A stretch of DNA of 64,000 nucleotides from assembly GCF_018734325.1 (NCBI RefSeq), contig NZ_CP073754.1:620001-684000 (forward strand), given 5' to 3'. The position numbers were made by a program, and so were the translations under genes. The DNA is from Methylomonas paludis (GTDB lineage Bacteria > Pseudomonadota > Gammaproteobacteria > Methylococcales > Methylomonadaceae). The notes beneath the pieces were generated by a model. That model did not search any database, was not told the origin of the DNA, and saw only the letters and a list, made by a program, of their open reading frames with translations. Below, in pieces: positions 1 through 64,000 of this stretch. The stretch's first letter is position 1. The number at the start of each line of letters is the position of its first letter.

Positions 1-117
1 TTGGTGACCATAGCGAGCGTGAACCACCCGATCCCATCCCGAACTCGGAAGTGAAACCGCTTAGCGCCGATGATAGTGTGGCAGTTTGCCATGTGAAAGT
101 AGGACATTGCCAAGCTT
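1..117 (+). rRNA. rrf: 5S ribosomal RNA (5' end at or just beyond the window edge)
   Basis: The sequence matches the bacterial 5S rRNA pattern throughout: the CCGATCCCATCCCGAACTCG segment, then GAAGTGAAACCGC, TTAGCGCCGATGATAGTGTGG and a 3' strand ending in GCCAAGC. The 5' TTGGTGACC pairs with the 3' GCCAAG as helix I. One or two 5' bases probably lie outside the window. It is the last gene of an rRNA operon to the left and is followed by a strong terminator. Confidence 0.95.
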
Positions 118-126
118 CTAACTCCA

Positions 127-158
127 AAAGCCCAATCTAATCATTGGGCTTTTTTTTT
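127..158 (+). terminator. Intrinsic terminator of the rRNA operon
   Basis: A perfect 10-bp stem (AAAGCCCAAT / ATTGGGCTTT) with a 6-base loop runs into an uninterrupted T tract just after the 5S gene. A nearly identical terminator recurs at 1219-1247 behind the next gene, so the two may be copies of one element. Confidence 0.92.
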
Positions 159-377
159 GCCTAAAGAAAAAGTCAACCCAACCAATTCAATCCAACCCCA
201 TCTAAAACCAACGCCGAATACGGCGTAGGAGACATAGAAGGCGCTGAACGCCGTGTACGCATCGCTCGCGAACCATGTCCCCCCAGAGTCGGCACATCCT
301 CCGGCACTTCCGAATAAGTCATGTGGGTCAACCAATAGTCATCCATAGCCCAATTCGGCCAACGCAACTTATGCTAG

Positions 378-465
378 CCAATTCCCAGCTCTTCAGGTTA
401 ACTACTGGTTTTAGTGATTAATGTTGTATTGATTTGGTGCGCTTTGCTATAAATGCACCTAAAAT
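378..465 (+). repeat. Intergenic duplicated block, copy 1
   Basis: Begins CCAATT and includes TTTTAGTGATTA, GTGCGCTTT, ATAAA and GCACC in the same order and spacing as 1394-1478. Both copies carry inverted arms (GGTGC...GCACC here, GTGC...GCAC in copy 2) about 14 bases apart. The block ends at the candidate promoter of the next gene, so it may hold a regulatory site. What it does is not known. Confidence 0.6.
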
Positions 466-468
466 CAC

Positions 469-497
469 TTGACTTCAAATCAAAACGCCTAATAATC
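469..497 (+). promoter_or_regulatory. Candidate sigma70 promoter of the PEP-CTERM-like gene
   Basis: TTGACT at 469-474 is followed after 15-17 bases by overlapping A/T-rich -10 candidates in TAATAATC (490-497). It lies about 35 bases before the ATG at 530. The -35 match is good; the -10 match is only fair. Confidence 0.4.
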
Positions 498-529
498 AAT
501 TTGCCATAATATACGCATAAGGAACGAAT

Positions 530-1162
530 ATGAAGAGATTAGTCGCTGTATCTACAACTTTATTGCTGGGCACTATCAGTATCAGTAATGCCCTGGCAAC
601 AACTTATTCAGCTACTACAGTTAGCTATTTAGATTATTTTGGTAGCTCAGGTACGGCGGCTGTCGGCAGTTTTGAGATCAGCAGTCCTGGCGTAATCACT
701 TGGGATGTCACAAGTGGCGGCGGTACAGGGATCTTCAATTTTGAAATAGCCGGTTTTGGTTCTCTGGATGGTCAAAACAATGATGAAGACGATTTGACTG
801 TATATGTGGATGGGGTTGAGACTTTTAGCGGTACATTCAATTTAGGTGGGGGTGGTGCGGATGTGGTTTATTACAATCCATCGGCGGCGTCATGGACAAA
901 TAGTAATCCTTCCGGTACTGGACTCACTTGGGCGGGAGGTACGCTGGATGTCAGTGGCTTAAGCGCCAGCCTGCAAAACGGTGATAATACTATTCAATTT
1001 TTATATAGTGGCGCAAACCAGGGGCTTGCTGATGAAGGTTGGGGACTTAATTCTGCTTCGCTGGTTGCGTCCGCTCCTGTCCCTGAGCCACAAGTAGTTC
1101 AGTTGTGGCTTGCAAGTTTGGTTTTATTGGGTGCTAAGGGTAAAAAGTGCTTGAAAATCTAG
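530..1162 (+). CDS. PEP-CTERM-like secreted or anchored protein
   Basis: A 210-residue protein with an N-terminal signal peptide (MKRLVAVSTTLLLGTISIS, cleavage probably after ALA), a Gly/Ser/Asn/Thr-rich beta-type body, and a C-terminal tail of VPEP, a short hydrophobic stretch (about residues 188-203) and a basic end (KGKKCLKI). That tail is the PEP-CTERM exosortase sorting layout, although the hydrophobic segment is short and the final cluster is Lys- rather than Arg-rich. Proteins of this class are exported, cleaved and anchored or released by an exosortase. The start follows AAGGAACGAAT, an acceptable ribosome binding site. The substrate or role of the body is unknown. The exosortase in this window (20386) is of a different specificity class, so the cognate enzyme is probably encoded elsewhere. 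Confidence 0.7.
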   Translation: MKRLVAVSTTLLLGTISISNALATTYSATTVSYLDYFGSSGTAAVGSFEISSPGVITWDVTSGGGTGIFNFEIAGFGSLDGQNNDEDDLTVYVDGVETFSGTFNLGGGGADVVYYNPSAASWTNSNPSGTGLTWAGGTLDVSGLSASLQNGDNTIQFLYSGANQGLADEGWGLNSASLVASAPVPEPQVVQLWLASLVLLGAKGKKCLKI

Positions 1163-1218
1163 CTAACTGCATGTTCAGATGTTTGCCTCCAAATAGGACA
1201 TTTGTCGGCAGTTAGGCT

Positions 1219-1247
1219 AAAGCCCAATCTAAGGATTGGGCTTTTTT
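1219..1247 (+). terminator. Intrinsic terminator behind the PEP-CTERM-like gene
   Basis: Stem AAGCCCAAT / ATTGGGCTT, loop CTAAGG, then TTTTTT. It differs from the 5S terminator at 127-158 almost only in the loop, and the bases after both are alike too (TGCC..AAGAAAAA.TCAA). Confidence 0.9.
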
Positions 1248-1393
1248 GTGCCGGTAAGAAAAATCAAAGCAGTTATCAGACGATATCCCCATCGACCGGT
1301 TAATGTACCCTGCGAAGCCGCGCTGTAGTTATAAGCAATCCTGGTACTGGCTACAAAAACACCCATAGCACTTGCAACACCGAAAACCTGCCG

Positions 1394-1478
1394 CCAATTA
1401 GCATTTTCAAGTTAAATTCTGGTGTTAGTGATTATTGATGCATTAATTTAGTGCGCTTTACATAAAAACGCACCAAAA
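1394..1478 (+). repeat. Intergenic duplicated block, copy 2
   Basis: Shares CCAATT, TTAGTGATTA, TTAGTGCGCTTTA, ATAAAA and GCACCAAAA with copy 1 at 378-465, in the same order. With the matching terminators this points to an old tandem duplication with a unit of about 1.0-1.1 kb. No second copy of the PEP-CTERM-like gene follows. Confidence 0.6.
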
Positions 1479-1750
1479 TGGAAAATTAATATTGATTCAA
1501 TATTAAAAAAGTAGTATCGTATCAATACAATGTGATGGCATGTTGTATTGAACAGATAGGCCGGCATGATGACAGCCTATCGGACTGGATAATTAAAATA
1601 GTAATTACTTAGCGTTATGTTGCTGATGCTTTTCTCAACAAGTCGTTAGCTTCGAATGATGTGCTGTGTTGAGCTCATCCTACAACTACCTGTTTTTAAT
1701 CAGGATATTTTGACGCTGAGTGCTTACTAAAAATACCAAGGTATTGGCGC
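1479..1750. other. Intergenic region with one dispersed repeat copy
   Basis: AT-rich DNA without a supported gene between the second duplicated block and the small secreted protein. It holds the dispersed repeat at 1637-1698. No clear promoter was found for the gene at 1751. Confidence 0.5.
1637..1698 (+). repeat. Dispersed palindromic repeat, copy A (full-length type)
   Basis: Reads AACAAGTCGTTAGC..GAATGATG.GCTGTGTT.AG..CATCC and ends TACAACTACCTGTTTTT. The left arm (AACAAGTCGTT) is roughly the reverse complement of the right arm (AACTACCTGTTT), so the unit can fold as a long imperfect hairpin. Its best match is copy D at 2443-2512. Confidence 0.6.
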
Positions 1751-2086
1751 ATGATAAGTAAAAGATATTCATCATTAGTAGTAAGAGCAGGGGTTTTGTG
1801 CTGTTTGATCAGTACTAATAGTAACGCAAATGGTCATGCATGGGCAGAACAGGCGGTGAAATCTTTGCCGTGTAAAGGAGCCGAAACCATAGATGACATA
1901 CTCGATCATAAGCATAGAAATCTGTATGTGGATTTGGGGTGGCGGGTTTTTGCCGAAGAAAGTGGGGATTATTTGGTGGAACGCAATTTCTTGATTAGTA
2001 AATCAGCAGAGTTACGTTATCGCTGGCGAGTGAATAGTGCTCTGGAAGCCGTGGCAGTGAGCGAAAGGGCTCAGCAGCTTTGTTAA
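1751..2086 (+). CDS. Small secreted protein of unknown function
   Basis: A 111-residue protein with a likely signal peptide (basic MISKRYSS, hydrophobic LVVRAGVLCCLIS, cleavage probably near ANA). The mature part has two Cys (PCKG near the start and the C-terminal QLC) that could form a disulfide, and many charged residues (DDILDHKHR, EESGDYLVER, SKSAELRYRWRV). I do not recognise a family. It stands alone between repeat-rich intergenic regions, with no clear operon partner. Codon usage and the export signal make a real gene likely; no ribosome binding site is obvious. Confidence 0.6.
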   Translation: MISKRYSSLVVRAGVLCCLISTNSNANGHAWAEQAVKSLPCKGAETIDDILDHKHRNLYVDLGWRVFAEESGDYLVERNFLISKSAELRYRWRVNSALEAVAVSERAQQLC

Positions 2087-2254
2087 TAGAATTGTAATTG
2101 CTCGGCGTAAGATTGCTGATTTAAATAGTTAGCTGCGCATGATGCGCTGTATTTTGTTTAAGGCTATGTTGGTGTTAAAAGTTGATTTTGGCAGAAACGG
2201 TAAAGGCCATTGTATATCCCCGTAACCCTTGTTTGATAAAAGTTACGCGCTGCG
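2087..2254. other. Intergenic region with repeat copy B
   Basis: No gene seen. Holds repeat copy B (2121-2160) and the DNA in which the promoter of the candidate RNA at about 2255-2387 should lie. No clear -35/-10 pair could be picked. Confidence 0.4.
2121..2160 (+). repeat. Dispersed palindromic repeat, copy B (partial)
   Basis: TAGTTAGCTGCGCATGATGC followed by GCTGTATT.TGTTTA matches the left half of the repeats at 1637, 2298 and 2443. The right half is missing. Confidence 0.55.
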
Positions 2255-2297
2255 AATCCCTCGATTCCACTGCGTTGCATCGAGGCTACGGCTCTCC

Positions 2298-2340
2298 TTA
2301 AGTAGTTAGCTTTGAATGATGCGCTGTACTGCGTTTAGCA
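2298..2340 (+). repeat. Dispersed palindromic repeat, copy C (partial)
   Basis: AAGTAGTTAGCTTTGAATGA followed by TGCGCTGTACTGCGTTTAGC matches copies B and D. Instead of the usual right half (CATCCTACAACTACC) it runs into the CCTCCTCCC hairpin and terminator. Confidence 0.6.
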
Positions 2341-2355
2341 CCTCCTCCCTGGTGT

Positions 2356-2387
2356 CGGGACAGTTTTATAAACTGTCCCGTTTTTTT
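2356..2387 (+). terminator. Strong intrinsic terminator not next to a coding gene
   Basis: A perfect 11-bp stem (CGGGACAGTTT / AAACTGTCCCG) with a 3-base loop and seven T residues. The last plus-strand gene ends 270 bases upstream. On the other strand no T run follows, so it serves plus-strand transcription. Confidence 0.9.
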
Positions 2388-2442
2388 AGCGGCTTAACTT
2401 TAACTTGGTAATTATTCAGGGTCAATTTTGGCTAATCCTTTT

Positions 2443-2512
2443 TAAACAAGTAGTTAGCTACGCATGATGCGCGGCACTGCGTTAGGCGCATCCTACAACT
2501 ACCTGTTTTTAA
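2443..2512 (+). repeat. Dispersed palindromic repeat, copy D (full length)
   Basis: AAACAAGTAGTTAGCTACGC, ATGATGCGCGGCACTGCGTT, AGGCGCATCC and a terminal CAACTACCTGTTTTT. The outer arms AAACAAGTAGTT / AACTACCTGTTT pair with one mismatch, and CGCATGATGCG is an inner palindrome. It lies 28 bases past the 3' end of the minus-strand GH17 gene. The layout recalls REP/BIME-type or small nonautonomous elements. Confidence 0.65.
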
Positions 2513-2540
2513 AGTGATAATTGGGCGCTGAATAGTTACC

Positions 2541-4259
2541 TTAACTTAAGCTTAAACGCTGGTCATTATGCCCGCCATGTCCCCAAAAAGGCACAGACAG
2601 GATTAAAACACAGGCTATCCAGATTAATAACTGCTGATTGGTAAAGGTATAACCCAATGCTAAAGGCAGGCTGGCAATGAAGTCAGGATGAGCAATAACA
2701 AAATCTTCACCAAACCAGAAGGCACAGGTTTCGCCTATCAGCATGGCCACAGCCGCCAGGCTCAAATATTGGGCAATTTGCCGGTCACGCAATTTCTGTT
2801 TGATTTCCCCACCTTCCAGTAAATCTCGGAAGCTTAGGGAATGCCAGTCCAGATCTTGGTGTTTCAAACCCAGGCATGCAATCAGACCGCACACTCCGAT
2901 CACTGGAATGGCGAATTCCTCGATAGGAAAACTTAGGCTGCGGCCAATAAATGCCAGACTGATAGTCTTATACAGCGCAAACAAAGCAAACACTTGATAA
3001 GCTATTCTCAAGCGTGTTGCCAATATTATGGAATTTGGTATTTCTGCCAGTAATTCATAATTGCGCTGAATCAGGCCGATTGCCAGAACAAAATTGGCAG
3101 CCAGCATCATCACTGTGTAAGCCCGTTGCCAGAAGCTGTAACTGGTCAACCACATAAAATCGGCCTGCGTGACCAGACAGGTGCCAAACAGCTGTGCCAG
3201 GGTCAAAAAAATCAGCAGACGCAATACGGCAAAAGTCTGCAGCTTTTTAAAATAAACGCCGGCAATGATTAAAAATAAACCAGAGGCTATGCCAAAGTCC
3301 CATTGCCAATGACTGTTTTCTATGACTGGACCGGTTAAGGGGAACATGGGTTGTCTATCCGCCGAGAGTAAACCCCAATTGGCACCCACTACGCCTTCGT
3401 TATGACTTTTCCAGGGCTGGTTAAAAGCTTCGACTATGTTGTAATCAAAGCCGTGACGATTAGCCACTTCTATCAGGCCGCGGATAAATTTGGTTTCATT
3501 AACCACACTGGGTATAGCCTTGCCGCGTTGGCGTCCGGCAGATGGCCAGCCGGATTCTCCAATCAGAATAGGCTTGTCTTGCCCCATGCTGTGAGCTTTG
3601 GCTTCAATCAGGCGCACTATCTTTTCAACGTGTGCTGTCGCTTGATCTATGCCGATCGGCTCGTCTTCCCAGTAAGGCAGAATGTGGATGGTAATAAAAT
3701 CAACTTCATTAAATAACTGCGGATATTTCAAGTAAATCGACCAGACATCCGCATAAGACACAGGCTGTTTTACTGCCTGTTTTACCTGGCGAATATAATC
3801 GATCAGGGCTTCCACACTCATATCATGACGCAGTAATACCTCATTACCGACGATAACCCGTTTTATCACATCGGGATGAGCATTAACGGATTCGATCAAG
3901 GTCTGGATTTCTTTTTTGTTGCGTTTGGTACTGCCTTCCAGCCAGCCGCCTTGAATTACATCAATGCCATGTTTGCCGGCAAATTCCGGTGTGCGTTCCA
4001 TGCCGTCCAGTATCGAATAAGTGCGGATATTCTGAGTTTTGCCAGCCAATAAGCTCAGATCCTGATCAATGTGCTCCGGAAGAGGGAATTTTTTATCCAG
4101 CGGACTATAACCTTCCCGAAAGGGGGCAAACGATAAACTTTTAAATTTACCGGGCGGCAAATCCGTGCCGGCCATTTGTGGCTGGTTGGCATACCACTGT
4201 ATGGCCGCATTGCTTATGATGATGAATAACAGGCAGATCAGGATCTTGACGGATTTCAT
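2541..4259 (-). CDS. GH17-family beta-glucan glycosidase/transglycosylase with C-terminal membrane domain
   Basis: 572 residues from the chosen ATG at 4259 (MKSVKILICLLF..). A TTG seven codons earlier is possible but would spoil the export signal. After the N-terminal membrane anchor, residues about 40-330 form a GH17-type TIM barrel: GNEVLLR carries the probable acid/base Glu140 and GESGWPSAG the probable nucleophile Glu235. From about residue 335 several hydrophobic helices follow to the C-terminus. Proteobacterial GH17 enzymes act on beta-1,3-glucans, often as transglycosylases that shape periplasmic or extracellular glucans; which product applies here cannot be read from sequence. It is the last gene of a minus-strand series but is separated from parE by about 125 bases, so it may have its own promoter. 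No glycosyltransferase neighbour is present. Confidence 0.8.
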   Translation of the reverse strand: MKSVKILICLLFIIISNAAIQWYANQPQMAGTDLPPGKFKSLSFAPFREGYSPLDKKFPLPEHIDQDLSLLAGKTQNIRTYSILDGMERTPEFAGKHGIDVIQGGWLEGSTKRNKKEIQTLIESVNAHPDVIKRVIVGNEVLLRHDMSVEALIDYIRQVKQAVKQPVSYADVWSIYLKYPQLFNEVDFITIHILPYWEDEPIGIDQATAHVEKIVRLIEAKAHSMGQDKPILIGESGWPSAGRQRGKAIPSVVNETKFIRGLIEVANRHGFDYNIVEAFNQPWKSHNEGVVGANWGLLSADRQPMFPLTGPVIENSHWQWDFGIASGLFLIIAGVYFKKLQTFAVLRLLIFLTLAQLFGTCLVTQADFMWLTSYSFWQRAYTVMMLAANFVLAIGLIQRNYELLAEIPNSIILATRLRIAYQVFALFALYKTISLAFIGRSLSFPIEEFAIPVIGVCGLIACLGLKHQDLDWHSLSFRDLLEGGEIKQKLRDRQIAQYLSLAAVAMLIGETCAFWFGEDFVIAHPDFIASLPLALGYTFTNQQLLIWIACVLILSVPFWGHGGHNDQRLSLS

Positions 4260-4385
4260 AACAGTGAAAGTAAAGTACAAAACAAAAAGACTAACAATTA
4301 TACAAGCTTAAGCTATTCTATGGCGGAATAACAATTCCACATGATATGACACGTAAAGCCGCAGCCACAAACAGATTGAGCTGTC

Positions 4386-6278
<1,893 letters not shown>

Positions 6279-6354
6279 CTAGTCAATAAATGGCTGAGAA
6301 GATAAATCAAAATGGCTGGCATCATGGCTATTCGGTGCGCATGAGCCAGTGGCA

Positions 6355-7338
6355 TCAATTGGTTGACTTTTTGCGCTCGGCAATGGCCTGACTCAGTTGA
6401 TAAACGGCCATCGCGTACAAAGGACTATGATTATAGCGAGTGATGACATAAAAATTATGCAACCCGGCCCAAAGTTCGGCACCGTCCTGCAGCGGAAAGC
6501 TTAATAATTTGACTTGGAGTTTGGCGGGTAGGGCAGCCGGTAAATGCACTTGTGCTGTGCGCAACTGCTGGACACTGGTATCAGGTTTCACTCCCGATGT
6601 CAGGTAGTGCTGATAAGCGTGACCTTTGGCCGAAACCGGCACAACCACGGCTTCGCCGCGCCGCCATTGATTGGCGACAAAATAATGGGCAACACTGGCA
6701 ATGGCATCGGCGTTGTTATGCCAAATATCCCGTTTGCCATCGTGATCAAAATCCACAGCATAGCTTAAAAAACTGCTGGGCATAAATTGCGGCAAACCCA
6801 TGGCTCCGGCATAAGAACCCATCGGTTGCAGGGCATCCAGATGTTCATCACGGCTCAATAACAAAAAGCTGGACAGTTCTTTTAAGAAAAAATCGCTGCG
6901 TTTCGGATAGGCAAACCCTAAAGTGGATAACGCATCTATCACCCTATACTTGCCGGTATGAGCCCCAAATTTGCTCTCTACGCCAATAATGGCAAGCAAA
7001 ATCGGAGCCGGTACTCCGTATTCACGTTCCACCGCCTGCAAAGTAGCCGCGTTATCCTGCCAGAACTGTACCCCGGCTGCAATACGCGCCTCAGTCAGAA
7101 AAATCTCCCGGTATTGATACCAGGGTTTGGCTTCTGCAGGTTTGCTGATGGCATCCAATATGTTTTGCTGAATTTCCACGGACGCAAATTGCTGGCGCAA
7201 CGCACTTTCCTGGAAATGGTGGCGTTGCACCATGGTGTGAATAAAACTTTCAAAGCTGTCGGTTGCAGCGACAGCAGCCCAGCCGAACTGATAGGGTAAA
7301 ACAGTCAGCAATAATGCTAAAGTGAGTTTAAATTTCAT
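6355..7338 (-). CDS. mltB: Lytic murein transglycosylase B
   Basis: 327 residues with an N-terminal signal peptide (MKFKLTLALLLTVLPYQFGW). No lipobox Cys is visible, unlike E. coli MltB, so it may be soluble in the periplasm. The SLT-type catalytic Glu lies in IGVESKFG, followed by YRVIDALSTLGFAYPKR and MGLPQFMPSSFLSYAVDFD with DGKRDIWHN, all typical of the MltB family. It cleaves the glycan strand between MurNAc and GlcNAc, forming 1,6-anhydro ends. It follows rodA by 37 bases in the elongasome cluster, the common order in gammaproteobacteria, and probably opens the wall for insertion of new strands. Confidence 0.95.
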   Translation of the reverse strand: MKFKLTLALLLTVLPYQFGWAAVAATDSFESFIHTMVQRHHFQESALRQQFASVEIQQNILDAISKPAEAKPWYQYREIFLTEARIAAGVQFWQDNAATLQAVEREYGVPAPILLAIIGVESKFGAHTGKYRVIDALSTLGFAYPKRSDFFLKELSSFLLLSRDEHLDALQPMGSYAGAMGLPQFMPSSFLSYAVDFDHDGKRDIWHNNADAIASVAHYFVANQWRRGEAVVVPVSAKGHAYQHYLTSGVKPDTSVQQLRTAQVHLPAALPAKLQVKLLSFPLQDGAELWAGLHNFYVITRYNHSPLYAMAVYQLSQAIAERKKSTN

Positions 7339-7375
7339 AAATAGTCTGAATATATAGTCAGGGTTGCCTGTGTTA

Positions 7376-8506
7376 TTACACTGGCAATAATTTGCGATGA
7401 GTATGAATCGACATCAAAATGCCAAAGCCGGCCATCAGTGTCACCATCGAAGTACCGCCATAACTCACCATAGGCAAGGGTACGCCGACTACCGGTAATA
7501 CCCCAATCACCATGCCGATATTGACAAATACATAGACAAAAAACGTAAAAGCCAGACTGCCGGCCAACAAACGGCCATAAGTATCCTGAGCTTGCACGGC
7601 AATATAAAAACAGCGGCTGATCACCAGCAAATACAATAACAATAAGCCGACGCAACCAAATAAACCAAATTCTTCGGCAAACACCGCAAAAATAAAATCG
7701 GTAGAGCTTTCCGGTAAAAAATCCAGCTCGGCCTGACTACTGCCCAGCCAGCCCTTACCGTTGATGCCGCCTGAGCCGATAGCAATTTTTGACTGGATAA
7801 TATGATAACCAGCCCCCATCGGGTCGGCTTCCGGGTTGATAAAAGTCAGCACCCGGTTCCGTTGATACTCCCGCATAAAATGCCATAATAGTGGTGTCAA
7901 ACAGCCCAGCAGTGTTATCCCTCCCAACATTACCCACCAGGACAATCCGGCAAAAAACAGTACGGCTGCCCCGGAACTGGCTACCAGTAACGCAGTGCCC
8001 AAATCGGGTTGTTTGGCAATTAATAATACCGGCAGGCTCAAAAAGCCGGTGGCGATAGCGACATGCTTGGCCTTGGGCGGTAAGGCATGTTCAGACAGAT
8101 ACCAGGCCACCATCATGGGGGCGCTGAGTTTAGTCAGTTCAGAAGGCTGAAAACGGAAAAACCCCAAATCCAGCCAACGCTGCGCACCTTTGCCGATTTG
8201 GCCCATTACCATTACCGCCAGCAGCAGCAATACGCAAATCGTGAATAGTACCAGCGAAAAGTTCTGAAACTGGCGAGGATTGATGTGGGCAAGTACCGTC
8301 ATCAGCAATAGCGCCAGCCCCATGTGGGTACCGTGCCGAATCAACACCGCAATTTTTTGGCCGCCGGCGCTGTATAAAATCACAAAACTTAAGGCGCAGA
8401 TCATCAGTAATCCCAGCAACAGCGGAATATCGATATGTAATTTACGTAATAAATTACCGATCAGTGACGGCGAATTAAAATGCTCTTGGCGGGTTTCATT
8501 TTTCAT
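7376..8506 (-). CDS. rodA: Rod-shape peptidoglycan glycosyltransferase RodA
   Basis: 376 residues of SEDS-family type with about ten transmembrane helices. Recognisable stretches are RWLDLGFFRFQPSELTKL, KQPDLGTALLV, FLPESSTDFIFAVFAEEFG and GVPLPMVSYGGTSM. RodA polymerises lipid II into glycan strands in complex with PBP2 under MreB guidance. The start overlaps the mrdA stop by 11 bases, showing translational coupling with its transpeptidase partner. Confidence 0.97.
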   Translation of the reverse strand: MKNETRQEHFNSPSLIGNLLRKLHIDIPLLLGLLMICALSFVILYSAGGQKIAVLIRHGTHMGLALLLMTVLAHINPRQFQNFSLVLFTICVLLLLAVMVMGQIGKGAQRWLDLGFFRFQPSELTKLSAPMMVAWYLSEHALPPKAKHVAIATGFLSLPVLLIAKQPDLGTALLVASSGAAVLFFAGLSWWVMLGGITLLGCLTPLLWHFMREYQRNRVLTFINPEADPMGAGYHIIQSKIAIGSGGINGKGWLGSSQAELDFLPESSTDFIFAVFAEEFGLFGCVGLLLLYLLVISRCFYIAVQAQDTYGRLLAGSLAFTFFVYVFVNIGMVIGVLPVVGVPLPMVSYGGTSMVTLMAGFGILMSIHTHRKLLPV

Positions 8507-10352
8507 CAGGCTTGGCTTTTTTAGGATTCAGATAGGCATCAATAATTTCGCCGGCTATCGGCGCCGCTACCGAGCCACCGTGGCCACCATGTTCTGCAAT
8601 AACTGCCACGGCAATCTGTGGATCGTGCACCGGGGCAAATGAGATGAATAAGGCGTGGTCGCGCATTTTAAAATCAATGGCGTCCTCATTATATTTTTCT
8701 TCCTGTTTAATGGTAAATACCTGGGCGGTACCGGTTTTGCCGGCGATTTGATAACCCACCGCTTTATCCAGCTTACCAGCAGTACCGCGTGCTCCATGCA
8801 CCACATTAGTCATGGCCAGAATAATATTGTCCACATTTTGTTCTTTCAGGGGGATTACTTCATCGGGCAGTAATTCAATCGAATCGGCATAGTCGGCATT
8901 GATAATCTGTTGCACCAGATGCGGCGTAATCACCTTGCCGTGATTGGCCAGCGTAGCCACCGCTTTAGCCAACTGTAACGGTGTGGCCTGCATATAGCCC
9001 TGACCAATACCTGTGATTAAAGTTTCACCCGGATACCAGGCCTGATTGCGATTGGCCTTTTTCCATTCCTTGGACGGCAATAAGCCATCCACTTCGCCAA
9101 CCAGATCAATGCCGGTGCGTTTACCAAACCCAAATTTGTCCAGAAACTCATGTATGCGGTCTATGCCCAGCGCCAGCGCCAGATCATAAAAATACACGTC
9201 ACAGGATTGGGTGATGGCCTCGTTCATATCCACTACTCCGTGGCCCCATTTTTTCCAGTCCCGGTATTTATGTTCTACATTGGGTAGCCGATAATAACCA
9301 GGGCAAAACAAACGATGACCAAAATCGGCAACACCGTATTCCAGACCAGCCAATCCCAGAAATGGTTTCACCGTTGATCCGGGCGGATATTGGCCGCGCA
9401 GAGCCCGGTTGTACAGGGGTTGATCCGGCGAATCCTGCAAGGCCTTATAGTCCTTGGCGGAAATGCCAGACACAAATGGATTGGGGTCAAAGCCTGGCCG
9501 GCTGGCAAACACTAAAACCCCGCCGGTCTTGATGTCTATTGCTACTGCAGCCCCGTTGAATTCACCCAGAGCATCGTAAGCAATTTTTTGCAGATCGATA
9601 TCCAGCGTCAAATAGATATTGGCTCCGGCTATCGGCTCAGTAGTGGATACGGTATTAACCGCTCTAGCCTGGGCATTGGTCTCAATTTCTGCATAGCCGG
9701 CGGTACCGTGCAGCTGGTTTTCATAGTTTTTTTCGATACCGTTCTTACCGATGAAATCGGTGCCACGGTATTCAGCGATGGGCAGAACTTTTAATTCCTG
9801 CTCATTGATTCTACCGACATAACCCACCACATGCGCGGCCAGATCGGCATAAGGATAATAACGCACCAGTCTGGCATAAACATCCACACCGGGAAAATAC
9901 GGGCGCACCACCGCAAATTTCGCCACATCCTCTTCAGTCAGATTTTGCAGTAAGGGTGTGGTGGTAAATGATTTGTTACGTTTGCGCAGTTTTTGAAACA
10001 AATCAATTTTTTCATCGGAAATATTCAGCAACTGCTGCAGTTTTTGCAGGGTATCGTCCAGATTTTCAATCTGTTCCGGAATCAATTCCAGGCTGTAAGT
10101 CGGCACGTTTTGCGCCAGCATTCGGCCGCGGCGATCATAGATAATGCCGCGAGTCGGCGGCAAAGGTGAAATCTTGATGCGGTTGTCTTTTGATAAGGTG
10201 GCGTAATGCTCATGGCCGACAATCTGTAGATACACCAAACGCACGACCAGACCGGCAATCAACAGCATAATCAGCACGAAAGCGGCGACGACACGGCTTA
10301 AAAAAATCCGGTTTTCCGCCAGAGAATCTTTGATGGCAAACTTTCTATCCAT
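8496..10352 (-). CDS. mrdA: Penicillin-binding protein 2 (elongation transpeptidase)
   Basis: 618 residues: a short cytoplasmic start, one transmembrane segment (about residues 20-42), a dimerisation/pedestal domain (PTRGIIYDRRGRMLAQNVPT) and the transpeptidase domain. The active-site Ser sits in YPPGSTVKP (about residue 327), the SxN-type motif is SCD in ITQSCDVYFYD, and KTGTAQVF is near residue 540. It crosslinks new wall peptides during elongation with RodA as glycosyltransferase. It starts 6 bases after mreD and overlaps rodA, so mreBCD, mrdA, rodA and mltB form one expression unit. Confidence 0.97.
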   Translation of the reverse strand: MDRKFAIKDSLAENRIFLSRVVAAFVLIMLLIAGLVVRLVYLQIVGHEHYATLSKDNRIKISPLPPTRGIIYDRRGRMLAQNVPTYSLELIPEQIENLDDTLQKLQQLLNISDEKIDLFQKLRKRNKSFTTTPLLQNLTEEDVAKFAVVRPYFPGVDVYARLVRYYPYADLAAHVVGYVGRINEQELKVLPIAEYRGTDFIGKNGIEKNYENQLHGTAGYAEIETNAQARAVNTVSTTEPIAGANIYLTLDIDLQKIAYDALGEFNGAAVAIDIKTGGVLVFASRPGFDPNPFVSGISAKDYKALQDSPDQPLYNRALRGQYPPGSTVKPFLGLAGLEYGVADFGHRLFCPGYYRLPNVEHKYRDWKKWGHGVVDMNEAITQSCDVYFYDLALALGIDRIHEFLDKFGFGKRTGIDLVGEVDGLLPSKEWKKANRNQAWYPGETLITGIGQGYMQATPLQLAKAVATLANHGKVITPHLVQQIINADYADSIELLPDEVIPLKEQNVDNIILAMTNVVHGARGTAGKLDKAVGYQIAGKTGTAQVFTIKQEEKYNEDAIDFKMRDHALFISFAPVHDPQIAVAVIAEHGGHGGSVAAPIAGEIIDAYLNPKKAKPDEK

Positions 10353-10358
10353 ACAGCA

Positions 10359-10847
10359 TCAGGCGATACGCGTTACCACGCGGATATAACGCATCACCCC
10401 AAATACCAGCGGCCAAACCAACGCCGCGCTGATCACCGGATACCAAAAATCATAGGATAAGCGGTTGCCAGCTTTCATGCTTTCTGTGCCGAAAATAATG
10501 CTTTCCGAGCCTAACACACAAAAAAACACAAACACACATTGCTGAATGATCGGAAATTGGCGCAGCCGCCGGTGTTCACGAATGCTAAAGTAAGCCATCA
10601 AGGCATAAATCAAGGCATATTGCCCCAAAAGCCGCCCGGTCAATACATCAGTCAGCAAGCCCACCCACCAGGCGGTAAACACCCCAAACCGTTCCGGCAA
10701 GGCAATACACCAGTAGATCAGTACCAGCAATACCCAGTCCGGATTAAACGGGTCCAGGCTGGGCCAGATGGAGGTTACGCGCAATATCATCGCTGCGGCG
10801 ATGGTCAGCATGTAGTAAAAATAGGCAAAAGCGTCAGGGCGCGGCAT
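10359..10847 (-). CDS. mreD: Rod shape-determining protein MreD
   Basis: About 162 residues from the ATG at 10847 (MPRPDAFAYFYYML..). An earlier ATG at 10892 would add 15 residues that do not resemble MreD and would overlap mreC by 59 bases instead of 14. The protein is a small polytopic membrane protein with about five helices; LDPFNPDWVLLVLIYWCIALP is the conserved MreD core, and RLLGQYALIYALMAY follows. It links MreC with the elongation machinery at the inner membrane. Translation is probably coupled to mreC. Confidence 0.9.
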   Translation of the reverse strand: MPRPDAFAYFYYMLTIAAAMILRVTSIWPSLDPFNPDWVLLVLIYWCIALPERFGVFTAWWVGLLTDVLTGRLLGQYALIYALMAYFSIREHRRLRQFPIIQQCVFVFFCVLGSESIIFGTESMKAGNRLSYDFWYPVISAALVWPLVFGVMRYIRVVTRIA

Positions 10848-11727
10848 GGCTGGACTCAGAACCGGTCGATGGTTTGGCTTGATCGTGTTCACCCAGCACT
10901 ACTGGCGTGGTATCGCTCCACACAATCAAAAATTCGCGGCTGGAATCCAGTTGCGCTTTAGGCGTGGCGTAAATATTGGCAAAGGATTTATCCGGTCTGG
11001 CTTCAAACTTGTCCACCACTGCCACCGGATAACCGGCTGGAAAACCCCCGCCCAGACCCGATGTGACCAGCAAATCGCCCGGCACAATATCGGCATTATT
11101 GGCCAGAAACGGCAAATGCAGACGATTGGGCTGGCCGGTGCCGAAGGCAATTGTCCGCAAACCATTACGGTTCACTTCCACCGGAATGGCGTGATTGGGG
11201 TCGGTAATCAGCATGACTTCAGAGGTGTTGGGCAAGGCCCTGATTACCTGGCCGACGATGCCGTTGGCATCCAGTACCGGCTGTTTAGGGTGGACACCAA
11301 AGCGGGTGCCTTTGTTGACCACCACGGTATGTTCATAAGGTTCCAGCTTCACAGACAACAGCTCGGCCACCAGCACCTGTTCGCCAAGTTGAAAAGAATT
11401 TTCCAGCAGCAGGCGCAAGCGGATGTTTTCTTTTTCCAGTGCCGCCAGTTTCAGCAGCTTGCCGTCGTTAATCAGCTGTATTTCTTTCAGGCGCTGATTC
11501 TCCTTTTGTAATTCCACATAAGAAATTACAGTGCTGGATAGCCGGTGGATAGTGTCAGCCGGAAGACTTGCCAGATTTTGTAGAGGGTAAACAGCAAAAG
11601 CCAGCAAGGAACGCAAAGAGTTCAGTTTAGCGCCGCGATAATCGATCACCAGTAGCGTAATCGATACCAGTACGGCCACCAGCAGACGTGTATTTAAGGA
11701 AGGCCCGGTAGCAAATAAGAGTTTTAT
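10834..11727 (-). CDS. mreC: Rod shape-determining protein MreC, apparent ATA start
   Basis: The canonical-start version begins at a GTG at 11679, but the 16 codons before it encode KLLFATGPSLNTRLL after the first codon, the conserved MreC N-terminus (K.LF..GPS...RL). In-frame codons upstream run back to a stop without ATG, GTG or TTG at the right place. An ATA at 11725-11727 has a GAGG seven bases upstream, so ATA (read as initiator Met) is the best start, giving 297 residues. The rest shows one membrane helix, a coiled coil (about residues 75-120) and the paired beta-barrel region (PVLDANGIVGQV, VTSGLGGGFPAGYPVAVV). MreC is a periplasmic scaffold activating PBP2/RodA. A sequencing error at the first codon is the alternative. 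Confidence 0.93.
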   Translation of the reverse strand: MKLLFATGPSLNTRLLVAVLVSITLLVIDYRGAKLNSLRSLLAFAVYPLQNLASLPADTIHRLSSTVISYVELQKENQRLKEIQLINDGKLLKLAALEKENIRLRLLLENSFQLGEQVLVAELLSVKLEPYEHTVVVNKGTRFGVHPKQPVLDANGIVGQVIRALPNTSEVMLITDPNHAIPVEVNRNGLRTIAFGTGQPNRLHLPFLANNADIVPGDLLVTSGLGGGFPAGYPVAVVDKFEARPDKSFANIYATPKAQLDSSREFLIVWSDTTPVVLGEHDQAKPSTGSESSHAAP

Positions 11728-11847
11728 AGTACAACCTCAAACAATCAGTAATAAAATGCCGTGTCAGCAGGGATGAACAGCTTCCCAGTCCTGGCTTGGG
11801 CTACCGTGCTGAGCTTGGAGTTCCTTATCTTGCCGGGCCGGGTGGGT

Positions 11848-12903
<1,056 letters not shown>

Positions 12904-13158
12904 CTACACAGAAAATCCCACTACTTTAACAATCAAGCAGGCAGTTGGGCAAGATATAAAGTATTATATAGCGTTTCGCAGAGTAAAATATAGCAAGTGC
13001 ACTGCAAAATTCGGCAAGCGAAATCATGCCTAGGCGCAAGCAGGCATTCTTGCTGGTGTGCCCGCTGCTGTGTTTAAACCTCGGTTGCGTACCGGCGGCA
13101 GTCTGCCGGCTGAAATTACCCTGCATTGCCTAAATATAGTAAAACTTGGAGCCCAGCC

Positions 13159-13446
13159 ATGTCCTTGACTGCTGATGATGTCAAAAAAATTGCCCACCTG
13201 GCCAGACTGGGTATTGCTGCTGATGATATAGCACAATATGCAGACGATTTAACCGGCATACTGAATTTAATGACCCAAATGGGTCAATTACCCACAGCTG
13301 GTGTACTACCCATGTCGCATCCGTTGGATCAGACCCAGCGCCTGCGTGACGATGTGGTCAGCGAAACCGATCAGCACCGGCATTTCCAGAGTATAGCCCC
13401 GCAAACTGAGGCTGGTCTGTATCTGGTGCCAAAAGTAATTGATTAA
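13159..13446 (+). CDS. gatC: Asp-tRNA(Asn)/Glu-tRNA(Gln) amidotransferase subunit C
   Basis: 95 residues from the ATG at 13159, which has a GGAG eight bases upstream; an earlier in-frame ATG at 13126 would add eleven unrelated residues. The small helical GatC pattern is intact: [18 protein letters not shown], then [31 protein letters not shown] and the C-terminal [13 protein letters not shown]. GatC stabilises the GatA-GatB complex. First gene of gatCAB, divergent from mreB. Confidence 0.95.
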
Positions 13447-13454
13447 GGACAAAT

Positions 13455-14906
13455 ATGCACAACAAGACTCTTACCGATCTGGCGACTGGTCTGCGCCAAA
13501 AAAAGTTTTCCAGTGTCGAACTAACCCAGGCATTTCTGGCCCGCATTCAAAAATATCGCGACCTCAATACCTTTATTACTGTCAGCCCGGAAACCGCGCT
13601 GCTACAGGCGAAGGCGGCCGATAAGGCTTTGGCCGCTGGTGTGGCCGGGCCTTTAACCGGTATCCCGATAGCGCATAAAGATATTTTTTGTACCCAAGGC
13701 ATTAAAACCAGTTGCGGTTCCAAAATGCTGGATAACTTTATTGCCCCATACGATGCCACAGTGGTGGAAAAATTTAATCTGGCCGGTACTGTGACCCTGG
13801 GCAAATTGAATATGGATGAATTTGCCATGGGTTCTTCCAATGAAACCAGTTTCTATGGGCCGGTACGCAATCCCTGGAACGAAAACCTGGTGCCTGGTGG
13901 CTCTTCCGGTGGTTCCGCTGCTGCAGTAGCTGCCGGGCTGGTGCCGGCGGCTACCGGTACTGATACCGGTGGATCGATCCGTCAGCCGGCCGCATTATGC
14001 GGCATAACCGGTCTTAAACCCACTTATGGCAGGGTCTCGCGTTACGGCATGATAGCCTACGCCTCCAGTCTTGATCAGGGTGGGCCGATGACCCGCAATG
14101 CGGCCGATGCCGCTGCTTTATTGCAAGTTATGGCTGGTTTTGATCCTAAAGACTCCACCAGTGCCGATACCCCGGTGCCGGATTACAGTGCCGGTTTACA
14201 GGATAGTTTGCAAGGTCTGAAGATTGGTCTGCCCGCTGAGTTTTTTAGCGCTGATCTCGATCCTGAAATTGCTGCCCTGATTCAGGCGGCGATCAGTGAA
14301 TACGAAAAACTCGGTGCGCAAATTAAAGAAGTCTCCATGCCCAATTTAAGCCATGCCATACCGGCTTATTATGTAATCGCTTCAGCAGAATGTTCCTCTA
14401 ATCTGTCTCGTTTTGACGGCGTACGTTTTGGTTATCGCTGCCAGAAACCGGCAGATCTGAGTGATTTGTATACCCGTTCGCGTGGTGAGGCCTTTGGGGC
14501 TGAAGTCAAACGTAGAATTTTGATGGGTACTTATGCGCTGTCGGCCGGTTATTACGATGCCTATTATCTGAAAGCCCAGCAGGTACGGCGCTTAATTAGT
14601 GAAGATTTTAAGCGGGCACTCAGTGAGGTGGATGTGTTGATGGGGCCGGTTACGCCTAGCGTTGCCTTCAGTCTGGGCGAAAAAACCGGCGATCCGATTC
14701 AGATGTATTTGTCGGATATTTACACCATAGCCATCAATCTGGCTGGATTACCGGCCATGTCCATTCCAGCTGGTTTCATAGACACCAAACCGGTTGGCCT
14801 GCACATTATTGGTAATTATTTCAGTGAAGCGCGTTTGCTTAATATTGCTCATCAATACCAGCAAGCCACGGACTGGCATGTGCAAACGCCGCGTGGTTAT
14901 AAATAA
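13455..14906 (+). CDS. gatA: Asp-tRNA(Asn)/Glu-tRNA(Gln) amidotransferase subunit A
   Basis: 483 residues of the amidase-signature family. The Ser-cisSer-Lys triad is visible: Lys in PIAHKDIF, the Ser-rich loop [15 protein letters not shown], and the nucleophile region [15 protein letters not shown]. It hydrolyses glutamine and passes ammonia to GatB, which amidates Glu- or Asp-charged tRNA. It starts eight bases after gatC. Having gatCAB implies indirect synthesis of Gln-tRNA and/or Asn-tRNA. Confidence 0.97.
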
Positions 14907-14961
14907 GCCTTAACCGGAAAACCTGAGCCAGGTTGTTGCCGAATACAGCGAGGAAAAAACT

Positions 14962-16404
14962 ATGAATTCACAATGGGAAGCCGTTATCGGCCTGGAAATC
15001 CACACCCAGTTGGCCACCAAATCCAAAATCTTTTCTGGAGCCGCCACTGCTTACGGAGCCGAACCCAATAGTCAGGCTTGTGCCGTTGATTTGGGTTTGC
15101 CTGGCGTATTGCCGGTATTAAACCGTGAGGCAGTGCGTATGGCTGTTACCTTTGGTTTGGCTATTGATGCCGAAATTGCACCGCAATCGATATTTGCCCG
15201 CAAAAACTATTTTTACCCTGATTTACCCAAGGGCTATCAAATCAGCCAGTTTGAACTGCCGATAGTCGGCAAAGGTTATCTGGATATTGAAGTTGATGGT
15301 GAACAAAAACGCATTGGTATCACCAGAGCCCATCTGGAAGAAGATGCCGGTAAATCTTTGCATGAAGATTTTCATGGTTTGAGCGGTATAGACTTAAATC
15401 GGGCCGGCACACCTTTGCTGGAAATCGTCTCAGAACCTGATTTGCGTTCCGCCAAGGAAGCCGTAGCCTATATGCGCCAGCTCCATGAGCTGGTGCGCTA
15501 TCTGGAGATCTGCGACGGCAATATGCAGGAAGGTTCGTTTCGCTGTGATGCCAATGTCTCGGTCAAGCCCAAAAGTCAAACCGAATACGGGGTACGGGTG
15601 GAAATTAAAAACATCAATTCCTTTAAATTTGTCGAAAAAGCCATCAATTACGAAATAGAGCGGCATATCGATGTATTGGAAGGCGGTGGCCGTATCATTC
15701 AGGAAACCCGGCTGTATGATGCGAACAAAGATGAAACCCGTTCCATGCGCAGCAAGGAAGAGGCCAACGACTATCGCTATTTTCCTGATCCCGATTTATT
15801 GCCGGTTATTGTCGAAGAAGCACTGAAAACTGAAATTCGCGCCACTTTGCCGGAACTGCCGCACGTTAAAAAGCAGCGTTTTATTGAACAATATGGGCTA
15901 GATACAGAAACAGCAGGCATCCTGACCTCGTCACGGGAACTGGCTGATTATTATGAAGCGCTGGTTAAAGAATCCGGTGTGGAAGCCAAGCTGTGCAGTA
16001 ACTGGCTAAGCGGCGATGTCCTGGGTGCCTTGAACAAAGCTGGGCTGGAAATCAGCCACAGCCCGGTAGACAGTCTGCGTCTGGCCGGATTGCTGAAGCG
16101 CATAGCCGATAACACCATTTCCGGGAAAATTGCCAAACAGGTGTTCGATAAAATGTGGCACAGTCAGCTCAGCGCTGATGAAATTATCGAGCAGGATGGT
16201 TTGGTGCAAATCACCGATACCGGCGCAATTGAAGCTATTATCGACGCCATCATTGCCGCAAACCCAGGTCAGGTTGAGCAATATCGTAGCGGCAAAGACA
16301 AGGTATTCGGATTCTTTGTCGGGCAAGTCATGAAGCAGACTCAGGGCAAAGCTAACCCTGCTGAAGTTAACAAAATGCTGATTGCCAAACTGACTGGGAA
16401 TTGA
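14962..16404 (+). CDS. gatB: Asp-tRNA(Asn)/Glu-tRNA(Gln) amidotransferase subunit B
   Basis: 480 residues. Conserved GatB blocks: [101 protein letters not shown] and [18 protein letters not shown]. The C-terminal YqeY-like tail (about residues 330-480) binds tRNA. It performs ATP-dependent activation and transamidation of the misacylated tRNA. It follows gatA by 55 bases and completes the operon. Confidence 0.98.
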
Positions 16405-16491
16405 TAATAACCGGGCTAGGTAAGCTTGATTTCGTGTTGCTGAATCGAGGCTGAATAATTACCACTTACTAATCTTAAACAAAGCTGATAT

Positions 16492-16878
16492 ATGAGCCGT
16501 CAGATACCGTTCCAACTGGAAAATTTTAGCGGGCATTGCGATACCCTGTTGCGGGTTGGTATTGATCCTGGATTGGTTTTGTACACCAATCAACATGCCA
16601 GCAACGGCAAACCGGCGGCCAGATTGCTGGCCGATGCAGACCGCGACATTGTCCAGGCTTATCTAAATGCCCCTAGTGATGAAGTATTCAAACGTCTGGT
16701 GGCTCAGGGCGTATTTCTGGATACCGAATGGGATCGCAATACCAGTAACTGGCAAATCATAGACTTTGCCGGTTGGGAAGTGTTGCATGATGCCTTCAGC
16801 CGTCTACATGCCAAATCCGATAAAGCTTTGCAAACGCTTACCGGCTTATCCGACCGGGACATCCACGAAACCACCTGA
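16492..16878 (+). CDS. Conserved-looking protein of unknown function
   Basis: 128 residues, no signal peptide or membrane helix, mixed alpha/beta composition. Visible stretches include PFQLENFSGHCDTLLRVGID, ARLLADADRDIVQAYLNA, LDTEWDRNTSNWQIIDFAGW and LHDAFSRLHAKSDKALQTL. I do not recognise the family. It lies 87 bases after gatB on the same strand and converges with the secreted-protein gene at 16894. Codon usage is like that of its neighbours, so it is probably a real gene, possibly read through from gatCAB. Confidence 0.7.
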   Translation: MSRQIPFQLENFSGHCDTLLRVGIDPGLVLYTNQHASNGKPAARLLADADRDIVQAYLNAPSDEVFKRLVAQGVFLDTEWDRNTSNWQIIDFAGWEVLHDAFSRLHAKSDKALQTLTGLSDRDIHETT

Positions 16879-16893
16879 AATTTTTACCCCATG

Positions 16894-17238
16894 TTACTGA
16901 ATACTGAACTGAATAATCTGGCAATAACCGTTACTATCACGATTGCTGGATAAAGTAACGGTACTGCCCAGGCTTTTGGCTGTCAGCAATATCGTGGCAT
17001 TCAGTTTGTAATTAATATCGGTATTCAATAAATAGGCGCTGGTATTGGTATTGCCGCACAGAGCCGGTGCATTTTTCAGTGATACTGTAAAAGTGTTGCT
17101 GGAAGCAGCAGTACTTGCCCCCTGAATAATATCAATCTGTCCGCTGACCTGGCCGTCAAAAGCTGTTGCCAGCTGCGGAACCAAAACCGCTGTGATTACA
17201 TAGACTGCCTGCAGTATAGCCGCACGATAGTTTTTCAT
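16894..17238 (-). CDS. Small secreted protein downstream of the sedolisin gene
   Basis: 114 residues from the ATG at 17238, which has GAGG nine bases upstream; longer frames starting at 17340 run into the sedolisin gene. A clear signal peptide (MKNYRAAILQAVYVITAVLV, cleavage near ATA) precedes a beta-rich domain with two Cys (ALCGN and GYCQI) and the pattern AYLLN...ATILLTAKSLGSTVTL. This pattern recalls small secreted proteins with CG....LLTAKASGK..V..C.I, but I cannot assign a function. It starts 73 bases after the sedolisin stop on the same strand, so the two may be co-transcribed. Confidence 0.7.
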   Translation of the reverse strand: MKNYRAAILQAVYVITAVLVPQLATAFDGQVSGQIDIIQGASTAASSNTFTVSLKNAPALCGNTNTSAYLLNTDINYKLNATILLTAKSLGSTVTLSSNRDSNGYCQIIQFSIQ

Positions 17239-17311
17239 TTTTCTCATCCTCTCTGGAAGTTTCCTGGGTTTGCGGTAAGGTATAAAAATTAATACAGGTA
17301 AGCAGCCGTAG

Positions 17312-19981
17312 TTACGGGCTGAACTTTCGGTGTCGAACAAGCATGGCCGCCAGCAGCAGAGCCAATACCAGTTCCATCCACGCTGACAGCAGCGGGGCAG
17401 GGGTGGGCAGGGCTGCGGTGACCGTTTCTGTCAGGCCGGCGGAACTGGCGCCGGCGTTATTGGCGTCTCCCGAATAAACCGCACTGAGCGTGTCATTGCC
17501 GGTGATATTAATATGATTGGTGGTTAAAGCGGCAACGCCGCCAACCAAGCTGACCGGACTATCCAGTGCGGCACCATTCAAATAAAACTGGATGCTGCCG
17601 CTTGGGCTAGCCCCGCTTACAGTTGCAGTAATGGTCAGGCTTTGCCCGGCACTAATGGTGGGGGCTGATACTGCAATACTGATGCTGGGTGCAGCCAGCA
17701 CGAATTCGGATAGAGCAGAGACTGTCGAGCTGGGCAAATTATTGTTATCGCCTAGATAGTGGGCTGTGATCAGATTAGTGCCGCTGCTGGTCAACGCAGC
17801 AGTGGTCAGGCTGGCGACTCCGCCGGACAATGTGGCGGTGTGGTCCAATGCCACGCCGTTAGCCAAAAATTGTACCGAACCGCTTGGTACATCACCGCTG
17901 ACATTGGCGGTCAGAGTCAGGGCTTGGCCTGCCGTGATGCTGGCAGCAGAGCTGCTGATACTGATATTGGTATTACTGGGGTTAAGCAGGGAGCTGCTGA
18001 TATTGCTGATCGCGGCACGCAAGGTTTTATTATTGGCATTGCCGTAATCACGCCAGTGTCGGATCAAAATATTGGCATCCACCGAGCCCAGGCCGGTGGC
18101 CAGGTTATAGGCGGTGCCGGTGGCTGTGTAGCCAATCTGGCCCGGTACCGAATTATTTCCGGATAGGGTGGGATGAAAATAGCCATAACTGCCGTTGCTC
18201 TGCAATTGTGATAAACCATAAAGCGTGGGATTAATATTACCCAGCCGGCCACCATTATATTGCACCGCCAGTGCCAGAATACCGGCAAAAGCCGGTGTGG
18301 CTGCTGAAGTTCCGCCGATAAACTGCTGAGTCACCACGCCATTTACCGTTATCCAGATCTGATAACTATCATGCAGTGCTGCGGTCATGGAAACATCGGG
18401 CACATCTCTAACCCCATCTGCAGGCACTCCCCCGGCAACTTGCCAATTGGGTTTACTCCAGAACTGACTTTTGCCGCCGCCGGAGGCATACAACACAGTG
18501 CCGCTTTCATTCCACACTACTTCGGGTATATAGCCGGTTGCTGTGGTGTAAGGTGTTTGCGCCGGATTATTGCTTAACCAGTAAGATGTATTGCTACCCT
18601 CATTAAATTCAGTACCGCCAACACAGGTACTATAGGGTGAGCTGCACAAGCCATTGATCCCTAAGCCATTGCTGGCTGTTGAGTTGCTTGATGCATCGCA
18701 ACCGGCCGCGCCGCTGTCCCCGGACGACACTACCACAGTCGTGCCCTGAGCAGCGGCCTGTTGCCATAGGTTATTGTAATAGTTTAAATAAGTGCTGCCC
18801 ATACTTTGTTCACAGGCACCGTAACTCAGGCTGATCACATCGGCCAAATTATTGGTAACGGTGTATAAAGCCGAATAAGTAATACCATCACCCTGGACTG
18901 TGAAGTGATTTACCGTTAATGGCCCGCCCGGTGAAGTGACGAATTTCACGGTAGCCTGCGGGGCAATGGCCCCGGCCCATTCCAGATCCAGCGTCGATTC
19001 GGTCTGATCGCTGCTCACATAACCCGGATCACCGTTGGCTTGCACAACTATCGGCAGATTCACGGTTGTGAAGGGCGGTTGATTAACGGTTTGAAATTTG
19101 GAAATATCCCCCAGCAACACATCAGTTTTTCCAAGTACCGCAATGGTGACGCCGCTGCCGTTAATATTGGCGGCATACAGTGGATTGATGTCGTAAATGG
19201 CGGCAAAATCACTGGGGGTCAGATAGTGACTAGTGGAAGTCAGATTCAGATAAGGCGCAATCAAGTCGGTGTTCGCATCCGGAAGGATATTGGGCGTCAG
19301 ACTGGAGCCGGGAGTGGATGGAGTGGTCGACGGCTTGCGAGACTTGCTCTGAAAATCATGTAAATTCACAATCCCGCTCACTACTGAAGAAAGTGCCGCC
19401 GGAATCTGAGGTTCGCTGCTGTTGGCAATATGATTTTCACCTTGCCAGAGATAATTGTGAATTTCAGTATGAAAAGCCTGTTTTACTTGGGCTGCCGTGC
19501 CGCTAAACACGATGGTGTGAGCGCCGCTGAGCTGATCGGTCACGCTAAAGCCATGACTGGTCAGATAATTTTTAATAGTGGTGATATCTTGTGCCGCCAC
19601 GCCGAAGTGATTGCCGAATTCTTCCGGTGTTAACCAGTGATGGTATTCGGGGGAGCCGGGTGTTTGCTGGGCCTGGGTAAACGCATCCAGTTCCGCCTGT
19701 TGGCTAGCGGAAGGTTGCAATACTAAGATCATGTTTTGTAACACCAGTTCTGCATTCACCGGACCCTGGTCGATACTGGTATTCAGTGCCGGATGACGGT
19801 TACCGTGCAGTGTTACCCGGTCTTGGTCATCTATAGCATGAGTCAGGCGGATTTTTGGCGCTACGCTTTTGATGGAGTCGGGTACTCGGGCCGAAACCTC
19901 AGTTATGCTGGACAGCATAAAGACAAGCAGCAAACCCTTGCTTATGCTGATCACAGCACGTTTATGATCTATTAAACTCAT
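17312..19981 (-). CDS. Sedolisin-type (S53) protease with Ig-like repeats and IPTL-like C-terminal sorting tail
   Basis: 889 residues. Order: signal peptide (to about residue 30), pro-kumamolisin activation domain (about 40-200; PEYHHWLTPEEFGNHFG), S53 catalytic domain (about 240-650), two Ig-like beta repeats of about 90 residues each (about 680-860; SISSSAASITAGQALTLTA and SIAVSAPTISAGQSLTITA), and a tail APLLSAWMELVLALLLAAML with a basic end RHRK. Catalytic elements are LDLEWAGAIAP (Glu/Asp pair, near 332), SGDSGAAGC (oxyanion Asp, near 420) and GGTSAATPAFAG (Ser near 555). S53 enzymes are acid-active endopeptidases. The tail fits a degenerate IPTLSxWG-CTERM signal, and the divergent neighbour is xrtH, so surface anchoring by exosortase H is inferred. 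Confidence 0.88.
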   Translation of the reverse strand: MSLIDHKRAVISISKGLLLVFMLSSITEVSARVPDSIKSVAPKIRLTHAIDDQDRVTLHGNRHPALNTSIDQGPVNAELVLQNMILVLQPSASQQAELDAFTQAQQTPGSPEYHHWLTPEEFGNHFGVAAQDITTIKNYLTSHGFSVTDQLSGAHTIVFSGTAAQVKQAFHTEIHNYLWQGENHIANSSEPQIPAALSSVVSGIVNLHDFQSKSRKPSTTPSTPGSSLTPNILPDANTDLIAPYLNLTSTSHYLTPSDFAAIYDINPLYAANINGSGVTIAVLGKTDVLLGDISKFQTVNQPPFTTVNLPIVVQANGDPGYVSSDQTESTLDLEWAGAIAPQATVKFVTSPGGPLTVNHFTVQGDGITYSALYTVTNNLADVISLSYGACEQSMGSTYLNYYNNLWQQAAAQGTTVVVSSGDSGAAGCDASSNSTASNGLGINGLCSSPYSTCVGGTEFNEGSNTSYWLSNNPAQTPYTTATGYIPEVVWNESGTVLYASGGGKSQFWSKPNWQVAGGVPADGVRDVPDVSMTAALHDSYQIWITVNGVVTQQFIGGTSAATPAFAGILALAVQYNGGRLGNINPTLYGLSQLQSNGSYGYFHPTLSGNNSVPGQIGYTATGTAYNLATGLGSVDANILIRHWRDYGNANNKTLRAAISNISSSLLNPSNTNISISSSAASITAGQALTLTANVSGDVPSGSVQFLANGVALDHTATLSGGVASLTTAALTSSGTNLITAHYLGDNNNLPSSTVSALSEFVLAAPSISIAVSAPTISAGQSLTITATVSGASPSGSIQFYLNGAALDSPVSLVGGVAALTTNHINITGNDTLSAVYSGDANNAGASSAGLTETVTAALPTPAPLLSAWMELVLALLLAAMLVRHRKFSP

Positions 19982-20385
19982 CTCTATAACCTCTTTGAGG
20001 GCAACGCAACGGATAACCGTTAATAATGCAGATTACACGTGCCGGAGAGATAGATGCTGGAGTGCCTGAGCTGACAAGGGACGCTCTTTGCCGGAAATCC
20101 AGTTGCGGCATTGAAGTGCAATAAGCTAAATTAAATCCTTTCAAATACTTGCAATAGGCTTAAGACGACTGCTTGCAAGTCCGGATATTTTTACCACAAA
20201 ATACAAAATATGGCTATTAAAAATAAACGGTTATTATGGCAACACCATGACAGCCAGATAAAATAAATGTTAAACCAGTTTAACCGGACATATAGCTTCA
20301 GATAGCGGCCAAGTACAAAACAGTGCTTAAGTTGCCAACTTAGTTTTATACTAAACCTCTACAATCCCGCTTCTCGCCGACCACT
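19982..20385. other. Divergent intergenic region between the sedolisin gene and xrtH
   Basis: 404 bases that must hold promoters for both directions. The first 160 bases (sedolisin leader, minus strand) contain arms that can pair (CCGGAGAG near 20042 with CTCT..CCGG near 20090), suggesting a folded leader. It matches no riboswitch I know. The rest is AT-rich with no gene. No confident -35/-10 pair was found. Confidence 0.45.
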
Positions 20386-20922
20386 ATGGCTTACCCCGTT
20401 TCTGCAGCAAACTCCAGTTCATCCCGTTACTATGGGCAGCTAGTCTTGTTTGCCCTGATTTATGGGCTTTGTCATTACGCCTATTTTCAATTGCCTAATC
20501 AGTTGCTGGCCGAATTGATTTATTACCAAACTCTGACTCGTGAATGTGCCGCGTTGATCAATGCCGTAGCGCCGACAGAAGGCGTAGCCGCCATGCAAAA
20601 CCATATCGTTTCAGCCCGCGCCGACTTGGCCATCGTGCGGGGATGTGATGGTGCCGGTGGTTTTTTTCTGGTACTGGCAGCCGTATTGGTGTTTCCGGCG
20701 GCGATGCGTCGTAAACTGAGCGGGATTGCTACGGTATTCACTGGCTTATATATCTTGAATATCCTGCGGATTTGCGCCATCTACTTTATAAGTGCCTATC
20801 AGCCTAGCTGGTTCAGTCTGGTACATGTTTATCTGGCCCCGACCTTGTTTATCATGACTGCTTGTGGTCTGTTTGCCTATTGGGCCGCCGGGGTGGCTGG
20901 CGTTGTTCATGTCAGGCACTGA
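20386..20922 (+). CDS. xrtH: Exosortase H (IPTLxxWG-CTERM-type exosortase)
   Basis: 178-residue polytopic membrane protein of the exosortase/archaeosortase fold. The three expected catalytic residues are in place: Cys87 in IVRGCDGAGG, Arg128 in LYILNILRICAIYF and His147 in FSLVHVYLAPT. The short length and the RGCDG variant fit exosortase H, which handles IPTLxxWG-CTERM proteins, rather than the longer EpsH/XrtA type. It should act as a transpeptidase at the inner membrane, cutting and re-anchoring C-terminal sorting tails. The following gene overlaps it by 14 bases, and the divergent sedolisin carries a tail of the right kind. Confidence 0.88.
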   Translation: MAYPVSAANSSSSRYYGQLVLFALIYGLCHYAYFQLPNQLLAELIYYQTLTRECAALINAVAPTEGVAAMQNHIVSARADLAIVRGCDGAGGFFLVLAAVLVFPAAMRRKLSGIATVFTGLYILNILRICAIYFISAYQPSWFSLVHVYLAPTLFIMTACGLFAYWAAGVAGVVHVRH

Positions 20923-21514
20923 TCTGCCGCGCTTGGTGTGGCGCGGTCTGGCCACTTGGCTGTTGCTTTCCCTGCTGGGCTGGTTCTGGGCGCAACCATT
21001 GTTGGGCTGGTTTATCCCTTATATAGAATGGATTATCGGGTTGGCGGCAAATGCCTATCGCGCCCATGTCAGCCTGAATGGGGCAGGTGCCGAGGCCAAT
21101 CTGGAGTTACAGATGGTGTTGCAGCAGCCCTTGGCTCTGAGCGCCCAGCAAACCCTGAAACCGGGCATCAAATTAACCGTAGTGCATCATGTGCTGCATG
21201 ATCTGGCCCCGTTGATCGTAGAATTTAGTCTGCTGCTGATTTGGCCGGTAGTTAGCCTGCGGCAGCGCCTGTTGTTACTACTGGCGGGAATACCCGCTGC
21301 TTTCGCAGTGCTGGGTCTGACCACACCTTTTGTGCTGTTGGGTTTACTGGAAATTCAGTTACAGCAAATCGCCCTCTATTATCACTTCATTCGCCCGGAA
21401 CCCTGGATTTTACAATGGCTGTATTTTTGTGAAATGGGGGGCAACTGGTTATTGGCGATTAGTGCGGCCTTACTCTGTGTGCGATTGATCCACGTCACCA
21501 GGCCCAGTGCTTAA
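20909..21514 (+). CDS. Exosortase H-associated membrane protein
   Basis: 201 residues from the ATG at 20909 (MSGTDLPRLVWRGLATWLLL). An earlier start at 20864 would lie well inside xrtH. It has a first membrane helix, an extracytoplasmic segment (about residues 40-95), and further helices (FSLLLIWPVVSLRQRLLLLL, then FAVLGLTTPFVLLGLLEI, then a C-terminal helix). Position, 14-base overlap with xrtH and size fit the membrane protein family known to accompany exosortase H. Its biochemical role is not established; a partner or assembly factor for the sortase is inferred. Confidence 0.75.
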   Translation: MSGTDLPRLVWRGLATWLLLSLLGWFWAQPLLGWFIPYIEWIIGLAANAYRAHVSLNGAGAEANLELQMVLQQPLALSAQQTLKPGIKLTVVHHVLHDLAPLIVEFSLLLIWPVVSLRQRLLLLLAGIPAAFAVLGLTTPFVLLGLLEIQLQQIALYYHFIRPEPWILQWLYFCEMGGNWLLAISAALLCVRLIHVTRPSA

Positions 21515-21554
21515 ACCGCTGCGCAGCTTGAGTTATTCACTCTATAATGCCGAC

Positions 21555-22742
21555 ATGACCAGTCAAATACCACCTGCCAAACCAGTTAAACCCAAGGCCA
21601 AGCCTGGGCCCAAGCCTAAGCCTAAGCCTAAGCCTAAGCCTAAGCCTAAGCCTAAGCCTAAGCCTAAGCCTAAGCCTAAGTCAGTTGTTACGGCTGGTAC
21701 CCCCCTCAAGCCGTGCCGTAAACCCAAGCCGCCGGTAGCCAAAGTCATGGTGCAGCGCTTCAAACCCGGTTTGCGCCGCAGTCTGTCCTGGTTGGTGCTG
21801 GAAATCTTCAGTTTGGGTACTGCGGTTGTGTTTACCACCATGCTGGCCATAGGCTATGCCGCCTATCGTTTTGGTGGTAGTGATTTTTTGGAAAATCTGT
21901 TGCCGTTTGTGCTGGGCATTGCCGGCTGGATTGTGCTATTGGCTGTGCTGCTTAATTTGTGGGGCCGATTACGGCTGCGGCTGTTGCAGACAAGCTGGTC
22001 CTTGCCGGCCTTGCTGAGCTTGATACTCGCCGTTGCCGTGACTAGTCTGGGTTTACAGCCGGAAAATCGGGCAATGTCCGACCATTTTCGCGGATTACTG
22101 GGCGGTAGACAACAAGCCGCCAAACTGAATCTGGCCCATCAGGTCTATGCCGCTTACCGGCGTTACACCGAAACCGATTTGCAAGCCATGATAGACCGCG
22201 CCCAGCTCTATGATGCCGATATCCGCGATGCTGCCGCCAGTTATGATCTGGATCTGGATGTCTTAATGGGGGTAGCCGCCACCGAATCCTCATTTCTGCC
22301 CCGCGACAGCGTGGATGGTGGTCATGGATTATTTCAAATTACCGCTGTGCCCAAATTCATTCAGGATCAGGCCCAGCAACAACTGGGGGTGGATAAATTA
22401 TCCATGCTGGATAATCGCCATAATGCTTTTGTTGCGGCCGCCACCTTAAAATATTATTTGGCCGAGATGAATAACGATTTGTTTCTGGGCCTATTGGCTT
22501 ATAACATTGGGCCGCGCAACGGTGGTTTAAAATTTATCATGGAGCAATACGGCGCTACCGACTTTGTCAGCATGCAGCCGTATTTGCAGCAATTGCCCAG
22601 AGATTATCCGATTCGGGTGTTATCTCATTCTTTGGCGTTTCGCATCTGGCATCACGAAGGCCGGCTGCTGGCCTATCAGGATGGTGACAACGCTCTGCAT
22701 ATCCAGCGCTTGGGTATTCCTGGTTTGTTGAATATGCTGTAA
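21555..22742 (+). CDS. Membrane-bound lytic transglycosylase with a Lys-Pro repeat head
   Basis: 395 residues from the ATG at 21555; a GTG at 21507 is an alternative start that overlaps the previous gene. The N-terminal 75 residues are cytoplasmic-type and dominated by a run of Lys-Pro pairs encoded by eleven AAGCCT units (21612-21677). Three hydrophobic helices follow (about 85-180). The C-terminal half is an SLT/lysozyme-like domain: MGVAATESSFLPRDSVDGG with the likely catalytic Glu, HGLFQITAVPKF, AATLKYYL and LLAYNIGPRNGG. It probably cuts peptidoglycan outside the inner membrane while the Lys-Pro head stays inside. It is in the xrtH gene run, which suggests making room in the wall for anchored proteins; that link is inference. 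Confidence 0.8.
   Translation: MTSQIPPAKPVKPKAKPGPKPKPKPKPKPKPKPKPKPKPKPKSVVTAGTPLKPCRKPKPPVAKVMVQRFKPGLRRSLSWLVLEIFSLGTAVVFTTMLAIGYAAYRFGGSDFLENLLPFVLGIAGWIVLLAVLLNLWGRLRLRLLQTSWSLPALLSLILAVAVTSLGLQPENRAMSDHFRGLLGGRQQAAKLNLAHQVYAAYRRYTETDLQAMIDRAQLYDADIRDAAASYDLDLDVLMGVAATESSFLPRDSVDGGHGLFQITAVPKFIQDQAQQQLGVDKLSMLDNRHNAFVAAATLKYYLAEMNNDLFLGLLAYNIGPRNGGLKFIMEQYGATDFVSMQPYLQQLPRDYPIRVLSHSLAFRIWHHEGRLLAYQDGDNALHIQRLGIPGLLNML
21612..21680 (+). repeat. Hexanucleotide tandem repeat (AAGCCT)x11.5
   Basis: Eleven perfect AAGCCT units plus AAG, with no interruption. Each unit adds one Lys-Pro, so copy-number change keeps the reading frame and alters only the length of the head domain. Perfect identity suggests recent expansion by slippage. 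Confidence 0.97.
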
Positions 22743-22780
22743 TAAATACAACTCGGTAATGCCGGGACGGCAGGTAAAAC

Positions 22781-23738
22781 ATGAAATCTCAATCTATACT
22801 TCATCGTCATCATTGGGCCAATCAATTACAAACCGGTCTGTTAGTCCTGCTGCTGTTAGGTATTGGTGGCTTAACCGGCAGTCTGTTGCTGGGTGAATTG
22901 GGCTTTTGGTTAGCGGCCGGCGGGGTTGTTTTTGTGCTGTTATTCGAGCCGATTGCCGCTTGGCGCTTAACTCTGCAGCTTTACCGTGCCCAGCGGATTT
23001 ACCCTACCGAAGCACCTACTTTATGGCATATCGTCCAAACCCTCTCTGAACGGGCGGCGCTGCCCAATGCGCCGGTGTTATATCTGGTGCCCAGCAATGT
23101 GATTAATGCCTTTGCGGTTGGCAATCGTAAACACTCCGCCATAGCCTTAAGCTATGGTTTGCTCAGCCAATTAAGTCAGCGTGAATTAGTTGGGGTGTTG
23201 GGTCACGAAATTGCCCACATTGTTCATGGCGACTTAAAGGTGCTGGGTTTGGCAGATTACGTTAGCCGTCTGACCAATCTGTTTTCGCTGGTCGGGCAAT
23301 TAATGGTGGTACTGTCGCTGCCGCTTTTATTCATCAAGGGCGTCCAGGTTCAATTTAATCTGGTTGCGCTATTGATACTGATCTTCTCGCCTCATTTGGC
23401 CATCCTCGCCCAACTGGGGCTCACGGGTGCGGGAATACAATGCCGATCTTAAGGCGGCTGCATTGACCGGCGACCCAATCGGTCTGGCTTATGCCTTGGT
23501 AAGAATCGAAACAGTAAGCCGTTCCTGGCTGGCCGTTTTGTTGCCAGGGTGGGGTAATCCTCAGCCCTCGTGGTTACGTAGTCATCCGCCCACCCAAGAA
23601 CGCATCAGTCGTTTGCAGCAATATGCCCAAAGCAACACCTCCCAACACATCTTGTCAGTGGCTGATATGCCGTTCGCTCCCGAAGCGCAGCTGTCCAAGC
23701 GCGCACCCCGCTGGCAGATCGGCGGATTATGGCACTAA
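22781..23738 (+). pseudogene. M48-family metallopeptidase, frameshifted in a G run
   Basis: The first frame (22781-23452) encodes two N-terminal helices and the zinc motif LVGVLGHEIAHIVHGD. It then ends in an unrelated GIQCRS tail. The rest of the family sequence continues one frame on: REYNADLKAAALTGDP (third zinc ligand Glu) and SWLRSHPPTQERISRLQ. Removing one G from the GGGG at 23416-23419 restores QLGSRVREYNADL and one frame of 318 residues, so a +1 insertion is the simplest cause. M48 (HtpX-like) enzymes degrade misfolded membrane proteins. Either the gene is inactivated or the base is a sequencing error. It follows the lytic transglycosylase by 38 bases. Confidence 0.85.
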
Positions 23739-23761
23739 GCCGGCCGCCGATCATCAGGCGC

Positions 23762-24189
23762 TTATTCAATAGTTAAGCGTTGGCCGCTGATTTTCTGTTT
23801 TTTAGCCAAGGTTAAAGTCAGTACGCCGTTATCGTAACGGGCGTTGCTGGCAGCTTCATCCAGATCGACCGGAAGCTGGAAACTGCGCGATACTTCACCA
23901 TAGTAACGTTCGGTACGCAGCAATTTTTCTTCTTTATGCTCATGTCAACCTGGCTGATTTGGGCGCGTACCGTCACTAGCTTGCCCTCAATATCGATCTG
24001 GATATTATCTTTGCCTGCACCTGGAATTTCAGCTTCCACGATAAATTCATTGGGATTTTCTTTGACATCCACCTTAATTTGATTAGGCAGTGGCTCACCA
24101 TGTAGTGGCTTGATAAAATAGCCGGGATTGACATCCCGCAACAATTCGTCAAACAGATTATGACTAACAAACGGCTTTAAGTTACTCAT
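23762..24189 (-). pseudogene. Hsp20-family small heat shock protein, frameshifted
   Basis: Starts MSNLKPFVSHNLFDELL and contains alpha-crystallin-type VDVKENPNEFIVEAEIPGAG and KDNIQIDIEGKLVTVRAQIS. After VDMS the frame breaks near 23944. Adding one base there (AGC-CAT-AAA-GAA-GAA) recovers HKEEKLLRTERYYGEVSR, then FQLPVDLDEAASNARYDNG and VLTLTLAKKQ up to a stop at 23762-23764. The repaired gene would have 142 residues, normal for this holdase family. The start has a GGAG upstream. It is convergent with the M48 gene, which is also off by one base, so a local sequencing problem is a serious alternative to real loss. Confidence 0.85.
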
Positions 24190-24342
24190 GACAGTTCTCC
24201 AGTAAGTTTAATATAGCAAAAGTATTACACTTAAAGAGTATGGTGGCAATTACTGGAAAATCAAGTCGCTTCCCTTGTCTCATTCAGCTAATGGCCCTGC
24301 GCCTGATGATGAGATATAACCCAAAATAGAATCTGATAAATC

Positions 24343-25365
24343 ATGGCCTTAATTTCATTGCGACAACTTCTGGATTATGCCGCCGAGCATAATTTTGCCG
24401 TCCCCGCCTTCAATGTCAGTAATATGGAGCAAGTTCAGGCCATCATGCAGGCCGCAGCAGCCTGCGATAGTCCGGTCATCATGCAAGGCTCGGCCGGCGC
24501 CAATAAATATGCCGGTGAAATATTTTTACGCCATTTGATTCAGGCGGCGGTGGAGCAATACCCACATATTCCCGTGGTTATGCATCGCGATCATGCGCCA
24601 ACGCCCAGCATTTGTGCTCAGGCCATTCAATCTGGTTTCAGCTCGGTGATGATGGACGGCTCCCTGTTGGCAGACATGAAAACCCCGGCCTCCTTTGAAT
24701 ACAACGTCCGGGTTACCCGCACTGTAGTCAACATGGCCCACGCCTGTGGCGTATCCGTGGAAGGGGAGATTGGTTGTCTGGGCGCACTGGAAACCCTGGC
24801 ATCGGCTGATCACAGTCAGTTATTAACCGATCCGGATGAGGCGGTCGAGTTTGTCAAACAAACCCAGATAGACGCTTTGGCCGTTGCTATCGGTACCAGT
24901 CATGGCGCATATAAATTCAGTAAACCACCTACTGGCGAGGTGCTGGTGATCAATCGCCTGAAAACCCTGCAACAACGTCTGCCCAACACCCATTTTGTTA
25001 TGCACGGCTCCAGCTCCGTGCCGCAGGAATGGCTGAAAATCATTAATGAATATGGCGGCGATATTCCAGAAACCTATGGTGTACCGGTGGCTGAAATTGT
25101 CGCAGGGATTAAATACGGTGTCCGCAAAGTGAATATCGATACCGACTTGCGCATGGCCTCCACCGGCGCTATCCGCCGTTACATTGCCGAACCGGCCAAC
25201 GCTGCCGATCTGGACGCCCGCAAAATCTATCAGGCTGCCCGGGATGCCATGCAGGCTTTGTGTCAGGAACGCTATCAGGCCTTTGGTTCTGCCGGTCATG
25301 CCGGGAAAATTAAAGCCATACCATTAGCTGTCATGGCTAATGGCTATGCATCAATTGAGTTGTAG
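24343..25365 (+). CDS. fba: Class II fructose-1,6-bisphosphate aldolase
   Basis: 340 residues. Zinc-dependent class II motifs are present: [16 protein letters not shown], the zinc His in [57 protein letters not shown] and [15 protein letters not shown]. The length and the GSSSVP form match the long class II type found in autotrophs and methylotrophs. It splits or forms fructose-1,6-bisphosphate in glycolysis/gluconeogenesis, and would serve the ribulose monophosphate and/or Calvin cycles if the host is a methanotroph. It stands alone; promoter not identified. Confidence 0.95.
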
Positions 25366-25611
25366 AAGTGTAGATGGGGAGGGCGAGTTCGCTAGAGGGC
25401 AGCCTACCAAACGATGCTGAATGTTGATTCGTCTTGAATATGCCCCCGCTAAATCACCAACCAGTTTTTCAAAAGCTGGGAGTATTTAAAGTATCCCGTC
25501 TCAATGCAGCAATACGAAATCTAAATCGGCACGATCAAGCAGCAAATTGATTGAAATGTTTTTTAAAATCAGATGCTTATTTTTAAATAGATGATCGGCA
25601 TCAAGATCGGC

Positions 25612-26665
25612 ATGTCTTTCATTTCTGAAACACCTTATAGTATCGAGCCCTGTTTGCTGGATAATCCGCCGCTTGATATTGTTGATTTAATCGCGGAGTT
25701 GACAGGGTTGACAGAACAACTGGGTACGCGGCTGCATATCCATGCTGCCGCCAGCTTGGCCGATTAGGGTCCAAAATCTGATTGATGAAATGCATGTAAA
25801 AGGCGAGCTACCTGAGCCGGCATCAGTGGATTTTTTGCAATGGCTACACAGTGAATTTTACAGAGATGCAACTGATGAGATGCTTAACATCAATAATGGT
25901 CATCAAGCTTTTAAAATGATACCCGGTATTTTCCGGTCACTAAAAGAACATGATGTTGCGGTAGGGCGGCATTTACCGCCCGGTAGTGAATTTGTCGCAG
26001 ATTTCATGCGGTATTTTGAGCAACGTTATTGCTTTGGCAAAATTGGCAAAGGCGGGCGTATTCTGGCTATGGCTGCTGCGCATCATCGATTGGCTTTTAT
26101 TCACCCGTTTCCGGATGGTAATGGTAGAGTCAGTCGATTAATGAGTCACGCCATGGGGCTAAAGGCGGGCATAGGCGCTTTCGGCTTATGGTCAATCTCC
26201 CGAGGTCTCGCCCATGGCCTGACAAGCCGTCAGGAATACAAACAGATGATGGATTATGCCGATACCCCCAGGCAAGGTGATCTGGATGGTCGGGGTAATT
26301 TATCGCAAAAATCGCTGACAGAATTTGTCCGCTGGTTCCTGCGTGTCTGTATTGATCAGGTAAAATTCATGGTCGAATTATTTGAATTTGAACAGTTAGC
26401 CGGTCGCTTAAACGCCTATACCGAAAAGCAAGGCATGCGCCCAGAGGCGTTTTTGATTCTGCATAGAATTCTATTGCAGGGCGAAATGCCGCGTGGTGAA
26501 GCAGAACGGGTAACCGGTTTAAAAGAACGTAGCGCCAGGATGGTATTGGCCGACTTGATTCAAGATGGCATCGTCAATTCCCAAACCCCAAAAGGGCCTG
26601 TGTCCTTGCGCTTTAGTAGTCAATCGCTTGATATACTATTTCCCAGATTGTTTTCCGAAAGCTGA
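25612..26665 (+). pseudogene. Fic-family protein with an internal deletion and frame break
   Basis: A first frame from the ATG at 25612 encodes 51 residues of a Fic N-terminus (MSFISETPYSIEP.. [18 protein letters not shown]) and stops at 25765-25767. A second frame from about 25742 encodes the rest: the Fic core [19 protein letters not shown] (His and Gly-Asn-Gly-Arg complete), then [21 protein letters not shown]-like [15 protein letters not shown] and a C-terminal winged-helix segment ([20 protein letters not shown]). Relatives have about 60 residues between these parts, including the inhibitory helix (S/T)xxxE(G/N), which is absent here. Fic enzymes transfer AMP to target proteins. The second frame could still be made from the ATG at 25742 (307 residues), which would be an uninhibited enzyme; a dead gene is more likely. 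Confidence 0.75.
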
Positions 26666-27246
26666 GCCAATTATTCACACTTGGGCGGTAGTGTTCAAAA
26701 CTCAAAGAATGTTTAAGCTCGGTAAATCAGCGGATCAGAACGGGCATATTTGTCCGGCAATGTTGGCGTCTGTGAAAACATCAAGAAACATGGCCGCCAG
26801 GAATGTAGCTTGTCCAATGTATAACGCGACAAACTAACTTAATAGCTTTTTATTGAAAGCGGTTAAATCTGCTGACGATACACTTCGATTCTGGATTCTG
26901 GATTCTGGATTCTGGATTCTGTGTTTGCCGATTTTGACCGAAGTAGGTCTGGGAAAGTGGCTCTCAGAATTTAAGTTTTGCGTTTTGTCGTGTACAGCGA
27001 ATCAGAATTTGAAGTATAAAATGGCTAGTTCAAGTCTGAGCTTATCCAATTGATTCTGTGTCCATGATGCCAAAACAAAATCAGTAGGCGATTTGCAGTC
27101 CTTTTTCCTTGAGTACTTGAGTATATGTAATAGTTTTAGCGCTCTGTCTCGGAAGGATGCCTTGCGCCTGATTTCCATTTTTGAACTATGTAGATGCGGT
27201 ATTTGACATAGCAGCAAATACGGCTTGGCTAATATGTGATATTTTC
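26666..27246. other. Gene-poor stretch
   Basis: About 580 bases without a supported gene. It holds a five-copy heptamer repeat (26887-26921). Minus-strand frames near 27002-27217 are open but resemble no family and lack a ribosome binding site. It may be decayed sequence beside the broken Fic gene. Confidence 0.5.
26887..26921 (+). repeat. Heptanucleotide tandem repeat (GATTCTG)x5
   Basis: Five perfect GATTCTG units in non-coding DNA. The 7-base unit would shift frame if translated, which also argues against a gene here. Confidence 0.95.
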
Positions 27247-27408
27247 CTAAGCTGCTGAATTTATTCTGAATTCAGTGTGTGTTGGTTGCAGGAACAATTG
27301 ATCAAACTCGCGCATGGTACTTTTATTCAAGACCCGGTATTGTGTAGAGCTTATGCCGTTGCAAGTATTGCTGATTTCTGCTTTTTCATAGCACGTTACC
27401 TCATACAT
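27247..27408 (-). CDS. Small ORF with a strong ribosome binding site, unknown function
   Basis: 53 residues from the ATG at 27408 (MYEVTCYEKAEISNTC..). The codon is preceded by GGAGGAG at a spacing of four bases, the best Shine-Dalgarno match in this gene-poor area, which decides the start. The protein has two Cys (TCYE, NTCNG), no signal peptide and a C-terminal part RVLNKSTMREFDQLFLQPTH. I recognise no family. It lies downstream of the palindromes at 27465-27512. A cassette-like orphan gene or a fortuitous ORF are both possible. Confidence 0.45.
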   Translation of the reverse strand: MYEVTCYEKAEISNTCNGISSTQYRVLNKSTMREFDQLFLQPTHTEFRINSAA

Positions 27409-27464
27409 AGGCTCCTCCAGAGGCACGAGGCCCATCTGTCGTGATGTTTCGCGCGGCTCATCGG

Positions 27465-27512
27465 GTTAGGACGCCCTAACGTTATAAGGCGCAACACTCA
27501 GGTTATAGGGCG
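27465..27512. repeat. Nested inverted repeats upstream of the small ORF
   Basis: GTTAGG (27465-27470) pairs with CCTAAC (27475-27480). The overlapping CGCCCTAAC (27472-27480) pairs with GTTATAGGGCG (27502-27512) apart from a two-base bulge. The two hairpins are mutually exclusive. This could be an operator, a decayed recombination site or a small RNA fold. Confidence 0.5.
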
Positions 27513-27577
27513 GCCGAATCTAAACCAATCAGCTGCCACTAAATTAACCAAACCGTACCAGCAAAAACTGCCGAATC

Positions 27578-28810
27578 TCATCGACACCCACTCTCCCCCT
27601 GATCATACCCCAAGGTATCCAGCTCTGTTTTGGGGTGCAAAAAGCCATCCAGCGGCGCTATGGCCACCATTTCCCGCGCCGCAGCCAGCAGCACGGGTTG
27701 GCGCAATTGCCCATCCCAGCTACGGAACGACATGGGTACCCCTTTATAACCCTGCAAGGCAAACGCAGGAGAAAACAGATAGTTTTTCAGCACGTCCACC
27801 TGATTGGACTTGGTGCGCACACTGGCCTCGCCGATAGCGCGTACCGCCAGATAGGATCCGTATTCCACTTCGCTCATCCAGCGTCCGGTCAAAGCCTTGA
27901 AGCGGTTTTGCAACTGCACTGCGCCCCATTGTTCATGGGTAGGGTGCCAAGCGGTGGCAATCAGACCCTGGGTGCCGATCACCGGACGCGGTATCCAGGT
28001 GCGGTAATCCAGATATTCGCCGAACTGACCTTGTTCGTCAGCTACCACCAATACATCGTAATCCACGCCTTGGGTAAATTCCGGCACATCGGCCTGATCG
28101 CTGCGATGTGAGCCAAAGTCATTAGTCCAGGTTTTTTCCGCTACCAGTTTCATGCCAAAGCGTTTGGCGGCGCGTTTCACGGCCTGGGCGTATAACTGAT
28201 CGGCAGGGGTTTGGCCTATCACCAGAAACCATTTCTGCCAGCGTTTTTTGAGCATGTACTGGGCTAGCGCATCGGCGCGCATGGCGCGGCTGGGCAATAA
28301 ATGCAGTACTTGATGCCGGCATTGCTCATTGCGTAATGCATCGTCGCTGGTGGCGGTGTCAAACAGCAGTTTTTGGGCGCTGGCCGGGGCATCGGCCAGT
28401 TTCAGCAATTGCTCGGCGGGCAGATTCACCAGTATCAGGCCGGGTTCTGCGCCGACCTGCTGATTAAACACCTGCAGCACGTCACTGTTTAACGGCACCA
28501 CCACTTTTTTTAATTCATATTGCTGACCGGTAAACTGGCCGGTGGTATTGTTGTCAGAGATAGCCAGTTCTGCACCTGCCACACCCAGATCGGCAATAAA
28601 TGCATCCAGATTGGACAGCGCTACCGGCGGGGCTTGTTCCTGGGTGAAGTACACCATTTGGACTACTTGTTTTGCTACTGGTGTGGCCGCGGGCGTAGTT
28701 ACCGGTTTGGTTGCAGGCTTAGTCACGGTTTTGGTGGCGGCCATGCCTGGGGCGGCTAGGCATAACAGGCCCAGCAGGGCTGACAGGCCGGCAAATTGGG
28801 TGAAATTCAT
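27578..28810 (-). CDS. Periplasmic ABC-type substrate-binding protein of the PQQ-dependent alcohol dehydrogenase system
   Basis: 410 residues: signal peptide (MNFTQFAGLSALLGLLCLAA, cleavage near GMA), a Thr/Pro/Lys linker (about residues 25-48), then a type I periplasmic binding fold. FLVIGQTPADQLYAQAVKRA, AAKRFGMKLVAEKTWTNDFG and YDVLVVADEQGQFGEYL match the family of binding proteins found next to PQQ-linked alcohol dehydrogenase genes in methylotrophs and degraders. The ligand is unknown; a role in the PQQ-enzyme system is family knowledge. No permease, ATPase or PQQ gene is nearby, so it is an orphan here. Transcribed divergently from the MOSC gene. Confidence 0.8.
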   Translation of the reverse strand: MNFTQFAGLSALLGLLCLAAPGMAATKTVTKPATKPVTTPAATPVAKQVVQMVYFTQEQAPPVALSNLDAFIADLGVAGAELAISDNNTTGQFTGQQYELKKVVVPLNSDVLQVFNQQVGAEPGLILVNLPAEQLLKLADAPASAQKLLFDTATSDDALRNEQCRHQVLHLLPSRAMRADALAQYMLKKRWQKWFLVIGQTPADQLYAQAVKRAAKRFGMKLVAEKTWTNDFGSHRSDQADVPEFTQGVDYDVLVVADEQGQFGEYLDYRTWIPRPVIGTQGLIATAWHPTHEQWGAVQLQNRFKALTGRWMSEVEYGSYLAVRAIGEASVRTKSNQVDVLKNYLFSPAFALQGYKGVPMSFRSWDGQLRQPVLLAAAREMVAIAPLDGFLHPKTELDTLGYDQGESGCR

Positions 28811-29072
28811 AATGCTCAGCTCAAAAATTAAAGCGGGATTTTACCCCATTACCTGGCGACTATCAGCCAAATCAGAATTTGCTGAATCGGCAGGTTTGTT
28901 GGTGTAGAATTTTATCATTGCATAGCCATGAGTAAGGTTATGCGCACTAATATCCTGTTATTGTATTGAAAACGGCTTATTGTGATTGCACTCAGACAAG
29001 GATTTCCAAGCTTTCCAGCAATTTTTGAATTTACAGGCCGTTTGAAATCAGCCGCTTCACCACACAATAATT

Positions 29073-29903
29073 ATGCCCATACTCAGTCAAATTCATGTTT
29101 ACCCGGTCAAATCCCTGGCCGGTTTTCAGGTGGATGCCTGGCCGGTAGATAAGACCGGTTTGCGTTATGATCGTAAATGGATGCTGGTGGATGCGGAAGG
29201 CCAGTTCTTAAGCCAGCGCCGCCTGCCCAGAATGGCTCTGATCAGCACCCGCATCAGCGCCGGGCAATTAATTCTCAGCGCCAACGGGGCCGTTGATTTC
29301 AGTCTGGCGCTGGATGAAGACCGCAATGCGCCAGCCCTGCCGGTGCAAATCTGGAAGGATAACTGCCTGGCTCACACTATCAGCGGCGCTGCCGACCAAT
29401 GGCTGAGCCGGGTGCTGGATTATCCCTGCCGGCTGGTGTATTTGCCGGAACACAGCATTCGCCCGGTCGATCCCAATTATGCTCTCAGCAGTGATGAAAC
29501 CGCTTTTTCGGATGGCTTTCCGTTTTTGCTGGTATCAGAAAACTCGCTGCACTCCCTGAGTGCAGCTGTTGGTCAGGACTTGGAAATGATTCGCTTTCGT
29601 CCCAATCTGGTAGTGGCTGAGTGCGAAGCTTATGCCGAAGACAGTTGGCGGCGTATCAGCATCAACGGCATTAACTTTCGGTTGCCTAAACCCTGTTCGC
29701 GCTGTCAGGTACCGACTATAGACCCTTACACCGGTCAAACCGGCAAAGAGCCTCTCACTACCCTAGCCAGGCTAAGGCAGTGGCAGCATAAAGTCTATTT
29801 TGGTCAGAATGTCCTGCATGATGGTCTGGGCGAACTGGTCGTCGGCCAGGCCGTGCTAATTACCGAAACTGGCGCCAAACAGCCGCCATTGAATATTTTT
29901 TAA
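29073..29903 (+). CDS. MOSC domain protein (YcbX-like)
   Basis: 276 residues: an N-terminal MOSC beta-barrel domain (ISQIHVYPVKSLAGFQVDAW, YDRKWMLVDAEGQFLSQR) and the MOSC domain with FSDGFPFLLVSENSLHSL, MIRFRPNLVV and the Cys-containing KPCSRCQVPTIDPYTG. MOSC proteins bind a molybdenum cofactor through a conserved Cys and reduce N-hydroxylated compounds with redox partners. E. coli YcbX has an extra C-terminal ferredoxin domain, which is absent here, so the electron donor must be separate. Single gene, divergent from the binding-protein gene. Confidence 0.85.
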   Translation: MPILSQIHVYPVKSLAGFQVDAWPVDKTGLRYDRKWMLVDAEGQFLSQRRLPRMALISTRISAGQLILSANGAVDFSLALDEDRNAPALPVQIWKDNCLAHTISGAADQWLSRVLDYPCRLVYLPEHSIRPVDPNYALSSDETAFSDGFPFLLVSENSLHSLSAAVGQDLEMIRFRPNLVVAECEAYAEDSWRRISINGINFRLPKPCSRCQVPTIDPYTGQTGKEPLTTLARLRQWQHKVYFGQNVLHDGLGELVVGQAVLITETGAKQPPLNIF

Positions 29904-30007
29904 ACGCCACCATGATATTAATGGGAATTTTTTGGCGCTAACAGCGTCAAAACTGCCATGATGACCTACCGGGCCATCTTTAATCAGACTTTGGAGTTAA
30001 AACAGCT

Positions 30008-30697
30008 ATGAACACACAGGAACGCGAACAACTCACGCATTTGCTGAAGCCATTGGTGGAATTTAAATTAAGCAATAAAGACAGTGAAGCCGACAACCTG
30101 ATTCAACAAGCCGTGGCCCACCAGCCCGATGCTGCTTATTTATTGGTACAGCGGGTATTGTTGCTGGAACAGGCTTTAAATAATGCCAAAGCTCGCATCG
30201 ACGATCTGCAAAAGCAAGCGCAAAGCAGTCAAGCCGGTTTTCTGGGCAGTGACCCTTGGGCGCAGCCGTCCGCGGCCCCGGTACCCGGCGTGGGCGCTTA
30301 TCAGCAACCCCGTTATGCGCCGCAACCAGCCCCGGCTGCAGCACCTGCAGCCGGTGGCGGACTGTTCGGCGGTGGTGGCTCCAGCTTTCTGGGCAATGTC
30401 GCCACCACTGCAGCCGGTGTGGTAGCCGGGTCATTTTTGTTTCAGGGTATAGAAGGCCTGATGGGCCACCATAATTATGGCGGCGGCGGTTTTGGCGGGG
30501 CAGGTGGCTTTGGTCAGCAGCCGTTTGGCGAAACCATCAGCGAGCAAACCGTCATCAATAATTACTATGGCGATGATGCCAATCCGCAATTGGCCGATAA
30601 CAGTGATTTTGGCAATAACCTGGTCAGCGACGATAGCGGCTTTAGCGATGACAGTGGTTTTGGTGACGACAGTGGTGGTGATTCCGACTGGTTCTAA
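30008..30697 (+). CDS. DUF2076 family protein
   Basis: 229 residues. The N-terminal part is helical and charged (MNTQEREQLTHLLKPLVEFK, then ADNLIQQAVAHQPDAAYLLV and a short coiled coil ALNNAKARIDDLQKQ). A Pro/Ala linker leads to a Gly-rich hydrophobic stretch (GGGLFGGGGSSFLGNVATTA, AGVVAGSFLFQGIEGLMGHH) and an acidic tail made of DDSGF repeats ending DWF. This layout is characteristic of DUF2076, described in some annotations as a periplasmic ligand-binding sensor, but no function is proven and no signal peptide is visible. It lies alone upstream of acnB. Confidence 0.8.
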   Translation: MNTQEREQLTHLLKPLVEFKLSNKDSEADNLIQQAVAHQPDAAYLLVQRVLLLEQALNNAKARIDDLQKQAQSSQAGFLGSDPWAQPSAAPVPGVGAYQQPRYAPQPAPAAAPAAGGGLFGGGGSSFLGNVATTAAGVVAGSFLFQGIEGLMGHHNYGGGGFGGAGGFGQQPFGETISEQTVINNYYGDDANPQLADNSDFGNNLVSDDSGFSDDSGFGDDSGGDSDWF

Positions 30698-30974
30698 GTT
30701 GGAATCGGTGGTTTTGGGGTCCGGGTGGTCTGATGGCTGCCCGGAATGGTTTGCTTGTTTTACTTGACTAAATATCAATAAATTCCCGATTTCCTTAGTG
30801 TTTTGCTTGGTTTTTTTAGTCAGGCTGGTGTTGGGGTGTTGGCTATAGTGCAGATAAATGACAACGCCCATTGCAAGCCGCTGTGATGGCGTTACAATAC
30901 GGTAAACAGAACCGCGCAATGCGGTGCAACTCAGCCTGCCGCTGCCTACAGACTTCTCAGACACAGGAAAAACC

Positions 30975-33533
30975 ATGCTTGTAGAATACCGAAAACATGT
31001 AGCCGAACGCGCCGCCGAAGGTGTGGCCCCTAAACCACTTGATGCTGCACAAGTTGCCGCTCTGGTTGAATTGCTCAAACAGCCCCCAACAGGTGAAGAG
31101 GAGTTTCTGTTGGAGCTGCTGAGTGACAGAGTTCCAGCTGGAGTTGATGAAGCCGCCTATGTCAAAGCCGGGTTTTTAACGGCAGTTGCTAAAGGCGAAG
31201 CAGTATCACCTTTATTAACTCCAGAACAGGCGACCGAGCTGTTAGGTACCATGTTAGGCGGTTACAATGTCGCCCCGCTGATTGAGCTGCTGGATAGCCC
31301 TGCGCTGGGCGCTACAGCCGCCAAAGCTTTGTCCGGCACTTTGCTGATTTTCGACGCTTTTCACGATGTGCAGGAAAAGGCTGCCGCCGGTAATGCCAAC
31401 GCCAAACTGGTGTTGCAATCCTGGGCCGATGCCGAATGGTTTCTGCAAAGAGCGCCGTTGCCGGAAAAACTTACCGTTACTGTATTCAAAGTCAGCGGCG
31501 AAACCAATACCGATGATTTATCTCCGGCTCAGGACGCCTGGTCGCGCCCGGATATTCCGCTGCACGCCAAAGCCATGCTCAAAAATCCGCGCGAAGGCAT
31601 TAGCAACGCCGAACAACAAATAACTGATTTAAAAGCCAAAGGTTTTCCGGTGGCTTATGTGGGGGATGTAGTCGGTACCGGTTCCTCGCGTAAATCCGCC
31701 ACTAACTCAGTGTTATGGTATATGGGCGATGATATTCCGCATATTCCCAATAAACGCGGCGGTGGTGTCTGTATCGGCGGCAAGATCGCGCCTATCTTTT
31801 TTAACACGATGGAAGATTCCGGTGCGCTGCCCATCGAAGTGGATGTCACCGGCCTGAAAATGGGTGATGTCATTGATATTTATCCCTTTGAAGGCGTGAT
31901 TAACGATCATGCCAGCGGCGCGGAAATCAGCCGCTTCCAGCTTAAAACCGAAGTATTGCCCGACGAAGTACGTGCCGGTGGCCGCATTCCATTAATCATA
32001 GGTCGGGGCTTGACCGACCGGGCCAGACAAGTACTGGGATTGCCGGCTTCGCAAGTATTCAAACGTCTGGGCAGCAGTGCCGAAAGCAGCAAAGGTTATA
32101 CTCTGGCCCAGAAAATGGTCGGCAAAGCTTGTGGTGTAGTTGGGGTTCGCCCCGGCAGTTATTGCGAGCCGCACATGACTACCGTCGGTTCCCAGGACAC
32201 CACCGGCCCGATGACCCGCGACGAACTCAAAGACCTGGCCTGCCTGGGTTTCTCCGCTGATCTGGTCATGCAGTCATTTTGTCATACTGCCGCCTATCCA
32301 AAACCGGTCGATATTGCCATGCAGCACAGTCTGCCGGACTTTATCAGAACTCGCGGCGGGGTATCCTTGCGTCCCGGCGATGGTGTTATCCATTCCTGGC
32401 TGAATCGCATGTTGTTACCCGACACCGTCGGCACCGGCGGCGATTCGCATACCCGTTTCCCGATCGGGATTTCCTTTCCGGCTGGTTCCGGTCTGGTGGC
32501 GTTCGCCGCGGCCACTGGTGTCATGCCGCTGGATATGCCGGAATCGGTGCTGGTGCGTTTCACCGGTACCATGCAGCCTGGTATTACCTTGCGCGATCTG
32601 GTTAACGCGATTCCGTATGCTGCCATTCAGCGCGGTTTATTAACTGTCGCCAAAGAAGGCAAGAAAAATGTATTCTCAGGTCGTATTCTGGAAATAGAAG
32701 GTCTGCCGGATTTAAAAGTTGAGCAGGCTTTTGAATTGTCAGATGCTTCGGCAGAACGTTCAGCCGGTGGTTGTACCATCCGTTTGAACGAAGCGCCGAT
32801 TCGCGAATACCTTAATTCCAATATTACCCTGCTGAAATGGATGATAGCGGAAGGCTATGGCGATGCCCGTACCTTACAGCGTCGGATTAATGCCATGCAA
32901 GACTGGCTGGCCAGTCCGGTATTGCTGGAAGCCGATGCCGATGCCGAATATGCGGAAATCATCGAAATCGATCTGGATCAGATTACCGAACCTTTGCTGG
33001 CCTGCCCTAACGACCCGGATGATATCAAGCCGTTGTCGGCCGTGGCTGGTACCAAGATCGACGAAGTGTTTATCGGTTCCTGTATGACCAATATCGGCCA
33101 TTTCCGCGCCGCTGGTAAATTGCTGGAAAAATCCGCCAATTTGCCGACCCGCTTATGGGTTGCGCCACCCACCAAAATGGATCAGGATCAACTGATAGAA
33201 GAAGGTTATTATGGTACTTTCGGCAAAGTAGGGGCCAGAACAGAAATGCCGGGTTGTTCACTGTGCATGGGTAATCAGGCCAGGGTGGCAGAGGGCGCGA
33301 CTGTCGTGTCTACCTCAACCCGCAACTTCCCTAACCGGCTGGGCAATGGTGCCAATGTCTATCTGTCTTCGGCAGAACTCGCGGCGGTTTGCTCTTTATT
33401 GGGTAGAATCCCCACTGTGGACGAATATAAACAGTATGTTGGTGTGCTGGATGCCAGCAGTGCCGATACCTATCGCTATCTGAATTTCAATCAGATTGAC
33501 AGCTATCAGGCTTTGGCCGATACGGTAGCTTAA
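30975..33533 (+). CDS. acnB: Aconitate hydratase B (bifunctional with 2-methylisocitrate dehydratase)
   Basis: 852 residues from the ATG at 30975 ([16 protein letters not shown]), preceded by AGGAAAAACC; an earlier ATG at 30924 adds unrelated residues. AcnB architecture: N-terminal HEAT-like domain, then the swivel domain early in the chain ([18 protein letters not shown]), then the Fe-S core. Cluster ligands are in [13 protein letters not shown] and [12 protein letters not shown], with a third Cys in [12 protein letters not shown]. It interconverts citrate and isocitrate in the TCA cycle and can bind RNA when iron is low. Two hairpins follow; the second is a terminator. Confidence 0.97.
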
Positions 33534-33544
33534 CCGGCCAGGTG

Positions 33545-33571
33545 ACAATACCCGGCCATGTCGGGTATTGT
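33545..33571 (+). other. Hairpin after acnB
   Basis: A 10-bp perfect stem (ACAATACCCG / CGGGTATTGT) with a 7-base loop 12 bases after the stop codon. No T run follows. It may protect the 3' end of the message or slow RNA polymerase ahead of the terminator at 33612. Confidence 0.6.
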
Positions 33572-33611
33572 GCTATTCGCTGCGCTTAAACTACTTCGGT
33601 TTTTATCGCCT

Positions 33612-33637
33612 AATAACCCCGGTTTCGGGGTTATTTT
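33612..33637 (+). terminator. Intrinsic terminator of acnB
   Basis: Stem AATAACCCC / GGGGTTATT with a 6-base loop, then TTG; the T residues overlap the stem end (TTATTTTG). It lies about 80 bases after acnB. Confidence 0.75.
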
Positions 33638-33691
33638 GTAAACTTAACAGCATGTCTTTGCTGCTTATGAAAATTTTTTGGCAAGGAGCCT

Positions 33692-34642
33692 ATGACTCTA
33701 TTTATGAAAAATCAGTCATTTGTATTTGACCAGATTCATATCGAAGTGGCGCGTAATGCTTCCGATGATTTCAATTTGTTTCATGATAAACATAAATGGT
33801 TACAAATTACCCATAATCCGTTCAAAGGCCCTATTGTGCTGGGCTTCCAGCTTAATACCCTGATCGAATACCAAATGCGGCTATATCGTGAGTCGCAACA
33901 CGAAGATCAGATTATTGCCGAAAATCAGCTCTATTTCAGTAACTACCAGATTACCTTTATCAATGCCTTGCGGCCACGCCAGGAATTTAATCTGGAAGTC
34001 AAAAAAACTCTGATTACCACTATTCCGGAACTGACTTTAACCAATCGGATTGCCATCAAATCTGCCGGTAAAACCGTATTGCTGGGTTATAAAAAAGAAA
34101 CTAAAACCCCGCTGTTTCTTGGCAATACCGATCTCAGCGGTTTGCCGGATCTGGGGGCGCTGCCTGATAAAACCCTGGTGCCTGGCACCGATTTTTTTCT
34201 AAAGCGCAAATGGCTGAATAATGGCAATGTCAAAAACTTTTTATCCGGTTCACTGGCCGAGCAGTCGGATTATTTTGATGAACTGTCGCAAGTTGCCGAT
34301 TATCCGGAATTATTTCCTTGCTGTTTGACCTCCGGGGCATTATTGGAAAAAGCTCAACTCGAACATCATGATTTTAAACGTAATCCCATGGTGTACACCT
34401 CGCAGGATATTTCGGTAGACAGGTCGCTGGTGAAGCGATTGAAAAATAATGACAAACTGCATATATTGGTTAAGCAACTGCCTGAGTCTAGAGAAAATAC
34501 GCTGAATCACACCAATATTCAGCTAAGGACTTACGAATGTTATGGGCTTATCGCCGGCAATGCCATCTTGTTTAGAATCAAGCTTAATCTGGTGCCGCTG
34601 GAAGAAATTATTAAAAACCTCAGCTTAAAAGCCGTATCTTAG
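33692..34642 (+). CDS. Hotdog-like (MaoC-related) protein of unknown function
   Basis: 316 residues. The start at 33692 follows AAGGAG at only three bases; a second ATG at 33704 is possible. The N-terminal part has a MaoC/hydratase-like pattern: an Asp-Phe-Asn-x-Phe-His motif (ASDDFNLFHDKHKW) and NPFKGPIVLGFQL where R-hydratases have a catalytic Asp/His and GPIAHG-type loop. The second half (about residues 165-310) may be a second hotdog unit (FPCCLTSGALLEKAQL). If so it would act on acyl thioesters, which fits the ACP and FabF genes that follow. The family is not certain. Confidence 0.6.
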   Translation: MTLFMKNQSFVFDQIHIEVARNASDDFNLFHDKHKWLQITHNPFKGPIVLGFQLNTLIEYQMRLYRESQHEDQIIAENQLYFSNYQITFINALRPRQEFNLEVKKTLITTIPELTLTNRIAIKSAGKTVLLGYKKETKTPLFLGNTDLSGLPDLGALPDKTLVPGTDFFLKRKWLNNGNVKNFLSGSLAEQSDYFDELSQVADYPELFPCCLTSGALLEKAQLEHHDFKRNPMVYTSQDISVDRSLVKRLKNNDKLHILVKQLPESRENTLNHTNIQLRTYECYGLIAGNAILFRIKLNLVPLEEIIKNLSLKAVS

Positions 34643-34968
34643 CGCTGGTGCTTTAGGATGCAGGCAGAGTCTGAGATGCAGCCCTTGGGGAGTCTGTTTT
34701 TCTGTGGATTTGGCCTTAAGCTAAGGGGATGACAACTTCGATGGCTTGCCAGCTGATGAGTGCTGATTCGGCCTTAAGTCTACACTTGGGATTTGCTCGA
34801 ATTGATAGTAATATGGCGAATGTTGTGAATTTTTCAGAACTTCAAGTATAATCATTCAAGTCCATGGGCTAGGCCGATGACGAGATTCCACATTAATCAA
34901 CACAACACAAACTAAAGATAAGGCGATAGCTGTAGTTAAGCTTTCGTATTGTTCGAGGAAAAAAAATT
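34643..34968. other. Leader region of acpP
   Basis: 326 bases without a gene. The acpP promoter (34823-34852) leaves a 5' untranslated region of about 110 bases. No terminator with a convincing stem separates it from the preceding gene. Confidence 0.5.
34823..34852 (+). promoter_or_regulatory. Sigma70-type promoter of acpP
   Basis: TTGTGA (34823-34828), an 18-base spacer and a perfect TATAAT (34847-34852). Transcription should start near 34859. This is the best-looking plus-strand promoter in the window, as expected for the abundant acyl carrier protein. Confidence 0.75.
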
Positions 34969-35202
34969 ATGAGTAATATCGAAGAACGAGTAAAAAAGAT
35001 TGTCGGAGAGCAACTAGGCGTGAAGGAAGAAATCGCAAACGATGCGTCTTTTGTTGACGATCTTGGTGCTGATTCTTTAGACACAGTCGAACTCGTCATG
35101 GCGCTGGAAGAAGAATTTGAATGTGAAATTCCAGATGAAGAAGCCGAGAAAATCACCACGGTGCAACTGGCTATTGATTATATCAACGCCAATTTGCAAT
35201 AA
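34969..35202 (+). CDS. acpP: Acyl carrier protein
   Basis: 77 residues, acidic, standard length. The phosphopantetheine attachment Ser is in [20 protein letters not shown]. It carries growing acyl chains through fatty acid synthesis and also supplies lipid A precursors. A GAGG lies 10 bases before the ATG. A strong hairpin separates it from fabF, consistent with higher ACP than FabF output. Confidence 0.98.
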
Positions 35203-35213
35203 GCCGATCAAGG

Positions 35214-35237
35214 GGTCGGCGGAGCCCTCCGTCGGCC
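35214..35237 (+). promoter_or_regulatory. Intercistronic hairpin between acpP and fabF
   Basis: GGTCGGCGGA (35214-35223) pairs with TCCGTCGGCC (35228-35237) through ten base pairs, two of them G-U, around a 4-base loop. It starts 12 bases after the acpP stop and has no T run, so it is more likely a processing or stability element than a full terminator. Confidence 0.6.
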
Positions 35238-35298
35238 TGCCTGTATTCCCCTCCGGTTAGTTTTCATGCTAGTCTTCATTTTTTAACGGTAGTTCGCT

Positions 35299-36543
35299 GT
35301 GAGCACACGTCGAGTTGTAATAACCGGCTTAGGGGCTGTTACGCCCTTGGCCAATAATGTAGCCGATACCTGGGATGGGATAATCAACGGCAGAAGTGGT
35401 ATTAGTTCCATTGATTCTTTTGATATTTCCAGTTTTGCCACAACGTTTGGCGGTGTCATCAGAAATTTTAATATTGGCGACTATATCGCCGAAAAAGATG
35501 CCAAACGTATGGATGGCTTCATGCATTATGGTATTGCCGCCGGCTGCCAGGCTTTTGAAGACTCCGGTATTGAAGTGACTGAACAGAACGCCGAGCGTAT
35601 TGGTGTGGCGATTGGTGCCGGCATCGGTGGTGTCACCGGTATTGAAGAATGCCATGCCACCTTTACCAATGGTGGTGCGCGGAAAATTTCGCCATTCTTT
35701 GTACCCGGTAATATCATAAATATGATTTCCGGTAATCTATCCATTAAATATGGATTGAAAGGCCCCAATTTTGCCATCGTTACGGCTTGCGCGACCGGTA
35801 CCCATAATATTGGCGATGCTGCGCGTTTAATCAAATACGGCGATGCAGATGTCATGGTAGCCGGCGGTGCCGAGCGCTGCACCACTTCGCCGACTGCGAT
35901 GGGCGGCTTTGCTGCGGCTAAGGCTCTGTCCAGACGTAATAGCGATCCTCAGGCTGCCAGTCGGCCTTGGGATAAAGACCGCGATGGTTTTGTGTTAAGC
36001 GATGGTGCCGGTGTGGTGGTTTTGGAAGAACTGGAACATGCCAAAGCCCGTGGTGCAAAAATCTACGCAGAAGTCGTGGGTTATGGCATGAGCGGTGACG
36101 CTTACCATATCACCTCACCGGCTCCTGGTGGTGAAGGCGCGGCGCGTTGCATCCGAAATGCCTTGCGGGATGCCCATCTCAATCCGGAAGATGTGGATTA
36201 CATCAATGCCCACGGTACTTCAACCCCGGCCGGCGATTTGGGCGAAACCTATGCCATGAAATTGGCTTTTGGTGCACATGCTTATAAATTGGCGATTAGC
36301 TCCACCAAATCCATGATCGGTCACCTGTTAGGTGCAGCCGGCGGAATTGAGGCTGTGTTCAGCGCTTTATCGCTGCAGCACCAAATTGCTCCGCCTACCA
36401 TTAATCTGGACAATCCGAGTGAGGGATGTGATCTGGATTATGTACCGAATATCGCCCGAGATATGAAGATGGATATTGCTATCTCCAATTCATTCGGGTT
36501 TGGCGGTACCAACGGTACGTTGGTATTCAAACGTTACGTATAG
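35299..36543 (+). CDS. fabF: 3-oxoacyl-[acyl-carrier-protein] synthase II
   Basis: 414 residues, starting with GTG at 35299 ([20 protein letters not shown]). The condensing-enzyme triad is complete: Cys in [14 protein letters not shown], His in [14 protein letters not shown] and His in [13 protein letters not shown]. The C-terminus [14 protein letters not shown] is typical. It elongates acyl-ACP with malonyl-ACP. It sits in the standard acpP-fabF-pabC-mltG-tmk-holB order. Confidence 0.98.
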
Positions 36544-36570
36544 AGCGGCTTTCCACAGCCTGCCGGCCCG

Positions 36571-37392
36571 ATGTTTTTAATTAACGGCGAGCGCAGGCAG
36601 ACTGTCGATGCGGCTGATCGGGGTTTTCAGTACGGCGATGGTTTGTTTGAAACCCTGGCCGTCAGCCAGGGCCGGCTACAATTTCTGCAACAACATTTAA
36701 AGCGTTTGGCTTTGGGCTGTGCAAAATTGCTGTTGCCGGAGCCTGATTTACAGCTGCTGGCTGCCGAGGCCCAACAATTGGCGGCCCAGGCTGAACAGGG
36801 GGTAGTGAAAATCATCATTACTCGTGGCAGCGGTGGCCGAGGCTATCGTCAGCCAGGTGTCATTTCCACTACCCGTGTTCTGGGTCTATATCCTTATCCA
36901 AATTATCCGGCTGATTATCAGCAACACGGCGTGGTGGTGCGGCTTTGTCAGCAGCGGGTGTCTGGAACTGCCGCACTGGCGGGCGTTAAACACCTGAATC
37001 GGTTGGAACAAATTCTAGCCAGGGCCGAGTGGCAGGATGAGGCTATTCAGGAAGGCTTGATGCTGGATAATAGCGGAGCAGTGGTCGAGGGCACCATGAG
37101 CAATCTATTTGTGCTGAAACAGGGTACACTGTGCACCCCGGCTCTGACCAACTGTGGAGTTGCCGGTATTATCAGAGAAATTGTGATGAACTTGGCCGCT
37201 CAACAACACATACCGGTGCTGGAAACGGTATTGCCGCCCCAGGCATTATTCCAGGCTGATGAAATTTTCCTGACCAATTCCGTGATCGGCATTTGGCCGG
37301 TACGGCAACTTGAGCAGCAGTCTTTCCCGGTGGGTGCTGTTACCCGTGTTTTGCAAAACCAGTTCAAAGCCTTATGTCACCCCGCAGCCTGA
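36571..37392 (+). CDS. pabC: Aminodeoxychorismate lyase
   Basis: 273 residues of the class IV PLP fold. DRGFQYGDGLFETLAV is the N-terminal signature, VKHLNRLEQILARAEW holds the PLP Lys, and EGTMSNLFVLKQG and EIFLTNSVIGIWPVR follow. It releases pyruvate from 4-amino-4-deoxychorismate to give p-aminobenzoate for folate. It follows fabF by 27 bases and overlaps mltG by 19. The related branched-chain aminotransferases share the fold, but context decides for PabC. Confidence 0.93.
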   Translation: MFLINGERRQTVDAADRGFQYGDGLFETLAVSQGRLQFLQQHLKRLALGCAKLLLPEPDLQLLAAEAQQLAAQAEQGVVKIIITRGSGGRGYRQPGVISTTRVLGLYPYPNYPADYQQHGVVVRLCQQRVSGTAALAGVKHLNRLEQILARAEWQDEAIQEGLMLDNSGAVVEGTMSNLFVLKQGTLCTPALTNCGVAGIIREIVMNLAAQQHIPVLETVLPPQALFQADEIFLTNSVIGIWPVRQLEQQSFPVGAVTRVLQNQFKALCHPAA

Positions 37393-38387
37393 GCATGGGC
37401 AGAAGCATTGTGGCGTTTACCATCTTGATGGTGGTGGGCTTGCTGCTGGTCTGGGGCAGTATGCACAATCAGCTGATTTTAAAAAAATCGCTGATTACCG
37501 CCGATACTGTTTTTGAAATTAAAAAAGGCGATTCATTAGATTCCATTACCCGCCAGTTGCAAGCCCAGCATATTGATATTCATCCGCTGTGGTTTAAACT
37601 GTTTGCTTACCGGCATCATCTGGGTCATTTGATGAAAGCTGGAGAATATCAGCTCAAAAAAGGTGCAACTGCCGCCGATATTCTGCAATTATTTGCCGAC
37701 GGTAAAACCCGTCAATATGCCATTACTTTTCCGGAAGGCTGGGCGTTTAAGCAGGTATTTCAAGCCATTAAAAATAACCCAAATCTGCAACATACCATTA
37801 GCGATGAAAATCTGCATGTGGTCATGGCGGCCATCGGTTCTGATAAAAACTATCCGGAAGGTTTGTTTTTTCCGGATACTTATTTCTTTGAAAAAAATAC
37901 CAGTGATGTGGAATTGCTGAAACGCGCCCACGATAAAATGCAGCAGGTGCTGGCCACGGAGTGGGAAAAGCGCGATCAGGCCATCCCTTTGGAAAATCCT
38001 TATCAAGCCCTGATTCTGGCCTCGATTGTGGAAAAAGAAACCGCTGCCCGTGAAGAACGCAAACAGATAGCCGGGGTGTTTACCCGCCGCCTGAAAAAAG
38101 GTATGTTGCTGCAAACCGACCCTACCGTAATTTACGGCATGGGCGATGAATATCACGGCGATATCCGCCTGAAAGATTTGCGCCAGCCTACGCCGTATAA
38201 TACCTATATCATTGAAGGCCTGCCGCCCACTCCCATCGCCATGCCCGGCAAAGAGGCCATAGTCGCGGCCCTGCACCCCGACAATAACAGCGAAAGCCTG
38301 TATTTTGTTGCCAGAGGCGATGGTCGTCACATGTTTTCCAGTACCTTGGCCGAACATGAAAAATACGTGGATCGTTACCAACGATGA
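37374..38387 (+). CDS. mltG: Endolytic murein transglycosylase MltG
   Basis: 337 residues from 37374, or 330 from an ATG at 37395; both are plausible. One N-terminal membrane helix (IVAFTILMVVGLLLVWGSM), a LysM-like domain (FEIKKGDSLDSITRQLQAQ) and the YceG catalytic domain follow, with ILASIVEKETAAREERK carrying the active Glu, then LLQTDPTVIYGMGDEYHGD and PTPYNTYIIEGLPPTPIAMP. It cuts nascent glycan strands at the inner membrane and sets strand length. Its stop overlaps the tmk start by four bases. Confidence 0.96.
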   Translation: MSPRSLSMGRSIVAFTILMVVGLLLVWGSMHNQLILKKSLITADTVFEIKKGDSLDSITRQLQAQHIDIHPLWFKLFAYRHHLGHLMKAGEYQLKKGATAADILQLFADGKTRQYAITFPEGWAFKQVFQAIKNNPNLQHTISDENLHVVMAAIGSDKNYPEGLFFPDTYFFEKNTSDVELLKRAHDKMQQVLATEWEKRDQAIPLENPYQALILASIVEKETAAREERKQIAGVFTRRLKKGMLLQTDPTVIYGMGDEYHGDIRLKDLRQPTPYNTYIIEGLPPTPIAMPGKEAIVAALHPDNNSESLYFVARGDGRHMFSSTLAEHEKYVDRYQR

Positions 38388-39019
38388 AGCGGGGCCGTTT
38401 TATTAGTCTGGAAGGCGGCGAGGGCGTGGGTAAATCCACCAATTTGCTGTTTATCCGGGAATTGCTGGAACAACAGGGTATAGATTTGCTGGTAACCCGT
38501 GAGCCTGGTGGAACACCGTTGGCGGAAAAAATCCGCCAATTGCTGCTGGAGCACACCGAGGAAACGTTGACCGATCAGGCTGAGTTATTACTGGTATTTG
38601 CGGCCCGCGCCCAGCATATCCAGCATGTGATTTTACCGGCTTTGCAGTGCGGTCAATGGGTATTGTGCGATCGCTTTATCGATGCCACTTATGCCTATCA
38701 GGGCGGTGGTCGGCAATTGGATCAGCACACGATAGCCTGGCTGGAAAACACCGTGCTGAACGGCTTGGTTCCAGATTTGACGCTGTTGCTGGATGCCCCG
38801 GTGGAAACCGGTTTACAGCGTGCTCAAGTGCGTGGTGAACTGGACAGGTTTGAATTGGAAGAACTGGCGTTTTTCCAGCGGGTCAGACAGGCTTATCTGC
38901 TCCGTGCTGCCCAGCATGCTGAGCGTTTTAGAATCATCCAGGCCTGCCGGTCATTGCCGGAAGTACAGCAACAAATCAGGGTAGCTTTAGCATCTTTATT
39001 GCCTAAATACTCTGAATGA
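38384..39019 (+). CDS. tmk: Thymidylate kinase
   Basis: 211 residues. P-loop SLEGGEGVGKSTN, the TREPGGTPLAE segment and the CDRFIDATYAYQGGGRQLD motif are typical of bacterial TMPK. It phosphorylates dTMP to dTDP with ATP. It overlaps mltG by four bases and is followed after 119 bases by holB. Confidence 0.97.
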   Translation: MKRGRFISLEGGEGVGKSTNLLFIRELLEQQGIDLLVTREPGGTPLAEKIRQLLLEHTEETLTDQAELLLVFAARAQHIQHVILPALQCGQWVLCDRFIDATYAYQGGGRQLDQHTIAWLENTVLNGLVPDLTLLLDAPVETGLQRAQVRGELDRFELEELAFFQRVRQAYLLRAAQHAERFRIIQACRSLPEVQQQIRVALASLLPKYSE

Positions 39020-39138
39020 AATGGTATTGGGGAGTCACATGCGCCATATACCCGCCTAAAATTCAATCAGCGCAAATCCAACTCTTTCTTGCCTTGGCTT
39101 GAATCAGGTAAACAGTCGGCCCATGTTATAATCCGGGT

Positions 39139-40125
39139 ATGACTCAGTCGTTTTCCCAAATTTATCCCTGGCAGCAGGCCGATTGGCAACATTTGCAAGC
39201 CTATCGGCATCAGCAGCGCATTCCGCAGGCCTTGTTGTTTTCTGGTCCTGCGGGTGTCGGTAAACGTCAGCTGGCAGAGGTTTTTGCTCGTCTGTTGCTG
39301 TGTCAGGCTCCGCAGCAAGACCTGCCATGTGGTGTCTGTCCGGCCTGCGAATTGCTGCAGGCGCAAACCCATTCGGATTATCTGAGTCTGGAACCCGATG
39401 CGGAAGGCAAGGTTATTGGGGTGGATAAGATTCGCCAGTTGATTGCCAAACTGGCTTTAACTCCGCAGTATGCCGGTTATCGTACCGTGATTATTGCTCC
39501 CGCCGATAGGCTGAACAGTGCTGCCGCTAATGCCTTTTTGAAATGTCTGGAAGAACCGCCGGAACGCAGCTGTTTTTTGTTGATCAGTGATCAACCGGGC
39601 TTATTACCAGCCACAGTGCGTAGTCGCTGTCAAAAACTGCAGGTTCAATGTCCAGATCCGCAATTGGCTATGGACTGGCTGGCTGGGCAAGGTGTCAATG
39701 CAGATAGCGGCCAATTGCTGAAGCTTGCTCAAGGTGCGCCCTTGTTAGCCAAGGTTTATGCCGAACAAAATATTTTGCAATTACGCCGTGATACCTTTAC
39801 CGGCTGGCTGCAGGTTGGTCAGGGCAAAGCCAATTTAGTCCAACTGGCTGAACAATGGCATAAATATGATACCCAGACTCTGGATTTGATTCTGGCCTGG
39901 CTGAGTGTCTGGCTGGCTGATATTGTCAAGCTCAGGCATGGCGCCGATATAGCCAATCCGGATTTTGCTGCGGAATTGCAAAGCCTGGCCGCAAGGCTTG
40001 ATTTGCCAGCGGTATATGCGCATTATGACAGGGTATTGCGCAGCAAGGCCTTGCTGCCGACTCAGTTAAACCGGCAATTGCAAGCCGAACAGTTATTGAT
40101 AGACTGGCGGCAATTGCACGGCTGA
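39139..40125 (+). CDS. holB: DNA polymerase III subunit delta'
   Basis: 328 residues of the clamp-loader AAA+ type: FSGPAGVGKRQLAEVFA (P-loop region), a zinc module with four Cys (CQAPQQDLPCGVCPAC), ADRLNSAAANAFLKCLEEPP and SRC in VRSRCQKLQV. Delta' helps load the beta clamp. The pilZ gene often found between holB and tatD in other gammaproteobacteria is absent; about 100 bases of non-coding DNA lie there. Confidence 0.95.
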   Translation: MTQSFSQIYPWQQADWQHLQAYRHQQRIPQALLFSGPAGVGKRQLAEVFARLLLCQAPQQDLPCGVCPACELLQAQTHSDYLSLEPDAEGKVIGVDKIRQLIAKLALTPQYAGYRTVIIAPADRLNSAAANAFLKCLEEPPERSCFLLISDQPGLLPATVRSRCQKLQVQCPDPQLAMDWLAGQGVNADSGQLLKLAQGAPLLAKVYAEQNILQLRRDTFTGWLQVGQGKANLVQLAEQWHKYDTQTLDLILAWLSVWLADIVKLRHGADIANPDFAAELQSLAARLDLPAVYAHYDRVLRSKALLPTQLNRQLQAEQLLIDWRQLHG

Positions 40126-40224
40126 ATTCGCCAAAACGACTTGCATGCCTAGATAAGCTTAATTATATGGGCTTGGCTATCCCGGCCTTTGCCGATGTTA
40201 CCTTATTAAACACCACTCGCCGCT

Positions 40225-41001
40225 ATGTTTATTGACTCTCATTGCCATCTCGACCGCATCGACCTAAGCCGCTATCAGAATGATTTCGATTTATTTGTCC
40301 AGGATGCCGGCCATCAGCAAATTGAGCACATGCTCTGCATCAGTATTGACCTGGAACGCTATCCGGCTATGCACGAACTGGTGGCGGCTTATCCGCAGAT
40401 TTCCCTGTCGGTGGGTGTGCATCCTACTGTTACTGATGGTCAGGAGCCCAGTCAGGCCGATTTACTGGCGCTGGCCGCTGATTCTAAAGTGATTGCCATC
40501 GGTGAAACCGGATTGGATTATTTTCATAATCAAGGGGATTTGGCTTGGCAACATCAGCGTTTTATCAATCATATAGAAGTTGCCAAAACGTTACGCAAGC
40601 CGCTGATTATTCATACCCGTGATGCCGGTCAGGATTCATTGCAAGTGCTGGCAGCCCACGGGGCTGATCGGGTTGGTGGTATTATTCACTGTTTTACCGA
40701 AGACTGGGCCTATGCCGAAAAAGCGTTGGAGTTGAATTTTTATATCTCGTTTTCCGGCATAGTGACATTTAAAAATGCCCATGCCATCAAGGAAGTTGCC
40801 CAAAAAGTCCCGGCTGACCGGTTTTTGATAGAAACCGATTCCCCGTATCTGGCTCCCACGCCATTTCGTGGCAAACCCAATTATCCGGTATATGTGCGTT
40901 ATGTAGCGGAAGCCATTGCCGAGTTGCGGGGTATTAGCGTGGCCGAAGTAGCGGCATTAAGCACTGCCAATTTCCGCCGTTTGTTTGCAGAGCATTTGTA
41001 A
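40225..41001 (+). CDS. TatD-family metal-dependent hydrolase (YcfH type)
   Basis: 258 residues. Metal ligands are seen in FIDSHCHLDRID, IGETGLDYFHNQ, IIHTRDAGQD, GIIHCFTED and ETDSPYLAPTPFRGKPN. TatD-family enzymes are metal-dependent DNases/hydrolases; the position after holB is that of ycfH. The stop lies a few bases before the terminator of the minus-strand candidate RNA at 41004. Confidence 0.94.
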   Translation: MFIDSHCHLDRIDLSRYQNDFDLFVQDAGHQQIEHMLCISIDLERYPAMHELVAAYPQISLSVGVHPTVTDGQEPSQADLLALAADSKVIAIGETGLDYFHNQGDLAWQHQRFINHIEVAKTLRKPLIIHTRDAGQDSLQVLAAHGADRVGGIIHCFTEDWAYAEKALELNFYISFSGIVTFKNAHAIKEVAQKVPADRFLIETDSPYLAPTPFRGKPNYPVYVRYVAEAIAELRGISVAEVAALSTANFRRLFAEHL

Positions 41002-41003
41002 AA

Positions 41004-41099
41004 CGCAAAAAAAATGCGGTCACCGAGGGGAGGAGACCGCATTTAACGAGGAAGGAAATAACTCGCTTACCTGGAGGTGTGGTTCAGGTACTTGAGTCG
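41004..41099 (-). ncRNA. Candidate small RNA with three hairpins and C/U-rich anti-Shine-Dalgarno loops
   Basis: On the minus strand a perfect -10 box (41106-41111) is followed by about 95 non-coding bases ending in an intrinsic terminator. The RNA would fold into three hairpins in series: TACCTG / CAGGTA with loop AACCACACCTC (41068-41090); CGAG / CTCG with loop TTATTTCCTTC (41047-41065); and the terminator stem AAATGCGGTC / GACCGCATTT with loop TCCTCCCCTCGGT (41012-41044). Each loop is C/U-rich and the last can pair with AGGGGAGGA-like ribosome binding sites. Trans-acting small RNAs of the CcsR/cuckoo type use such loops. Read on the plus strand the same DNA shows GGA in every loop, as in CsrA/RsmA sponge RNAs, but no plus-strand terminator is present. 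Size, promoter and terminator favour the minus strand. Confidence 0.6.
41007..41044 (-). terminator. Intrinsic terminator of the candidate small RNA (minus strand)
   Basis: A perfect 10-bp stem (41012-41021 with 41035-41044) is followed on the minus strand by T residues continuous with the stem (eight in a row, 41007-41014). On the plus strand only three T residues follow. The stem starts ten bases after the tatD stop, so it could also protect the tatD message. Confidence 0.85.
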
Positions 41100-41349
41100 G
41101 TACTGATTATAGAATAAGCCTGGGATCAGGAAAATGAGGCAAATTGCCGCGTGACAAATTGTCGCTGCCTGGCGCTTTGAAACGCTTAGCCTAGTGTGCT
41201 CTGGTGCAGTACTTGAACTTAACTCACAGCACATCGGTCAATCTGTGCTTAATTGATTTGAAAAACCATAAAGCCTAGCCAGGATGCTGCCACGCGGTGC
41301 CGAAAACCCGTGCTGCGATTTTCTTTATGGTGAATAGCGACGAGAAACC
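41100..41349. other. Promoter and leader region of rlmG, with inverted repeats
   Basis: No gene. It holds two small palindromes (GGCAAATTGCC 41138-41148, GACAAATTGTC 41153-41163) and a 9-bp inverted repeat (ACCATAAAG 41265-41273 / CTTTATGGT 41323-41331) whose right arm ends 18 bases before the rlmG start codon, so it could close a leader structure near the ribosome binding site. Confidence 0.5.
41106..41111 (-). promoter_or_regulatory. -10 box of the candidate small RNA
   Basis: Perfect TATAAT on the minus strand, placing a start near 41099. The -35 region at 17 bases reads TTTTCC, a weak match, so an activator may be needed. Confidence 0.45.
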
Positions 41350-42480
41350 ATGGAAACCTGTTTAGAAGTACCGCAAGGCAGTTATCAATTGCAGCGCTTG
41401 CCGTTGCGTAAACTCGAGTTGCTGCAAGCCTGGGATGCTGCCGACTGTTATTTGCTGGAGCATCTGGCTGGCGCAGCACCGCCGCTGAATACGTCCATCG
41501 TTATTTTAAACGATAGCTTTGGTGCATTAGGTGTGGCGCTGCATGATTATTCGCCGCTAGCCAGCTCAGACTCTTATCTTTCCCAACAATCCAGCCGCCA
41601 CAATCTGGTTTTAAATGGTCTGGCAGCAGAGCAATTGACTTTGTTAAGTAGTTTGGAAACACCAGCGGGCGAAATTGATTATCTTTTGATCAAAGTGCCG
41701 AAAACCCTGGCCTTGCTGGAATATCAATTGTTATGTCTGCGACCGCTGTTAAGACCAGATAGTAAAGTTATTGTCGCTGGTATGGTGAAAAACCTGCCGG
41801 CATCGGTCTGGAAACTGCTTGAGCGGCTGATCGGCCCCACCACCACTTCCTTGGCAGTAAAAAAAGCCCGTTTAATTTTTGCCCAGCTTGACCCGGCTAT
41901 CCCGCTGCCGGATAACCCCTATCCGTCCAGCTACATACTTGAAAACAGCGCTTACCGGATTTACAACCACGCCAACGTATTTTCGCGTGATAGCCTGGAT
42001 ATCGGCAGCCGCTTTTTACTTCAGCATTTGCCCAATAATCCTGATTACCATGATTTCATCGATCTGGGTTGCGGTAATGGCGTGATCGGCTTGATGCTGG
42101 CGGCAAAGCAGCCCCAGGCCAGGCTGACTTTTGTGGATGAGTCCTATATGGCGCTGGCCAGCGCCCGGCAAAATTTTACGGCAGCACTTGCGGAAAGAAC
42201 CGCCGATTTTGTGTTGGATGACTGCCTAAGCAGTTTTGCGCCGGCTGCCGCGGATTGTATTATTTGCAATCCGCCATTCCATCAGCAGCATACCATCGGT
42301 GATCACATCGCCTGGCAAATGTTCAAACAGGCCTATCGGGTGTTGCGTCCGGGGGGTGAGTTGCGCGTCATCGGTAACCGCCATCTCAATTATCCGGCCA
42401 GCCTGAAAAAATTGTACGGCAATTGTCAGGTGCTGGCCGGCAATGACAAGTTTGTAATTATGCGGGCATTAAAGCGTTAA
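41350..42480 (+). CDS. rlmG: 23S rRNA (guanine-N2) methyltransferase RlmG-type
   Basis: 376 residues with a degenerate N-terminal methyltransferase-like half and an active C-terminal Rossmann domain: HDFIDLGCGNGVIGLMLAAK (SAM site), TFVDESYMALASARQNF, and the catalytic CNPPFHQQHTIGDHIAWQMF. This NPPFH form with the N-terminal duplication is that of RlmG/RsmC; the HTIGDHIAWQMF stretch and overall order favour RlmG (G1835 in E. coli numbering). RsmC is the main alternative. The 3' end overlaps the convergent gene at 42458 by 23 bases. Confidence 0.85.
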   Translation: METCLEVPQGSYQLQRLPLRKLELLQAWDAADCYLLEHLAGAAPPLNTSIVILNDSFGALGVALHDYSPLASSDSYLSQQSSRHNLVLNGLAAEQLTLLSSLETPAGEIDYLLIKVPKTLALLEYQLLCLRPLLRPDSKVIVAGMVKNLPASVWKLLERLIGPTTTSLAVKKARLIFAQLDPAIPLPDNPYPSSYILENSAYRIYNHANVFSRDSLDIGSRFLLQHLPNNPDYHDFIDLGCGNGVIGLMLAAKQPQARLTFVDESYMALASARQNFTAALAERTADFVLDDCLSSFAPAAADCIICNPPFHQQHTIGDHIAWQMFKQAYRVLRPGGELRVIGNRHLNYPASLKKLYGNCQVLAGNDKFVIMRALKR

Positions 42481-42907
42481 GCTGGGCCTGATAAAGATTG
42501 GCCAAGTCAGTTTTGGTCAGTGTGGCGATAATCTGCAAGTCATCGTCCAGAATTTCGTATAACAGCTCATCCTCACTGCGTATGCTGAACAGCACAATCG
42601 CATCTATATTACCGCCGCCTTCCCGATGCGGCTCCTCGCTGGCTGGGCTGGAAGTATAACGGCCGGTAGGCCGGATTTCCTTGAGTTGACCGTCTGTCGT
42701 ATACAAACGATGCTCGCCCTGGATCACAAGCATTTTATTCAGGGCTTTGTGGCGGTGCAGCACAATCTGCTGATGGGCCGCAAATTTGAAAATAACATCA
42801 ATGGTATTGTGATTTTCATCAATGTCCAGAATAGAATATTGAAAATGTTCAAAACTGCCCAATGTTTGCCAGAGTATAGTTTTGTCGTCAAATTGATAGT
42901 TGCTCAT
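42458..42907 (-). CDS. Small cupin-like protein of unknown function
   Basis: 149 residues from the ATG at 42907 (MSNYQFDDKTILWQTLG). The longer open frame to 43048 lacks support. The middle has a cupin-like beta pattern with HHs spaced as in small-molecule-binding barrels (FAAHQQIVLHRHKALNKMLV, IQGEHRLYTTDGQLKEIRP), followed by EEPHREGGGNIDAIVLFSIR and an acidic helical tail. No catalytic motif beyond this is clear. It converges with rlmG and overlaps its end. Confidence 0.7.
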   Translation of the reverse strand: MSNYQFDDKTILWQTLGSFEHFQYSILDIDENHNTIDVIFKFAAHQQIVLHRHKALNKMLVIQGEHRLYTTDGQLKEIRPTGRYTSSPASEEPHREGGGNIDAIVLFSIRSEDELLYEILDDDLQIIATLTKTDLANLYQAQLNALMPA

Positions 42908-43151
42908 AATGTTGTCGCGGTTGGTGTTTGGTGGCGACAGCATAAATTGCCAGGCTCGGCGCGGAAACCGAGATTTGCCTGAGGATGCCGGGAAATTTGC
43001 CCGGGGATTTGATGCGGATTGTGGTGGGGCAGACAAGGTGCAGTACATCGCCCCCTGTCTATTTGATGTCTGACTGTACCCACCTTACAGTCACCGATGT
43101 TCTGAGTTGGATTTGCCTGCCTGGTAGCAGGCAAATCCGGATTGCCAAGCT

Positions 43152-44744
43152 TTAGACGTTTTTGCGTTTACGTGCAGCACCAAATAAGCCCAGCAGGCCG
43201 CTGCCTAACAGCCAGACACTGCCTGGAACCGGCACAGCGGCAGCGGTAGGAGCCAAAGCGACCCCACCAAAACGCTGGCCGGCAGCGGCAGTTTCCAATA
43301 CGCTAAAAGAGGTATTTGCTGCTGTGGAATCGCCGGCTATGGTAATAGCCACAATTTGATTAGGATCGGCACCCAGGTCATGAGTGGTTTCATTACTGAC
43401 AGTAGAGGTAGTACCGTAAATGGTAAAGCTGCCATCGGCATTAACCTGGCCGGTAATATTGCGCAGGCCGTCTTCCTGTACCTGCCAGCTTAAGCCGGTT
43501 GGAGTTGTGGCAGGCTGATCAAGCAGACCTTTCTGAAAAGTTTGGACATCGGTCCATGTGCCGCTGATCAGTTTCCATTCTTCCAGGCCGGCATAAGTAG
43601 TGACTTTGCCGGCTACGCCTAAACGTACGCCATCGCCTTCATCAGCCACAAACAAGGTAGTCGAATTGGCAAACCACAGACCGAATGGGTGTGGAGTTGC
43701 GGTCAGAGTAGCAGGCGCTTCCGCCACTTTTTCAGATAAAGCATTAAAACCAGGCAGAATGCTGATGCTGGCATTTGCAGGAATACTGCCGCCATTAGCC
43801 AGAGCGCCGGTAGCGCCTACCTGATAAACCGTATTCACACCATTGCTGCCGCTGCCTTTGGTGACAAACAAGGTGTTGTCGAATATGGTCTCGCTGCGGA
43901 AATTGTCGTCTTTGCCGGTTTTGTCTGCGGCATAGTTAGCGCCGGGATTAGCCGGATTAGGTACTTGCGCCAGTGAGAAGCCATGTTGATAGCCGGTAGA
44001 GCTGCCAAACGTGCCTTGGGTTGCACCAATCGCAGTGGTGTTGCCGGAACTGCCGACTGCGATGGATTGCACGCCGGTGTTGTCACTTAATTGGCTTAAC
44101 ACGGTACCGTTACCGCTGCCGTTGCCGGCGTTACCCACCATATAATATTGACCGTTGGCCTGGATGGCAGCACGGCCATTATTGCCGCTGTATGCATTGA
44201 CCTGGGTCAGCGACACATTGCCGGTGCTTAAATCTACGCTGGCAATTTCACGGGCAGAAGTCGATTTTACCGGGTTAGAGGCATCCACTACCGCTGCAGT
44301 GTTGGAATTGGAAACGTCCAAAGCGTTGGCCGGGGCGGCATAACCCATGAAACTAACCGATTTGCCGTCAGTAGATACGTTCAAAGCCAGTTCGGATTTG
44401 GAAGCAAAGCTGGTGTTGATTTTGCTTGAGTCCAGTGCCAGTGAGCTGACAACTGTACCGCTGGTGGTGATTTGATCCAGATAAATTGGTGAAGTAACGC
44501 CGAATGAGGCATCCGGTGTTTCATTTTTAAACACATTCGGAAAAGAACCGTCAGCAATGGCAGTCCCACCGCCAGGCAGAGTTTGACCAATCGTCACGGT
44601 TGAAGCGTCGCCAGTGTAAACAGTGCGGGAAACGATCAGGTTACCAGCGGTAAAGGCATCCGCCATTGCACCGTTGGCATAGCCTAATGACAACATCGCC
44701 GCCGCAATAGCGGTTCTGGCGGGAAATTTGTTAACAAACTGCAT
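43152..44744 (-). CDS. Large secreted protein with a VPxPxxxW-type C-terminal sorting tail
   Basis: 530 residues from the ATG at 44744, which has GGAG seven bases upstream; an upstream in-frame start at 44768 is less likely. Signal peptide MQFVNKFPARTAIAAAMLSL with cleavage near AMA. The body is Asn/Gly/Thr-rich with a repeated beta pattern that looks like a propeller or lactonase-like fold (LFVTKGSGSNGVNTVYQVG, LWFANSTTLFVADEGDG, EEWKLISGTWTDVQTFQ). The tail is VPVPGSVWLLGSGLLGLFG followed by AARKRKNV, the VPxPxxxW variant of PEP-CTERM. It should be exported and processed by an EpsH/XrtA-type exosortase, which is not in this window. Function of the body unknown. Confidence 0.8.
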   Translation of the reverse strand: MQFVNKFPARTAIAAAMLSLGYANGAMADAFTAGNLIVSRTVYTGDASTVTIGQTLPGGGTAIADGSFPNVFKNETPDASFGVTSPIYLDQITTSGTVVSSLALDSSKINTSFASKSELALNVSTDGKSVSFMGYAAPANALDVSNSNTAAVVDASNPVKSTSAREIASVDLSTGNVSLTQVNAYSGNNGRAAIQANGQYYMVGNAGNGSGNGTVLSQLSDNTGVQSIAVGSSGNTTAIGATQGTFGSSTGYQHGFSLAQVPNPANPGANYAADKTGKDDNFRSETIFDNTLFVTKGSGSNGVNTVYQVGATGALANGGSIPANASISILPGFNALSEKVAEAPATLTATPHPFGLWFANSTTLFVADEGDGVRLGVAGKVTTYAGLEEWKLISGTWTDVQTFQKGLLDQPATTPTGLSWQVQEDGLRNITGQVNADGSFTIYGTTSTVSNETTHDLGADPNQIVAITIAGDSTAANTSFSVLETAAAGQRFGGVALAPTAAAVPVPGSVWLLGSGLLGLFGAARKRKNV

Positions 44745-45045
44745 GTTCAGCTCCGAAAGATTAGTCAATTAATTGTTTGAGTTATAAATGGCGCCCGATT
44801 CGTAATTGCACAGTATTTGTTTCAGGCTCCATCTTTTTTCACGGTAACAAGGCAATGTGACATATCTGAGAACTGGTTCACAAAATGAGGCTTTGTCATT
44901 AAAATATAACGAGTTTGCAACAAACTCTTCATGAGTTCGCATAATCGTGCCAAGTCACTAGCAAAAATAAGGTTTACTAGCCCATCTACCGGCTCATAAA
45001 TGTTAAGATAGAATAAATTAAACTTTTTCAGGTGCATTCTCCTTA

Positions 45046-46182
45046 ATGAGCAGCCAGCCGTGTCAAATCAGTGGAGTAAGCCAGGGCCAACTGCTGACCA
45101 TTGTCATCAGCGGTGACTGGCGTTTGGGTGTGGCTAAACTTCCGGCATTGACGGAATTGCTTAGCCAGATGCGTAACGATAAACAGATACGCCGAGTGGT
45201 TTTTTCCAGCGAAGGTTTACAGCAGTGGGATAGTTTGCTGGTAACTGAGCTGATTAAATTACTGGATTGTGCCTCTCGACAGAATCTCACTGTTGATAAA
45301 ACGACGCTGCCGCAGGCCATCCAAGGATTGTTGACACTGGTATCTGCGGTGCCGGATCGTAGCGACGCCCGCAGAACGGCGCGGAAGCTTGGCGGGCTAG
45401 CCTACATCAAGCTGACGATTACACAGGCTGAACAGCATCTCAAACAAATCCTGATTTTTATGGGAACCATGGCGGTCAGTATCGCTTCGGTAGTGCGCGG
45501 CCAAACTCATTTCCGCACTACTGATTTATGGCTGTATATCCAGGAATGCGGCCCGGCAGCCTTGCCGATTATTTCCATTATTAGCCTATTGGTTGGCCTG
45601 ATTCTGGCTTTTGTCGGTGCCCACGAACTTTCGCTGTTTGGTGCGGAAATCTATGTTGCCAATTTGGTAAGCCTGGGTATGACTCGGGAAATGGGTGGAC
45701 TGATGACGGCAGTGATTATGTCCGGCCGTACGGGTGCTGCATATGCCGCCCAGATTGGCACCATGCAGGTTAATGAAGAGATAGATGCCCTTAAGACCAT
45801 GAATCTGGAGCCTATGGCTTTTTTGGTGATTCCGCGTATGTTGGCGCTGATTTTTATCATGCCCTTATTGTGCCTGTATGCAGATTTAATGGGTATCATC
45901 GGCGGTGGTTTAGTCACTATCAGTCTGTTTGATGTTTCCTTGCTGGAATACCTGGATCGTAGCGCTTCGGCAGTGCGTTTAAGTGATTTTTTGATCGGTT
46001 TCGGCAAATGTGCGGTGTTCGGTGTGCTGATTGCCCTTTCCGGCTGCATGCGCGGCATGCAATGTGGGCGTAGTGCTTCTGCGGTAGGCGATGCTGCTAC
46101 CTCTGCGGTGGTAACCTGCATCGTTTTTATAGTAATTGCCGATTCGCTGATCACCATAATCTGTAGCCGTATCGGAATTTAA
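45046..46182 (+). CDS. MlaE-type ABC transporter permease with fused STAS domain
   Basis: 378 residues. The first 110 residues form a STAS-like domain (GQLLTIVISGDWRLGVAKLP, then IRRVVFSSEGLQQWDSLLVT), i.e. MlaB and MlaE in one chain. The rest is the permease: FLGTMAVS-like ILIFMGTMAVSIASVVRG, QECGPAALPIISIISLLVGL, LVSLGMTREMGGLMTAVIMS, GRTGAAYAAQIGTMQVNEEI, DALKTMNLEP. With the next three genes it forms a lipid transporter of the MCE class between inner and outer membranes. First gene of the operon, two bases before the ATPase. Confidence 0.92.
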   Translation: MSSQPCQISGVSQGQLLTIVISGDWRLGVAKLPALTELLSQMRNDKQIRRVVFSSEGLQQWDSLLVTELIKLLDCASRQNLTVDKTTLPQAIQGLLTLVSAVPDRSDARRTARKLGGLAYIKLTITQAEQHLKQILIFMGTMAVSIASVVRGQTHFRTTDLWLYIQECGPAALPIISIISLLVGLILAFVGAHELSLFGAEIYVANLVSLGMTREMGGLMTAVIMSGRTGAAYAAQIGTMQVNEEIDALKTMNLEPMAFLVIPRMLALIFIMPLLCLYADLMGIIGGGLVTISLFDVSLLEYLDRSASAVRLSDFLIGFGKCAVFGVLIALSGCMRGMQCGRSASAVGDAATSAVVTCIVFIVIADSLITIICSRIGI

Positions 46183-46184
46183 AT

Positions 46185-46973
46185 ATGAGTACAGCCTGCA
46201 TCACTGTGCGCGATTTGACCATGGCTTATGGGAATTTTGTGATTCAGCGCGATCTTAATTTCACCATTAATCGGGGTGATATTTTTATCATTATGGGTGG
46301 CAGCGGTTGCGGTAAAAGCACACTGTTGCGGCACATGATAGGCTTGATGGCCCCGCAACACGGTGATATTTTTTATGGTGACCAGAGCTTGTGGCAAGCC
46401 GATGCCATCAAACGCCGCCAAATTTTACAAGGTACTGGCGTACTATTTCAGAGCGGTGCTTTATTAAGCTCCATGACTCTGGCCGAAAATATTGCCTTAC
46501 CGATTAGCCAAGCGGTGAGTCTGCCAGCCCGGAAAGTGCGGGAACTGGTCGCCTATAAACTGGCATTGGTAGGGCTGGCCGGTTTTGAGGATTATTATCC
46601 TTCGGAAATCAGTGGCGGGATGCAGAAACGAGCCGGATTGGCCAGAGCCATGGCCCTGGATCCGGCCATTTTGTTTTTTGATGAGCCTTCAGCCGGTTTG
46701 GATCCAATTAGCGCCAAATTGCTGGATGACTTGATCTTGAATCTATGTGCCAGTCTTGCTACTACCGTGGTGATGGTTACTCATGAACTGGCCAGTATTT
46801 TCGCAGTAGGTAGTAATTCGGTGTTTCTGGACGCTGAAACCAAAACCATGATTGCTTATGGTCCGCCTAAGCAATTGTTGGCAGAATGTCCGGAGCAAAA
46901 GGTACGCAGCTTTTTGAGCCGCGGTGTGTTGCCGGCAAGTGATCCGCAATCAACTATCAGGAGTAAACCTTGA
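46185..46973 (+). CDS. MlaF-type ABC transporter ATPase
   Basis: 262 residues. Walker A GGSGCGKSTLLRHMIG, Q-loop LFQSGALLSSMTL (the MlaF form), signature EISGGMQKRAGLARAMALDP, Walker B ILFFDEPSAGLDP and the switch His in VMVTHELASI. It powers lipid movement by the permease encoded just before it. The stop overlaps the MCE gene by four bases. Confidence 0.95.
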   Translation: MSTACITVRDLTMAYGNFVIQRDLNFTINRGDIFIIMGGSGCGKSTLLRHMIGLMAPQHGDIFYGDQSLWQADAIKRRQILQGTGVLFQSGALLSSMTLAENIALPISQAVSLPARKVRELVAYKLALVGLAGFEDYYPSEISGGMQKRAGLARAMALDPAILFFDEPSAGLDPISAKLLDDLILNLCASLATTVVMVTHELASIFAVGSNSVFLDAETKTMIAYGPPKQLLAECPEQKVRSFLSRGVLPASDPQSTIRSKP

Positions 46974-47950
46974 GCAAACAGGCCAGCCCCCTTGCGATAG
47001 GCGCCTTTTTATGTGGCGCCCTCATCTTGCTGACAACAGCCTTAATGATTTTTGGTGGCGGTGATTTTTTTAAACATAAAAATCGTTATGTGATTTTTTT
47101 TGATTCAGCCCTCAACGGATTGAATGTGGGAGCCCCGGTAAAATTACAGGGTGTCCAAATCGGCAATGTCAGTGAAATCTCGCTGGAAATGGATCTAGAC
47201 AGCGGCCGCATCATCAAACCCGTAGTGATTGATATCGATCCGGACGCCTTGCTGGATTTTTCCGGGCAGGCGGCTGATAAAAAGCAGATTCTTGATGCCA
47301 AACGCCTGACCGCAGCCGGTTTGAAAGCTCGTTTGGAAACTCAAAGTCTGTTGACCGGTTTGCTTTATGTCGATCTGAATTTTTATTACGACAAACCGGC
47401 TAATCTGCTCAATCTGGAATACAAAGATTTGCCGGAATTGCCTAGTGTGCCGACCACGGCAGATGAAATCAAGAATACTGTCGAAGAAGTTATCAAAAAA
47501 GTCCGCGAGTTGCCCCTGGAACAAATGGTTCGGGATTTATCGGAAACCCTGCGGGAAACCCGTAATCTGCTTAAATCCGATGACACCAAAAACTCATTGG
47601 CTGCCTTGGCCAAAACCCTGGCGCAAACCCAGACTTTGATTATCACCTTAAATACTCAGGTGGGGCCGTTGTTGAAAAATGTTGATGCTACGGTAAACCA
47701 GTCCCGACTTAGTTTGGAGACTGTTAACCAGCAATTGGCGCCGGTGCTTAAAGCCAGCGAACAGAGTCTGAATGCGGCTACTCAGGTACTGCAGGATTCC
47801 CGCCAGGCCGTCAATGCTGTAGAAGGTTTAACCAACCCGGATGCCTTGTTAGGTCAAGCGCTAAAAGAAATGCGTGATGCATCCAGGGCCATGAAAGATT
47901 TGAGTGAATCACTGGAACGTCAGCCGGAGGCGATTATTTATGGTAAATAA
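46970..47950 (+). CDS. MCE-domain (MlaD-like) lipid transport protein
   Basis: 326 residues: one N-terminal membrane helix (LAIGAFLCGALILLTTALMI), an MCE domain (YVIFFDSALNGLNVGAPVKL, QGVQIGNVSEISLEMD), then a long helical region rich in Gln/Leu (about residues 165-310). The extra helical tail makes it longer than MlaD and more like PqiB/YebT-type or MCE proteins that reach across the periplasm. Start is TTG at 46970, overlapping the ATPase stop. Confidence 0.9.
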   Translation: MSKQASPLAIGAFLCGALILLTTALMIFGGGDFFKHKNRYVIFFDSALNGLNVGAPVKLQGVQIGNVSEISLEMDLDSGRIIKPVVIDIDPDALLDFSGQAADKKQILDAKRLTAAGLKARLETQSLLTGLLYVDLNFYYDKPANLLNLEYKDLPELPSVPTTADEIKNTVEEVIKKVRELPLEQMVRDLSETLRETRNLLKSDDTKNSLAALAKTLAQTQTLIITLNTQVGPLLKNVDATVNQSRLSLETVNQQLAPVLKASEQSLNAATQVLQDSRQAVNAVEGLTNPDALLGQALKEMRDASRAMKDLSESLERQPEAIIYGK

Positions 47951-48551
47951 CTTTCTGGTCGGATGGGGGCGTAAGTCTGCTGTTTTGCTCGGGATATCGA
48001 TACTGAGCGCCTGCAGTTACACCCCGGAGATGCAGTTTTATATGTTGAACAGCGATCCAGCTCTTAATGTTGCGCCGCAGTCGCCACTGGCGCATAAAAA
48101 TCTGGTGATAGGGTTGGGGCCATTGCATTTTCCCGATTATCTGGATCGGCCCCAACTTGTGGTCGAGGTTGCGCCTAACCAGTACCGGCTGGATGAGCAC
48201 CAGCGCTGGGCTGAACGACTGGAGCAAAATGTCAGCCGGGTGTTGGCGCAGTTTTTGGCAGAGCGTTTGGGGGTGAATCAGGTATTGCGCTATCCCTGGC
48301 CGCAACGCCAACAGCTGGATTATCAGGTGTTGGTTGATGTGCTGGAATTTCATCAAGCTGCTGATGGTTACAGCCATTTGCAGGCTTTGTGGCAGATTCG
48401 CCATCAAGAGCAAACCTTGGCGGCTAAACAGTTTAATTGTCGACTGGCTGCTGCTGATAATGCCGCTGCAATAGTCAAAGCCCAAAGCAGTTGTCTCACC
48501 CAACTGGGTGCGGATATTGAAGTCGGGTTACGCCAAGTTGCCGGTGAATAA
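47940..48551 (+). CDS. Auxiliary lipoprotein of the MCE transporter (PqiC/DUF330 type)
   Basis: 203 residues from the ATG at 47940, which overlaps the end of the MCE gene and has GGAGG about nine bases upstream. The lipobox LSAC in AVLLGISILSACSYTPEMQF gives the lipidated Cys. The mature part has FYMLNSD.., LVIGLGPLHFPDYLDRPQLV and WAERLEQNVSRVLAQFLAER, typical of the PqiC-like ABC-transport auxiliary family, which forms an outer membrane partner for MCE tubes. Confidence 0.88.
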   Translation: MVNNFLVGWGRKSAVLLGISILSACSYTPEMQFYMLNSDPALNVAPQSPLAHKNLVIGLGPLHFPDYLDRPQLVVEVAPNQYRLDEHQRWAERLEQNVSRVLAQFLAERLGVNQVLRYPWPQRQQLDYQVLVDVLEFHQAADGYSHLQALWQIRHQEQTLAAKQFNCRLAAADNAAAIVKAQSSCLTQLGADIEVGLRQVAGE

Positions 48552-48997
48552 GCAGCGCTGCAGTGTGAAATTGGACTGCCGGGGCATCGCTATGGGTAAA
48601 TTCATAAGCTATTATAAAGTTTATGTTTATATATAAGTACAAATACTTAAGTCAATATATTGGTTGTTAGCTGCCGAAGCTAATCAAGTTGAACCTGATC
48701 CCCATCAAAAAACCGTATTAACAAATACACAATATTCTGGTAGTGTAATAAATGCCAGTTTCGTTGCCAAGGCTAGCTGTGCTTGATATGGCCTTGAGAC
48801 TTTGCACAATAGTGAGTCAAGGATGCTTGGTGGTACAACTATCTATATTGAGGGATAGCTGATAGCTGCTGAACACAATGAGGCGCATCAAGCGCGAACA
48901 ATGTGTTTATCCGTCAAAACCAGATTGCTTGACTACTGGATTCACTAAATTGATTTGAATTTTTATCCCCATCATCAACAACCTATAAAGAGTCAAT
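48552..48997. other. Upstream region of galU
   Basis: 446 bases, AT-rich, no gene found. One hairpin can form near 48872-48907 (AACACA / TGTGTT outside, GCGC / GCGC inside). No terminator T run and no confident promoter were identified. Confidence 0.45.
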
Positions 48998-49879
48998 ATG
49001 AGTCAAAGAGTTACTAAAGCCGTTTTTCCGGTTGCCGGACTAGGAACCCGTTCTTTGCCTGCCACAAAGGCCATAGCCAAGGAAATGTTGCCTGTCGTTG
49101 ATAAACCGTTGATCCAGTATGCTGTCGAGGAAGCTATTGCTGCTGGTATCGACACCATGATTTTTGTGTTGGGCCGCAATAAAAACTCGATTGCCGACCA
49201 CTTTGACAAATCTTACGAACTGGAAAAAGAACTGGAAAAAAGCGGTAAAGCCGAGTTGTTGAAACTGGTCAGAGAAATATTGCCGGCCCATGTCTCCTGT
49301 GCATTTGTGCGTCAGGCAGAAGCATTGGGATTGGGACATGCTGTGCATTGTGCCAAACCATTGGTTGGCAACGAACCGTTTGCGGTGTTATTGCCGGACG
49401 ATTTAATTGAAGACGGTACTCGCGGCTGTTTGAAACAAATGACCGATTTGTTTAATGAAAAGCAAAGCAGTATTTTGGCAGTAGAGCGGGTTGATCCGCA
49501 GGAAACCCATAAATACGGTATCGTAGAACATACCGAAGTTGCACCAAGTGTAGGTCGTCTGGTATCCATTGTCGAAAAACCCAAACCAGAAGTAGCGCCT
49601 TCCAATGTTGCTGTAGTCGGACGCTATATTTTAACCCCGGCCATTTTCGAGAAAATTGAAAGCACCGGTCGTGGGGCAGGTGGAGAAATTCAGTTGACTG
49701 ATGCCATCTCTGCCCTACTGGCGGATGAGCAAGTGTTGTCTTATGAATTTGCCGGTAACCGTTACGATTGTGGTTCTAAATTCGGCTTTTTACTGGCCAA
49801 TGTGGAGTACGGTTTGTTACATCCGGAAATCAGCAGCGAGTTTGCCGCTTATTTACAGCAGCGCGTCGCGGCAATTTAA
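48998..49879 (+). CDS. galU: UTP--glucose-1-phosphate uridylyltransferase
   Basis: 293 residues. [20 protein letters not shown] followed by [10 protein letters not shown] is the nucleotide-binding signature of bacterial Gal[41 protein letters not shown] and [10 protein letters not shown] follow. It makes UDP-glucose for LPS, exopolysaccharide, glycogen or glucans; the GH17 enzyme at 2541 may act on one such product. Single gene with its own upstream region. Confidence 0.97.
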
Positions 49880-50052
49880 ATATCCCTTACACCAACCAGC
49901 AGAGCCCGGTTAAAGCCATGCTTATCAGGGTTTTGCTGGGCTCAGCCGCCAATTGCCGGATACGCGTCCGGTCATGCCAAGTAACTCTCAGCAAAATCAA
50001 GTTCAAATAGGTTAAAATTCCCAGCCTGTAGTAATAGCGGAGGAGTTTATAG

Positions 50053-50667
50053 GTGTTTGAAGTTCTGAAAAACGGTGGCTGGATGATGATACCCATTATC
50101 ATCTGCTCAATTGTCTCTATGGCGATTATCGGCGAACGCCTGTGGTTTTTACAGCGCAAACGCATTATTCCTGCGGAACTGGTAGCGTATATTTGGCAGT
50201 TACACCGCGATAATCAGCTTGATGACGGTGCCATCCGGCGCATTAAACACAGTTCGCTTTTGGGTAAAATTCTGGCGGCAGGCTTACAGAACCGTAAATA
50301 TGGTCGGGAAATGATGAAAACCAGCCTGGAAGAGGTGGGCCGTCAGGTTACCCACGAGCTGGAACGTTATCTGAATGCCCTGGGCAGTATTGCTTCTATC
50401 ACGCCCTTGTTGGGTTTGCTGGGTACAGTCGACGGCATTATTCGAGTGTTTTCCGATATTGCCGCCAGCGGTCTGGGTGATCCTGTGGTGCTGAGCAGAG
50501 GCATTTCCGAGGCCTTGATCTGCACTGCATCCGGCTTGACAGTAGCGATACCCAGTCTGTTTTTTCACCGCTATTTTGAACGCTTGGTGGATGACAGAGT
50601 GGTGCGTATGGAAGAAGAAGCATTACGCCTGATTGATTTCATGCAGGGTGATCGGGAGGATACCTAA
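50053..50667 (+). CDS. exbB: ExbB/TolQ-family proton channel protein
   Basis: 204 residues, GTG start. Three membrane helices: MIPIIICSIVSMAIIGERLW, then ALGSIASITPLLGLLGTVDG and ALICTASGLTVAIPSLFFHR. The middle TPLLGLLGTV is the MotA/TolQ/ExbB signature. With ExbD it couples proton flow to TonB-type or related work at the outer membrane. No tonB is adjacent; in many gammaproteobacteria this exbB-exbD pair precedes lpxK as here. Confidence 0.93.
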   Translation: MFEVLKNGGWMMIPIIICSIVSMAIIGERLWFLQRKRIIPAELVAYIWQLHRDNQLDDGAIRRIKHSSLLGKILAAGLQNRKYGREMMKTSLEEVGRQVTHELERYLNALGSIASITPLLGLLGTVDGIIRVFSDIAASGLGDPVVLSRGISEALICTASGLTVAIPSLFFHRYFERLVDDRVVRMEEEALRLIDFMQGDREDT

Positions 50668-51110
50668 TGGAATTCCGCCGCAAAAATCGGGCGCCGGTGG
50701 ATATTGGCCTGATCCCGATGATAGACGTACTACTGGTGTTGCTGTTTTTTTTCATGGTAGCCACCACATTTCGCCAACATGCCGAATTGAAAGTTGAGTT
50801 ACCGGCGGCAGACGGCGGCGAGGTATCCCAACAAACCAAAGCCATTAATCTGTTCATTGATGCCCAGGGTGTGTATGCGCTGGCGACTGATGGCAGTGAT
50901 ACCGCAAAACCTTTGGCACATCAGGATGCCGCTGCTTTGAAAGCCGCTTTGGCACAATTGGCTGGCGATTCCCGGCAACTGCCTTTTATTATCAGTGCCG
51001 ATGGTAAAACCCCGCATCAGTCCGTAGTAACAGCAATGGACACAGCTGCGCAGCTTGGTTTTCATCATATTACTTTTGCCATCAATCCCCACCCAGTAGA
51101 GCCGCAATGA
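50667..51110 (+). CDS. exbD: ExbD/TolR-family protein
   Basis: 147 residues. One membrane helix with the essential Asp: IGLIPMIDVLLVLLFFFMVA, after a basic start (MEFRRKNRAPVD). The periplasmic domain is short and ends VTAMDTAAQLGFHHITFAI, as in ExbD. The start codon shares a base with the exbB stop, and its own stop overlaps lpxK by four bases. Confidence 0.93.
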   Translation: MEFRRKNRAPVDIGLIPMIDVLLVLLFFFMVATTFRQHAELKVELPAADGGEVSQQTKAINLFIDAQGVYALATDGSDTAKPLAHQDAAALKAALAQLAGDSRQLPFIISADGKTPHQSVVTAMDTAAQLGFHHITFAINPHPVEPQ

Positions 51111-52108
51111 AACAGTCGCTGATCCGTTGGTTTGTCGATGCCTGGTATAAGGAAATGTATCTGTCTCCCTGGCTGGCGCCGTTTTCGCTGCTGTATGTAG
51201 ATGTGATGCGTTTGCGGCGGTTTTTATACCGGATCGGGCTTTATAAGTCCGAAAAACTGGCCGTGCCGGTGATTATCGTCGGCAATATCACCGTCGGTGG
51301 TACCGGTAAAACACCGTTGGTAATTTGGCTGGCCCAACTGCTTAAGCAGCAAGGCTATCGGCCCGGTGTGATTAGTCGTGGTTATACCGGTACCGCCAAT
51401 CATATTCCTCAGCTGGTTGATACCAACAGCGATCCGGCTCTGGTCGGCGATGAAGCGCTGGTTTTGGCGGCGCGTTGCGGCTGTCCGGTGGCCATAGGTC
51501 AAAACCGACCGGCAGCGGCAGGTTTGCTGCTGGCCGAGCCGGGATGTAATGTGATTATTTCCGATGACGGCTTGCAGCATTATGCTTTGCGCCGCGATAT
51601 CGAGATTGTGGTGATAGACGGCGAACGTCGCTACGGCAATGGCTATTGTCTGCCGGCCGGGCCATTGCGCGAACCGCTGGAGCGGTTGCATCAGGTTGAT
51701 CTGCTGGTGGTAAACGGCGGCGGCGAATTACAGCCCCAAGAATATCCCATGCAGTGTCGTGGCGAACAACTAATCAACCTGCTTAGCGGTGAGCACAGGG
51801 ATTTGGCGGAATTTAATGGTCGGTCCTGTCATGCCGTGGCTGCTATCGGTAATCCAAGCCGGTTTTTTCGGCAATTGGCCACCGCTGGGTTAAACTGTGT
51901 AAATCACGGTTTTCCCGATCACTATGCATTTACCGCTGCTGACTTGCAGTTTAACGATCAGCGCCTGATCATCATGACCGAAAAGGATGCGGTGAAATGC
52001 CGGGGTATAGCAACGGCAGCTTACTGGTATTTGCCGGTGAGTGCCGAACTGCCGCCCGGTTTTGCCCAACAACTACTTAGCTTACTTAACAAAAAAGTTC
52101 ATGGATAA
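51107..52108 (+). CDS. lpxK: Tetraacyldisaccharide 4'-kinase
   Basis: 333 residues. Walker [20 protein letters not shown], then [48 protein letters not shown] and the late MTEKDAVKC motif. It phosphorylates the lipid A precursor at the inner membrane. Its 3' end overlaps the small Trm112-like gene by eight bases. Confidence 0.96.
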
Positions 52109-52292
52109 AAAATTACTCGACATTCTGGCCTGCCCTTTGTGCAAAAGTTCTTTAATTTATGCCAAAGACCAGCAGGAACTGATTTGCAAAGCCGATAATC
52201 TGGCTTTCCCGGTACGTGACGGTATACCGGTGATGCTGGAAGATGAAGCCCGCCAACTCAGTTATGACGAAAGCGTAGCCTTGCACAAATGA
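52101..52292 (+). CDS. ycaR: Trm112-family zinc-ribbon protein (YcaR)
   Basis: 63 residues from the ATG at 52101 ([20 protein letters not shown]); the longer frame lies within lpxK. One CPLC pair is kept, and [18 protein letters not shown] is the conserved family core. The second Cys pair of zinc-binding Trm112 is replaced, as in YcaR. Function uncertain; conserved between lpxK and kdsB in many gammaproteobacteria. Confidence 0.93.
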
Positions 52293-53062
52293 GCTTGGCG
52301 TTTAAAGTCGTAATACCGGCGCGTTACGGCTCAACGCGGCTGCCCGGCAAGCCGCTGCTGGATATTGCCGGTCAACCCATGATTGCTCATGTCTGCGCCC
52401 GCGCTTTGGCCGCCGAGGCCGAACAAGTAGTGATTGCCACCGACGACCAGCGTATTTACGACACCGTCAGCGCTCTGGGTTTACAAGTGGTTATGACTGC
52501 AGCCGAACATCAATCCGGCACCGAACGCATCGCTGAAACCGCACAACTGCTGGGCTGGAGCGAAGACACCATCGTGGTTAATCTGCAGGGTGACGAACCC
52601 CTGATACCGCCAGCCTATATCCAGGCCGCTGCCCAGGCTTTGGCCGGACAAACCCAGGCGGGTATTGCCACCCTGGCAGCCAGAATCAGCGATCCAGAAG
52701 AATTGTTCAATCCCAATGCCGTGAAAGTAGTGCTGGATAAAGACGGCTACGCTTTGTATTTCAGCCGGGCTCCCATCCCTTGGCACAGAACCGGTTTTCC
52801 GCAACCTGATCCGGCTTTGCTGGTTAAAAACAGCTATTTTCGGCATATCGGAATGTATGCTTATAGCGTAGGATTCCTACAGCGATATTGTCTATGGCAG
52901 TCTTCTCCGCTGGAAAGCCAGGAAGCTTTGGAACAATTACGCATCCTCTGGCACGGTGAAAAAATCCGGGTGGCTGTGGTCGAGCAAGCCCCGGAAGCCG
53001 GTGTGGATACTCCGGCAGATTTGGAGCGGGTAACGGCCCGTTTGCAAGGTTTAGCCGAATAG
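52289..53062 (+). CDS. kdsB: 3-deoxy-manno-octulosonate cytidylyltransferase
   Basis: 257 residues. [20 protein letters not shown] is the nucleotide-binding start; [26 protein letters not shown] and [15 protein letters not shown] are KdsB motifs. It activates Kdo with CTP for LPS core synthesis. It overlaps ycaR by four bases. A small stem (CGCTTT / AAAGCG, 53064-53079) follows the stop. Confidence 0.97.
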
Positions 53063-53383
53063 GCGCTTTTGGGAAAGCGTTATCCTCATAGTAATCGACC
53101 ATCTTATTTTGCCGGATAAGGCGTAGGAGTCTATTCTGTCAAAGAATGCGGTAAATACCCGCTTGTAGGCTTCATGCTGACATGGTCTCTGCCAAAACAC
53201 CCCCGCACTGAAATTAGTCCTGCCGAAATTTGTAGGTCGAAAGATATGGTAATCGACATTTTTGTTAGTCTGCCAATGCGTGTTATATTGGTTTCCAAGA
53301 TCAAAATACTGTCAAGAGTTTGCTGATTTTACCCGCACCATTACCAATTGCATTTTGAACGCCGGAACCTTAGTGGGACAGCC
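53063..53383. other. Intergenic region before the RND efflux operon
   Basis: 321 bases without a gene. It has a 6-bp hairpin right after kdsB (53064-53079) and a weak stem with ATTTTTG (GTCGA / TCGAC near 53236-53257). The efflux operon promoter should lie here but is not clear, and no repressor gene is adjacent. Confidence 0.45.
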
Positions 53384-54985
53384 ATGTGCAATAATTTCGA
53401 TAGACTGTTTGCAGAGCGATGGGTTATTAAGCTGAGTAGGGTTTGGCTGCCGGTTTTGCTGTTGCTTGCCGGTTGTACGGTGGGCCCGGATTTTATCAAA
53501 CCGGCTGCCGAAACCGGCGAGCAATGGCAGGATGCAACGGATCGGCAGCTTAACACAGCTTCCGTAGAGGATCAGGAATGGTGGAAAACCTTCAACGATC
53601 CGATCCTGAATCAGTTGATTGCCCGCGCTTATCTGGAAAATCTCAACTTGCGTGTGGTGGGGTTGCGGGTGCTGGAAGCCAGGGCGCAACTGGGTGTGGC
53701 GGTCGGCAATCTCTATCCGCAGACTCAACAACTGACCGGTTCGCTAAACAAAATAGCCCTCAGCCATCGCGCTGCGCAAGCCGCCTATTCCAGTATATTC
53801 GATTTTACCCAAACCCAGATAGGCTTGACCGCCAGTTGGGAAATCGATTTCTGGGGCAAGTTTCGCCGCGCCATAGAATCGGCCGGTGCCAGTATGCAGG
53901 CCGCCCAGGCCGATTACGACAACGCCCTGGTCAGCCTGACTGCCGATGTCGCCCACGCTTATATCACCATCCGCACCCTGGAAAAACGTCTGAACATCGC
54001 CCGGCAGAATGTGGAAACCCAACGCGAAAGCCTGCACATCGCCGAAATCCGCTATAACGGCGGTACCACCTCGGAGCGAGACGTGGAACAGGCGAAAACC
54101 GTGCTGGCCAACACCCAGGCTTCCATTCCTGCGCTGGAGATCAGCTTGCGCCAGCAGCACAATGCACTGAGCGTGCTGCTGGGTATGCCGCCCAAGCCGG
54201 TTAGCGATTTGTTGGCCGGAACGGGACACATCCCCGCGCCGCCCGTGCAAGTCGCAGTCGGCATCCCTGCTGATCTGCTGCGCCGCCGGCCTGATATCCG
54301 TCACGCCGAACTGCAGGCAGCTGCGCAATCCGCCGCTATCGGTGTCACCAAAGCGACACTCTATCCGGCGCTGTCGCTAACCGGCAGTTTCGGTTTACTG
54401 TCCACAGATGTGCATTCGTTCGCTCTCGGTGATATGTTTCTCGGACAAAGCCGCACTGTGAATTTCGGCCCCTCGGTGCAATGGAATATTTTCAATTACG
54501 GACAAATCACCAATCAGGTTCGGGTGCAGGATGTACGTCTGCAGGAATTATTGATTACCTATCAAAACACCGTGCTCAGTGCGCAACGCGATGTGGAAGA
54601 TAATCTGGTAGCGTTTCTGCGTTCTCAGGAACGTGCGTTATTTCTGGGCGAAAGCACCGCAGCCGCCCAACGCTCATTGAATCTGGCCGCATTGCAGTAT
54701 CGGCAGGGTATTACCGATTTTACTACCGTGCTCACTGCGCAGCAGGCGCTGCTGACAGAACAGGATAATCTGGCCAGCACGCTGGGTGATATCTCCAATG
54801 ACTTGGTGGGGGTTTACCGCGCCTTGGGAGGAGGTTGGCAGATTCGTGAAGGTAAGGAGCCGATCCCTGAACAAATCAGGGAACAGATGGCGAAACGTAC
54901 CGACTGGGGGGGATTATTGGCGCCGGCTCCAGCGCAGTCAGCGGATGTGCAGACACCGATCGGTGTTTCTTGGCCGCAATGGTAA
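53384..54985 (+). CDS. TolC-family outer membrane efflux lipoprotein (NodT type)
   Basis: 533 residues from the ATG at 53384; the frame could start 12 codons earlier. The lipobox LLAGC in LPVLLLLAGCTVGPDF marks the lipidated Cys. Two OEP repeats follow: EWWKTFNDPILNQLIARAYL, GLTASWEIDFWGKFRRAIES, GGTTSERDVEQAKTVLAN, VGIPADLLRRRPDIRHAELQ and YRQGITDFTTVLTAQQALLT. It forms the outer membrane channel for the pump encoded next; order is channel, adaptor, pump. Confidence 0.94.
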   Translation: MCNNFDRLFAERWVIKLSRVWLPVLLLLAGCTVGPDFIKPAAETGEQWQDATDRQLNTASVEDQEWWKTFNDPILNQLIARAYLENLNLRVVGLRVLEARAQLGVAVGNLYPQTQQLTGSLNKIALSHRAAQAAYSSIFDFTQTQIGLTASWEIDFWGKFRRAIESAGASMQAAQADYDNALVSLTADVAHAYITIRTLEKRLNIARQNVETQRESLHIAEIRYNGGTTSERDVEQAKTVLANTQASIPALEISLRQQHNALSVLLGMPPKPVSDLLAGTGHIPAPPVQVAVGIPADLLRRRPDIRHAELQAAAQSAAIGVTKATLYPALSLTGSFGLLSTDVHSFALGDMFLGQSRTVNFGPSVQWNIFNYGQITNQVRVQDVRLQELLITYQNTVLSAQRDVEDNLVAFLRSQERALFLGESTAAAQRSLNLAALQYRQGITDFTTVLTAQQALLTEQDNLASTLGDISNDLVGVYRALGGGWQIREGKEPIPEQIREQMAKRTDWGGLLAPAPAQSADVQTPIGVSWPQW

Positions 54986-55001
54986 AGGGGGGCGAATAGC
55001 T

Positions 55002-56150
55002 ATGAAGAGGCGTACTGGAACAGGCTTGTTGTTAGCAGCGCTGGTTTTCGGCTGGGGATGCGAAGAAAAGAACGCCTACGTACCGCCCCCACCGCCGCAG
55101 GTCACGGTAAGCCGCCCGATGCGGCGGCAAATCAGCGACCATCTGGAATTTACCGGCAACACCCAGGCTTTTAAATCCGTCCAGTTAGTCGCGCGGGTGC
55201 AAGGCTATCTGGAAAAGGTATTGTTTCACGATGGCGATCAAGTCAGGAAAGGCCAGCCGCTGTTCCTGATTCAACAGGATACCTATCAGGCTCGGCTGAA
55301 ACAGGCGGAGGCGCAAATCCTTCAGCAAAAAGCCAGCCTTAATCATGCGCAAACTGAATTGGAGCGTTTTTCCGGTCTGGTACAGCAACATGCAGCCGCC
55401 CAGACCGATGTGGACAATTGGCGCTTCCAGCGCGATAACGCCCTGGCCGCCGTGACCGCTGCCGAAGCCAATCGGGATTTGGCTAAACTGGATCTGGATT
55501 ACACCCAGGTTGTTGCGCCTTTCGATGGTCGTATCGACCGTCGCCTCAAAGACCCCGGCAATCTGGTGGGGGCTGGTGAGTTTACCGCCCTGGCGCATAT
55601 CAATCAGATCGATCCCATCTATGTTTATTTCACCATCAACGAGAACGATCTGCTAAAAGTCATCAAACAGACCCATGTCGAACCGGGCGAGGCGGAAAAA
55701 CTGAAGATACCGGCCGCGCTGGCGCTATCCGGGGAAACCGGCTATCCGCACAGGGGCTATCTGGATTTCACGGCGATTTCGGTAACGCCGACTACCGGCA
55801 CTCTGCTGCTGCGCGCCATTTATCCCAATCCCGATGGAACAATACTGCCCGGTCTGTTCGCGCGGGTACGGGTGCTGGTGGTGCATTCGGAGAAATCCGC
55901 GCTGCTGGTGCCGGAGGCGGCCATAGGCTACGACCAGCTCGGCTCCTACCTGTTGGTGGTGGATGACAAAAACATCGTACAGCGCCGACCTGTCAAGCTG
56001 GGTATACAGGCGGACGAAGGCCGCGAGGTGACGGAAGGCATAGCCGATCAGGATAGGCTGATCGTCAACGGCCTGTTGCGGGCTATCCCCGGCAATGCCG
56101 TTACCCCGGTGCAGACGCCGCCGGCCGAAACGGAGCAGCCAGCCTCATGA
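55002..56150 (+). CDS. RND efflux periplasmic adaptor
   Basis: 382 residues from the ATG at 55002; upstream frame belongs inside the channel gene. The N-terminus has a short hydrophobic stretch ending GWGCEEKN, a possible lipobox. Then come the membrane-fusion blocks: VQLVARVQGYLEKVLFHDGD, QVRKGQPLFLIQ, a hairpin coiled coil (about residues 95-165), LDYTQVVAPFDGRIDRRL and the beta-barrel VLVVHSEKSALLVPEAAIG. It joins the channel and the inner membrane pump. The stop overlaps the pump gene by four bases. Confidence 0.94.
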   Translation: MKRRTGTGLLLAALVFGWGCEEKNAYVPPPPPQVTVSRPMRRQISDHLEFTGNTQAFKSVQLVARVQGYLEKVLFHDGDQVRKGQPLFLIQQDTYQARLKQAEAQILQQKASLNHAQTELERFSGLVQQHAAAQTDVDNWRFQRDNALAAVTAAEANRDLAKLDLDYTQVVAPFDGRIDRRLKDPGNLVGAGEFTALAHINQIDPIYVYFTINENDLLKVIKQTHVEPGEAEKLKIPAALALSGETGYPHRGYLDFTAISVTPTTGTLLLRAIYPNPDGTILPGLFARVRVLVVHSEKSALLVPEAAIGYDQLGSYLLVVDDKNIVQRRPVKLGIQADEGREVTEGIADQDRLIVNGLLRAIPGNAVTPVQTPPAETEQPAS

Positions 56151-59100
56151 TTTCCGAATTTTTTATCGAACGGCCAATTTTTGCCAATGTTATCGCCATC
56201 ATCACCGTGATTCTGGGCGTGGTGTGTTTCATCAATCTGCCGGTGGCGCAATATCCCTCCATCGTGCCGCCTACCATCCAGGTCACTACCAGCTATCCGG
56301 GTGCCAGCGCCGAGGTGGTGGCCAATACCGTGGGTATCCCTATCGAACAGGCGGTCAACGGCGTGGAAAACGCCCTTTATTTATCCTCGACCAGCGCCAG
56401 CGACGGCACATACATTCTCACTATCACTTTCAATGTCGGCACCAATCTCAATACCTCGCTGGCGCTGGTGCAGAACATGGTCAACGCCGCCATCCCGCAA
56501 CTGCCGACGGCGGTGCAGCCCCAGGGTGTGCTGGTGAAAAAGGTTTCCACCGATATCCTGCTGGTGGTGGGGCTGTATGCGGAAGATGACCGTTACGACG
56601 AAACCTTTCTCTCCAATTATGCGGTGATCAACCTGCAAAATCCGTTGGCGCGTTTGCCGGGTGTCGGCCAAATCGCGGTGCGGGGCGCGGGGCCTTATAG
56701 CATGCGGGTCTGGCTGAACCCCGAAAAACTCAACTATTTCGGATTGACCAGCCAAGATGTCACTAGCGCCATTCTGAGCCAAAACCTGCAAGTGGCGGCA
56801 GGACAGCTGGGCGGGCCGCCGGCGCCGGCCGATCAGACCTTTCAATTCACCGTCAACGCCACGGGTCGTTTAGCCGATACGGCGCAATTCGAAAACATCA
56901 TCCTCAAAAGCGCTCGTAGCGAGACGGCGCAAATTGTTCGCCTCCGCGATGTGGCCCGCATCGAACTCAGTCGTCAGTCCTACAGCAACTTTTCCATATC
57001 CAGCGGCCACAAGGCTACGGTGATGCCGGTCTTTACCTTGCCCGGCGCCAACGCGCTGGATGTTGCAGACGAAGTGCGGGCGGCAATGGCGACCATGAGC
57101 AAGGATTTTCCGCCGGGTCTGGCCTACGAAATCCATTACGACACCACCAAATTTGTGCGTAGCGCGATCCACGATGTTTACCAAACATTGTTCGAGGCCG
57201 GGATTCTGGTGTTGATCGTGGTGGTGGTGTTTTTACAAAACTGGCGCGCCACCCTAGTGCCGGCCACCACTGTCCCGGTCACTTTGATCGGCGCTTTCGC
57301 CGCCATGTCCATGCTGGGATTCGGCATCAATCTACTGACACTGTTCGCGCTGATTCTGGCGGTTGGCATTGTGGTGGACGATGCCATCGTTATTGTCGAA
57401 AACGCTTCCTACCATATCGAGCAAGGCATGGAGCCCAAACAGGCGACCATCAAAGCCATGCAGGAAATCACCGGGCCAGTAATCGGCATTACCGTGGTAC
57501 TGACCTCGGTGTTTCTACCCGCCGCCTTTTTGCCGGGCATTACTGGGCAGTTGTTTCGCCAATTTGCGTTGGTGATAGCCTCTACTGCCGTCATCAGCGC
57601 CATTAACGCGCTGACTCTGAAGCCGGCTCAATGCGCTTTGTGGTTGCGCCCGGTGCAGAAGGACAAAAAACTCAACGGTTTTTTCCGGGGCTTTAACAAG
57701 GTTTACGGCTGGTTCGAGCATGGCTATGTGCGGCTGGTGGAGTGGATGGTGCAACGGGTTGGCTGGATGCTGTTGCTGTATGTGTTGATTGTGGCCCTAA
57801 GCGCCTGGCGCTTCGGCCAGCATCCTACCGGATTCCTGCCCAGCGAGGACCAGGGTTATGCGATAGCCATTACTAAACTGCCGGGCGCAGCCTCACAGCC
57901 ACGGTTGGCCGCAGCCGCCAAACAGATGGACGCGGTATTGGAAAAAACGCCGGGCGTGGAAGCCTGGGTGACCATCGGCGGCCTGTCGATACTGGACGGT
58001 GCCAATGTCTCCAATTTTTTTACCACCTTTATTGTCTACGACGATTGGGACAAACGCGGCGCGGACTTGAGCCAGGATAAGATTATCGCTCATCTGCGCC
58101 GCGATCTGGCCGCAATCCAGGAGTCCGGCTCCTTCGTGCTGATCCCGCCGCCGATTCGCGGTCTGGGTCAGGGCGGTGGTTTTCAGCTAATGGTGGAAGA
58201 CCGGCAAAGTCTGGGGCTTAACGAGTTGCAGAAAGCCGTCGATGAACTGGTGCGTGCCGGCAATTCCCAATCCGGGTTGCGCAATTTAACCTCCACCTTC
58301 AATGCCCGCAATCCGCAGTTGTTTTTAGATATCGATCGCACCAAGGCGGAGTCGTTGAATATTCCGATGAATAATGTGTTTTCCACGCTGCAGTCCTACT
58401 TGGGATCGTCATTCGTTAATCTGTTCAATAAATTCAACCAGGTATTCCAGGTGTATGTGCAGGCTGACGCCCCCTACCGTCTGCAGCCTGAAGACATCGA
58501 GAAGCTCTATGTCCGTAACGCCCAGGGTGAAATGACACCGTTGGGGGCCTTGCTGGAGGTTAAGCGCACAGTGGGTGCCGAGCTGGTGATGCGCTACAAT
58601 CTTTATCCTGCAGCACAAATATACGGGGCCGCCGCCCCCGGCTTCAGTTCCGGGCAAGCCCTGAATCTCATGGAACAGATCTGCAAGAACATCCTGCCTC
58701 AGGGGATCCGTTACGACTGGACGGCCACCTCCTTCCAGGAAAAACAGGTGGGCAGTCAGGCCTACTTTATTTACGCGCTGTCTATCACTCTGGTGTTCAT
58801 GGTGCTGGCTGCCCTTTACGAAAGCTGGACGAGTCCGCTGGCCGTGGTGCTGGTGGTGCCGATGGCGTTGGTGGGGGTGCTGCTGGCACTGATGATGCGC
58901 GGATTCGACAATAATCTGTATACCCAGGTAGGGCTGATTTTAATGATAGGACTGGCTTGTAAGAACGCTATTCTGATCGTGGAATTTGCCCGGCAACTGC
59001 AGGCGGAAGGCATGACCCCCACGGCGGCAGCCGTAGAAGCCACCCGCCGCCGCTTCCGGCCTATCGTCATGACCTCCTTCGCCTTTATTCTGGGGGTGGT

Positions 59101-59278
59101 GCCGCTGCTCGACGCCTCCGGCGCCGGTGCCGCCAGCCAGCAAGCTATCGGCACTGTGGTATTCGGCGGTATGCTGTCCTCAACCTTGCTGGCTATTCCG
59201 TTTGTGCCGGTGTTGTATGTGATGACGCAACGGTTGGCGACTTGGAGAGCAAATAAAAAACCTCAAAACACCGGTTAA
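56147..59278 (+). CDS. RND multidrug efflux pump, HAE1 family
   Basis: 1043 residues, standard for AcrB/MexF-type pumps: start MISEFFIERPIFANVIAIIT, large periplasmic loops, and helix 4 with the proton-relay Asp pair in ILAVGIVVDDAIVIVENAS. GFLPSEDQGY and the second-half FRPIVMTSFAFILGVVPLL are typical. It exports hydrophobic compounds using the proton gradient. Higher similarity to MexF/OqxB-like pumps is suggested by the MISEFFIERPIFA start, but the substrate cannot be told. Confidence 0.96.
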   Translation: MISEFFIERPIFANVIAIITVILGVVCFINLPVAQYPSIVPPTIQVTTSYPGASAEVVANTVGIPIEQAVNGVENALYLSSTSASDGTYILTITFNVGTNLNTSLALVQNMVNAAIPQLPTAVQPQGVLVKKVSTDILLVVGLYAEDDRYDETFLSNYAVINLQNPLARLPGVGQIAVRGAGPYSMRVWLNPEKLNYFGLTSQDVTSAILSQNLQVAAGQLGGPPAPADQTFQFTVNATGRLADTAQFENIILKSARSETAQIVRLRDVARIELSRQSYSNFSISSGHKATVMPVFTLPGANALDVADEVRAAMATMSKDFPPGLAYEIHYDTTKFVRSAIHDVYQTLFEAGILVLIVVVVFLQNWRATLVPATTVPVTLIGAFAAMSMLGFGINLLTLFALILAVGIVVDDAIVIVENASYHIEQGMEPKQATIKAMQEITGPVIGITVVLTSVFLPAAFLPGITGQLFRQFALVIASTAVISAINALTLKPAQCALWLRPVQKDKKLNGFFRGFNKVYGWFEHGYVRLVEWMVQRVGWMLLLYVLIVALSAWRFGQHPTGFLPSEDQGYAIAITKLPGAASQPRLAAAAKQMDAVLEKTPGVEAWVTIGGLSILDGANVSNFFTTFIVYDDWDKRGADLSQDKIIAHLRRDLAAIQESGSFVLIPPPIRGLGQGGGFQLMVEDRQSLGLNELQKAVDELVRAGNSQSGLRNLTSTFNARNPQLFLDIDRTKAESLNIPMNNVFSTLQSYLGSSFVNLFNKFNQVFQVYVQADAPYRLQPEDIEKLYVRNAQGEMTPLGALLEVKRTVGAELVMRYNLYPAAQIYGAAAPGFSSGQALNLMEQICKNILPQGIRYDWTATSFQEKQVGSQAYFIYALSITLVFMVLAALYESWTSPLAVVLVVPMALVGVLLALMMRGFDNNLYTQVGLILMIGLACKNAILIVEFARQLQAEGMTPTAAAVEATRRRFRPIVMTSFAFILGVVPLLDASGAGAASQQAIGTVVFGGMLSSTLLAIPFVPVLYVMTQRLATWRANKKPQNTG

Positions 59279-59425
59279 AACAGTATCAACCAGCCGCAAC
59301 ACGGTGATAAAAATGCCTAAATTCATGAGTGTTTGCTGCTGGATGGTATTCTTTGTGGTCTAATTTTTCTGATCCGGCCTCCAGCTATTGTAAAATAGCG
59401 GAAAAGTTATGGTTAGGAAGAGTTA

Positions 59426-59746
59426 ATGGGTTGGATATTGCTGTTAGCAGCCGGTTGTGCGGAAATTATGTTTGCGATCAGCCTGAAATATAATGAAGGC
59501 TTTAGCCGTTTATGGCCTAGCGTATTCACCTGTATTTCCGGTGCCGGCAGTTTCTATTTATTGATGCTGGCTCTTAAAACCTTGCCGCTGGGCACAGCTT
59601 ATGCGGTATGGACCGGCATAGGTGCCGTGGGTGTGGCGATAGTTGGTATCTTTTTGTTTAAAGAATCTGCCGACTGGATCAGAATAGCCTCGATTATGTT
59701 TATTGTCATCGGTATCGTCGGGTTGAAACTGACCCATGTCGAATAA
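59426..59746 (+). CDS. gdx: Small multidrug resistance family transporter, Gdx/SugE type
   Basis: 106 residues with four helices. The membrane Glu is in LAAGCAEIMFAISLKY, and TLPLGTAYAVWTGIGAVGVA plus GIVGLKL are the Gdx/SugE-type motifs. Gdx proteins export guanidinium by antiport with protons as antiparallel dimers. I looked upstream for a guanidine riboswitch and did not see the expected ACGR-loop pairs. A GGAAGAG lies before the ATG. The stop overlaps the next gene by one base. Confidence 0.85.
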   Translation: MGWILLLAAGCAEIMFAISLKYNEGFSRLWPSVFTCISGAGSFYLLMLALKTLPLGTAYAVWTGIGAVGVAIVGIFLFKESADWIRIASIMFIVIGIVGLKLTHVE

Positions 59747-60039
59747 TGCTGCATCTGATTTCCCAATTAGGCTTGGCTCAGGAAGTTGTTGAGCGTATTG
59801 CGGCCGGCGATGATGTGGTGCTGCAACAAGGGGCCTTATGGGCCGTCTGGGCCGGGCACACCGATAATGCCAAGATTTTCCAGCTATTGGCGCGTCCGGC
59901 TCAGGTATATGTATTGCAGGAATTGCTGACGGTCAATGGTATCGGCGCCAATGATGTGTTGGCCGGTGTGCAAATCATCAATTATGCCGGTCTGGTGGAT
60001 CTTAGCGTCATAAATCCGGTGATCCACACATGGTGTTAA
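59746..60039 (+). CDS. tusB: TusB/DsrH-family sulfur relay protein
   Basis: 97 residues with the DsrH/TusB layout: MLHLISQLGLAQEVVERI, DDVVLQQGALWAVWAG, and ELLTVNGIGANDVLAGVQII NYAGLVDL. The family normally forms a heterohexamer with TusC and TusD (or DsrE and DsrF), which carry the catalytic Cys. Neither is encoded beside it, so they must be elsewhere or missing. It starts at the stop of the gdx gene and overlaps the DsrC-type gene by ten bases. Confidence 0.82.
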   Translation: MLHLISQLGLAQEVVERIAAGDDVVLQQGALWAVWAGHTDNAKIFQLLARPAQVYVLQELLTVNGIGANDVLAGVQIINYAGLVDLSVINPVIHTWC

Positions 60040-60362
60040 CTGTTGACGGTCAGGATGTGCCGACCAACCCCGAAGGTTTCTTGCTGGACGCTGCGGTTTG
60101 GTCACCGCAGATAGCCGAAGCCCTGGCTGACCGAGAAAACCTGCAACTCAGCGATGCCCACTGGGAAATCCTCTGGTTTATTCGCGACTATTACCAAAAA
60201 TACCAGCATTTGCCCAATGCCCGCATGTTTGCCGCCGCCATCCGCAAACAAATGGGTGAAGCAAAAGCGGCCAGCCGTTATCTGCAAAACCTGTTTCCGC
60301 AAGGGCCGTTAAAATATGCCTGCAAAATCGCCGGTCTGCCCAAGCCGCCCACCTGTTTATAA
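60030..60362 (+). CDS. tusE: TusE/DsrC-family sulfur carrier with both C-terminal cysteines
   Basis: 110 residues. VDGQDVPTNPEGFLLDAAVW, LSDAHWEILWFIRDYYQKYQ, RMFAAAIRKQMGEAKAASRY and the C-terminal ACKIAGLPKPPTCL are diagnostic. The two Cys (98 and 109, ten residues apart) are the DsrC pair; TusE of E. coli keeps only the penultimate one. It can thus form the intramolecular disulfide or trisulfide used in sulfur transfer to a redox partner, beyond tRNA 2-thiouridine synthesis. No dsrAB is near. Confidence 0.87.
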   Translation: MVLTVDGQDVPTNPEGFLLDAAVWSPQIAEALADRENLQLSDAHWEILWFIRDYYQKYQHLPNARMFAAAIRKQMGEAKAASRYLQNLFPQGPLKYACKIAGLPKPPTCL

Positions 60363-60383
60363 TCCTAATTTTGAGAATGATGT

Positions 60384-61694
60384 ATGAGTAATCCCCGCGT
60401 AGGTTTTATTAGTCTGGGTTGTCCCAAGGCTTTGGTTGACAGCGAACAGATCTTGACGCGATTACGCGGCGAAGGCTACCAAATTGCCCCCAATTATCAG
60501 GACTCCGATCTGGTCATCGTCAACACCTGCGGCTTTATTGATGCCGCTGTGGAAGAATCCCTGGACAGCATAGGCGAAGCCTTGGCCGAAAATGGCCGGG
60601 TTATTGTCACCGGTTGTCTGGGGGCACGCCAGGATGAAATTCTGGCCCGGCATCCCCAGGTGTTGAAAATTACCGGCGCCCACGCCACCGACGAAGTCAT
60701 GGATGCGGTACACGAACATCTGCCGCCGGCTCATAATCCTTTTATCGACTTATTACCGCCGCAAGGTGTCAAACTTACTCCGCCGCATTACGCTTATCTG
60801 AAAATTTCCGAAGGCTGCAATCATCGCTGCACCTTTTGTATTATTCCGTCCATGCGCGGCGATCTGGTCAGCCGGCCTATTGCTGAAGTATTGCACGAAG
60901 CCGAAACGCTGGCAGCCAGTGGCGTTAAGGAACTGCTGGTCGTTTCTCAGGATACCAGTGCTTACGGCCTGGATTTACGCTATCAAACCGGCATCTGGCG
61001 TGGCCGGGAGTGGAAAAGCCAATTCCATGATCTGGCGGAGGCTTTGGGTGAATTAGGCATATGGGTGCGGATGCATTATGTTTACCCTTATCCGCATGTC
61101 GATGCGGTGCTGCCGTTAATGGCCGCCGGCAAAGTGCTACCCTATCTGGACATCCCGTTTCAACATGCCAGCAGCCGCATCCTGAAACTGATGAAACGCC
61201 CGGCGGCTGCCGAAAACAATCTGGAGCGCATTCAGGCGTGGCGCAAAATCTGCCCGGATTTGACTATCCGCAGCACCTTTATCGTCGGCTTCCCCGGCGA
61301 AACCGAAGCCGAATTTCAAGAATTGCTGGACTTTCTCACGGCGGCGCAATTGGACAGAGTCGGCTGTTTCGCCTACTCCCCGGTACGCGGTGCCGCCGCC
61401 AATGCCTTGCCCGATCCGGTGCCGGAAGCCATCCAGCAAGAACGTCTGGCTCGGTTCATGGAACATCAGGCCGGCATCAGCGCCGCCCGTCTGCAGCGCC
61501 GAGTGGGTCGTATCGAAACCGTGATTATCGATGAAGTGGCCGAAGAGGGCGCAGTAGCCCGCAGCCAGGGCGATGCCCCGGAAATCGACGGTCAGGTGTT
61601 TATCGATGGCGTCACCCATCTACAGGTGGGCCAGTTGGTGCAGGTGGAAATTGAAGAAGCCGATGAATATGATTTGTGGGGAAGGTTGGTTTAG
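60384..61694 (+). CDS. rimO: Ribosomal protein uS12 methylthiotransferase
   Basis: 436 residues: N-terminal UPF0004 domain ([42 protein letters not shown]) with three cluster Cys, radical-SAM Cys in [19 protein letters not shown], and a TRAM domain at the end. [17 protein letters not shown] and the [12 protein letters not shown] start separate RimO from MiaB. It adds methylthio to an Asp of ribosomal protein S12. It follows tusE by 21 bases, a link between sulfur-relay and methylthiolation genes. Confidence 0.97.
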
Positions 61695-61833
61695 TCCCGC
61701 CTTCGGGCCGCTTGCAGGGTGTGCTTCAGAGCGTATCGAGATAGATAACCCATGTTATAAATAGTGTTTTATGCCTATTCCTTAAATTTTGGCACAACTG
61801 ACAGAAATTATTTTTTCTTGTCTGTGGGGTATT

Positions 61834-61866
61834 TGTGGTGTAGATATGCATCGCAAATGCACCACA
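61834..61866. promoter_or_regulatory. Inverted repeat upstream of the parD relic, likely old operator
   Basis: TGTGGTG (61834-61840) and CACCACA (61860-61866) are perfect inverted arms 19 bases apart, ending 15 bases before the relic's ATG. Ribbon-helix-helix antitoxins bind such palindromes to control their own operons. Confidence 0.5.
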
Positions 61867-61881
61867 TAAAAGGATAAAGCG

Positions 61882-62117
61882 ATGACAAGGCAAAGCATTT
61901 CTGTTACTACGCCAAACGATAGTTGATTGAGAGTAAAGAATACAAAAGCAAAAGCAAAATAATCAATGAGCTGATACGGAAAGAAAGGGCAAGGCAAAAT
62001 GAACTAATGATTGGTGCCCGGTTGATTAAATCGTGAAAAAGCGGATTTATAAGCCAAACTGCCAATGAAATCAGGGAGGAATTTAAGGGGGAGTTGATGT
62101 GGGATAGAAGTCGCTGA
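61882..62117 (+). pseudogene. ParD-like antitoxin relic
   Basis: Starts MTRQSISVTTPND, the ribbon-helix-helix start of ParD, then stops (TGA). In another frame the rest follows: ESKEYKSKSKIINELIRKER, ARQNELMIGARLIKS, a TGA where Glu is expected, then KSGFISQTANEIREEFKGEL. A short deletion after PND and a GAA-to-TGA change explain the break. No ParE toxin follows; the next gene is on the other strand. It is clearly decayed. Confidence 0.75.
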
Positions 62118-62142
62118 CCCATTAGCCTAAGGCTGTCGAGAC

Positions 62143-62164
62143 AAAAAAGCCCGCGCTTGGCGGG
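62143..62164 (-). terminator. Intrinsic terminator of the DUF2442 gene
   Basis: On the minus strand CCCGC / GCGGG with a 5-base loop is followed by C and six T residues. It lies about 25 bases after the DUF2442 stop codon. Confidence 0.75.
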
Positions 62165-62189
62165 GTATATAAATCAACTAAGACTTAGA

Positions 62190-62609
62190 CTATACAATGA
62201 CAGGCTGATTGGTTCTACGTCGTCCACCGAGCTTGCCGTTTTCTCTAGCGGCTGCAACTTTAGCAGCAGTAGATGCTTTACCGCCTTTACGTCCTTGCTC
62301 GACAAGCCACTGTTTAGAGCCTAAAAAGCCTTCGAGAAGAGCCGGTATGTAAATATCAGCATCCAGCTTGGGGAAGTGGATGCCAAGACCAGATGGTGTA
62401 ACTTCAATATCGGTCAAATCAGCGGGGTGAGCATGCTCAAGCCCTTGGGCTGATTTTGGCGCAAAAGACAAATCCAAACCGGACGATAGCGCTATAACAA
62501 TGCGAGAGATACGCCGGTCATATTTAACCGATACAATCGAAGGGAGAATTGCTTTTGCCTTTTTACCGCGTTGGTTCGCGGCCACAAATTCTTCTTTAGT
62601 AATCGCCAT
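62190..62609 (-). CDS. DUF2442-domain protein, putative antitoxin or DNA-binding partner
   Basis: 139 residues from the ATG at 62609 (MAITKEEFVAANQRGKKAKA), with GGAG nine bases upstream; the frame extends to 62651 without support. The DUF2442 core is VKYDRRISRIVIALSSGLDL, FAPKSAQGLEHA, LTDIEVTPSGLGIHFPKLDA, DIYIPALLEGFLGSKQWL. The C-terminus has repeated basic Gly-Gly motifs (RKGGKAST, GKLGGRRRTNQ) suited to nucleic acid binding. It overlaps the DUF4160 gene upstream by 14 bases; such pairs recur in bacterial genomes and are suspected toxin-antitoxin or phage-related modules. Confidence 0.82.
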   Translation of the reverse strand: MAITKEEFVAANQRGKKAKAILPSIVSVKYDRRISRIVIALSSGLDLSFAPKSAQGLEHAHPADLTDIEVTPSGLGIHFPKLDADIYIPALLEGFLGSKQWLVEQGRKGGKASTAAKVAAARENGKLGGRRRTNQPVIV

Positions 62610-62846
62610 GTATTTTTCTCCACTCGCCACACAGGGCGACTTTATGTTCAATTAAAGCTGCCAAAATGGCCGAAAGCTCTTTTTCATTGAATCCATAGTT
62701 TTCTCTGAGTTTCACATTATTAACATCGCAAAGCAGCTTAAAAACAGCCTCATTGCCATTACCGATGACATGCACATGTGCGGGGGCCTGTGGTCGTTTG
62801 GGTAGATGACGACACGCAGCCCGAATATTCTTAATACGGTTGGCAT
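62596..62846 (-). pseudogene. DUF4160-family gene, frameshifted in a C run
   Basis: Starts MPTVLRIFGLRVVIYPNDHR, the DUF4160 start. After the C5 run near 62782 the frame is lost. The expected continuation is in another frame: AHVHVIGNGNEAVFKL, LCDVNNVKLRENYGFNEKEL, SAILAALIEHKVALCGEW. Five C residues where three would keep the frame (DHRPAHVHV) give a net +2, matching the 251-base length. Undamaged it would have about 82 residues. It is the upstream partner of the DUF2442 gene. Confidence 0.75.
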
Positions 62847-63124
62847 ATTATAAGCTAAGTAGCTTGGGTTTATTAAGGTTTACCTGAATCCGTGTTCCTT
62901 TGGGTTTACGGGGTAGCCACTGCGTTTTTTACGCTTTTTTTAAAAAATAACGTTCCCCCATCACAGCTTAACTGCCGCCCATCAACCCCCTGACGGTAAA
63001 AATCCCACGTTTCTCCGGCTTTGCCGCTCTCCACGAGTGAAAAACCAGACATCCAGACAAGCAATCCTCTTCTCAATCCTGAGAATCAGCTCAAACCTTG
63101 CGTTTCCGTTTCTGTTTCCCAGGA
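62847..63124. other. Region between the DUF4160 relic and the transposase
   Basis: 278 bases without a gene. It should hold the left end of the insertion sequence, but only one side is in the window so its terminal repeat cannot be verified. TTAA at 62873-62876 would fit the preferred target of IS1380-type elements; this is only a possibility. Confidence 0.35.
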
Positions 63125-64000
63125 TTATCCCGATGCAAAGCCAGGCTGTACCACCAATCGCTCCTGCAAAAAAGCGAATACTTTAGCGACTGGCGAATCG
63201 TGCCCCAAATCAAGCCACCATTGCCGGGCCTTATGGATGACCTGAGCGGCTCGATACATGACTTCTTGCAGCACGGTTCGTAACCGCCGACGTTTTGCAG
63301 GATGGCGTATCGGTGCCAAGTGACCCGTCAAGCCCAGTTGACCAATCAGCCGCAAGCAGTTATAGGCCAGCATGCCCATTCTCAACAGGCAGTCGTTGGT
63401 CTCAAACTTACCTGAGGGTAACCGCTCCAAATCCAGGTCGGTTTTGAATTCCGAATGGAATTGCTCATGTGTACCGTGATCGCGATAGCGTTCAATGACC
63501 ATTTCCTCCGCTTCCTCCAGACTTGTCCACCAACCTTCCAGTTCTACCTCCGGCAACAACAGCATCTGTCCATGTTTATTCGTGGTGCGCTCAATGACCC
63601 GTATGACCAGTCTGAAATGACGAATCTGTTTTTTCCAGGCGCGTTCTACGATCAACGTCATTAACGCTTCCCGTTTACCGGGTCGTTTTTCAACAAAGGC
63701 TCCGGCTGCTTGTGCTTTTTCGACCCAAGCTGTTTTGTCCTGTTTTCTGGGATTCCATTTGACCAAGTAGTCAAAGCACCGATCCATAGCCGCCCAGCGC
63801 ACTTTCTCATCGGCGATGGCAAACAACAGCTTGGCGCTATCAAACCCTGAATCTTTGCGAAGCAGTACCGGTAAAGTCGGTGCAACCAAACGCTCAACGC
63901 GAGGAAATAGCCGCTCTAAAAAATAATCAATCTCCAGCGATGAATGCCAGCGACCGGGGCGTAACTCCAAGCCGACACACCAGCCCTCATTGCCTATATA
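63125..64000 (-). CDS. IS1380-family transposase, C-terminal part (runs off the window)
   Basis: The open frame continues to the window edge, so at least 291 residues are seen and the N-terminus is outside. RKDSGFDSAKLLFAIADEKV, FHSEFKTDLDLERLPSGKFE and TNDCLLRMGMLAYNCLRLIG are IS1380-type DDE transposase stretches, including the late catalytic Glu region (EQFHSEFKTD). The C-terminus ends about 280 bases from the DUF4160 relic. The frame is undamaged, so the element could be recent or active. Confidence 0.88.
   Translation of the reverse strand, partial: YIGNEGWCVGLELRPGRWHSSLEIDYFLERLFPRVERLVAPTLPVLLRKDSGFDSAKLLFAIADEKVRWAAMDRCFDYLVKWNPRKQDKTAWVEKAQAAGAFVEKRPGKREALMTLIVERAWKKQIRHFRLVIRVIERTTNKHGQMLLLPEVELEGWWTSLEEAEEMVIERYRDHGTHEQFHSEFKTDLDLERLPSGKFETNDCLLRMGMLAYNCLRLIGQLGLTGHLAPIRHPAKRRRLRTVLQEVMYRAAQVIHKARQWWLDLGHDSPVAKVFAFLQERLVVQPGFASG

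What the first reader, a model, noticed from the sequence alone, without database searches (positions are those of the whole stretch)
41004..41111. Candidate novel small RNA on the minus strand between tatD and rlmG with anti-Shine-Dalgarno loops
Seen in sequence: perfect TATAAT (41106-41111, minus), about 95 non-coding bases, three serial hairpins with unpaired C/U-rich loops, and a 10-bp terminator stem with T8. The terminator loop TCCTCCCCT is complementary to strong ribosome binding sites. Known: alphaproteobacterial CcsR/cuckoo RNAs expose CCUCCUCCC in loops. Inference: a gammaproteobacterial RNA that represses translation by masking Shine-Dalgarno sequences, or titrates such sites. On the plus strand the same loops would show GGA, so a CsrA-sponge is the alternative.
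Basis: partly seen in the sequence, partly recalled or inferred. Interest (0 to 1): 0.8.

Follow-up and report, generated by a model that had tools for sequence, protein, structure and literature searches.

The report
Candidate small-RNA family of methanotrophs
A short stretch between two genes of a methane-eating bacterium looks like a real gene for a small regulatory RNA, one of a family of sibling RNAs that probably block the start sites of other messages and that seem to be switched on together by one regulator.

Summary
The finding is real and larger than described. The minus-strand element (predicted RNA about 41099-41007) is one copy of a multi-copy small-RNA family that BLAST barely sees (2 of 61 genomes). 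Downstream of tatD it is present in 31 of 36 genus genomes. A model from 29 of these matches 185 of 301 genomes of the order, all in one family, with one to five copies each. Rfam has no match at threshold. Most copies share a 5' hairpin, a single-stranded C/U-rich anti-Shine-Dalgarno linker and an intrinsic terminator, behind a palindromic box, often doubled. The box is present in 37 of 37 genus genomes with zero control hits and resembles published RegA/PrrA/RegR sites. However, feo, the one ChIP-supported RegA target in Methylomonas, lacks such a site in 27 of 29 genomes examined, so the regulator is unproven. Best reading: a co-regulated set of trans-acting anti-SD RNAs. Transcription and targets are untested.

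The parts
41007..41099 (-). Predicted small RNA, about 93 nt (start inferred from the -10 position, end from the T-run)
   Evidence: Sequence; synteny and covariance model. The own copy is one of the 29 training rows, so its own match is by construction. No transcript data.
41151..41165 (-). Upstream palindrome 1, GCGACAATTTGTCAC
   Evidence: an abutting dyad in this register (<=2 mismatches) in 32 of 46 cluster representatives
41130..41150 (-). Palindrome 2 with tail (the box; here GCGGCAATTTGCCTCATTTTC, 1 mismatch)
   Evidence: 37 of 37 genus genomes with a box at <=2 mismatches, 0 control hits; order-wide
41106..41111 (-). -10 element TATAAT
   Evidence: relatives mostly have TAAACT/TAGACT-like hexamers at the same place
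41094..41098 (-). P1 5' strand (GACUC)
   Evidence: Pair probability 0.72-0.81; helix kept in 98.7% of cells over 25 distinct rows
41060..41064 (-). P1 3' strand (GAGUU)
41068..41090 (-). Apical hairpin UACCUG/CAGGUA with C-rich loop AACCACACCUC
   Evidence: the apical part varies in relatives (CCCC/GGGG, UCC/GGA, absent in L006); the second copy type has CUCCCUCUCC there
41048..41058 (-). C/U-rich single-stranded linker UUUCCUUCCUC: the conserved anti-Shine-Dalgarno-like segment
   Evidence: Mean unpaired probability 0.94; position kept in relatives
41012..41044 (-). Intrinsic terminator hairpin (10 bp)
   Evidence: six of nine aligned pairs show changes on both sides
41007..41014 (-). T-run of the terminator (T8)
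40225..41001 (+). tatD (convergent neighbour)
   Evidence: PF01026, TIGR00010 above cut-off
41350..42480 (+). rlmG-like methyltransferase (divergent neighbour)
   Evidence: Best NCBIfam match NF011577 RlmG, 353.4 of 468 bits, below its cut-off; PF05175

Best explanation
The element is a gene for a trans-acting small RNA, one of a family of sibling RNAs under a shared promoter box. Shown by comparison: the gene's conservation and strand, the 5' hairpin, the C/U-rich linker, the terminator, the shared palindromic box, and the absence of convincing matches outside one bacterial family in the genomes sampled. Inferred: a transcription factor binds the palindromes upstream of a promoter that lacks a -35 element and switches the siblings on together, most likely the redox response regulator RegA (about even odds). 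Hfq and the terminator stabilise the RNA. The linker pairs with purine-rich Shine-Dalgarno regions and lowers translation of a set of mRNAs, the sibling linkers (UUUCCUUCCUC, ACUUCCCUCUC, AUACCCCACCUC, ACCCUUCUUCUC) giving overlapping target sets.
For: Synteny: 31 of 36 genomes. Paired cells 95.3% against 85.5% shuffled and covariation score 0.383 against 0.193, 0 of 500 shuffles as high for either. Model R1: 185 of 301 genomes of the order, all in family f1, one to five matches each, some in tandem; the own genome has a second copy at C1:3420314-3420398. Box: 37 of 37 genus genomes, 0 hits of the reversed control; 228 of 301 in the order at <=1 mismatch. Of 50 box sites picked by me, mostly ones not already known as model copies, 28 lead into a hairpin / C/U linker / terminator RNA or its start (my reading). 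Linker 8-mer unpaired 0.92 against 0.56 for all 8-mers before the terminator, 47 clusters. The window copy's linker pairs better with -20..-1 of 49 window genes than with two control positions (p 0.003 each). RegB/RegA-type operon in the genome; palindromes close to published RegA-family motifs. Hfq present.
Against: No transcript evidence. Base order in the linker is not shown to matter: for the window copy, shuffled linkers pair with ribosome sites better than the real one (-4.59 against -3.82 kcal/mol), for copy 2 slightly worse (-3.31 against -3.84, p 0.04). Low pairing of a C/U-rich stretch is partly a composition effect; no composition-matched control was made. One measure is weaker: pairs with changes on both sides, 9 against 6.6, reached by 21 of 500 shuffles. 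The 5' hairpin beats shuffles at 5% in only 14 of 46 clusters (mean z -1.47, one cluster too short to test), and a few clusters show no clear 5' hairpin. The feo promoter, the one ChIP-supported RegA target in Methylomonas, has no dyad within 1 mismatch in 27 of 29 genomes. RegA sites of At. ferrooxidans do not fit the published motifs either. The kinase and regulator are below their curated family cut-offs.
Confidence: 0.66

Rival explanations
1. Same RNA family, but the shared box is read by a different, unidentified regulator (not RegA), so the signal is not redox.
For: 27 of 29 feo promoters examined have no such dyad within 1 mismatch, although RegA binds the feo promoter in Methylomonas sp. 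DH-1. Upstream dyads fit the PrrA and RegR motifs less well than the box dyads do (within 1 mismatch in 6 and 17 of 46).
Against: Box dyad within 1 mismatch of the PrrA motif in 33 of 46 and within 2 in 46 of 46 (shuffled 0.2% within 2); upstream dyad, not part of the search pattern, within 1 mismatch of the R. capsulatus motif in 31 of 46 (shuffled 0.4%). 34 of 37 genus genomes have one strong RegA-type match (E about 1e-54 or better), none over the curated cut-off; the 3 misses are 78-83% complete.
Confidence: 0.4
2. The RNA is a decoy: it does not silence mRNAs but soaks up something, e.g. a purine-rich RNA (such as the 190-nt RNA found behind the same box in some relatives) or Hfq.
For: Five of 50 inspected boxes lead into a longer RNA with a purine-rich stretch that by eye is complementary to the linkers (GAGGAGGGAGG, GGGGAGGAAGGAAAG).
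Against: In the window's own genome BLAST finds only a terminator-like piece of that RNA; its purine stretch is largely paired in the one fold made (L155). No duplex energy was computed.
Confidence: 0.12
3. CsrA/RsmA sponge read from the plus strand.
For: GGA motifs appear on the plus strand; it folds moderately well.
Against: The scan lists no plus-strand promoter or terminator at the element (it also misses the minus-strand ones); T-run, -10 and box are on the minus strand here and in the relatives read.
Confidence: 0.02
4. Only a terminator for a neighbouring gene with chance upstream motifs.
For: The hairpin lies just past the tatD stop.
Against: The T-run is on the minus strand, opposite to tatD; the whole box-to-terminator unit recurs at other places in the same genomes.
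Confidence: 0.03

Closest known systems
sX13 of Xanthomonas (PMC3771888; search listing and passages seen)
   Same: Small RNA of gammaproteobacteria (115 nt) whose C-rich motifs repress mRNAs with G-rich motifs; homologues reported in one bacterial family.
   Different: Beside polA, three stem-loops with C-rich loops, one gene described; here tatD-linked plus other sites, one 5' hairpin, C/U segment in a linker, several copies behind a palindromic box.
CcsR / cuckoo RNAs of alphaproteobacteria
   Same: Several sibling small RNAs, linked to C1 metabolism and stress.
   Different: Processed from one transcript with a DUF1127 small-protein gene behind an RpoH promoter; here the copies read have their own box and terminator.
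PcrZ of Rhodobacter (PMC8139620; passages seen)
   Same: Small RNA with a consensus site for a RegA-family regulator (PrrA) in its promoter.
   Different: Represses photosynthesis mRNAs; no sequence comparison was made here.
RegB/RegA of Methylomonas sp. DH-1 (PMC13274454; abstract and sections 12, 13, 16 read)
   Same: Same genus as named relatives of this family; the window genome encodes a kinase with the GGASNPI motif and a RegA-type regulator. The paper leaves the intermediaries of indirect RegA effects (tbdr, tonB) unidentified.
   Different: 'Small RNA' and 'sRNA' occur 0 times in its text; its direct target feo lacks the box in 27 of 29 genomes examined here.
Sibling anti-SD RNAs such as RcoF/NmsR of Neisseria, alpha-r7, RsaE (recalled; mentions alpha-r7 as having three stem-loops and C-rich apical motifs)
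   Same: Exposed C/U-rich segments, sometimes in sibling copies.
   Different: Different hosts, structures and promoters; not compared by sequence here.

Membership tests
sX13 family | Gene beside polA | tested here: not met
   Neighbours of the window copy are tatD and an rlmG-like gene
sX13 family | Three stem-loops with C-rich apical loops | tested here: not met
   Favoured fold: 5' hairpin with nested apical hairpin, free C/U linker, terminator; the serial fold has probability about 0.19
sX13 family | C-rich motifs required for repression of G-rich targets | not testable with these tools
   Needs reporter assays
CcsR/cuckoo | Co-transcribed with a DUF1127 small-protein gene | tested here: not met
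   At this locus the neighbours are tatD and rlmG-like on the other strand; other copies not checked for DUF1127
CcsR/cuckoo | Shared precursor behind an RpoH promoter | tested here: inconclusive
   Copies read show their own box and terminator; promoter type is inferred from sequence only
Any Rfam family | Score at or above a family's gathering threshold | tested here: not met
   Window: only 5S rRNA; four paralogue loci: none; permissive scans give only matches below gathering
RegA/PrrA/RegR binding site | Fit to published 15-17 bp motifs | tested here: met
   Box dyad: mean mismatches 1.0-1.5 against 5.1-7.0 shuffled; upstream dyad 2.2-3.7 against 5.4-7.2; 46 of 47 representatives, one with too little upstream sequence
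RegA/PrrA/RegR binding site | Same kind of site at a known RegA target of the genus (feo) | tested here: not met
   2 of 29 genomes have a dyad within 1 mismatch in 250 nt upstream of feoA
RegA/PrrA/RegR binding site | Protein binding | not testable with these tools
   Needs ChIP or EMSA
CsrA sponge (plus strand) | Plus-strand promoter and terminator | tested here: not met
   One search lists none at the element; T-run on the minus strand

The most novel reading that the evidence does not exclude
A family-wide RNA regulon: in methanotrophs of this family one redox-responsive regulator switches on a bank of anti-Shine-Dalgarno small RNAs (four candidates in the window genome), a small secreted-protein gene, and, in some relatives, a longer purine-rich RNA that could antagonise them. 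Together they would re-set translation when the quinone/NADH balance shifts, and would be the missing intermediaries of RegA's indirect effects in Methylomonas.
Probability: 0.3. Interest if true: 0.8.

Novelty: new member of a known kind. Interest (0 to 1): 0.63.

Why it matters
Among the listings of my searches (an open-licence library, only the top rows listed) I saw no paper on natural trans-acting small RNAs in gammaproteobacterial methanotrophs. One Methylomonas transcriptome paper names rnpB, 6S, SRP RNA and tmRNA as its non-coding RNAs (passages). If the reading holds, these bacteria, which consume methane and are used for methane bioconversion, have a multi-copy RNA layer of control behind one box. 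It would give a concrete candidate for the unidentified intermediaries of RegB/RegA control during methanol growth, testable with an existing deletion strain. For RNA biology it is a family in which helix and terminator sequences change while linker composition, linker position and promoter box stay.

Tried and rejected
BLAST-style conservation: 2 of 61 genomes and no plasmid match; misleading, because the RNA diverges fast. Rfam: nothing but 5S rRNA at threshold. Weak hits outside the family in the class search (9 genomes, E 0.0017-0.0092): the 8 fetched (L093-L100) all lack the box (best 6-7 mismatches), read as chance; the ninth (G639) was not fetched. A conserved short ORF starting at the AUG of UUGUAUGCG: read by eye in several copies, stop positions differ, not pursued. 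A first structure tally with the start placed too far downstream (C/U 8-mer in 101 of 102, unpaired 0.80 against 0.56) was replaced. Target prediction beyond 49 mechanically called window genes was not attempted: the whole genome was not available as a file. The feo promoter test of the RegA idea came out negative and is reported as such; it covers 30 of the 39 feoB matches, and feoA was found in 29 (one of these doubtful). A longer RNA behind the same box in another family of the order (L189, L190) was seen in the 2 genomes read of 18 non-family genomes with a box, and not followed.

Full report
What is there. On the minus strand between tatD and an rlmG-like gene lies TATAAT at 41111-41106, a predicted 93-nt RNA (41099-41007) and an intrinsic terminator with T8. 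The strand folds much better than chance (z -4.58, 0 of 200 shuffles). The promoter scan lists no sigma-70 promoter there; by eye no -35 hexamer fits. Immediately upstream lie two abutting 15-bp palindromes, GCGACAATTTGTCAC and GCGGCAATTTGCCTC (41165-41136), followed by ATTTTC.

Conservation. blastn found a match in 2 of 61 genomes, the own one and one weak hit. Synteny told a different story. tatD was found in 36 of 37 genus genomes, and the sequence downstream of it was read in all 36. A box, -10, 5' hairpin, C/U linker and minus-strand terminator are present in 31: 29 caught by a pattern plus L006 and L011 read by eye. They were not seen at that place in 5 (L009, L016, L018, L020, L037). 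The plain alignment A1 (29 rows, 25 distinct) keeps the stems: 95.3% of cells paired against 85.5% when shuffled and covariation score 0.383 against 0.193, 0 of 500 shuffles as high for either. Nine of 18 pairs have changes on both sides, against 6.6 shuffled, reached by 21 of 500. Slid controls give 30-50% paired. Most double changes are in the terminator; three of the six P1 pairs never vary within this set.

A family of siblings. A covariance model from A1 found matches in 185 of 301 genomes of the order, 28 of 50 genera, all in family f1, one to five per genome, some in tandem. Such E-values are rough and the own copy is a training row. The window genome has a second copy at C1:3420314-3420398. 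Twenty places with further copies were fetched. With five loci from earlier calls and the window, 26 sources gave 37 model matches, the window copy being counted twice. Where enough upstream sequence is in hand, a version of the same promoter element is visible. In the class-wide search with a second model 11 of 369 genomes rang, 2 of them in family f1. The other 9 are weak, and the 8 fetched have no box. Both wide searches used stricter filters that lose weak matches. An exact 27-base piece of the second copy type was found in 12 records, among them Methylomonas lenta, M. koyamae and two Methylobacter tundripaludum strains, others being further Methylomonas strains and MAGs. Rfam gives no match at threshold and only weak ones below it.

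The box. GCGNCAATNTGYCACATTTTC with up to 3 mismatches occurs 6 times in the own genome, the reversed control 0 times. Two of these are the model copies. Two more lead into RNAs of the same plan that the model misses (518880, 1634432; read by eye). One precedes a 79-residue protein (EexN family by NCBIfam, 34.9 bits against a cut-off of 33; no Pfam match). One shows none of these features. With up to 2 mismatches, 37 of 37 genus genomes have boxes and the control is 0 in all. With up to 1 mismatch, 228 of 301 genomes of the order have it (by my count of the table 210 of 227 in family f1 and 18 of 74 in other families). From the box lists I chose 40 stretches, mostly leaving out sites already known as model copies, and added 3 own loci; they hold 50 sites. 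By my reading 28 lead into a small RNA with terminator or its start, 11 into a small secreted-looking protein gene, 5 into a longer RNA with a purine-rich stretch, and 6 into nothing recognised. ORFs behind 9 of these sites were translated, and only the own small protein was family-searched. The 5 longer RNAs align well. A BLAST search with one of them rang in 28 of 121 family genomes, many of these by the terminator alone, and in the own genome only a terminator-like piece matched.

Anatomy across the family. All box sites in hand (145 distinct at up to 4 mismatches; not an independent sample, since many loci were fetched for their model match) gave 91 distinct transcripts with a terminator, 47 clusters at 85% identity. 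Most share a 5' hairpin whose sequence changes freely (27 different outer stems, some of only 2-3 pairs), a C/U-rich linker, and the terminator. A few clusters show no clear 5' hairpin. The linker 8-mer, chosen by composition, is unpaired with mean probability 0.92, against 0.56 for all 8-mers before the terminator. Part of that is a composition effect; no composition-matched control was made. The 5' parts fold moderately better than shuffles (mean z -1.47; 14 of 46 clusters at 5%; one too short). That terminator loop is not conserved in the relatives.

Does it fit ribosome sites? The linker of the window copy pairs better with the 20 bases before 49 window genes (mechanically called, ATG starts) than with two control positions (means -3.82, -2.25, -2.22 kcal/mol; p 0.003 each). 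Shuffled linkers do better still (-4.59), so base order is not supported for this copy; for the second copy the real linker is slightly better (-3.84 against -3.31, p 0.04). The claim is therefore limited to purine-rich sites, not to named targets. Hfq is present in the genome.

Which regulator? The genome has a RegB/RegA-type operon: a kinase with GGASNPI, best NCBIfam ActS/PrrB/RegB, and a 182-residue regulator, best NCBIfam ActR/PrrA/RegA. Both are below the curated cut-offs (207.6 of 350 and 184.5 of 250 bits). 34 of 37 genus genomes have one such strong match to the regulator family, none over the cut-off; the 3 misses are 78-83% complete. Against the three motifs quoted in PMC5506826, the box dyad has 1.0-1.5 mismatches on average (shuffled 5.1-7.0). 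The upstream dyad, which was not part of my search pattern, is within 1 mismatch of the R. capsulatus motif in 31 of 46, of RegR in 17, of PrrA in 6, and sits in exact register in 32 of 46. Against this, in Methylomonas sp. DH-1 RegA was shown by ChIP to bind the feo promoter. I scanned feo regions of 30 genomes; feoA was found in 29 (one doubtful, 8 residues), and 2 of 29 have a dyad within 1 mismatch in 250 nt upstream. The same paper finds no appreciable binding at tbdr and tonB and leaves the intermediaries open; box-driven RNAs are candidates. I give RegA about even odds.

Conclusion. It is a new member of a known kind, anti-SD small RNAs, in a multi-copy family that I did not find described. 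The added points are the shared promoter box and the distribution across the family. Everything about expression, targets and regulator is inference that standard experiments in a laboratory methanotroph can settle.

Noticed in passing
L155:386-610, L158, L159, L174, L176 (genus relatives): A conserved RNA of about 190 nt without clear ORF behind the same box, with a purine-rich stretch (GAGGAGGGAGG and variants), an ACAACAAUAAUAA-like stretch and a strong terminator; no Rfam match at threshold. Possible antagonist of the sibling RNAs.
   Followed up: partly
L105:1609-1845 (own genome, C1 near 2235040) and similar ORFs in L141, L146, L153, L154, L157, L160, L165, L169, L170, L175: A small secreted-looking protein (EexN family by NCBIfam in the own copy; the others likened by eye) repeatedly sits behind the same palindromes: a co-regulated protein of unknown role.
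   Followed up: partly
L083 (G280:C32), L084 (G238:C79), L085 (G132:C1): Tandem arrays of two to four sibling RNA genes, each with its own box and terminator.
   Followed up: partly
L189, L190 (another family of the same order): The same box precedes a longer RNA with an AACUCUUA.../...UAAGAGUU-like long-range helix and C/U-rich stretches, read by eye; may be a distant relative.
   Followed up: no
L038:367-461: One relative has three palindromes in tandem upstream of the RNA instead of two.
   Followed up: no
feoA upstream regions, L204, L212, L214, L217, L228: A Fur-box-like AATGAGAACMATTATT stretch upstream of feoA in all five regions printed; label recalled, not tested.
   Followed up: no
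window 1-115 (+): 5S rRNA gene at the very start of the window (Rfam RF00001).
   Followed up: no
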